Part shown: positions 1 through 33,468 of the stretch, in pieces
Layout: every line of letters starts with the position of its first letter
How positions within the stretch are numbered: the stretch's first letter is position 1
Assembly: GCA_018335695.1 (NCBI GenBank)
Contig: JAGXRV010000090.1
Coordinates: forward strand, 1-33,468
From: Clostridium sp.
GTDB lineage: Bacteria > Bacillota > Dethiobacteria > Dethiobacterales > Dethiobacteraceae
DNA length: 33,468 bases
Reading direction: 5' to 3'
Program-made: the position numbers and the translations under genes
Notes under the pieces: model-generated
What the model was told of the DNA's origin: nothing
The model's database searches: none
The model's input: the letters and a program-made list of their open reading frames with translations, nothing else

Positions 1-165
1 AGGTGACAAGGGGACGGGGTTATTGACACATTCACAATTCTGCAAAAAAGTGGTATGGAGGCGTCGTTTGTGCCAAGAAGTACTCGGGAAAAGAGCAATC
101 GCAGGATTTGTCACATTATTTCAAGAGGAATAAAAATGTGTCAATAACCCCGTCCCCTTGTCACA
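1..165 (+). mobile_element. Internally deleted RAYT (REP-associated tyrosine transposase) mini-element
   Basis: The two ends are a near-perfect inverted repeat: GTGACAAGGGGACGGGG...TTGACACA at about 3-30 and its complement at about 137-164. Between them, a GTG at 70 lies behind GGAGG (57-61) and opens a frame reading VPRSTREKSNRR, then ICHIISRGI. This resembles the N-terminus of Y1/RAYT transposases (MPR..REKS..GIYHI..RGIN). The frame then runs straight into the right-hand repeat and stops. The element therefore keeps both ends and about 20 transposase codons, with the HUH and Tyr catalytic part lost, so it could move only in trans. The family assignment rests on remembered consensus, not a search. 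Confidence 0.65.
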
Positions 166-224
166 AAGAGGCACATTGCTTACAATTATAATGTAGCCAT
201 GAGTTCACATGAGGAGTGATTGCT

Positions 225-509
225 TTGTATAAACTAAGAGTTGGAATGCGAGAGGCAAAGGAGAACTTTAGCAGACTGGTTAATGAAGTGAAGAAGGGCA
301 CAGAAATCATTCTCACAGAAAGAGGCAAGCCTGTAGCTAGGTTAGCACCTATCAATGAAGAGTCTTTGTCTTTGGCATCCCGACTATCAAAACTTGAACA
401 TGCCGGCATGTTAGAGCCTGCAAATCGAGCAGGCTTAAAGCTGCCTTCACCTCTTCCTCTGTGCGGAGAAAAAGCACAAGCGTTCTTACAGGAGGATCGG
501 AACAGATGA
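225..509 (+). CDS. Phd/YefM-family antitoxin
   Basis: This is a small antitoxin of the prevent-host-death type, expected to neutralise the PIN toxin encoded next and to repress its own operon through an N-terminal DNA-binding fold. The hallmark stretch is GMREAKENFSRLVNEVKKG followed by EIILTERGKPVARLAPI, after which the C-terminus is variable and toxin-binding. A GTG at 216 is in frame, but it overlaps the GAGGAG ribosome site (211-216). The TTG at 225 has the right spacing (8 nt) and is preferred. A TATAAT box is at 187-192 with no good -35. The stop overlaps the toxin start as ATGA, typical of translational coupling. Confidence 0.85.
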   Translation: MYKLRVGMREAKENFSRLVNEVKKGTEIILTERGKPVARLAPINEESLSLASRLSKLEHAGMLEPANRAGLKLPSPLPLCGEKAQAFLQEDRNR

Positions 510-934
510 ACTCAAACAATGTTTCGGTCATTTACTGGGACAGTTCGGCGGTTCTCTCAACGCTGCTACTTGATAGCCATAGCGAGCAAGCGTTGCGCTA
601 TGCTGGCACTAACGCTATTCACCTGCTCTCCAGCTTGGCTTTGGCGGAAGCACATGCCGTTTTAAACAGAATTAAACGTGAACATGAGATGGCCGAAATA
701 TTAGTCGAAGCATCCCTCGAAGCTTTAAGCTCTGGTCCGTGGAGAAAGTTAAGAATTGACCCCGAAACAGCTGAAATAAAGAGGCTAGCCTCAAAGTGGC
801 CGCTGCGAGGAGCTGATCTCTGGCACCTGGCCACCGCAAAAACTTTGCAACGCGAGCTGCCAGAATTGTTGGTATTAACCTTTGATAAACTACTTTATCA
901 GGCATCTGTCGGAGAAAGTATAGCCTGCCAATAA
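506..934 (+). CDS. VapC-like PIN-domain ribonuclease toxin
   Basis: A 142-residue PIN-domain protein, probably a toxin RNase that cuts tRNA or mRNA when its antitoxin is lost. The four acidic positions of the PIN fold are all visible: Asp in IYWDSSAVL, Glu in LALAEAHAVL, Asp in GADLWHLATA and Asp in LTFDKLL. A longer frame begins at 461, but the ATG at 506 has AGGAGG at 490-495 and an ATGA overlap with the antitoxin, so it is the real start. Together with the preceding gene it forms an intact type II toxin-antitoxin pair. The exact VapC subgroup is not determined. Confidence 0.85.
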   Translation: MNSNNVSVIYWDSSAVLSTLLLDSHSEQALRYAGTNAIHLLSSLALAEAHAVLNRIKREHEMAEILVEASLEALSSGPWRKLRIDPETAEIKRLASKWPLRGADLWHLATAKTLQRELPELLVLTFDKLLYQASVGESIACQ

Positions 935-962
935 TTTTTTACGTCCACTTATCACGCATTTG

Positions 963-1364
963 TCACCCGGCAATTATTTTAACCAGAAAATTCCTCTCCC
1001 GCGGCCCGTCAAACTCACAAAAAAATATTGCCTGCCAAGCACCTAGTGCCAACTTCCCGCCAGCAACCGGAATCATCTGCGAAGCACCGACTATACCTGC
1101 CTTTATGTGTGCCGCTGAGTTTCCCTCACCGTGGCGAAATATTGGGTGCTCCCACGGGCAAAGCTGGTTCAGATAACGTAAAAAATCCCCGGATACTTCT
1201 GGGTCAGCACCTTCATTAACAGTTATTCCCGCCGTCGTATGAGGACAATACACAATAACAAGACCATCCCGCATTCCTGACTGCCTGATGGCCTCTCTAA
1301 CCTGCTCGGTTATATTAATCATCCCTGAACGGACTGTAGTGCGTATCGCGAATTTTTGCAGCAA
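963..1364 (-). CDS. yjbQ: YjbQ (UPF0047) family protein
   Basis: A full-length (133-residue) member of the YjbQ/UPF0047 family, small trimeric cytosolic proteins with reported thiamin-phosphate-synthase-like side activity and no firmly known main role. Conserved stretches are CPHTTAGITVNEGADPEV, HGEGNSAAHIKAGIVGAS and GAWQAIFFCEFDGPR, including the metal-binding-type His residues. The frame is open back to 1409, but a TTG at 1364 sits 7-8 nt after GGGGGAGGTGG and gives the usual family N-terminus (LQKFAIRT). A decayed second copy of this gene lies at 11596-11842. Confidence 0.85.
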   Translation of the reverse strand: MLQKFAIRTTVRSGMINITEQVREAIRQSGMRDGLVIVYCPHTTAGITVNEGADPEVSGDFLRYLNQLCPWEHPIFRHGEGNSAAHIKAGIVGASQMIPVAGGKLALGAWQAIFFCEFDGPRERNFLVKIIAG

Positions 1365-1494
1365 GCTTACCACCTCCCCCGAGATATACCGACAGATCTC
1401 AGCCGACAATGCTCTTGATAAACAGCGTGGGATGTCATTATTGTTTAGGGCTAAGTTTTCTTAAAAGCTGTCACCCCTTATTTCAAGCATCACT

Positions 1495-2541
1495 TTACTG
1501 ACTAACGGGTAGAAAACTGTCAAGTGTGGCGGTACGCGCAAGATTATCCCAAGTCACCTGCACACCTAATTTTTCTCCGAGAAAACGCACAGGAACAAAC
1601 GTGCGTCCATCCCTGACAACCGGGACAGTATCCATCATTTTCTGTTCTCCGTCAGCGATTACCTTCGAGCGCCCTTCGGAAAACAGCACCTTCCGTCCCT
1701 GCAATTCCACGGCAACCGTCCTTCCGGCACCATCCCAGTAGACACTCGCTCCCAAGGCCTCTGCGACGGCTCTTAGCGGTGCCATCAACCGGTTGTTGCT
1801 GTTGATATATGGTTCGACATCGAACAGCACCGGTGACCCATTAACGAGAACTCCAACCGTGTGCGGACTAGGTGACGTAAAAACCGGGCTGGTAACAAGC
1901 GGCTCCACATCCAATATTATTATTTCCCCTTCCCAATCGGCACGCAGTTGCCCGCTTTCCACAACCATCCTGACCTTATAGTGGCCGTCTCTTGCAACCT
2001 TAAACGGTAAGTCGGGAACGTTAATTATCAGTTCAACTGGGCTTATGTCGCGTCGCCTCTTGGAGACATCAACAAACCTCATCTGCAATTCCCTAAACTC
2101 TCGCTCTTCCTCTGCGGAGAAGGATATTCTTTCATCATTGCGAACCATAAGTATCGCTGCCCGTTGGCGGTAGCCGATCCACTTCCGGAAACTCTCCCGG
2201 TCAATCTCGTTATCCAGAGGAATAACCGGCATAGTCCTCTGTGGTTCGGGAACAAGCTTAAGCAAATCATTAGCATCAATCCTAAACTCAACCAAGCGGG
2301 CGGTTCCCGTACCTGTGCCAAAGCTGATTATCTGCAACGGGATTCTCCACTGGACGCCATCTAAGTCATAAGTCTGCATCTGGCTCCCAAGGATAAATAT
2401 TTCTGACTGACCCGTCTGCTCCGGCGACGAGAAAACAAGCCCCACAAGCGAGAACATCAGCACCAGGCAGCATAACGTCACGAAGACAATGCGGCCTCTT
2501 AGCGCATTTGGCTGCAACACGAATTTTTTCGCAGACACCAA
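1495..2541 (-). CDS. Stalk-domain (copper amine oxidase N1-like) exported protein
   Basis: A membrane-anchored or secreted protein of about 348 residues. A hydrophobic segment near the N-terminus (IVFVTLCCLVLMFSLVGLVF) serves as signal or anchor. A middle region of beta-rich sequence has no recognised family. The C-terminal part is a classic copper-amine-oxidase N1 stalk domain, with two repeats: VLVNGSPV...MAPLRAVAEALGASVYWD and the later RTFVPVRFLGEKLGVQVTWD. Such domains are common on the surface of clostridia and do not bind copper as a rule. GGGAGGG stands 9 nt before a TTG at 2541; an upstream ATG at 2586 lacks a ribosome site. The function of the middle part is unknown. Confidence 0.8.
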   Translation of the reverse strand: MVSAKKFVLQPNALRGRIVFVTLCCLVLMFSLVGLVFSSPEQTGQSEIFILGSQMQTYDLDGVQWRIPLQIISFGTGTGTARLVEFRIDANDLLKLVPEPQRTMPVIPLDNEIDRESFRKWIGYRQRAAILMVRNDERISFSAEEEREFRELQMRFVDVSKRRRDISPVELIINVPDLPFKVARDGHYKVRMVVESGQLRADWEGEIIILDVEPLVTSPVFTSPSPHTVGVLVNGSPVLFDVEPYINSNNRLMAPLRAVAEALGASVYWDGAGRTVAVELQGRKVLFSEGRSKVIADGEQKMMDTVPVVRDGRTFVPVRFLGEKLGVQVTWDNLARTATLDSFLPVSQ

Positions 2542-2624
2542 AACAACACTCCCTCCCAAAGATCTTGAGTTACCACTATTATACATCTCTCCTACTAAGA
2601 GGTGTCAACCCTCCACCGGAGAAA

Positions 2625-2755
2625 ACCACCCCGGCGCTTTGCGCCACCCCTCCACCGGAGGGGAATTACAATCATATCCCCTCTGCCAATGAATTCCTTC
2701 TCCTTCCGCCAAAAATTCCCCTCCTTTGGAGGGGTGCCCGATAGGGCGGGGTGGT
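2625..2755. repeat. REP-like palindromic repeat, composite inverted arms
   Basis: The left arm (about 2625-2667) reads CCACCCCGGCGCTTTGCGCC and then CCCCTCCACCGGAGGGGAATT in part. The right arm (about 2714-2755) is the reverse pattern, with AATTCCCCTCC, TTGGAGGGG and GGCGGGGTGGT. Each arm is itself a hairpin. The same arms enclose a DUF559 gene scrap at 13838-14035, so this is probably a non-coding derivative of the same element family. Confidence 0.7.
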
Positions 2756-2780
2756 CACATACCGCTACAAAAATTCACAT

Positions 2781-2824
2781 ACATAATAATAAAAAACAAC
2801 GAGGGAATCTGATCCCCCGTTGTT
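2781..2824 (-). terminator. Rho-independent terminator of katG
   Basis: On the minus strand AACAACG..GGG pairs with CCC..CGTTGTT around an 8-nt loop and is followed by TTTTTTATTATTAT. It lies about 110 nt past the katG stop. Confidence 0.8.
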
Positions 2825-2932
2825 CGTCTAATTGTCATATGCGACTGCACATAAGGTAAGGAATACCGAAAACTACAGTGCAAACTTCTCAGAGCCAAAA
2901 AGAATAGCAAGAAACACTCTTTTCATTATATA

Positions 2933-5101
<2,169 letters not shown>

Positions 5102-5110
5102 TTACCTCCT

Positions 5111-5125
5111 TATTAATAATTATAC
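5111..5125 (-). promoter_or_regulatory. Candidate PerR box and -10 region of katG
   Basis: GTATAATTATTAATA on the minus strand matches 12 of 14 defined positions of the PerR consensus TTATAATnATTATAA. It overlaps a TATAAT (5119-5124) directly before the katG ribosome site. A second TATAAT lies at 5129-5134, but no -35 is well spaced for either. The AT-rich context raises the chance of a random match. Confidence 0.45.
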
Positions 5126-5193
5126 TTGATTATAATCTACCATTTATAGTCAAAGCCGTCAAGCCGGTTTTCAAGCTTGATTTTCCAACTACA

Positions 5194-6573
5194 CTATACT
5201 CCGTCGCTTTCAAGCGAGTATCCGGCCGCAACCCAGGCATTGATGCCGCCAAGCACGTTCACAAGATGCCTGAACCCTCTTTGCTGCAAGAGGCTGGCAG
5301 CAGTCATCGAGCGATTGCCGGTGCCACAAAACAAGTAAAGCGGTTTATCCTTATCCCACTCATCGTAACGTTGACGAGTTTCCGGCATAGGAACAAGCGT
5401 TGTTCCCTTGATGAAGCCTTTCCTATGCTCACGCGCATCTCTGTTGTCAAGCACTGTGAATGCATCTTCAACAAGTACATCCTTCAGCTGATGTACCGAG
5501 ATTGTTGCGATACTGTCAACAGGTTGTCCTGAATTGACCCAGCTTTCAATGCCTCCTGTTAGAAATCCGTGGATGCCGTCAAGTCCTACGTTATAAAGCG
5601 TCTTCTTGATTGAGGATAAGTCTCCCTCAGTTTCCATAACCAGGATCACACTGTCTTGCGGTGGGATTATCCAGCCGGCAAAAGTGGCTAAATTGCTATA
5701 TTTGCTGATGCTGTAGGAGCCGGGAATATGAGCCGCCGCGAAAGAGTGGTAGGAGCGGGTATCGAGCACACTATAACCTTTGCCCATAGTCATCTTAGCT
5801 AGCTCACCCGACTGTATAGCCTTGATCGGAGGCAACTCGTCAAGCAGAGCCGGCCCTGTACGGTTAGTCTCAGAGCAACGGGCAAAATGATCCGGTGCTG
5901 CCGGCATATCCGCTAAAATATCCTTCTTGAAATCCTCAAGATTTTTGTACTGCATAGCATAATTTAGGCGTTTTTCTGTGCCGAGAGTGCTCGAGAGTTT
6001 TGCTGAAAGGGTTCTGCCGCAGAGCGAACCCATTCCGTGTGCCGGGTAAATCTCCAAATGGTCGGGGAGTTCTTTTAAACGCTTAAGGCTGTTGAAAAGC
6101 TTCTCTGCCAGTTCTTCCTCCCGATTCGGGAACAGATCAGGCCGCCCAACATCGCCTACCAGCAAAGTATCCCCGACGAATACTAACACCGGTTCCTCGC
6201 CCCTAGCTAAATCGGTGACCACAAAAACGGTGCAGTCCGGCGTGTGGCCAGGTGTTTCCAGCATCTTAAAGCGCAACCGTCCGACTGTAAACTCTTCCCC
6301 ATCAGTCAATGAGTGGTGCGGAAAAGTGCAGTTGCCGACCTTTCCGGCATATATTTCAGCTCCGGTTGCTTTTGCCAGCTCCATGTGGCCGGAAACAAAA
6401 TCTGCATGCAGGTGGGTCTCAATAACGGCCACGATATCCATGCCAAACTCTTTGGCCTTATCAATGTATTGTTCGACGTTACGCACCGGATCTACGACAA
6501 CGCATTTCCCGCTGCTACCGATTACATACGAACACTGGGCAATGCCGGGAGTGTAAATTTGGGCTAAATGCAA
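5194..6573 (-). CDS. CstB-like persulfide dioxygenase with two rhodanese domains
   Basis: A 459-residue cytosolic protein that likely oxidises glutathione-type or other low-molecular-weight persulfides to sulfite and passes sulfane sulfur on. The N-terminal metallo-beta-lactamase domain has THLHAD (His54, His56, Asp58), His63, TPGH (His110), GDT (Asp135) and AHGMGSLCG (His179, Cys185). The first rhodanese domain lacks a catalytic Cys; the second has the active loop FCGTGNRS (Cys416). This MBL, pseudo-rhodanese, rhodanese order is that of CstB. The start is a TTG at 6573 placed 7 nt after GGAGGG; the frame runs open to 6675 without a ribosome site. Next to katG, it suggests a sulfur and oxygen stress patch. 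Confidence 0.88.
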   Translation of the reverse strand: MHLAQIYTPGIAQCSYVIGSSGKCVVVDPVRNVEQYIDKAKEFGMDIVAVIETHLHADFVSGHMELAKATGAEIYAGKVGNCTFPHHSLTDGEEFTVGRLRFKMLETPGHTPDCTVFVVTDLARGEEPVLVFVGDTLLVGDVGRPDLFPNREEELAEKLFNSLKRLKELPDHLEIYPAHGMGSLCGRTLSAKLSSTLGTEKRLNYAMQYKNLEDFKKDILADMPAAPDHFARCSETNRTGPALLDELPPIKAIQSGELAKMTMGKGYSVLDTRSYHSFAAAHIPGSYSISKYSNLATFAGWIIPPQDSVILVMETEGDLSSIKKTLYNVGLDGIHGFLTGGIESWVNSGQPVDSIATISVHQLKDVLVEDAFTVLDNRDAREHRKGFIKGTTLVPMPETRQRYDEWDKDKPLYLFCGTGNRSMTAASLLQQRGFRHLVNVLGGINAWVAAGYSLESDGV

Positions 6574-6950
6574 ACATGCTCCCTCCGTTTCTTTTACAGG
6601 TAGTTTCTTAAAAAGCAAAAAACATTTTACGTTACTTTTGTTGCTACCATTAAAATCTAAATATATTTTCAACAAGATACCGCAAACATTACTGTGACGT
6701 ACCGCTCAGCTTCTTCGATTTCGGCGAGAACCAGAACACCGTAATAAAGAGACACAAAAAATGTGTCACTTGCCCCGTCCCCTTGACACGCGCTTGACAC
6801 ATTTAATGTGGATATAAAGGTTCAACCAACAGCAACCTCCGCAAACCAGTTGCCGAAATCAATCCCGGCAATTTTTCTATCCCTGTACAGAGAACCTAAC
6901 ATAGTGATGATACTCAAGGTGTTTGTCGCACTGCAATCTGCCGATCTTCA
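6574..6950. other. Intergenic region with a RAYT-type end and no clear gene
   Basis: Apart from the repeat at 6751-6789, I see no supported gene. A short minus-strand frame around 6820-6925 reads SLYRDRKIAGIDFGNWFAEVAVG and then stops. It has no ribosome site and I cannot place it in a family; it may be a gene scrap. Confidence 0.5.
6751..6789 (+). repeat. Solo RAYT-type end repeat
   Basis: GACACAAAAAATGTGTCACT then TGCCCCGTCCCCTTGACAC matches the right end of the mini-element at 1-165, in the same orientation, with TTGCC replacing ATAACC. There is no partner end or transposase nearby. Confidence 0.65.
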
Positions 6951-6951
6951 A

Positions 6952-6994
6952 AATAAACCCACCCGCCGATAAAAATCTTTTTATCAATGGGTGG
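6952..6994 (-). terminator. Terminator after the Rpn-family gene
   Basis: CCACCC/GGGTGG closes over an inner 8-bp stem GATAAAAA/TTTTTATC. On the minus strand the hairpin is followed by GTTTATTTT. It lies about 70 nt beyond the gene's stop. Confidence 0.65.
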
Positions 6995-7064
6995 TAGATT
7001 CCCGAGCCACCAGCATGCCACTGCTATCAAACAGCACAGCCGTTTCGCCATCGTTCCAAAAAGG

Positions 7065-7988
7065 TCACTGTTGCAACTCTTTCTGCATCTCCAGCAGCTC
7101 TTCTTTGCTTAGACCAGTAATTTTCATGACAAAATCCAGGGACGCACCTTCTTTTAGAGCTGTCAAAGCGACTTCCCTAGCTTTTGCTCTTATGCCTTCC
7201 TTCATGCCTTCCTTCATGCCTTCCTTCATGCCTTCTTCTCTGCCTTTTTCGTGATAAGACGTGGTGATTTCCATGAAATATCTCACCTCCTCGGGTTTAA
7301 GTTCACGGGGCAGACGTTGCCGGTACTCTTCTTCTTCCGCCTTGTTCAGCTTCAGATAGGTTTCAAAAAAGGCGGTCAACAGGGTATTGCGGGCCAAGTC
7401 CAGCCGCATATGCGCCAGCATCCGGGTAAATTCAATTTTCACGTTTACTCTTTCCGTTTTGTTGTAGTTCATCTTGCTCATCAGGGCGGCGGCAGCGGGA
7501 TTGCCGCTTTGCACGTACTTCCGCCAGGGTTCTTTACTGAGTTGAACTTTGAGAAAACGAAATTCCAAGACATCCAAGAAGGAGAAACCAATCCTGAAAC
7601 AATCTTCTTCTTCAACAGCGGCGTCATGGGCGTACACGACGATAGGCAGGATTTTTTGCTGGTACTTTTCGTAGAGCCGGGCGAAGTATTTGAACATTCT
7701 CCGGTTGTAGTCCGGCAGCCGCTGCGACTGGTTCTCTACGTGAATCAGAATTAGGCCTTCTTCGCCTTTGAGGCGGGTTTCCACCAGGATGTCCACCACG
7801 TGCTTTTCCTGGTCCAAAACGTCGGTGATAACCTCCTGGGAGCGAAATTCCAGATGCTCCCGTTCCATCAGCCGGCTGACCTGCGGGAAAAAGAGGTCAA
7901 TAAAGTCAGCGAAAAAGGTTTCCAACAGGAGCTTGAACAGCTCGTCGTGTTTATCGTGCGGGACTTGCTCCGAGCTTTTTAATTCCAA
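7065..7988 (-). CDS. Rpn-family PD-(D/E)XK nuclease / putative transposase
   Basis: A 307-residue member of the Rpn (recombination-promoting nuclease, formerly 'PDDEXK transposase') family, single-gene nucleases thought to promote RecA-independent recombination or to act as toxins. The nuclease core shows Asp67 (VVDILVE) and Glu85-x-Gln87 in LIHVENQSQ, the variant seen in this family. The C-terminus has the typical variable EGMKEGMKEG repeats and ends in a GLSKEELLEMQKEL helix. The start is a TTG at 7988 behind AGGAGGAGGGG. The gene lies directly after a truncated hicA. It is probably intact, but its role in the host is unknown. Confidence 0.85.
   Translation of the reverse strand: MELKSSEQVPHDKHDELFKLLLETFFADFIDLFFPQVSRLMEREHLEFRSQEVITDVLDQEKHVVDILVETRLKGEEGLILIHVENQSQRLPDYNRRMFKYFARLYEKYQQKILPIVVYAHDAAVEEEDCFRIGFSFLDVLEFRFLKVQLSKEPWRKYVQSGNPAAAALMSKMNYNKTERVNVKIEFTRMLAHMRLDLARNTLLTAFFETYLKLNKAEEEEYRQRLPRELKPEEVRYFMEITTSYHEKGREEGMKEGMKEGMKEGIRAKAREVALTALKEGASLDFVMKITGLSKEELLEMQKELQQ
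7192..7239. repeat. 12-bp tandem repeat inside the Rpn-family gene
   Basis: ATGCCTTCCTTC is repeated three times exactly (7192-7227), plus a fourth degenerate copy. It encodes the EGMK repeats. In-frame 12-bp units can vary in number without breaking the gene. Confidence 0.9.
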
Positions 7989-8016
7989 GGTTCCCCTCCT
8001 CCTACCTGCTTTTATT

Positions 8017-8139
8017 TTACACCAGGTCTACGGCGGCGGCAATGAGATTATCCCATAACGTTGTAAGCAGGCGCGTCGTAGCATTGACCCAGAAATTAAG
8101 ACAGCGAAAGCGATGATTTGCACCCGGGAATTTAGGCAT
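8017..8139 (-). pseudogene. hicA: hicA toxin remnant (first codons only)
   Basis: An ATG at 8139 overlaps the end of hicB (ATGCCTAA) and begins MPKFPGANH. This closely matches the usual HicA N-terminus of this subfamily (MPKIPGINH...). After about nine codons the sequence turns into unrelated RFRCLNFWVN... and stops at codon 41. The dsRNA-binding fold and the catalytic His are gone, so no toxin can be made. The break lies between hicB and the Rpn-family gene. Confidence 0.6.
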
Positions 8140-8332
8140 TAGCTATTTCTACATAACGAGAATCTTTGTCTTTAGTCAATTCGTCCACAGTTTCCAAATA
8201 TAACTGTATGGCATCTTTAATGCTTTCGAGAGCCTCTGCCTCTGTTTCACCCTGTGACCAGCAACCAGGCAGACCAGGAACCCAGATATAATAACCTTCT
8301 TCTGTTTTTTTTAGATTCACCTTATATCTCAT
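8132..8332 (-). CDS. hicB: HicB-family antitoxin (orphaned)
   Basis: A 66-residue HicB antitoxin of the short type: YKVNLKKTEEGYYIWVPGLPG, then CWSQGETEAEALESIKDAI. It would bind and block HicA, an mRNA interferase. The ATG at 8332 has GGAGGTGCGTT in front; the frame is open further upstream to 8395 without a ribosome site. Its partner hicA is only a stub (8017-8139), so the antitoxin is now without a local target. It may persist as a passive gene or protect against a HicA encoded elsewhere. Confidence 0.85.
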   Translation of the reverse strand: MRYKVNLKKTEEGYYIWVPGLPGCWSQGETEAEALESIKDAIQLYLETVDELTKDKDSRYVEIANA

Positions 8333-8487
8333 AACGCACCTCCAACTGCGACAGGATAAGCTGGATTCAACATTAGGCATCATCCGCATCCACAACCTCT
8401 ATTTGAGTTATACAGACAAAGCATAAAGGTCAGCTTCCCAGGGTGATAACTGAGCCCCGTCACTGTCAGCACCAGCAATTCTGCCTT

Positions 8488-9351
8488 TCAAAGATATCGG
8501 TCTGTAAGGTATGATACATATTTTTTGTGCTGTTTCCTGTGCTGCGCAATATTTACTATTAATTCTTGATATGTTATCGAGTGAAATAAAACACCTTCAG
8601 AGCATACTATGTCAGAGAATTCCTTAAGCTCTTGTCGATGCGTAAAACTAGGTTCTCCAAATGCGTCATACCATAGATAGAGAAAGCGGTAACGAGAATG
8701 TCCTAACTTGCGATTCAATCCGAGAATGTGTTTGATAAGTTGCGCTGCATGGAGATACTTATAACGCCTATCAACTGGTGATATGGCCTGTGCAAGACGC
8801 TTAACAGAAGGCAATTTATCCCATTTTTTGTCATCAATAAGGTATTTTGGGTCAAGCCCTCCATGCTTACGAGTAGAATAGGTTTCGGTAAATTTGCATT
8901 CTATAGCAAAATCCTTGGATTTGTGAGGTGGTGAACGAAAAAACAATACATCAAGATTCGGGGAATACTGAAAACAATCATCAATTGAAAATTTCTGCTC
9001 AAATTTTATTTCTCCAAATAATTGACTACCTGCACGCGAAAGGCCGCAAGCCGAAAACAACAATGACAAATCAGGTGCGTTTCGCCAGTAATCGAACAGG
9101 TTAACAGCAAGTGCAGCTGACGAGTGTAGAGCTTGAATTTTAGCTGGTTGCCCCGCCTTGCTTTTTGACTCGCCCCCATCTCCATCTTCAAGTTCCTTTT
9201 TTGATTTTGCATCGAGGGGTTGAAACAAATTGTCCTCAATTTTTGTTGTATAGACTTTGCGGCCTCTGTCTCCGGCACTACCGATTAGTTCTATTCCCTT
9301 GTTTTTTGCCCATTCAATTTGCTTGGCAATTATCTGCTCGGTAACATTCAA
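8488..9351 (-). CDS. Putative PD-(D/E)XK restriction-type endonuclease
   Basis: A protein of about 287 residues that resembles the PGN_0703-type putative restriction endonucleases. The key stretch is SPNLDVLFF followed about 15 residues later by DFAIECKFTETY, giving an Asp134...Glu151-x-Lys153 nuclease core. The N-terminal part is charged and has no named domain. No methyltransferase or specificity subunit is adjacent, so if it is a restriction enzyme its protection is unknown; a methyl-directed (type IV-like) role or genome defence by another route is possible. The TTG at 9351 has AAAGGAG 8 nt upstream; an ATG at 9372 is in frame but lacks a site. The family name is from memory. Confidence 0.6.
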   Translation of the reverse strand: MNVTEQIIAKQIEWAKNKGIELIGSAGDRGRKVYTTKIEDNLFQPLDAKSKKELEDGDGGESKSKAGQPAKIQALHSSAALAVNLFDYWRNAPDLSLLFSACGLSRAGSQLFGEIKFEQKFSIDDCFQYSPNLDVLFFRSPPHKSKDFAIECKFTETYSTRKHGGLDPKYLIDDKKWDKLPSVKRLAQAISPVDRRYKYLHAAQLIKHILGLNRKLGHSRYRFLYLWYDAFGEPSFTHRQELKEFSDIVCSEGVLFHSITYQELIVNIAQHRKQHKKYVSYLTDRYL

Positions 9352-9426
9352 GACAGTTTCTCCTTTCGGCATAACGATATCTTTGGAGCACGGCCTTTAA
9401 GTCTCATTAGCGCTGGTAAACTGATC

Positions 9427-9513
9427 CTAGCTGTATTTGCCTTCTCTTAACAGTATCTCACCACCTTCGATATCGTCATCCGCAAAGTCAAACCAGTTGT
9501 TCGGGTACTTCAT
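9427..9513 (-). CDS. Hypothetical 28-residue peptide
   Basis: A short frame MKYPNNWFDFADDDIEGG... ends in LLREGKYS. It starts with ATG 7-8 nt after AGGCAGGG and is acidic. I do not recognise it. It could be a small protein or the head of a lost gene. It lies between the PIN gene and the endonuclease, on the same strand as both. Confidence 0.3.
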   Translation of the reverse strand: MKYPNNWFDFADDDIEGGEILLREGKYS

Positions 9514-9569
9514 ACAGCACCCTGCCTTTCTTTAAAACTTCCTCCAAAAATAGCGCTTCATACCACTAT

Positions 9570-10016
9570 TTACGACTCCAGTTCCGACAACACAAGGATG
9601 TTCAGTTCGGTTATGCGGTTTAGAGTCATATCATTGGTTAAAAAGGCCTCACAGTCATTTTGCAGGGCTACCGCAACCTGTAGTGCAGCGGTTAGCGATA
9701 TATTGTAGCGTGCCCTCAGTTCCGCCGCCACAGTAGCAGTGTTGTCGTCGATACAGGCAAAGATAACATTAGTACCGTTGATGATTATGTCGCTGAAAAC
9801 CTGTTGCGGTGTTGCCTGGCTTAGTCGATACGGTACCCCCAGACACTCTGCCAGCGTTACCGGAGATGTCACGGCTTGCATCCGGCCGCTATCCAGGTAA
9901 TCAAAAATGGTGTCCACTACCGACAGATAGCGGACGTCTTTCTCAGCATAGTAAATAACAGGCGCCGTGTCCAGAAATAGGCGTGTTACTGTCTGAAGAA
10001 GTTTATTGATTCTCAT
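9570..10016 (-). CDS. PIN-domain protein (toxin-like), one catalytic Asp changed
   Basis: A 148-residue PIN-domain protein, partner of the AbrB-type antitoxin upstream. Asp16 (RLFLDTAPVIYYAE), Glu57 (SPVTLAECLG) and Asp129 (FLTNDMTL) are present. The third acidic position, normally Asp in a DALQ-like motif, is Ala110 in SLTAALQVAVAL. This could weaken or abolish nuclease activity. The ATG at 10016 overlaps the antitoxin end by 14 nt; the frame is open to 10103 but shares that stretch with the antitoxin gene. An operon with the antitoxin is clear. Confidence 0.8.
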   Translation of the reverse strand: MRINKLLQTVTRLFLDTAPVIYYAEKDVRYLSVVDTIFDYLDSGRMQAVTSPVTLAECLGVPYRLSQATPQQVFSDIIINGTNVIFACIDDNTATVAAELRARYNISLTAALQVAVALQNDCEAFLTNDMTLNRITELNILVLSELES

Positions 10017-10302
10017 GATTCGGCCCCGGTGAACCTGCGCGCAATTTGTCTGCCTCGTTCCTGGTGCGGGTAATATAAGACTGAACATCTTCGCCGAGAA
10101 CATGCGGTTGTACCGCCCCGCGGATTTCCCGCCACTTTCTTCTTTCTCCCCGGCTTTGGTCTTGAAGCGGTGAAATAATCAGGTTTTGGCCGTCTGTAGC
10201 AATTCGAAGTTTGGTATCAGCAGTAATGTTTAACAGATCTAAGATTGGTTTGTCTATGATCAGCGCTGCGCTGTTCCCATGCTTAACTAGTGACTTAATC
10301 AT
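10003..10302 (-). CDS. AbrB/SpoVT-type (MazE-like) antitoxin
   Basis: A 99-residue DNA-binding antitoxin. The first 45 residues form a swapped-hairpin AbrB domain: KSLVKHGNSAALIIDKPILD, then LLNITADTKLRIATDG and NLIISPL. The C-terminal part probably wraps the PIN partner encoded next. ATG at 10302 follows AAAGGAG at 8 nt. A strong promoter is immediately upstream (10340-10367), where the antitoxin would be expected to bind for autorepression. Confidence 0.85.
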   Translation of the reverse strand: MIKSLVKHGNSAALIIDKPILDLLNITADTKLRIATDGQNLIISPLQDQSRGERRKWREIRGAVQPHVLGEDVQSYITRTRNEADKLRAGSPGPNHENQ

Positions 10303-10339
10303 ATATTTTACTCCTTTTTCGGAAATACATTGTACTTAT

Positions 10340-10367
10340 ATTATATATCCAACTATTATTATGTCAA
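10340..10367 (-). promoter_or_regulatory. Sigma-70-type promoter of the AbrB/PIN pair
   Basis: TTGACA (10362-10367) and TATAAT (10340-10345) are both perfect, 16 nt apart on the minus strand, about 40 nt before the antitoxin start. Confidence 0.8.
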
Positions 10368-10434
10368 GACTCCCCAAAGGAGCTAAAACTTTTAAGACAG
10401 ACCCCCCTTGCCGTCTAAAGTCAACAGCCGCCAG

Positions 10435-11577
10435 CTATAAACGAGGGAAAAGGCAGATTAAGCGCAAGGCCCGTTCAGCAGCATCGGCAAGCAGTTCCGG
10501 GGTACGGGCCATGCATTCATCAAGAGTTATCGGGCCAGGTGCGATACTGGCCATTGCATCGATCCCATGCTGGGCGGCGACCTGCGCAGGGAGAGCGACA
10601 GAGCCTGCCAGAGCAAGAACCGGGATACCGTGCTTCTTAGCACGGGAGGCAATTCCGACCGGCACTTTGCCATAAAGCGTCTGCTCATTGATTTGTCCCT
10701 CTCCCGTAATCACCAGATCCGCTCCGGCAACCAAAAGTTCATCAAATCCGGTCAGTCTGCATACCAGATCAAGACCGGGAACAAGGCAGGCCCCTGCAAA
10801 CGTCATCAGACCGTAGCCCATTCCTCCCCCGCCTCCGGCACCGGGATAACAAGCTAAATCTTTCCCCAGATCAGCGGCCGCCACCTGGGCCAACCGGGCA
10901 AGGGCGGCATCCAGCAGAGCCACCTGCTCCCGATCGGCGCCTTTCTGAGGCGCATACACATAAGCGGCACCAGACGGTCCGTTTAAAGGATTGCTGACAT
11001 CACAGGCAGCAATCACCTCCGCCTCCGCAAGAGCAGGGTGCAGCCCTGACATATCAATACCGGCCAAGTTCAGCAGTGCCGGGACTCCCGCGGGTAAAGG
11101 CCTGCCGCCGGCATCCAGGAACCGGCCTCCCAGAGCCTGAGCCATTCCTGTCCCGCCGTCGGAAGTCGCGCTCCCTCCCACACCTACGATAATACGCCGG
11201 CAGCCTGCATCGAGAGCTGCCCGCATCAACTCGCCGGTCCCAAAGCTAGTAGCCTGCAACGGATTGCGTGCCAGGCGGGGAACAAGAGCCAGCCCGGAAG
11301 CGGCTGCCATCTCAATCACAGCCGTCTGCATATCAAGAGCGACCCACGCAGCAGTTACGGGTTGCCCCAGGGAACCGGTAACCACCAGGAAATGCTTTTC
11401 TCCTCCCAGTGCCGCCAGCAGGCAGTCGCCCAGGCCTTCCCCGCCGTCAGCCATCGGACAGGTGAATATTTCCGCCTCCGGCAATACCCGCCGGACTCCC
11501 CTGGCAATAGCGTCCGCCACTTCCGGTGAGGCCAGGCTTTCTTTAAAGGAGTCGGGGGCAATTATCACCCGTTTCAT
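10435..11577 (-). CDS. glxK: Glycerate kinase (GarK/GlxK family)
   Basis: A 380-residue cytosolic kinase that phosphorylates D-glycerate, normally to 2-phosphoglycerate in this family, feeding glycolysis. The N-terminus KRVIIAPDSFKESLASPEVA and the CPMADGGEGLGDCLL motif are diagnostic, as are VGVGGSATSDGGTGMAQALG and ITGEGQINEQTLYGKVP. The length is normal. ATG at 11577 follows AGGAGG. A dead yjbQ copy lies just upstream on the same strand; no other glycerate-pathway gene is in view. No clear terminator follows. Confidence 0.95.
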   Translation of the reverse strand: MKRVIIAPDSFKESLASPEVADAIARGVRRVLPEAEIFTCPMADGGEGLGDCLLAALGGEKHFLVVTGSLGQPVTAAWVALDMQTAVIEMAAASGLALVPRLARNPLQATSFGTGELMRAALDAGCRRIIVGVGGSATSDGGTGMAQALGGRFLDAGGRPLPAGVPALLNLAGIDMSGLHPALAEAEVIAACDVSNPLNGPSGAAYVYAPQKGADREQVALLDAALARLAQVAAADLGKDLACYPGAGGGGGMGYGLMTFAGACLVPGLDLVCRLTGFDELLVAGADLVITGEGQINEQTLYGKVPVGIASRAKKHGIPVLALAGSVALPAQVAAQHGIDAMASIAPGPITLDECMARTPELLADAAERALRLICLFPRL

Positions 11578-11595
11578 CGTCAGCCTCCTGATTTC

Positions 11596-11842
11596 CTATC
11601 CCTCAATCACTTTAACCAGAAATGTTCTCTCCCTAGGCCTGTCAAACTCGCAAAAAAAACACCGTCTGCCAAGTACCAAGCACTAAATCTCCGTCAGCTA
11701 CCTGAATTACTGTGCAGCGCCGGCAATACCAGCTTTAAGGTGAGACGCCGAATTGCCCTCACTATGAGTGATACAACGGATGCTCCCACGGGAAGAGGTT
11801 GTCCCGGTACCGCAGAAAATCCCCGGCCACATCAGGGTCAGC
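11596..11842 (-). pseudogene. Decayed second copy of yjbQ (C-terminal two thirds)
   Basis: Read on the minus strand, this gives ADPDVAGDFLRYRDNLF then PWEHPLYH, then a frameshift, EGNSASHLKAGIAGAAQ, another frameshift, IQVADGDLVLGTWQ, a shift in a T-run, and CEFDRPRERTFLVKVIEG before a stop. All of this aligns in order with the intact yjbQ at 963-1364. The 5' third is missing, with sequence of the RHH gene in its place. At least three frame breaks make it non-functional. It cannot be a recent copy, as many third positions differ. Confidence 0.9.
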
Positions 11843-12128
11843 CAGGTAACTGCTCCTGCCTGACCTTGATAAGCTCTCCTATAACAGCTACCCTAAGGTC
11901 GCTGGCAGCTATTTCTTCAGCGGCGAAAAGCTCCGCTCTGACTTCGTTCCAACTACGCCCGACTGGATCAACATTTTTCTTGCTCATGGCTTTTTGTCCC
12001 TTTCTGTAAAACTCCAACGCCTCTTGAATTACCTGGCTTCGACTCGGAAATGCCCGCCTAGTCACTAAGCGGTCAACCAAAACAAGGGTTTTTTCATCCA
12101 AAGTAACAGCAACTTTTCTGCGAGCCAT
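11838..12128 (-). CDS. Ribbon-helix-helix (CopG/MetJ-like) DNA-binding protein
   Basis: A 96-residue RHH protein. The N-terminus KVAVTLDEKTLVLVDRLV followed by PSRSQVIQEALEFYRK is the beta strand and two helices of the fold, close to antitoxins of the MazE-RHH or CopG type. No toxin gene follows. The last codons (QEQLPG and stop) lie at the border of the dead yjbQ copy, and the stop itself is inside it. The original C-terminus may therefore have been replaced. GAGGTGATAAA precedes the ATG. Antitoxin or simple repressor; the target is unknown. Confidence 0.75.
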   Translation of the reverse strand: MARRKVAVTLDEKTLVLVDRLVTRRAFPSRSQVIQEALEFYRKGQKAMSKKNVDPVGRSWNEVRAELFAAEEIAASDLRVAVIGELIKVRQEQLPG

Positions 12129-12223
12129 TTTATCACCTCTTGGTATGAGAATATATCATACTCAAGATGACTTCAAGCTAACAGGGATTAACCGGGGTAT
12201 TGTTTGTTTTAAAAAAAATAAAA

Positions 12224-12254
12224 ATGTGTCACCTACCCCGTCCCATTGACACAC
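12224..12254 (+). repeat. Solo RAYT-type end repeat
   Basis: ATGTGTCACCTACCCCGTCC then CATTGACAC is a third copy of the end repeat seen at 137-164 and 6751-6789, again preceded by an A-rich stretch. Confidence 0.6.
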
Positions 12255-12266
12255 ACAATACCTTCT

Positions 12267-12617
12267 CTAAAGTTGATTCACGTTATTACGAATGGCATCC
12301 TCCACAAAGGCATTCAAAGAAAGACCTCGGGTAGCCGCAGCGAGAGCGGCTTTACGGTGTAATTCCGGCTGAATGCGAACGTTGAAGTATCCTTTGAACG
12401 GTCTTTCGGGTTGTATACCTTTTTACGCGCAAAATTCCAAATATTCATCTACAGCATTACGAAAATCCTCGACGAGGGTTTTCACACTGTCTCCTTCAAA
12501 CGCAATCATGCTCTTTATACCTATTACTCTACCGTGAAAAATTTCTTCTTCCTCGGAGAACTCAATACTGCCAACGTAATCACGATAATGAATATAATTG
12601 CACAAAGCTGTTCTCAC
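12267..12617 (-). pseudogene. hicB-type antitoxin gene split by an in-frame stop
   Basis: The first part (12423-12617) encodes a HicB fold: YIHYRDYVGSIEFSEEEEIF, GRVIGIKSMIAFEG and VKTLVEDFRNAVDEYLEFCA. A TAA at 12423-12425 then interrupts. The same frame continues with KGIQPERPFKGYFNVRIQPE, LHRKAALAAATRGLSLNAFV and EDAIRNNVNQL to a stop at 12267. The second half is the RHH DNA-binding domain of long HicB proteins. One base change (for example GAA to TAA) accounts for the break. The start codon is GTG 12617 or a TTG a few codons in. No hicA is seen beside it. Read-through is possible but not supported. Confidence 0.8.
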
Positions 12618-12651
12618 CGCCTATTTTATTTGTATCAAGCCTTCTAAATAA

Positions 12652-12675
12652 AGTGCAACTAATTTTAGTTGCACT
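12652..12675. terminator. Palindrome, bidirectional terminator or operator
   Basis: AGTGCAACTA and TAGTTGCACT form a perfect 10-bp stem with a 4-nt loop, and T-rich sequence follows on both strands. It lies about 35 nt upstream of the broken hicB gene, so it could instead be an operator. Confidence 0.5.
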
Positions 12676-12704
12676 GATTTTATATTTGCGGTGTCCTTTT
12701 TGTT

Positions 12705-12804
12705 TAAAAATATCCTCCCTCATGATTCACCTCCACAGGAGGGGAATTACGGATTAAAGGAGTTTTGATAGGAAATATTCGTCAAAACAACAAAATTTCC
12801 TGCC
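12705..12804 (+). repeat. Repeat unit, short copy, upstream of the EFR1 gene
   Basis: AAAATATCCTCCCTCATGAT, then CTCCACAGGAGGGGAATTAC and GGAGTTTTGATAGGAAATATTCG followed in part by CAAAATTTCCTGCC. It matches the two outer ends of the longer unit at 13824-14085, with the middle (DUF559 scrap) missing. The rest of the gap 12805-12970 shows nothing I can name. Confidence 0.7.
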
Positions 12805-12970
12805 GATCTTTAATCTATTTGACTCTGACTGTTGCTGCGCAGGAAATCGCCTGTAACCGTAGAAGTTCTTTTACTTTAAGGGCACAAAAATTTGTGCTTC
12901 TAGTTCTCTATCCTGATAGATTGGTGACAACGTAGTAATCAGGGACAAATAAAACGAGGGCGGTGAGAGA

Positions 12971-13735
12971 ATGCCAAATATTATTTTTTATTTTACAGGC
13001 ACAGGCAACAGCTTAAAAGTTGCAAAAGACATAGCGGAAGAAGTTGGTGATACCACCTTTAGCTCTATGGGAAAACAGCACAAGTTGAGTGGCAAATATG
13101 AAAGCATTGGCTTTATCTATCCCGTTTATTGCGGCGGTCTGCCTGCTGCCATTGAAAGATTTGTCAAAGAGCTTGACATTGCAGAGAATAAGAACGCTTA
13201 CTTTTTTGCCGTTTGCACAAGCGGCGCAATGGGCGGCGGCCTAAGTAATATTAAAAGAATCATAGCTAAAAAGGGCGGCAAGCTTAGTTATGGTGAAAAC
13301 ATTAAGTGTTTTGCAAATTACGTTTGCATGTACCCTATGGCAAAAAATGTTGATAAAAAAACACAGTTACAGGCAAAGGCGACAAAAATAGTTGCCCGTG
13401 AGATAAAAAATCGTGCCGTAAGACCGGTTCCAAAAAACGGCTTAATATCGCTACTCCACGGCGGCTTTGTCAAAAGCCTTAAAGGCAAGGACAAGGGGTT
13501 TAATGTAAACAATGCGTGCAATAGCTGCGGAATTTGTGAAAAAGTTTGTCCTGTCGCAAATATCAAGATAATGGACAGCAAGCCGAGTTTTGCCGGTCGC
13601 TGTGAACAGTGCGTTGCTTGTATCCAATGGTGTCCGAATCAAGCGATAAATTATAAAAATAAGACCCAAAACCGTGGACGATATCATCACCCGGAGATTA
13701 CAGTGGAAGATATTATTAATGGCATTAAGCTTTAA
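12971..13735 (+). CDS. EFR1-family flavodoxin-like/ferredoxin fusion protein
   Basis: A 254-residue electron-transfer protein. Residues 1-150 are flavodoxin-like (IIFYFTGTGNSLKVAKDI, the FMN phosphate loop). The C-terminal part has two 4Fe-4S motifs: CNSCGICEKVCPVANI and CEQCVACIQWCPNQAI. Such EFR1 proteins probably shuttle electrons between ferredoxin and flavin partners in anaerobes; the partner is not known. GGTGAG lies before the ATG. The gene stands alone on the plus strand and is flanked by two copies of the same repeat unit, which suggests arrival or mobility as a cassette. Confidence 0.85.
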   Translation: MPNIIFYFTGTGNSLKVAKDIAEEVGDTTFSSMGKQHKLSGKYESIGFIYPVYCGGLPAAIERFVKELDIAENKNAYFFAVCTSGAMGGGLSNIKRIIAKKGGKLSYGENIKCFANYVCMYPMAKNVDKKTQLQAKATKIVAREIKNRAVRPVPKNGLISLLHGGFVKSLKGKDKGFNVNNACNSCGICEKVCPVANIKIMDSKPSFAGRCEQCVACIQWCPNQAINYKNKTQNRGRYHHPEITVEDIINGIKL

Positions 13736-13823
13736 TAATGTGTGTTCCCGATTCTGCTATAGGTAACAACCTCCAACTCTATTCGCATTAGTCATCTCCT
13801 TTGCTGCAAAACGCATTTTATTT

Positions 13824-14085
13824 TAAAATAACCTCCCTCATAATTCCCCTCCACAGGAGGGGTGGTGCGCAGCACCGGGGTGGTTATTCCCTCGGATTTT
13901 AGCGATGTCCCCTGCTTTGCGCAACTCTCTAGCTTTGTTGCATAATTTCGGGTTATTAAGGAAAGAGAGATAGACTTTGGCATTACGACCACCCCGCCTT
14001 GACAGGCACCCCTCCAGAGGAGGGGAATCAGGGGTCAAAGGAGTTTTGAGAGAAAATATTTGTCAAAATGACAAAACTTCCTGCC
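13824..14085 (+). repeat. Repeat unit, long copy, with REP-like arms
   Basis: The outer parts match the unit at 12705-12804. Inside, two inverted REP-like arms (AATTCCCCTCCACAGGAGG then GGTGGTGCGCAGCACCGGGG on the left; CACCCCTCCAGAGGAGGGGA on the right) enclose a DUF559 scrap on the minus strand. Confidence 0.75.
13898..13960 (-). pseudogene. DUF559 gene scrap (N-terminal part)
   Basis: The minus strand reads FLNNPKLCNKARELRKAGDI then AK. This resembles the conserved beginning of DUF559 (Vsr-like endonuclease fold) proteins: NPKLK..ARELRKAGNLAE. The catalytic core that should follow is absent; the frame runs into the REP arm. Identified from remembered consensus. Confidence 0.55.
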
Positions 14086-14209
14086 AATGTTTCTCAATTA
14101 GGAGGTTAACAATTTATCTTTGGAAGAAATGCAACCTTTTTTCTTCCAGTTCGTTATAACTTTAGGTTGGCTGTTCAGCCGATACTAAATCGAGCAGGAG
14201 GTATGTAAG

Positions 14210-15157
14210 ATGAAACGTAAGGCGACTGTGTTAATGATTCTGTTTACTCTTTCCATGTTAACCGCACAGTTTGCGGCTGGCGCAGAGCGACGCTTCCAGT
14301 CAAGGGAAGTTGCTCTGAAAACAATTATTGCTGAAGTCAAGCAAGAACTTGGCGGGGTGCCGTTATCCGGCTTTAGCGTCAAAGCTGAAGACTTAGATCT
14401 CTCCGGCAGAAGACAACGGTTGTCTTATTCTGGAGAATTTAAAAAGACTGGAACTATGGATAAGATGACGCTGGAGCAGGCAAGAAGACATTTTGCCAGT
14501 GTAATTAACCGGGTATATGGCATAGAAAGCTACGAAATTGAGCTTGACGATGATTCCTTGGACATATCATTTGAGCAAAGCCGCAACATAGTGACTGTAA
14601 GAGAAGGCGTTTACGCCGCGCGTGAGTACGTCCCTTATGTTTCCGTCAGCATCAGCCTGACAGCCGAAGAAGACGATGAAGCTGACGATGAAAAAGAGCT
14701 GGGCAGGTTTGGAAAAGTTAGCAAGATTGGATACACCACATTGGAGTATGATATTGACGTCAACCTAGAACGGAGAGTAGTCAGATTACAGCTTGGGCAA
14801 AAAAACGCCCGAGTAAATGGTGAAGCCACAAGGCTTGAAGTAGCGCCCTTTATTGAGGGAGGCAGGACGCTTGTGCCACTACGTTTCTTAGGCGAGCAGC
14901 TGGGCGCCGTCCTCAAATGGGATGATGAGGACAAAAAAGTGACTTTCACCAGCGGGGCGATTACAATTAAACTTCGCCTTGGTGATGATGATGCTCGTAT
15001 CTATATTAAGGGAGCAGCTCCAAGAATAGTGGCTCTCGAAACACCGGCCAAGGTCGTAGAAGGCAGAACAGTTGTCCCGCTGCGTTTCGTTTCCGAAAAC
15101 CTGGATGCTGCAGTTCGCTGGAATCCAAGTGACCGTAGCATTATTGTCCGCCAATAA
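14210..15157 (+). CDS. Secreted stalk-domain (copper amine oxidase N1-like) protein
   Basis: A 315-residue exported protein. A signal peptide (KRKATVLMILFTLSMLTAQF, then AAGA) opens it. The middle (about 30-180) is charged and unassigned, with an acidic stretch EEDDEADDEKE. The last 120 residues carry two stalk repeats, GGRTLVPLRFLGEQLGAVLK and EGRTVVPLRFVSENLDAAVR. It is of the same general type as the protein at 1495-2541 but with a different middle. GCAGGAGG lies before the ATG. It ends at a strong shared terminator. Probably a cell-surface protein; function unknown. Confidence 0.85.
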   Translation: MKRKATVLMILFTLSMLTAQFAAGAERRFQSREVALKTIIAEVKQELGGVPLSGFSVKAEDLDLSGRRQRLSYSGEFKKTGTMDKMTLEQARRHFASVINRVYGIESYEIELDDDSLDISFEQSRNIVTVREGVYAAREYVPYVSVSISLTAEEDDEADDEKELGRFGKVSKIGYTTLEYDIDVNLERRVVRLQLGQKNARVNGEATRLEVAPFIEGGRTLVPLRFLGEQLGAVLKWDDEDKKVTFTSGAITIKLRLGDDDARIYIKGAAPRIVALETPAKVVEGRTVVPLRFVSENLDAAVRWNPSDRSIIVRQ

Positions 15158-15176
15158 GCTCCGCCTTGCATAAGAC

Positions 15177-15218
15177 AAACCCGGTGCAGTTCAACAAAGT
15201 TTGAACTGCACCGGGTTT
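15177..15218. terminator. Bidirectional terminator between convergent genes
   Basis: A perfect 18-bp stem, AAACCCGGTGCAGTTCAA with its complement, around a 6-nt loop. It serves the stalk-protein gene on the plus strand and the anti-sigma gene on the minus strand. Confidence 0.85.
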
Positions 15219-15242
15219 ATGTTTTGTTACCTCTTAACTTTA

Positions 15243-16451
15243 CTATTCTTGATAATCGCCAGCCGACTCCTGAAGTTCATATTCAGATTGTCCAGCGCCT
15301 TCTTCGGTCTCTATCATCTCTTCTCCGGCAGCATCGGGCTTAGGAACATCGTGGGTAGGTTTATCTGATTCGTATTCTTCGACTTCATGCTTACTTGGAA
15401 CATTGGGCTTGATTTGACCACGCCTAGGCCTTTCGGACTCGCCTCTTTCGTCCATCTTTTCATCGGAAATATCAGAACCGGATTCTTCATCATCAGACTG
15501 AACGGATTCGCTATTCTCAACAGCATTTGTTTCTCTCGGCGGGATTTCGAGCAAGCCGTCAAAGCCCTCCAGCGTGGGGTCAGCTTTAATAGCTTTTCTA
15601 ATTATCGTTAGGGCTTCCTTCTCGCTCAGCCCTTTCTCTTCAATAAGTTCTATTATCGCCTCTGTTATGTCGTCCAGTTTTTCTTTGAAACTTTCCTGAC
15701 TAAGGCCTAGTTCTCTATATAGGCTAAGCACTTGCCAAGCCAATGGAGCCCCGACTGCGGCTACTAGGTCAACATAGTCAGCAGGTAATAATCCGGCATC
15801 ACCGGCCGTTTCCATGAATTCGGCGGTAAGTTCACTGCTTGTCACCGCAAGCGATATCCCTTGTCCTGCCAAGTATTCATCAATTGTTCGGCGCACATTT
15901 CCTGACAACACAGCTAAATCTGCTGCTCCCAAACTGTCACCGATCGGATGCAAAGCGATTATTATCCTGCGTTCTGGGCTGAGCAGACCATCTTTGCGCA
16001 GCGCATCAGCGATTATGCGCAGCGCCTCATTTACATTTCGACTTGTTAAGTCCAAACCTACCAGCAGCGCTTGACCGTCTGCATCCAGTCCATTTACTGC
16101 AATAACTTTGTTTCTTGAACTGATAGTCATGTTTATTGCCGGGTTGACCTGCAGTGTAAGGCTGGCAACAACTTGAGGTGCAGCAAAAAAAGTTGCGTAA
16201 GTACCCAGCGTTAGGAGCAACACCGCCAGTGTAGCAACAAGCTTCCATGCGACTGGCCTAATTCCATGAATTCCGGCTCTAACCTTTTGCTGCAAGGGGG
16301 AAAGTGTGATTTCTTTTTCAAAACAGCTTGAAGCAAGCAGCATTTCCCTCAGGCGCTGTTGGTGTGCCGGCATCTGTATCTCGGGAAGCGCGAGGGTATC
16401 CAGCTTATTTTGCAATTTTTCATTATCGGTTTTTCCGCTTATTTTCATCAT
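15243..16451 (-). CDS. RsgI-like membrane anti-sigma protein
   Basis: A 402-residue single-pass membrane protein. Residues 1-68 are cytosolic and could hold the sigma factor; a transmembrane segment spans about 69-91 (WKLVATLAVLLLTLGTYATF). Outside lies an RsgI-type middle domain: ASLTLQVNPAINMTISSRNK, NGLDADGQALL and NVNEALRIIADALRKDG. Then comes a helical part and a long acidic, low-complexity tail. It follows the ECF sigma gene by 57 nt on the same strand, so the pair is probably co-transcribed. It lacks the classical RsgI N-terminal domain that binds SigI, consistent with an ECF partner. The signal is unknown. Confidence 0.75.
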   Translation of the reverse strand: MMKISGKTDNEKLQNKLDTLALPEIQMPAHQQRLREMLLASSCFEKEITLSPLQQKVRAGIHGIRPVAWKLVATLAVLLLTLGTYATFFAAPQVVASLTLQVNPAINMTISSRNKVIAVNGLDADGQALLVGLDLTSRNVNEALRIIADALRKDGLLSPERRIIIALHPIGDSLGAADLAVLSGNVRRTIDEYLAGQGISLAVTSSELTAEFMETAGDAGLLPADYVDLVAAVGAPLAWQVLSLYRELGLSQESFKEKLDDITEAIIELIEEKGLSEKEALTIIRKAIKADPTLEGFDGLLEIPPRETNAVENSESVQSDDEESGSDISDEKMDERGESERPRRGQIKPNVPSKHEVEEYESDKPTHDVPKPDAAGEEMIETEEGAGQSEYELQESAGDYQE

Positions 16452-16508
16452 ACTCGACCTCTGTATATTTAACGCAGTTGCTTAGAAAAGGTTGCGCTTG
16501 CTCATAAT

Positions 16509-17084
16509 TTAGTGATGATAAAAGAAACTCCGCAATTTCTTTAAGCCACGGTGCAAAAGTGATTTTGTCGTTCCTTCCGGTTTGCCCAATATTTCGGCTA
16601 TTTCTTTGAGACTCTTACAAGCAAAAAAACGCAGGGTAATTACTTCCTGATATTTTGTCGGCAATTGACTGATTTTTTGTCGGCAAGAGAGGAATTCCTG
16701 AAATCGCGCCAACTGCTCCTCTGCCGCAATCAATTCCTCTTCCAACTCCACCTGCGATGACGGATCAAAGCCCTGACTTTCACGCAAATGTTCAAGGGAA
16801 ACCGTTTTGTAAACACCTTTGCGAAAATAACTGCTCAACTCATTACCGGCAATGCGGTAAAGCCAGGCAGAAAATGAACCGCCTCGCCACTCATAGCGGC
16901 CGATATTTTTTAGTGCTTTCACAAAGGTTTCGGCTGTGATATCCTGGGCAAGCTCAACATCACCGGTTCGACGGATGCAATAGTTTAGTATAGCTGAATA
17001 GTTTTGGTCATAAAGCCGACCAAAAGCCTCCGGACAATGCTTGGCTTGGGCGACCAGATCTTTTTCGGGATGGTTGTTATCCAT
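16509..17084 (-). CDS. ECF-type sigma-70 factor
   Basis: A sigma factor of about 191 residues with only regions 2 and 4. Region 2 shows AFGRLYDQNYSAILNYCIRR, DITAETFVKALKNIGRY and FSAWLYRIAGNELSSYFRK. Region 4 shows LPTKYQEVITLRFFACKSLK and EIAEILGKPEGTTKSLLHRG. It should direct RNA polymerase to a small regulon, held in check by the membrane protein encoded downstream. The ATG at 17084 is chosen; a TTG at 17093 is also in frame and neither has a clear ribosome site. No autoregulated promoter could be defined. Confidence 0.92.
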   Translation of the reverse strand: MDNNHPEKDLVAQAKHCPEAFGRLYDQNYSAILNYCIRRTGDVELAQDITAETFVKALKNIGRYEWRGGSFSAWLYRIAGNELSSYFRKGVYKTVSLEHLRESQGFDPSSQVELEEELIAAEEQLARFQEFLSCRQKISQLPTKYQEVITLRFFACKSLKEIAEILGKPEGTTKSLLHRGLKKLRSFFYHH

Positions 17085-17178
17085 AATAGACAATATTTCG
17101 TCATATTCAGCGACTTACCTGCTCTTATTTCGCGTACTTTTGTCCTTTAGTTTAAGCTTTAAGTAAGTCAGGTTAACA

Positions 17179-17201
17179 GATATTATTAATGGAATTAAGC
17201 T
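17179..17201 (+). repeat. Short echo of the EFR1 gene 3' end
   Basis: GATATTATTAATGGAATTAA then GCT differs by one base from the last codons of the EFR1 gene (13709-13731). No other part of that gene is seen here. The remaining gap 17085-17280 holds nothing else I can name. Confidence 0.4.
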
Positions 17202-17280
17202 GAATATATTATTAAGTCAAATTTGGGCGAATGTACTTTCTTAACACCTGAATATAGTCTATATTTTGGTTTGATTTTAT

Positions 17281-17321
17281 AAAAAAGAACCACCCATAAA
17301 TCCTTTATTCATGGGTGGTTC
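17281..17321 (-). terminator. Terminator of the tRNA-Arg gene
   Basis: GAACCACCCAT and its perfect complement enclose a short A/T-rich loop; CTTTTTT follows on the minus strand. It lies 15 nt after the tRNA 3' end. Confidence 0.85.
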
Positions 17322-17335
17322 TACAGTCTCACAGA

Positions 17336-17411
17336 TGGTGCGCCTGGCAGGAATTGAACCTGCGGCCTGCGGATTAGGAATCCGTCGCTCTATCCCCTGA
17401 GCTACAGGCGC
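17336..17411 (-). tRNA. tRNA-Arg (anticodon CCT)
   Basis: A 76-nt cloverleaf on the minus strand. The acceptor GCGCCTG pairs with CAGGCGC, followed by A and an encoded CCA. The D arm is GCTCAGGGGATAGAGC. The anticodon loop TTCCTAA gives CCT and so decodes AGG. The T arm is GCAGG-TTCAATT-CCTGC. The top pair of the anticodon stem is an A-C mismatch; the other four pair. It has its own terminator. Confidence 0.95.
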
Positions 17412-17517
17412 CCGCAAATGCATTATACCTGAAAATGACTGCTTAATCAAGACCGTGTGAGCGGAAGCGATGTTGTTGAAAAGCAGGGTAGTTGAACGGC
17501 AGACTGAATTTCTGCAT

Positions 17518-17547
17518 AAAAAAACCCGGTCTGTCTTAGCCCCGGGT
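17518..17547 (-). terminator. Terminator of the hydrogenase operon
   Basis: ACCCGG/CCGGGT stem with a 12-nt loop, followed by TTTTTTT on the minus strand. It lies about 40 nt past the hydA stop. Confidence 0.85.
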
Positions 17548-17586
17548 AAGGGAGGTGTGTTAAAGTATCAATTCGTGCAAGCGTTA

Positions 17587-19320
17587 TTAATAACGATTGC
17601 GCGGAGTGTAATGCGTATGAAGAAGTTTATGAGCCTTATGACTATTTGGCTCTCCGAGAAATTCTTTGTAGAGTTGTTTAACTGCGGTGTTTTCATGGGA
17701 TTTGCGCACAGCACTGGCGGCATCAATTTGATAGATGCCGGAGGCGCGCTTAGTGCGGTAATCTGAGCCGCCGTTTATGGGTTGACCGCCGCCGCCAATG
17801 CAGCCGCCGGGGCAACCCATTATTTCAATAAAGTGGTAGTCGGCTTCACCGCTTTTGACACGGTTCATAACTTCACGCGCATTTTTTAGGCCGCTGGTAA
17901 CAGCAATTTTTACGTCAACATTGTTTAGTTTTACTGTTGCTTCTTTGATACCGTTTAGACCACGGACGGCATTATATTCAAAAGTAGGTATCTCCTCGCC
18001 CGTCACCAGTTCATAAACAGTACGCAAAGCTGCTTCCGCCACGCCGCCGGTGGCTGCAAAAATAGTAGCCGCACCGGTCAGTATGCCAAAAGGTACATCA
18101 AATTCCTCATCATCAAGTTTCGAGACATCTAAGGATGCTTCTTTGATCATGCGCACTAATTCACGCGTAGTGAGAACGGCATCCACATCCCGGTAACCGC
18201 TGGCATTCATTTCCTGCCTTGCCGCTTCATACTTTTTAGCGGTACAGGGCATTAACGACACAGAATAGATATTAGCCGGGTCTATACCGTGCTTCTCAGC
18301 ATAAAATGTTTTAGCTAATGCGCCAAACATTTGCTGCGGCGACTTACAAGTGGAAAGGTTCTCTAAGAATTCCGGAAAGTTATGCTCAACAAATTTAATC
18401 CAGCCCGGACTGCAGGAAGTAATCAGCGGCAAAGGCCCGCCGTTATTTAGTCTGCCCAAAAGTTCTGTGCCTTCTTCCATAATCGTCAGGTCTGCGGTAA
18501 ACTCGGTGGTAAAAATCTTGTCGAAACCGAGACGACGCAATGCCGCCGCCATTTTGCCCGTCATCGGCAAGCCCGGTTCAAGGCCTAGAGCTTCAGCTAT
18601 ACTAACCTGCACAGCCGGAGCGGTTTGCACAATTACATGTTTCTTTGGGTCTGAAATTGCCTGCCACACATCATCAACGGCAGAACGTTCATAGATGGCG
18701 CCCACAGGACAGGTTACAGCGCACTGACCGCACTGGACGCAGACACTATCCATCAGTCCCGCTCCCGGGGGCGGCCCCACTTCGGTATCAAAGCCACGGC
18801 GATAGAAAGAAAGAGCGTCCACCGACTGAATATCACTGCAAACGCGAACACAACGACTGCAGTAGATACATTTATTAGGCTCACGAACAAGCGCCGGACT
18901 GGAGTCATCTATTTCCAGTTCCCGCTTGCGTCCTTCATAGGGAATCTCACTCACACCCATGTCGAGTGCTAACTGTTGCAATTCACAGTTGAGATTTCGT
19001 TTGCAGGAAGGACAGGCTAATGGATGATTGGCAAGAATCAGCTCGAGATTTACGCGTCGAGCTTGACGCACCATCGGCGTATTAGTATTGACTACCATTT
19101 TGTCTGCTACCGGCATTACACAGGCGGCTGCCAGGTTGCGGGCGCCGGCTACTTCTACCACACAAATGCGGCATGCGCCATCAGGGCGCAACATCGGATG
19201 ATGACAAAGAGTCGGTATTTTTACGCCGGCCAATTTTGCTGCGTCCAAGATGGTGGCACCTTTCTCGACTTGGACATCGTGGCCGTCGATTTTAACTGTA
19301 ACAATTTCCACTGTTTTCAC
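17587..19320 (-). CDS. hydA: [FeFe]-hydrogenase catalytic subunit HydA (HndD type)
   Basis: A 577-residue cytosolic H2-producing/consuming subunit of an NAD(P)-linked, probably electron-bifurcating hydrogenase. Domains in order: 2Fe-2S (Cys39, 50, 53, 67); His-ligated 4Fe-4S (His99, Cys103, 106, 112); two 4Fe-4S clusters (Cys151-161 and Cys194-204); then the H-cluster domain with TSCSPGWIKF (Cys303), MPCTAKKYE (Cys359) and EIMGCPGGCIGGGGQP (Cys503, Cys507), and a C-terminal small subunit-like region. All motifs are intact. The start is GTG after AAGGAG; a second GTG three codons in is possible. It is the last gene of the operon, 18 nt after hydB. Confidence 0.97.
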   Translation of the reverse strand: MKTVEIVTVKIDGHDVQVEKGATILDAAKLAGVKIPTLCHHPMLRPDGACRICVVEVAGARNLAAACVMPVADKMVVNTNTPMVRQARRVNLELILANHPLACPSCKRNLNCELQQLALDMGVSEIPYEGRKRELEIDDSSPALVREPNKCIYCSRCVRVCSDIQSVDALSFYRRGFDTEVGPPPGAGLMDSVCVQCGQCAVTCPVGAIYERSAVDDVWQAISDPKKHVIVQTAPAVQVSIAEALGLEPGLPMTGKMAAALRRLGFDKIFTTEFTADLTIMEEGTELLGRLNNGGPLPLITSCSPGWIKFVEHNFPEFLENLSTCKSPQQMFGALAKTFYAEKHGIDPANIYSVSLMPCTAKKYEAARQEMNASGYRDVDAVLTTRELVRMIKEASLDVSKLDDEEFDVPFGILTGAATIFAATGGVAEAALRTVYELVTGEEIPTFEYNAVRGLNGIKEATVKLNNVDVKIAVTSGLKNAREVMNRVKSGEADYHFIEIMGCPGGCIGGGGQPINGGSDYRTKRASGIYQIDAASAVRKSHENTAVKQLYKEFLGEPNSHKAHKLLHTHYTPRNRY

Positions 19321-19338
19321 ACTCTCCTTGCAGTAGGA

Positions 19339-21132
19339 TTATTCTTTAACAATGGCATGGAATGGGCAACGCTCCACGCAGACCCCGCATTTGATGCACT
19401 TAACCATATCAAGTTGATGAGCTTGTTTGCGCTCTCCGCTGATTGCACCCACAGGGCAAATCTTTGCGCAAACAGTACAGCCTACGCAAGTGTGGTCGTC
19501 AATTCGATAATAGAAGAGAGCCTGACACACACCGGCAGGGCATTTCTTGTCATGAATATGGGCTTCATATTCATGACGGAAATGGCGCAGAGTGCTTAAA
19601 ATCGGGTTGGGTGCAGTCTGCCCTAGACCGCAAAGAGCACTCGCCTTAATTGTATAAGCCAACTTCTCCAACTTAGCGATATCTTCGGGAACACCCTGTC
19701 CGGCGCAAATGCGCTCCAAAATCTCCAGCAAACGCATCGTCCCTTCCCGGCACGGGGTACATTTGCCGCATGATTCAGAACGAGTGAAAGTCAAGAAGTA
19801 GCGCGCCACGTCTACGATACAAGATTCGTCATCCATAACTACCAAACCACCCGAACCCATCATGGCGCCGGCTTGAATCAAGGAGTCATAATCAATCGGC
19901 AAGTCCAATTTGTTTTCAGGGAGGCATCCGCCGGAGGGTCCGCCAATTTGAACGGCTTTAAACTTTTTCCCTTCGAACGTGCCGCCGCCAATTTCGTAAA
20001 TAATTTCCCGCATGGTAATCCCCATCGGCACTTCCACCAGACCGGTATTACGCAATTTGCCGGTGAGGGCAAATACTTTCGTCCCTTTGCTGCGCTCTGT
20101 GCCGACGGCGGCAAATTTATCGGCACCGTACAGAATGATTTGCGGCACATTTGCAAATGTTTCCACGTTATTAATTACTGTAGGTTTACCGAAAAGGCCT
20201 TTGACGGCGGGGAAGGGAGGCCGGGACCGGGGAATGCCCCGCTCGCCTTCGATGGACGCAATCAACGCTGTTTCCTCACCGCAAACGAAAGCGCCGGCGC
20301 CTTCTTTGATTTTTAAAGTAAGGCTGAAATCTGTGCCGAGAATATTTTTCCCAAGCAAGCCGAGTTCCTCGGCTTGGCTGATCGCTGTTTGAATGCGCTT
20401 AATCGCAAGCGGATACTCAGCGCGGATATAAAGATAGCCCTCATCTGCTCCGATGGCATAGGCGGCAATCATCATACCCTCTAGAATGTTGTGCGGATCC
20501 CCTTCAAGCAGGCTTCGATCCATAAAAGCACCGGGATCCCCTTCATCAGCATTACAGATAATATATTTTTTCTCTCCTGCTGCTTTGGCGCAGAACTCCC
20601 ATTTTGTCCCAGTGGGAAAACCGCCGCCACCCCGTCCGCGCAAACCGGCTGCTTTTACGGCATTAGTCACTTCTTCAGGAGTCATTTCAGAAAGCATCTT
20701 TTCAAGCGCTGCGTAGCCGCCACGGGCAAGGTACTCGTTTAAGCTTTCCGGATCTATATAACCGCAGTTACGCAAAGCAATCCGTTGCTGCTTGCGATAA
20801 AAATCAATTTCCTGATATTTGGGTACTTTGTCGAGAGAAAGCGGTTCGGTAAAGAAAAGCCGGGCTACAGGACGTCCCTTCATTAAATGTTCACTGACAA
20901 TTTCCTGCACATCTTTAACTTCTACCCGGCAATACATCACGCCTTCAGGATAGACGATGACAAGCGGTCCTTTTTCACAGAAGCCATGACAGCCGGTCTC
21001 AACAATTTTAATTTCCTCATCCAATTTCTTCTTGCGCAACTCTTCTTGAAAAGCGGTTATAACATCCTTACAACCGGAAGAAACACAACCTGTTCCTCCG
21101 CAAATCAGCACGTGCCCACGATAAAAAACCAC
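19339..21132 (-). CDS. hydB: Hydrogenase flavoprotein subunit HydB (NuoF/HndC type)
   Basis: A 597-residue NAD(P)H-binding flavin subunit. Domains: thioredoxin-like 2Fe-2S (CGGTGC at 11-16, TGCHGFC at 47-52); the NuoF core with FMN loop GRGGGGFPTGTKWE (166-179), NADEGDPGAFMDR and GEETALIASIEGERG; the 4Fe-4S site SCGKCTPC (Cys455, 458, 461) with Cys501; and two C-terminal ferredoxin clusters (CVGCTVCAKICP, CIKCGVCVERCP). In bifurcating enzymes the flavin here is the proposed site where ferredoxin and NAD(P)H electrons meet. The start is GTG at 21132 behind GGGGAAGAGAG. It lies between hndB (46-nt gap) and hydA. Confidence 0.96.
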   Translation of the reverse strand: MVFYRGHVLICGGTGCVSSGCKDVITAFQEELRKKKLDEEIKIVETGCHGFCEKGPLVIVYPEGVMYCRVEVKDVQEIVSEHLMKGRPVARLFFTEPLSLDKVPKYQEIDFYRKQQRIALRNCGYIDPESLNEYLARGGYAALEKMLSEMTPEEVTNAVKAAGLRGRGGGGFPTGTKWEFCAKAAGEKKYIICNADEGDPGAFMDRSLLEGDPHNILEGMMIAAYAIGADEGYLYIRAEYPLAIKRIQTAISQAEELGLLGKNILGTDFSLTLKIKEGAGAFVCGEETALIASIEGERGIPRSRPPFPAVKGLFGKPTVINNVETFANVPQIILYGADKFAAVGTERSKGTKVFALTGKLRNTGLVEVPMGITMREIIYEIGGGTFEGKKFKAVQIGGPSGGCLPENKLDLPIDYDSLIQAGAMMGSGGLVVMDDESCIVDVARYFLTFTRSESCGKCTPCREGTMRLLEILERICAGQGVPEDIAKLEKLAYTIKASALCGLGQTAPNPILSTLRHFRHEYEAHIHDKKCPAGVCQALFYYRIDDHTCVGCTVCAKICPVGAISGERKQAHQLDMVKCIKCGVCVERCPFHAIVKE

Positions 21133-21178
21133 GTTAACTCTCTTCCCCTTTCTTAAGCTGCTTTACTGCGGCGCAATT

Positions 21179-21553
21179 TTACCTGGCAATTCTGCCAACC
21201 ACCAAGCCCTCCACAACACGGCCATTAACAATATGTTCGCCCACAATCCTTGACACGTCCCTCGGTACAACCCGGCCATAAGTAACGCGATCCTCATTGG
21301 GGCGCACCACATCAAGGAGCACCTCCCTTTCGCACATCCCTATACAGCCGGTCTTTGTGACACTTACATTTTTAATGTTTCTGCGCTGCAATTCTTTTAA
21401 AAGCTCTGTAACGACTTCTCTGGCACCGGCGGCAATGCCACAGGTTCCCATGCCGACAATGACTTGAATATCACACGTCTGACGGGCAGCCATTTCACCT
21501 AGCGCATCCTTGCGGAGTGCGCGCAGATCTTCCATACTCAGCAATTTGTTCAT
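21179..21553 (-). CDS. hndB: HndB-type 2Fe-2S thioredoxin-like subunit
   Basis: A 124-residue ferredoxin-like subunit found in four-subunit (HndABCD) hydrogenases. The thioredoxin-like 2Fe-2S motifs are GMGTCGIAAGAREV (Cys38) and KTGCIGMCEREV (Cys70, Cys74). It ends in a short VVEGLVVGRIAR tail. It presumably relays electrons within the complex; its presence marks this as tetrameric rather than HydABC-type. The ATG overlaps the upstream ATPase stop as ATGA, so the two are translationally coupled. Confidence 0.9.
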   Translation of the reverse strand: MNKLLSMEDLRALRKDALGEMAARQTCDIQVIVGMGTCGIAAGAREVVTELLKELQRRNIKNVSVTKTGCIGMCEREVLLDVVRPNEDRVTYGRVVPRDVSRIVGEHIVNGRVVEGLVVGRIAR

Positions 21554-22107
21554 GAAGATTCACCTCCGTAGATTGTCTGCAATTGTTCGCGAATATTTTC
21601 TTCCAACAAGCTCAAGTGCTCCGGGCGGTCAAAGCGGAAAGCAATACCCAAAAACTCTGCGAACTTTAAGCTGGAAATTTTTAATTTTTTATTTTTATAG
21701 ATGTGCAGATATTCAAATGTCACCTCTGTTTCACCCATTAACGCACTAACGATTGTCCCGGCGATATCGCCCATTGGTTGTCTGTCGGGATGACTATGTG
21801 AAAATATTGCCATTACTTCAGTGCCGTAACCGGGACTGGATTCAATCCGCAACTTTCCTCCGCACTGTGTTACCGCCATCTCCAAAAAAGCAAGACCCAA
21901 CCCAACCCGCCTTGTCTGGCGAGAGGTGCAAAACGGAGAAGTGACGTTGGCACATTGTTCCGCATTCATGCCGCAACCGTCGTCCGTCACAACAATAGAC
22001 AACTCGTCTTCTTCCGGTGCATCTTTGATTACCAGTGTGATTTTCTTCGCCCCGGCTTCCACGCTGTTTTGAATTAAATCAAGAATATGGAGCGAAAGTT
22101 CCTGCAA
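21550..22107 (-). CDS. GHKL-type ATP-binding protein of the hydrogenase operon
   Basis: A 185-residue protein with a histidine-kinase-type ATPase fold but no phospho-accepting His domain. The N box is LHILDLIQNSVEAGAKKI, the G1 box TDDGCGM and the G2 box GLGLAF. The C-terminal part has no named domain. It resembles serine-kinase/anti-sigma regulators of the SpoIIAB kind and is often seen in clostridial hydrogenase operons, role unknown. The TTG at 22107 follows AAGGGGG and gives the family start LQELSLHILD; the frame runs open to 22182. It overlaps hndB by ATGA. Confidence 0.8.
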   Translation of the reverse strand: MQELSLHILDLIQNSVEAGAKKITLVIKDAPEEDELSIVVTDDGCGMNAEQCANVTSPFCTSRQTRRVGLGLAFLEMAVTQCGGKLRIESSPGYGTEVMAIFSHSHPDRQPMGDIAGTIVSALMGETEVTFEYLHIYKNKKLKISSLKFAEFLGIAFRFDRPEHLSLLEENIREQLQTIYGGESS

Positions 22108-22120
22108 TGCTATAGCCCCC

Positions 22121-22624
22121 TTATTCGTACAAAGAAAGAATGAGAGGCACTTTATCCGCCGTAAGGCGTCCATGCGTATCACTGTTAATCATGACTACAG
22201 GAGCAAGTCCGCAAGCGCCGATGCAAGCAACCGACTCAAAAGTAAACCGCAGATCTTCAGTAGTCTCTCCGACGTCGACACCTAATTCTTCCTTAATTTT
22301 ACCTACGATCCGAGAAACACCTCGCACATGGCAAGCCGTTCCCTGGCAGACACGAATAACATTTCGTCCACGCGGCTTAAGATGAAACTGGGAATAGAAT
22401 GTCACCACTCCATATATTTTTGCTTTTGGAACATCCAGTGCTTCCGAAATCCGCAAAAGGACGGCTTCCGGCAGATAACCGTAGATGTTTTGCGCCTGCT
22501 GCAAGACGGAAATTAACATCTCAGGGCTTTTCTTATCCTTCTGCAGCAGTGCTTCCAACTTGTGAAACATGCCGTCAGAGATAAACTCAGTACATTTTTC
22601 CAATTTGACTTGTTCGAGTGCCAT
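22121..22624 (-). CDS. hydC: Hydrogenase subunit HydC (NuoE/HndA type)
   Basis: A 167-residue thioredoxin-like 2Fe-2S subunit of the NuoE family. The cluster ligands are Cys93, Cys98 (CQGTACHVRG), Cys134 and Cys138 (CIGACG). The N-terminal helical part LISVLQQAQNIYGYLPEAVL is typical. It passes electrons between the flavin subunit and the hydrogenase. The ATG at 22624 follows AAGGAGG; an upstream start at 22690 would cut into the PHP gene. Confidence 0.95.
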   Translation of the reverse strand: MALEQVKLEKCTEFISDGMFHKLEALLQKDKKSPEMLISVLQQAQNIYGYLPEAVLLRISEALDVPKAKIYGVVTFYSQFHLKPRGRNVIRVCQGTACHVRGVSRIVGKIKEELGVDVGETTEDLRFTFESVACIGACGLAPVVMINSDTHGRLTADKVPLILSLYE

Positions 22625-22643
22625 GTAGATCCTCCTTGAAGTT

Positions 22644-23408
22644 TTAAATTTTAATCTTTGCTTCAGTTTTAATACAGACTCTTCTTCCACCCTCCCCCTT
22701 TAGCGCCATACTGATTTCAGAGAGGGTTACATCCTCTGCCACATAAAAATAGGTATATTTTTCTTTGTAGAGCATCGGCAGACTGTGGGCGTCAGAAGAG
22801 CAAAGCAGTGGATAGCCCACAGTGCTTGGATGCTTTCTATGCAATTCGGCTGCATCCGAAATTGTCTCAAGTGCGGCTACCGGCAACCCCGGCGGGATAA
22901 AACCCAAGTTTCCTAACAGACTGTACTGAGGGCGATCAACGTGGGCGGCGATGGACAAACCCTGATGCCTGGCAACTGCATTGCAGACATCTTCTACAGA
23001 TAAATCGAGCGATGCCAATAATTTCCGCTGTTCAAATCTGACAACTTGATCACTGGCATTTACAACGGCTTGCACCTCCCCTGTATGCAAAGACAGCATG
23101 CTTCGTGGCAGATGTTGATCAACTAAAGCGGCAAAAGAGTTTGCCAAAAATTCATTCGGAAAAAGACAAAGCAAATGCACTTCTTCCCGCGTTTGCACTT
23201 CCATACCAAATAGTACCGTAATACCGGTGCCTCTGGCTGCTTCCTGACAGGCAACCACGTTATCAATGGCATGGTGGTCTGTGACGGCAAGCAAATTGAT
23301 ACCTAAAAGCTTAGCGGTGTTGATAATCTCACGCGGACTCATATCTAGCTCAGCGCAGGCTGAAAGCACAGTATGAACGTGCAAATCAGCTTTAATCCAT
23401 CTCAGCAT
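22644..23408 (-). CDS. PHP-domain phosphoesterase
   Basis: A 254-residue metal-dependent phosphoesterase of the PHP family. Visible metal ligands are KADLHVHTVLSACAE, AVTDHHAIDN, FGMEVQTREEVHLLCLFP and CSSDAHSLPML. The substrate is unknown; phosphorylated nucleotides or peptides are possible. It overlaps the DRTGG gene by 17 nt and precedes hydC by 19 nt. PHP proteins recur in hydrogenase clusters of clostridia, which suggests a regulatory rather than a metabolic role here. Confidence 0.9.
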   Translation of the reverse strand: MLRWIKADLHVHTVLSACAELDMSPREIINTAKLLGINLLAVTDHHAIDNVVACQEAARGTGITVLFGMEVQTREEVHLLCLFPNEFLANSFAALVDQHLPRSMLSLHTGEVQAVVNASDQVVRFEQRKLLASLDLSVEDVCNAVARHQGLSIAAHVDRPQYSLLGNLGFIPPGLPVAALETISDAAELHRKHPSTVGYPLLCSSDAHSLPMLYKEKYTYFYVAEDVTLSEISMALKGEGGRRVCIKTEAKIKI

Positions 23409-23760
23409 AGGCGCTGGGCTGCAGCCCGCGGAGATACAATCTCCCTGCTAATTCATAGATTGGCAGCATCGAGTTAAACAAGAAAATTTTCTCCTCATTT
23501 GCTTTGCGGATAGTTTCCTCTTGACAAGGCATTCCGCCGCCGATAATTACGCAAGATAACTGTAAAAGTGAGGCTAACGCCACGATATTTTGATGCCCCT
23601 GATGCGTCAACCAAAGATCATTTTGCTTGGCATTTGCCATAACCAAACTGATTAAATCGGCGACATATACACCGCCTACAGTTTTTTCAGCCGCTTGGAA
23701 ATCGGTTAATCTATTTAGTTTCAATTCTTCTGCTATTTGACTCAGAAGCAAGTCAGTCAC
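23392..23760 (-). CDS. DRTGG-domain protein
   Basis: A 122-residue single-domain DRTGG protein: GGVYVADLISLVMANAKQND, LWLTHQGHQNIVALASLL and CVIIGGGMPCQEETIRKANE. DRTGG domains are found near CBS domains and phosphotransacetylases and are thought to bind a small ligand. GTG at 23760 follows AAGGAGA and overlaps the end of the preceding gene by 8 nt. It shares its fold with the N-terminal part of the protein at 25124-25939. Ligand and role are unknown. Confidence 0.8.
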   Translation of the reverse strand: MTDLLLSQIAEELKLNRLTDFQAAEKTVGGVYVADLISLVMANAKQNDLWLTHQGHQNIVALASLLQLSCVIIGGGMPCQEETIRKANEEKIFLFNSMLPIYELAGRLYLRGLQPSAYAEMD

Positions 23761-25102
23761 TCTCCTTGGGTTTATCTTTTACGCTTCGATTAAGGGAAGG
23801 CGGGAGAATCTTGCTCAAAACCAACACTTCATCCGCCAGTAACATAATTTTTTCGCGCAGCTTAAAAATGCAATCTACTTCCAGCGCTTTATTTAGAGCT
23901 ACATCCTCTGCCAGAGCTTTGCACGTTGGCGAACCGCAGGAGCCGCAGTCAAGTCCGGGCAACTGTTCCAATACAAGATCGTACTTTTTCATAATTTTGA
24001 TTGCTTCTTCCAAATCCGGAGCGAAAGCTCCTGTACTCATAGTTTCCGGCATTACAATTTGTTCTTTTACCTCCAGTTCTTCGGCTGAGAAGGGCGTTGC
24101 CCGCTCCAACTGGGCAGATAACGAACCTTGTTCTTTCATCAGCCAGCGCAGTTGCACTCTGGCTTGAAAACGGTTCTGAATATTAAGAAACCCTCCGACA
24201 CAACCACCGTCACACGCTTGCAACTCCAGAAAATCAACACCTTGCAGACGATTCATGTCAACTTCCTCTAATACCTTTTGCACATTACGGATGCCATCCA
24301 CCGTCAAATAATTCGCCGCCTGCACTGCCGCCTGTTCGCCGCCAGCCATACTCCACTTGATTCCACGAACTCCCGGTGCCACCATAAATTTAAAGTCAGT
24401 ATCCGGGTTGCTCAGTCCCCTAATTTTAGGAAAAATTTCCGCCACAGAAATTACCCCATCAACGCTATGGCCGCTTTGATTGAGCAAATTTTTGACGGCA
24501 GAAGCTTTGGCAGAACAGGGTGTGAGAAAGAATGTGCCGATCTCTTCCGGAGACAAGCCACTATCGCGGGCGGCATAAATTTTAGCAAGTCTGCCGGCAA
24601 GCTCCATAGGAGACTCCAGTGGGATAAGCTGTGGAATGAGCCCGGGGAATTTTACCTGTATCAAGCGAACGACAGCCGGACAAGCGGAGGAAATCAGCGG
24701 GTCGTTATTTTTCTTTTCGTGCAGAATCTTTTTAATTTCTTCGGAGATGATTTCAGCAGCAAAGGCAACATCCATCACGTGATTAAAACCAACTTGGCGA
24801 AGTGCGGCATGAACATGACAGATAGTGGTACTTTTCTTAAACTGACCATAAAATGATGGCGGGACGAGTGCAATTTTGTATGGGTAGCTTACCAACGCAT
24901 TCAGCCCGTCGGTAACCACAGCTTTAGCTAAATTAGGACAAGCGCGAATACATTCTCCGCAATCAATACAACGCTCTTCGGAAATCACTGCCTTCCCTTG
25001 GCGAACACGAATGGCTTCCGTCGGGCACTGTTTAATGCAGTTGACGCAACCGATACATTTTTCGTGTTTTAAGAAAACCGAATGGCGATATTTTGTGCTC
25101 AT
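23753..25102 (-). CDS. [FeFe]-hydrogenase-like (HsfB-type) iron-sulfur protein
   Basis: A 449-residue protein with two N-terminal ferredoxin clusters (Cys16-26, Cys45-55), an Fe-hydrogenase large-subunit C-terminal-like domain and a C-terminal 4Fe-4S motif (CGSCGSPTC, then Cys411). H-cluster loop 1 is SSACPAVVRL instead of TSCxPxW; loop 2 is FLTPCSAKAS; loop 3 is LELQACDGGCVGG with the CxxxC spacing kept. The Cys that in enzymes relays protons appears to be Ala, as reported for sensory HydS-type proteins. It is therefore more likely a sensor or assembly partner than a fast enzyme. The ATG at 25102 follows GGAGG/AGGA; a GTG at 25123 is the alternative. Confidence 0.85.
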   Translation of the reverse strand: MSTKYRHSVFLKHEKCIGCVNCIKQCPTEAIRVRQGKAVISEERCIDCGECIRACPNLAKAVVTDGLNALVSYPYKIALVPPSFYGQFKKSTTICHVHAALRQVGFNHVMDVAFAAEIISEEIKKILHEKKNNDPLISSACPAVVRLIQVKFPGLIPQLIPLESPMELAGRLAKIYAARDSGLSPEEIGTFFLTPCSAKASAVKNLLNQSGHSVDGVISVAEIFPKIRGLSNPDTDFKFMVAPGVRGIKWSMAGGEQAAVQAANYLTVDGIRNVQKVLEEVDMNRLQGVDFLELQACDGGCVGGFLNIQNRFQARVQLRWLMKEQGSLSAQLERATPFSAEELEVKEQIVMPETMSTGAFAPDLEEAIKIMKKYDLVLEQLPGLDCGSCGSPTCKALAEDVALNKALEVDCIFKLREKIMLLADEVLVLSKILPPSLNRSVKDKPKESD

Positions 25103-25123
25103 TCTTTTCCTAGCCTCCGACAC

Positions 25124-25939
25124 TTAATAACGAAGCAGTATCTCAAGCCTTGTTCCAACTCCCACTTCTGATTGCATAATCAGGCTATCTGCGCAGCGAT
25201 TGATATTTGGCAAGCCCATGCCGGCGCCATAACCCATTTCCCGTACTGCCGGCGGCGCAGTGGAATAGCCCTCCTGCATAGCCAAATCGATATCTAAAAT
25301 ACCGGGCCCATCATCTTCCACAATTATAAGGACACTATTTGGACCCAGTTTCAACTGCAGCTTGCCGCAACGAGCATGAATAATCACGTTCAGTTCCGCC
25401 TCATAAGCGGCGATGGCTGCCCGAGTCACAGTTTTGTGGTGCACACCCAGGTTTTCCAGGCGCTGCTTAATTTTTTTGGTGACATGACCTGCCGCAAGGA
25501 AATCACCGCCGCTGATGGGGTATTCAACAATTGTGATAAGCTTTTCTTCTTCGCTCTGCGGGACAATTTCCGCTTTCTCTTTAACCCGCTTAGTCCCAGG
25601 GAGCCCAGCTTGAAAAAGAAGTCCGGCTGCTTCATATTTAGCTAGCGGAGTGCTAAAACAGTTAATGCCGTCTTTAGTTGCTTGTTGAAGAAAATCAGCG
25701 CCCGGCTGCCTTCCTTGCACAAAAACAATGGCTTTTATATTCGTAAGAGATATCAGCGTAGTTAACTGCGGACCAATTAATGAAGTCAAAAGCAAAACGC
25801 CGTCTGAACCTAGGGATTCAAGTGAGAGAACGTCGCTTACTAAATCTGCATCGCAGACGCAGTAAACCTGAGTGTCATTAAACTCGGTTCCGGCAAGCAA
25901 AGTGGCATCTAAAATCTGCTTAATTTCAACAAGTTTCAT
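25124..25939 (-). CDS. DRTGG-HATPase fusion regulator
   Basis: A 271-residue protein: an N-terminal DRTGG domain (MKLVEIKQILDATLLAGTEF, then GSDGVLLLTSLIG) and a C-terminal GHKL ATPase of the anti-sigma-factor kind (N box AYEAELNVIIHA, G1 EDDGPGI, G2 MGYGAGMGLPNINR). It probably acts as a serine kinase or partner-switch protein responding to a small ligand. It is the first gene of the hydrogenase operon, directly behind the sigma-54 promoter. The ATG at 25939 has GGGGGG and begins like other DRTGG proteins; a start at 25978 has a weaker site. Confidence 0.8.
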   Translation of the reverse strand: MKLVEIKQILDATLLAGTEFNDTQVYCVCDADLVSDVLSLESLGSDGVLLLTSLIGPQLTTLISLTNIKAIVFVQGRQPGADFLQQATKDGINCFSTPLAKYEAAGLLFQAGLPGTKRVKEKAEIVPQSEEEKLITIVEYPISGGDFLAAGHVTKKIKQRLENLGVHHKTVTRAAIAAYEAELNVIIHARCGKLQLKLGPNSVLIIVEDDGPGILDIDLAMQEGYSTAPPAVREMGYGAGMGLPNINRCADSLIMQSEVGVGTRLEILLRY

Positions 25940-26021
25940 AGCCGCCCCCCAATCATGAACCAAATTCTCTGCATTCACCTATCGTAGTGGAAAACGCAAA
26001 CTATTTACTAACTGTTTTATA

Positions 26022-26037
26022 AGCAATAACCATGCCA
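26022..26037 (-). promoter_or_regulatory. Sigma-54 (-24/-12) promoter of the hydrogenase operon
   Basis: TGGCATGGTTATTGCT on the minus strand. Compared with TGGCAC-N5-TTGCW it has one mismatch and the exact N5 spacing, with the invariant GG and GC in place. The start of transcription would be near 26011, some 70 nt before the first gene. Confidence 0.8.
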
Positions 26038-26113
26038 AGTTTTCGAAGAGAAGAAAAGTTATGCAAAACAAGCATAATAGTCAGAATTTTAAGGACGACA
26101 AGCTTAAAGCAGA

Positions 26114-26132
26114 CTGTCCAAATTTGAAACAG
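26114..26132. promoter_or_regulatory. Candidate activator-binding palindrome, site 1
   Basis: CTGTCCAAATTTGAAACAG, an inverted repeat (CTGT-N11-ACAG), centred about 112 nt upstream of the predicted sigma-54 start. It shares CTGTCC and the half-site spacing with two other sites. Confidence 0.6.
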
Positions 26133-26182
26133 TTAAAATTTTCACAAAATTTATATTAAGAAATCATGGGCACTTACGTCTG

Positions 26183-26201
26183 CTGTCCGAAAAATAGACA
26201 G
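26183..26201. promoter_or_regulatory. Candidate activator-binding palindrome, site 2
   Basis: CTGTCCGAAAAATAGACAG, the best inverted repeat of the set (CTGTC...GACAG). It is centred 69 bp from site 1 and about 180 nt upstream of the predicted start, a normal place for enhancer sites. Confidence 0.65.
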
Positions 26202-26270
26202 TGTACAAATACATAGACACCTTGACTTTATTGCCTGCCATGAAGTTAAGGTAATTTAGCATTTTAGCAA

Positions 26271-26294
26271 ATAAAAACCGCCCCTAATAGGCGG
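26271..26294 (-). terminator. Terminator after the sigma-54 activator gene
   Basis: CCGCC/GGCGG stem with a short loop, followed by TTTTTAT on the minus strand. It separates the activator transcript from the sigma-54 promoter. Confidence 0.7.
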
Positions 26295-26396
26295 ATTCAG
26301 CTTTGAAGTCAAATTTCAGATATCAGAATCGTTGACGCCAGCAAAAGAGCCGGCCACAAACATAATTTTTACAAGCTCAATCTTTTCGTCTGCGCC

Positions 26397-26618
26397 CCCT
26401 CACCCTAGCCCTCTCCCCCCATAGGGTGGAGAGGGAATAAGAGAATCCGTCGCCCTCTCCACCATTAGGCGGCTACCGGCGATAGTACTGACCGCCGACA
26501 AAAGGTGTATAAAAGAATCCGTCGCCTTCTCCCTCCTTAGGGTGGTGCAAGGCTCTCCCCCCCTGGAAGATAGTATAAGAACATCCCCTCTCCCCCTGGG
26601 AGAGGGTTAGGGTGAGGG
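26397..26618. repeat. Inverted-repeat element (CCCTCACCCTAGCCCTCTCCC type)
   Basis: The left arm 26397-26417 and right arm 26598-26618 are complementary at 20 of 21 positions. Inside, AGAATCCGTCGCC followed by an yTCTCC tail occurs twice (about 26442 and 26513). It carries no gene and ends 10 nt from the activator stop. REP/MITE-like; such arms are widespread in bacterial genomes. Confidence 0.75.
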
Positions 26619-26628
26619 CACAATTGTC

Positions 26629-28863
26629 TTATAACAAACTATAACGATTTAACTTTTCATAGAAGGTAGAGCGATGCAAACCCAAAATCTTGGCAGCTTT
26701 GGAACGATTATTTTTTGTTGCCCTTAAAGCGTTAACGATTGCTTCTTTTTCTATTTCAGCCGTCATATTGCTTAAGCTGGGTCCTGACTTTAAAAAACGA
26801 TCGCCTTGAATATGCTGCCAAAGATAAGCCGGCAAATGTTCTACGCCAATAATTCTTTCTTCCACCATATTGAGCAGCCTTTCCAAGATATTTTCCAGCT
26901 CTCTGACGTTCCCTGGCCAAGAATAACGGCAAAAAATGCTCATTACATCTTCGCTTACAGTTTTTGCCTGGATATGATACTTCTTGCAAATTCTCTCAAT
27001 TAAATTTTCAACAAGCTGCGGAATATCAGCAGGCACCTCTCGCAGTGAAGGCAGAGATAAAGTGAGCACATCCAAGCGATAATACAAATCCTCACGAAAA
27101 GAACCAAGCCTGACCTCTTTGCGTAAATCTTTATTTGTAGCAGCAATAATCCTAACATCTATCGGGATGCTATGATGTCCTCCGACACGTTCAATCTCTC
27201 TCTCATGGAGAACGCGCAACATTTTTGCTTGCATGTTTAAAGGCATATCGCCTATTTCATCAAGGAAAATCGTGCCGCCGTCAGCAACTTGGAATTTACC
27301 CGTCTTGCCTCCCTTTTGAGCGCCGCTAAACGCTCCTTCTTCATAGCCAAAAAGTTCAGATTCGAGCAAACTCTCCGGTATAGCGCTGCAATTCACTTTG
27401 ATAAACGGACCCTCTTTGCGTGCCCCCCCAAAGTGAATTGCACGAGCAAAAAGCCCTTTGCCTGTGCCGCTCTCCCCAAGCAACAAAACAGTAGAGCTGC
27501 TTTGCGCCGCCTTGATAACAAAGTTTTTTGCCGCCTGGATCTGCTTGGAATTACCGATAATTTGCCTTGAAATACCGCTTAGAACTTCCATACGCTCGAT
27601 CTCCTGGCGGTAGTGCGAAATCTCTTGTTGCGACTTATGCAGGAGAAACGGCAGGCACATATTTACTTCCGCAAGCTCCAGATAGACTGCCACCGCCTTG
27701 TCCCGGCAAGTATTGTATCCGCAAGCTCCACAATTTAACTCGTCTGTATCTTTGAACTTGCCGGTGACTTTTAAAATTTCCCGGATATGCTCTTCACTCG
27801 GTCTCACTTTCTTTTTAGCTTGAGCAGTAAACTTACGGGAAAGATCCACAAATACTGCCGGGGTGGGAGAGACAAAATTGGCACGTTGATGCACATAATT
27901 AGCCACTTTTTTCCTGCGCAAATTGGAACTGTGCGAATCACATAAATCAGGACCATCTATACAGCCCCGGCAAAACAAGATATCAACCAGCGCGGAAGAA
28001 AACTGCTTTGCCTCAATAGCATTAAGTGTTTCCATAACGTCTTGCAAGCCTTCGACAACCACATTGCTCTGATCCAAAATATCATTTTGCAATCTGGCCG
28101 CTTTTAAGAGCCCGCCGGCCAAAGGAAAGACGCCTCCCAATGAAGCGCCGGGTCCGTCAAAGCTCGCCGGCTGAACAGTTGAAAGTGTTATGCCATTTTC
28201 AGAAAACAATTCTTTTAATTCGGAAAATGTCAGGACGAAATCTACTTCGCCTGCCACGGACAGATGGTCAATTTCGCTTTTCTTGGCTATACAAGGTCCG
28301 ATAAAAACGATGCCCGCCTGCTCACCATAAAGTTTTTTTGCCACCCGGGCGGAGGCAATCATGGGAGAAACTACAGGGATAAGCTGGCTGATTAAGCGTG
28401 GGTAATATTTTTCGACAAGGTTGATAATAGCGGGACATGGGGAAGTTATCAGCGGAGCCGCCGTCCGTTTGTTCGCATAAAGTCGGCTGTATTCGCGGGC
28501 AACAAGCTCCGCGCCGTAAGCCACTTCGCACACTTTGTCAAAACCGACTGCTTTCAAGGCGCCCACTAACTGCTCCGGAGCTGTGTCAAACGCAGCTACA
28601 AAAGATGGCGCCAAAAGCGCTGCAACCAGCTTCTTGCGTGACAGCAACTGCAAAACGCCTGCAACATCGTTCTGCACCAGCTTCGCACCCTGAGAACACA
28701 CATTTTTACAAGTGCCACAAGTTATGCAAATAGACTCGGTAACACTAACCTGACCGTCTTTTACTCTAATCGCCTTTACGGGACAGTTACGCAAACATGC
28801 GTAACATCGTTTACAAAGTTCAGACTCTGTCTTTACAATGGGCACCGCCTTCACCCTTTCCAA
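26629..28863 (-). CDS. Hydrogenase-like sensor fused to sigma-54 activator
   Basis: A 744-residue one-protein sensor and activator. Order: two 4Fe-4S clusters (Cys17-27, Cys46-56); an Fe-hydrogenase C-terminal-like domain (about 75-345) with TSPCPAII (Cys143), FIGPCIAKK (Cys191) and ILFCRGCIDGP (Cys298, Cys301); a 4Fe-4S motif CGACGYNTC...C (Cys378-403); a coiled linker; the AAA+ domain with Walker A GESGTGKG (463-470), GAFSGA loop (510-515), Walker B GGTIFLDEIGD (529-539) and SWPGNVREL; and a Fis-type HTH (NNRSKAAKILGLHRSTFYEK). The intact GAFSGA loop marks a true sigma-54 activator. The start is TTG 28863, or more likely GTG 28845 behind AAAGGGTGAAGG. It lies between hydG and the operon it probably controls. 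Confidence 0.93.
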   Translation of the reverse strand: MERVKAVPIVKTESELCKRCYACLRNCPVKAIRVKDGQVSVTESICITCGTCKNVCSQGAKLVQNDVAGVLQLLSRKKLVAALLAPSFVAAFDTAPEQLVGALKAVGFDKVCEVAYGAELVAREYSRLYANKRTAAPLITSPCPAIINLVEKYYPRLISQLIPVVSPMIASARVAKKLYGEQAGIVFIGPCIAKKSEIDHLSVAGEVDFVLTFSELKELFSENGITLSTVQPASFDGPGASLGGVFPLAGGLLKAARLQNDILDQSNVVVEGLQDVMETLNAIEAKQFSSALVDILFCRGCIDGPDLCDSHSSNLRRKKVANYVHQRANFVSPTPAVFVDLSRKFTAQAKKKVRPSEEHIREILKVTGKFKDTDELNCGACGYNTCRDKAVAVYLELAEVNMCLPFLLHKSQQEISHYRQEIERMEVLSGISRQIIGNSKQIQAAKNFVIKAAQSSSTVLLLGESGTGKGLFARAIHFGGARKEGPFIKVNCSAIPESLLESELFGYEEGAFSGAQKGGKTGKFQVADGGTIFLDEIGDMPLNMQAKMLRVLHEREIERVGGHHSIPIDVRIIAATNKDLRKEVRLGSFREDLYYRLDVLTLSLPSLREVPADIPQLVENLIERICKKYHIQAKTVSEDVMSIFCRYSWPGNVRELENILERLLNMVEERIIGVEHLPAYLWQHIQGDRFLKSGPSLSNMTAEIEKEAIVNALRATKNNRSKAAKILGLHRSTFYEKLNRYSLL

Positions 28864-28893
28864 ACAAGCTACAAGTTTAGTATAGCATGAAGG

Positions 28894-28912
28894 CTGTCCA
28901 AAAAACAGACAA
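28894..28912. promoter_or_regulatory. Candidate activator-binding palindrome, site 3
   Basis: CTGTCCAAAAAACAGACAA, same pattern as sites 1 and 2 with the last base changed. It lies 31 nt upstream of the activator gene, next to a minus-strand TATACT (28879-28884). Looser half-sites follow at 28915-28944 (TTGTCA, GGACAG, GACAG). This could be autoregulation. Confidence 0.55.
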
Positions 28913-29012
28913 AGTTGTCAAAGAAAACGGACAGCAACAGACAGTTTCCAGGTATCGCCGGCACAATACAATTCAAGTTTATGACTTCGTTCTGAAAAAA
29001 TTGCTTTCGCTT

Positions 29013-30452
29013 TTAAAGATAAATATCCCGCTCACCTGCTTCGATACGCTGCAAGCGTTCTCGTGTAACGGAGCGCACTTTTTCGTTTGCGATTTCCTCC
29101 AGATGACACTTGATTGTTTCCTCCCCGACTTTGCGTGTTTCCTGTGAAGCATAGTCAAGCAGGTACTCTTTAAAGGTTAATAAGGCATTTGGTTGGCAAA
29201 CGTTTTGGATTTGGCCATTTTTTGCCAAAGCCATAAAGCGATCACCTGTGCGCCCTTGCCGATAACAAGCGGTACAGTAGCTGGGAAGATAGCCGGACTG
29301 ACAAACGCTATGCACCACTTCATCGGGAGTTCTGTGGTCATCAACAGAAAATTGCGCTTTGGCATCATCTTCTTCGAAACTACGATGCTTCTCGCGTTTG
29401 TATCCCCCTACGCCGGTGCAACTGCCGGCGGAGAGCTGCGAAATTCCATAGTTAAGCAATTTTTCCCTCAGCGCCGGTTTCTCTCTTGTAGAGAGAATCA
29501 AGCCGGTATAAGGAACGGCGAGACGAATGACAGCAGTCAGTTTGGCAAAATCAGCATCAGAAACCAGATAGGGAAACTGTTCCAAAGACATTCCCAAGGC
29601 CGGACGCAGACGCGGCACGGAAATGGTGTGCGGCCCTACTCCATATCGCTCTTCAAGACTGAGAGCGTGCTGCAGCATAGCCAACACTTCAAACTTATAG
29701 TCATAGAGCCCAAAGAGAACTCCAAAACCGACGTCATCAATCCCGGCTTGCATCGCCCTGTGATGTGCGGTAGTATGCCAGTCATAATCGGCTTTGGGAC
29801 CGGAAGGATGCATAAGTTCATACGTTTTTCGGTGATACGTTTCCTGAAAAAGGATATAAGTGCCGATGCCGGCGCTTTTCAGACGTTTGTAGTCTTCTAT
29901 AGTTGTGGCGGCAATATTAACATTAACGCGGCGGATACTGCCGTTTTTAAACTTTATACTGTAAATGGTGCGAATACTTTCCAAAATATAATCAAGCGGA
30001 CATTCTGCCGGATGCTCGCCAGCCTCCAGCGCAATCCGCTTATGTCCCAAGCTCTCCAGTATCTTTATTTCTTCCACCAATTGCGCTTTCGTCAGTTTGC
30101 GGCGCTGAAAACCGTTTTCCCGTTTATAACCGCAGTAAGCACAATTATTAATGCAGTAGTCACTGACATATAACGGCGCAAAAAGTACCAACCTTTTACC
30201 ATATATTTTCAGTTTTACTTCTTTCGCAGCCTCGAATATTTCCGACAGCAGCTGCTTATCGGTTACCTGCAGCAAAACGGCCACTTCAGCAATAGTGAGC
30301 CCCCGAGCTTGTCGGGCGGCAGCAATAAGCGCTCGTACCATCGAGTGCGTAGCCGCTTTCCCCTGTTCCAGAAGATTATTAATTTGTTCTTCATTGATAA
30401 AGTCGGCCGGACACCATTGACTGTGCCGGCTAACGGCCAAATTATCACACAT
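29013..30452 (-). CDS. hydG: [FeFe]-hydrogenase maturase HydG
   Basis: A 479-residue radical-SAM tyrosine lyase that makes the CO and CN ligands of the H-cluster from tyrosine. The SAM cluster motif is YCINNCAYCGYKREN (Cys100, 104, 107). The C-terminal auxiliary-cluster motif is CQSGYLPSYCTACYRQGRTGD. ThiH-like core and full length. The ATG at 30452 overlaps the hydF stop (ATGTGTGA) with AAAGGA in front, so translation is coupled. It is last of the TM1266-hydE-hydF-hydG run and is followed after 149 nt by the sigma-54 activator. Confidence 0.96.
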   Translation of the reverse strand: MCDNLAVSRHSQWCPADFINEEQINNLLEQGKAATHSMVRALIAAARQARGLTIAEVAVLLQVTDKQLLSEIFEAAKEVKLKIYGKRLVLFAPLYVSDYCINNCAYCGYKRENGFQRRKLTKAQLVEEIKILESLGHKRIALEAGEHPAECPLDYILESIRTIYSIKFKNGSIRRVNVNIAATTIEDYKRLKSAGIGTYILFQETYHRKTYELMHPSGPKADYDWHTTAHHRAMQAGIDDVGFGVLFGLYDYKFEVLAMLQHALSLEERYGVGPHTISVPRLRPALGMSLEQFPYLVSDADFAKLTAVIRLAVPYTGLILSTREKPALREKLLNYGISQLSAGSCTGVGGYKREKHRSFEEDDAKAQFSVDDHRTPDEVVHSVCQSGYLPSYCTACYRQGRTGDRFMALAKNGQIQNVCQPNALLTFKEYLLDYASQETRKVGEETIKCHLEEIANEKVRSVTRERLQRIEAGERDIYL

Positions 30453-31701
30453 GACCAATCATTCCTTTCTTCTCATTCTTCTCCTCCAACAGTTGCCGCA
30501 GTTCGGGAAAAGGAGAAAGAGATCGCGGCAAAATACCCATTAAATGTGCAATAGCAACACCATAATTTACAATTGGCACGCCGGCCTGCTGAGCCTGAGC
30601 AATTCTTGCCAGCATTTCCCGGCGATTAATCATACAGCCTCCGCAATGAATTACTAATCTGTATTCTGCGAGATTTTCCGGAAAACCGTAGCCGCTCGAC
30701 CAAGAAAACTCCAGCTCTCCTCCCACTGCTTGGCGTAACAGAGCTGGAATCTTTACTCTGCCGATATCTCCTTCGACGCGGTGATGAGTACACGCTTCCG
30801 CCAACAATACCTTATCTCCGTGTCGCAGACTATCCATTGCTTTCGCACCCTTAACCAAGGCTGCTAAATCTCCTTTGTAGCGGGCAAACAAAATTGAGAA
30901 AGATGTCAAAAGCACAGTAGGAGGAGTTTCCTTCGCGGCACTCAGAAATGCCTGCGAGTCTGTAATCACAATTTTCGGTTTCCCGGCAATCTGAGCAAGC
31001 GCCTCTTTTAATTCTCCCTCCATCACGACAAGAGAGAGCGCATGATGATCAAGGATATCGCGAATCGTCTGCACCTGAGGAAGAATCAGGCGTCCTTTTG
31101 GCGCAGCCTTATCAATCGGGACAAGCAAAACAGCCAAATCACCCGGTTGCAGCAAATCGCCCACAATCGTTCTCTCATCCCAGGCATCGGGGGCGGCAGC
31201 GATGATAGCAAGTTTTAACTCAAGCAAACCGGCACCGGTAAAGGCACTGACTACTATCGGCTCTATGCCAAGCTTCTCGTGATACTTCTTTTTTTGTTCT
31301 TCCGCCGCCATATTAAGGTCAGACTTATTCAACACTCCTACCAAAGGCACTCCCTTTTCACGGCAAAGCTCAGCTATCATTGCTTCATGTTGCGAAACCT
31401 GATTGCCGGCCTCCATGACTAAGAGCACCAAATCAGCCTTCTTTAAAACCGCGCGTGACTTTTTTACACGCAGCGCACCCAACTCGCCTTCATCATCAAT
31501 TCCCGCAGTATCAATCAGCACCACCGGACCTATCGGCAAAATCTCCATTGCTTTATAAACCGGATCAGTGGTAGTGCCGGGCACCGCAGAAACGAGAGCG
31601 ATATCTTGGTTTGTCAACGCATTGATCAAACTTGACTTCCCAGCGTTTCTGCGGCCAAAAATAGCAATATGCAAACGATTTCCCCGCGGTGTATTCAGCA
31701 T
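30445..31701 (-). CDS. hydF: [FeFe]-hydrogenase maturation GTPase HydF
   Basis: A 418-residue GTPase and scaffold on which the 2Fe subcluster is assembled before transfer to HydA. The P-loop is GRRNAGKSSLINAL (16-29), G3 DTAGIDDEG and G4 NKSD. The C-terminal cluster-binding residues are ACTHHRVEGD and HCGGCMINRREM. GGTGAG precedes the ATG. It lies 35 nt after hydE and overlaps hydG by 8 nt. Confidence 0.96.
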   Translation of the reverse strand: MLNTPRGNRLHIAIFGRRNAGKSSLINALTNQDIALVSAVPGTTTDPVYKAMEILPIGPVVLIDTAGIDDEGELGALRVKKSRAVLKKADLVLLVMEAGNQVSQHEAMIAELCREKGVPLVGVLNKSDLNMAAEEQKKKYHEKLGIEPIVVSAFTGAGLLELKLAIIAAAPDAWDERTIVGDLLQPGDLAVLLVPIDKAAPKGRLILPQVQTIRDILDHHALSLVVMEGELKEALAQIAGKPKIVITDSQAFLSAAKETPPTVLLTSFSILFARYKGDLAALVKGAKAMDSLRHGDKVLLAEACTHHRVEGDIGRVKIPALLRQAVGGELEFSWSSGYGFPENLAEYRLVIHCGGCMINRREMLARIAQAQQAGVPIVNYGVAIAHLMGILPRSLSPFPELRQLLEEKNEKKGMIGHV

Positions 31702-31736
31702 TATCTCACCTTTTCCATTTTGCTTTCATTTTTGCC

Positions 31737-32801
31737 TCAGCGCAAACCAAGCGCAAATTGTTCTTTTGGACTATGACCTGCATCTTCCGCCACAGTCCTG
31801 CCCAAAGAGCTGATAATCCCGCCGATACAGTTACGACAGTGAGCCGGATTATCATCCAGGCAAATTTTGTTAGGATATATCTCATAGAGTCGGCGATATT
31901 TGTTTGGCGTTATATTTGGCATCACGACATTTGCCCCCGCAACTAAAGCCTTTTGTCGACCCTTACTATCAATGCTGCCAAGCGCGGTGGTCGCCGGCAA
32001 ATGTGCCTGAGGCATAAGCAACCGAGCAATCGCAATCATTTTCAGTGTCATTTCCACAGTCCCGCGCTGCGCTTTAGCCAAAGGTGTGTTTGCATTGGGA
32101 ATAAACGGACCGATCCCGGCCATTTCCACATCCAGCTCCTTTAAAAAGAGCAAATCTGCTGCTAACGATGTCAAAGTCTGCCCCGGCAACCCCACCATGC
32201 AGCCTGATCCTATCTGGTAACCAAGTTCACGTAGTGTGTAAAGAGATTTTTTCCTGTTATCCCAAGTCATATCAGGGTGCAGCGCTCCGTAAAGCTCTGC
32301 ATCCGCCGTTTCATGTTTAAGCAAATAACGATCCGCTCCTGCATCGCGCCACAGCCTGTAGTCTTCCTCCGCTCTTTCGCCCAAGCTGAGCGTGACCGCC
32401 AAACTCAATTCTTCCTTCAGCCGGCTGGTGACTTCGGCAATAATCTCTGCGCTGTAGTATGAGTCCTCACCTGACTGCAAGACGACAGTTTTATAGCCAA
32501 GCGGCACAGCAGCACCGGCGATAGCCAATATTTCAGCTGCATCCAGCCGATAACGGGGCAATGTTTTATGGCTTTCCCGCAAACCGCAATATGCACAGTT
32601 GCGCTCGCAGTAATTTGAAAATTCGATTAAGCCGCGCAGATGGACTGCATCACCCATAAAGCTTCTCCGCACTTGGTCTGCGGCGGCAAAAAGAAAATCA
32701 AGCTCCGACCCTTCGCAACTCAGAAGTGTTTCAATTTCGTCTCTATCCAGTTTATGCTCCGCCGATGCCTGCTCAATAATACGTTCACATTTTTTCTGCA
32801 T
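31737..32801 (-). CDS. hydE: [FeFe]-hydrogenase maturase HydE
   Basis: A 354-residue radical-SAM enzyme of the BioB-like family that acts on the HydG product during H-cluster assembly. The SAM cluster is FSNYCERNCAYCGLRESH (Cys65, 69, 72). A second, non-essential cluster site near the end is Cys314, Cys322 and Cys325 (CLDDNPAHCRNC). AAGGAGCAGTT precedes the ATG. It lies 9 nt after the TM1266-type gene. Confidence 0.95.
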   Translation of the reverse strand: MQKKCERIIEQASAEHKLDRDEIETLLSCEGSELDFLFAAADQVRRSFMGDAVHLRGLIEFSNYCERNCAYCGLRESHKTLPRYRLDAAEILAIAGAAVPLGYKTVVLQSGEDSYYSAEIIAEVTSRLKEELSLAVTLSLGERAEEDYRLWRDAGADRYLLKHETADAELYGALHPDMTWDNRKKSLYTLRELGYQIGSGCMVGLPGQTLTSLAADLLFLKELDVEMAGIGPFIPNANTPLAKAQRGTVEMTLKMIAIARLLMPQAHLPATTALGSIDSKGRQKALVAGANVVMPNITPNKYRRLYEIYPNKICLDDNPAHCRNCIGGIISSLGRTVAEDAGHSPKEQFALGLR

Positions 32802-32810
32802 AACTGCTCC

Positions 32811-33068
32811 TTATTTTCTCGTTAGCGCTGATTTTACATTAACACCGGAAACTGCTCCCAGCAGACCTGTCATTGCGCCAATTTCATCTGTAGTTCCATC
32901 TACTATCAGTGAAATCACCGCAATTTTGCGTTCACGGTAGGGAATCCCCATCCTGCCGACGATGATTTCAGCATATTTGGAGAGAATATCATTCACAATT
33001 TTTACGCCGTTTTCCCGATCCTCAATCACAATTCCGACCACGCCAATTCGTTTTTCCAGCTCAGCCAC
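32811..33068 (-). CDS. TM1266-type iron-only hydrogenase system regulator
   Basis: An 85-residue ACT/NikR-C-like protein that usually heads hydrogenase maturation operons: KRIGVVGIVIEDRENGVKIV, then GRMGIPYRERKIAVISLIVD and GTTDEIGAMTGLLGAVSGVN. It presumably binds a small ligand or metal; the mechanism is unproven. The GTG at 33068 overlaps GGGGAGG. A CTG at 33059 has the ideal 8-nt distance and would give the usual family start M-EKRIGV, so translation from CTG is plausible. It is the first gene behind the leader attenuator. Confidence 0.9.
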   Translation of the reverse strand: MAELEKRIGVVGIVIEDRENGVKIVNDILSKYAEIIVGRMGIPYRERKIAVISLIVDGTTDEIGAMTGLLGAVSGVNVKSALTRK

Positions 33069-33083
33069 CTCCCCGCTAACTAA

Positions 33084-33137
33084 ACAAATAAAATAAAAAG
33101 CCTGCCGAATAAACCTTACGGTTTGCTTGGCAAGCTT
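33084..33137 (-). terminator. Leader terminator ahead of TM1266-hydEFG (attenuator)
   Basis: AAGCTTGCC pairs with GGCAGGCTT (one mismatch) over an inner AAACC/GGTTT, followed by TTTTTATTTTATTTG on the minus strand. It lies between the promoter and the first gene, so it must be bypassed for expression. Confidence 0.75.
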
Positions 33138-33245
33138 GTTTTTCGCACATTAAACAATCCCTCCCCTTCTCCTCAGGTAAATACCCTCGGACTTAGGATT
33201 CACATTAATCTCCTCGGACAAAGCAAGCCAAGCCCTCAGAGTATG
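33138..33245 (-). promoter_or_regulatory. Structured 5' leader with an anti-terminator segment
   Basis: About 100 nt before the terminator, GCTTGGC (33227-33233) is perfectly complementary to GCCAAGC in the terminator's 5' half (33125-33131), a possible anti-terminator. The leader also has AATCC/GGATT closing pairs and three CCGAGG/CTGAGG repeats. No T-box GGGTGGnACCG core, and I do not recognise any known riboswitch. The ligand is unknown. Confidence 0.55.
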
Positions 33246-33250
33246 TTCAA

Positions 33251-33280
33251 ATTATAATTGATTTTCAGGCAATATGTCAA
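33251..33280 (-). promoter_or_regulatory. Sigma-70-type promoter of the TM1266-hydEFG operon
   Basis: TTGACA (33275-33280) and TATAAT (33251-33256), both perfect, 18 nt apart on the minus strand. The upstream gene's stop codon abuts the -35. Confidence 0.85.
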
Positions 33281-33281
33281 T

Positions 33282-33468
33282 CTATGTTGCACAGGATGAG
33301 TGATTGACAGGTTCCAATCGCTTTTTAATCCGGTCATATTCGTCCTGTTCAATAGGTGTAGCTTTACCAATCAGTTTGGCAAGCACTTTGTCCTCAAATG
33401 CTTTTTTAGCAAGATCCAAACCATACTCGCTGGATGGGTAAATCTCAGAGATAGTGCGACGGACCTTT
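33282..33468 (-). CDS. C-terminal end of an unrecognised gene (runs off the window)
   Basis: An open minus-strand frame enters from the window edge and stops at 33282. The 61 visible residues are charged and helical: KVRRTISEIYPSSEYGLDLA, FEDKVLAKLIGKATPIEQDE and YDRIKKRLEPVNHSSCAT. I do not recognise the family. The stop lies directly before the -35 of the hydEFG promoter, so it is a separate transcript. Confidence 0.6.
   Translation of the reverse strand, partial: KVRRTISEIYPSSEYGLDLAKKAFEDKVLAKLIGKATPIEQDEYDRIKKRLEPVNHSSCAT

Follow-up and report, generated by a model that had tools for sequence, protein, structure and literature searches.

Probable enhancer sites of a hydrogenase-like sigma-54 activator, one overlapped by a candidate Rex operator, upstream of a bifurcating-hydrogenase operon in a relative of Dethiobacter

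Two matching palindromes upstream of a hydrogenase operon, found in a window of 33,468 nucleotides (contig JAGXRV010000090.1 of the Clostridium sp. assembly GCA_018335695.1, whose closest named relatives are Dethiobacter MAGs), are very probably, judging from comparisons of sequence, the landing sites of an enhancer-binding protein (EBP) with a hydrogenase-like sensor, which would activate the adjacent hydrogen-metabolism genes. The model that best accounts for the locus, and in which we place considerable confidence, joins activation by the sensor EBP with anti-activation by Rex at the enhancer. The geometry of the sites (UAS), their conservation, the type of target and the conservation of the Rex site all come from comparison among genomes. 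What appears to be new is the family-wide definition of the UAS, a predicted regulon largely dedicated to hydrogenases, a third copy of the site and a putative composite Rex/UAS element.

Genes and features of the window

On the minus strand of the window, hydE, hydF and hydG come first, then the activator gene and, across a gap of 650 bp, an operon that ends with hydC, hydB and hydA. The names hydE and hydG were given from position and radical-SAM/BATS domains.

29013..32801, minus strand: H-cluster maturation genes, upstream of the activator
31737-32801, minus strand: hydE
30445-31701, minus strand: hydF, H-cluster maturation
29013-30458, minus strand: hydG
26629..28845, minus strand: EBP (activator) gene, from domain content and start-codon comparison
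25124..25978, minus strand: first gene of the target operon (HATPase_c C-terminal part)
23753..25123, minus strand: HydS-like putative sensory [FeFe] hydrogenase gene
17587..23760, minus strand: rest of the target operon
23392-23760, minus strand: DRTGG gene of the target operon
22644-23408, minus strand: PHP gene of the target operon
22121-22690, minus strand: hydC of the target operon
21550-22182, minus strand: second HATPase gene of the target operon
21179-21553, minus strand: ferredoxin-like gene of the target operon
19339-21132, minus strand: hydB of the target operon
17587-19320, minus strand: hydA of the target operon

The source genome encodes rpoN, and no Rfam element was detected in 25900-29100. 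The conserved ATG start of the first target-operon gene lies probably at 25939, while for the activator the GTG at 28845 was preferred over the TTG at 28863, because the latter is TGG in both sister species. The stretch 21550-25978, encoding two HATPase_c proteins, the HydS-like hydrogenase, the DRTGG protein and the PHP protein, is a possible extra signalling layer beside the EBP. The regulatory features are given here in their order along the minus strand, those from the hairpin onwards lying in the gap.

28894..28912, minus strand: UAS3 (TTGTCTGTTTTTTGGACAG), third copy of the site, covering the -35 of the predicted sigma-A promoter that precedes the activator gene
28879..28887, minus strand: extended -10 element preceding the activator gene, TGCTATACT (both sister species have TGCTATAAT), predicted from the consensus
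26278..26294, minus strand: terminator-like hairpin upstream of UAS2, which would end the activator transcript
26183..26201, minus strand: UAS2, distal enhancer site, minus-strand letters CTGTCTATTTTTCGGACAG
26130..26147, minus strand: putative Rex operator, TTGTGAAAATTTTAACTG
26114..26132, minus strand: UAS1, proximal enhancer site, TGT-N11-ACA, minus-strand letters CTGTTTCAAATTTGGACAG
26022..26038, minus strand: sigma-54 promoter (-24/-12), a perfect element TTGGCATGGTTATTGCT, supported by the alignment of relatives and by rpoN in the genome

Between the activator 3' end and the terminator, inverted CCCTCACCCT-N2-CCCTCTCCC arms at 26397-26618 form two exact copies, where none was expected; they resemble a MITE/REP-like insertion, a possible reason why the length of the gap differs among relatives.

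The palindrome pair in the source genome

The earlier note had described two palindromes sharing CTGTCC-N7-RRACAG with equal half-site spacing, and both were confirmed at 26114-26132 and 26183-26201 (forward letters CTGTCCAAATTTGAAACAG and CTGTCCGAAAAATAGACAG, respectively), as imperfect dyads with 4/6 and 5/6 arm pairs matched. With the sigma-54 element at 26022-26038, transcription is predicted to start near 26012, which puts the site centres about 111 and 180 bp upstream, in agreement with the claimed distances of about 112 and 180 nt. The UAS of AdhR, AorR, PrdR and others in Clostridiales are described as TGT-N10-12-ACA (Nie et al., 2019; PMC6615313), and the same type of repeat recurs here as TGT-N11-ACA at 26114, 26183 and 28894. 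The first two fall within the usual range of 100-250 bp from a -24/-12 promoter, on its upstream side, and are conserved in relatives together with EBP and target. The 69 bp separating UAS1 from UAS2 correspond to a non-integer number of helical turns, a point against the model.

In the genome-wide motif count the exact pattern matched only twice in the 2.35-Mb genome, both times in this gap. Allowing up to one mismatch gave 41 matches against 42 for the reversed control, and a wider regulon sought in the source genome showed no excess of near matches. Of four other exact CTGTC-N9-GACAG sites, the three examined (all but the one on C94) fall within open frames 255-295 codons long. When pairs of dyads in the gap were scored post hoc against 400 dinucleotide shuffles, the best score was 20, that of the named pair, and was reached by 150 of the shuffles; single-sequence significance of the pair was rejected on this ground. 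Since the pattern had moreover been derived from the pair itself, the single sequence proves nothing and the comparative tests decide. The shuffles leave some room for the two palindromes to be chance look-alikes, but their sequence, spacing and position are kept in sister species and the N11 geometry is enriched family-wide, making this extremely unlikely.

Conservation in close relatives

Activator orthologs occur in two sister species, at 93 and 92% identity, and in one other genus at 72%. The expectation that relatives with the same operon would keep the sites held true in both sister species, where UAS1 and UAS2 keep a spacing of 69 bp and a distance of 91-92 bp to the sigma-54 (-24) element, while the remainder of the gap differs by 700 bp (activator stop to promoter being 592, 749 and 1307 bp across the three Dethiobacter genomes). 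The alignment of the three gaps has 54.5% invariant columns, against which UAS1 showed 16/19 and the sigma-54 element 16/17. For UAS2 the count was 13/19, weak if taken alone (binomial P 0.16), with TGTC and CGGACA of both arms intact. The 72% relative, G006, has a degenerate CTGTACAATTTTGGGACAC at the place equivalent to UAS1.

The activator and its sensor

The EBP comprises an N-terminal 4Fe-4S part, Fe_hyd_lg_C, an FeS motif (Cx2Cx4Cx16C), Sigma54_activat and HTH_8. Its sensor resembles the putatively sensory group C/D [FeFe] hydrogenases TmHydS and TamHydS (PMC8163306) in having two N-terminal 4Fe-4S motifs, a C-terminal Cx2Cx4Cx16C, an H-domain devoid of the proton-transfer cysteine and a gene encoded together with a bifurcating hydrogenase. 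Across 14 aligned EBPs the L1 ligand cysteine is kept and the proton-transfer cysteine lost ([PAYF]CP, i.e., PCP, ACP, YCP or FCP), and both L2, as GPC[IV]AKK, and the C-terminal motif are retained, so that the cluster cysteines of L1 and L2 persist. Unlike in TmHydS and TamHydS, L3 is CxGC in 14/14 orthologs, one residue shorter than the canonical CxxxC, which makes an intact H-cluster uncertain; we therefore describe the sensor as working like these proteins rather than file it as a member of the group. It further differs from them in being fused to a sigma-54 AAA+ domain and an HTH, instead of to PAS or to nothing. An AlphaFold model of the EBP built from four sequences had a mean pLDDT of 42 and was unusable save for the HTH end.

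Geometry of the sites below activator orthologs of other families

A search with the EBP alignment mostly turned up EBPs whose sensor part is unrelated; true orthologs came in number from the phylum-wide search, where 44 of 398 genomes gave matches and nearly all of these were full-length orthologs. The gap from activator ortholog to downstream sigma-54 promoter was tested in 22 cases, with the Dethiobacter lineage excluded. TGT-N11-ACA occurred 28 times as compared to a shuffled mean of 1.1, a count that 0/500 shuffles reached, while the other spacings between N6 and N16 occurred 0-5 times each, N12 being mildly raised (5, reached by 2/500 shuffles). Taking one gap per family, the count was 10 vs. 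0.42. Examples are TGTAAAGAAATTATACA in L186 and TGTATAGTTTTCATACA in L190, and sites of the TGTCTAAAAAATAGACA type are present three apiece in L194, L195, and L199. The motif accompanied 18/21 loci with a tyrosine-type HTH (...RSTFYEKL...) and 0/10 of the RSTLNE type, loci that are phylogenetically dependent, and it was absent from the gap in L176-L178, three orthologs that share the HTH class of the window's EBP. Together with the conservation in sister species, this enrichment identifies the pair as highly probable UAS of the neighbouring EBP, and the geometry tracking the HTH class supports the earlier suggestion that dimers of such a protein would bind there.

Binding by another regulator, e.g., a repressor or a response regulator, in place of the adjacent EBP could be considered given that TGT/ACA half-sites are used by many regulators and that EBP binding to the palindromes is predicted. 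We regard it as very unlikely: across families the sites accompany the EBP and sit at sigma-54 promoters in a geometry matching the HTH class, copies are found at the EBP's own promoter, and no other gene between hydE and hydA has a recognised DNA-binding domain.

Downstream of the orthologs lie HydABC-type [FeFe] hydrogenase operons (L204-L206, L210, L215, L219) or [NiFe] hydrogenase operons (L207, L209, L211, L217, and L201/L067). A minority, mainly with the RSTLNE-type HTH, had no hydrogenase in the stretch covered (L208, L213, L214, L216, L218). In L067/L201 and L180/L207 the gene for the [NiFe] hydrogenase small subunit comes directly after that of the EBP with the hydrogenase-like sensor, and an [FeFe]-type sensor apparently controls a [NiFe] enzyme there. 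Genome G150 has a second sigma-54 promoter before its HydB/HydA genes (L204, 2213-2463, oriented to the operon), with TGTCC...GGAC-type palindromes carrying one extra spacer base (TGTCCGAAAACAAAGACA, TGTCCTAAAATTAGGACG). In L208 and L218 (orthologs of family f20), which have another HTH class, no TGT-N11-ACA and no hydrogenase in the 7 kb covered, a small conserved ORF (about 60 codons, ...ELTPAELNAAYARLEERYNCLRSNWEWF...) lies downstream of the sigma-54 promoter.

A candidate Rex operator at the edge of UAS1

The earlier reading was right in kind and incomplete, having missed both the copy at 28894-28912 and a Rex-like block at 26130-26147. The latter is the best-conserved element of the gap, with 18/18 columns invariant in the three Dethiobacter genomes, within a fully invariant stretch of 26 bp that is the longest non-coding one. 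It reads TTGTGAA-AATT-TTAACtg as compared to TTGTKAA-N4-TTMACAA, with two outer mismatches, and its last 3 bp (26130-26132) are common to UAS1, where they form the CTG of a half-site. The genome harbors a single rex gene, whose own promoter carries an operator-like site, TTGTTAATATTTTAACAC. Of 20 genomes of the order, six contain the 16-bp core, each exactly once and in every case ahead of the hydrogenase operon. Two of these, G002 and G003, have a perfect Rex palindrome TTGTGAAAATTTTAACAA, with outer bases AA as compared to TG in the window, located 35 bp downstream of a sigma-A promoter (TTGACA-N17-TATGAT); an activator ortholog was not found in either genome. Rex input thus seems to be retained across differences in promoter type and activator.

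The AT-rich block beside UAS1 might instead be a DNA-bending element serving the EBP sites, and not a Rex operator. Its conserved stretch exceeds the 18-bp Rex core, it holds two A/T tracts about 11 bp, roughly one helical turn, apart (AAATTTTGTGAAAATTTT), and HU-assisted looping has been proposed for the adhA promoter under AdhR in C. beijerinckii (PMC7017808). The recurrence of the same 16-mer in G002 and G003, as a perfect Rex palindrome at a sigma-A promoter, where with no EBP ortholog found a loop would be unneeded, and the presence of rex with an operator-like site of its own make bending as the whole explanation improbable, and the two roles could coexist. With the candidate Rex operator as the preferred reading, its sharing of an edge with UAS1 suggests that bound Rex would sterically exclude the EBP from that site.

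The third site and the activator's own promoter

UAS3 is identical in the three Dethiobacter genomes, whereas in G006 its left arm is degraded (ATGAC for TTGTC). L180, L196, L197, and L201 have similar sites 77-88 nt ahead of the EBP gene, and a sigma-54 element looked for upstream of the EBP gene in these loci was not found. UAS3 is probably an autoregulatory site, autorepression of the EBP being the likeliest reading. That the site is a neutral relic, or helps to activate something else, is a doubtful but serious alternative: the sigma-A promoter call rests on the consensus -10 only and the G006 arm is degraded, whereas identity in three species over the -35, the analogous sites before other EBPs and the missing sigma-54 element in those loci speak for autorepression.

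Proposed regulation and relation to known systems

The model that we infer extends to EBP and Rex binding, their competition, autorepression and the signal. When the signal is right, presumably the H2 or redox state, EBP dimers would bind UAS1 and UAS2, form an AAA+ ring and loop over about 90-160 bp to the sigma-54 RNA polymerase at 26022-26038, firing the bifurcating-hydrogenase operon. At low NADH/NAD+, Rex on its operator would keep the EBP off the proximal site; at high NADH it would leave the operator overlapping the inner edge of UAS1. On UAS3 the EBP would cover the -35 of its own sigma-A promoter and limit its synthesis. Two redox signals therefore appear to meet at one control switch. 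The bifurcating hydrogenase couples NADH, ferredoxin and H2, and the overlap with the Rex site predicts that this enzyme is under a two-input logic, with NADH/NAD+ as one input and H2 or redox as the other. The chances seem evenly balanced for the wider proposition that a widespread class of [FeFe]-hydrogenase-like H2/redox sensors in Bacillota are direct sigma-54 EBPs with a definable site, controlling [FeFe] and [NiFe] operons, and that in Dethiobacter a Rex operator has been joined to the proximal enhancer, with an NADH-sensing repressor blocking the enhancer and not the promoter. The motif allows other hydrogenase regulons in the phylum to be annotated.

The arrangement resembles the UAS/EBP regulons of Clostridiales, with a Fis-type HTH, several TGT-ACA palindromes per promoter, the EBP gene beside its target and UAS that mostly precede a TTGGCAT-N5-TTGCT promoter by 100-250 bp; in the part of that survey consulted, unlike here, Fe_hyd_lg_C EBPs are given as a domain type only, "hydrogenase" appears once and a hydrogenase-operon regulon is absent (PMC6615313). 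Rex sites that precede [FeFe] as well as [NiFe] hydrogenase operons, with binding shown, are known from Caldicellulosiruptor bescii (PMC6391272), and Rex plus HydS has been proposed for Hnd of Solidesulfovibrio fructosivorans (PMC10084766); the sections consulted of these two reports differ from our case in describing neither a sigma-54 EBP nor an enhancer overlap. The signal output of hydrogenase-like sensors has been described as an open question (PMC8163306), and a sensor fused to a sigma-54 activator with a defined DNA site makes signal transfer testable in vitro. Our literature search, covering sources other than subscription papers and supplements, returned no report of the activator's site and none of a UAS overlapped by a Rex operator.

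The sigma-54 promoter of adhA in Clostridium beijerinckii, served by AdhR/SigL, likewise has several UAS, tested by mutation and mobility shift, and the same genes belong to the Rex regulon, with only a modest effect of Rex loss; it differs in its GAF-type EBP, its alcohol dehydrogenase target and, in the available text, the lack of operator-UAS overlap (PMC7017808). A second pairing of a Rex-like site with a sigma-54 promoter was observed in the same genome as the window (L174, contig C83 of G000), where an iron alcohol dehydrogenase gene adjoins the gene of a GAF/PAS-type EBP and, in the gap 1781-2235, the Rex-like site lies 10 bp upstream of the sigma-54 promoter TGGCACGTTTCTTGC, a pairing on alcohol dehydrogenase that has its precedent in C. 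beijerinckii (PMC7017808).
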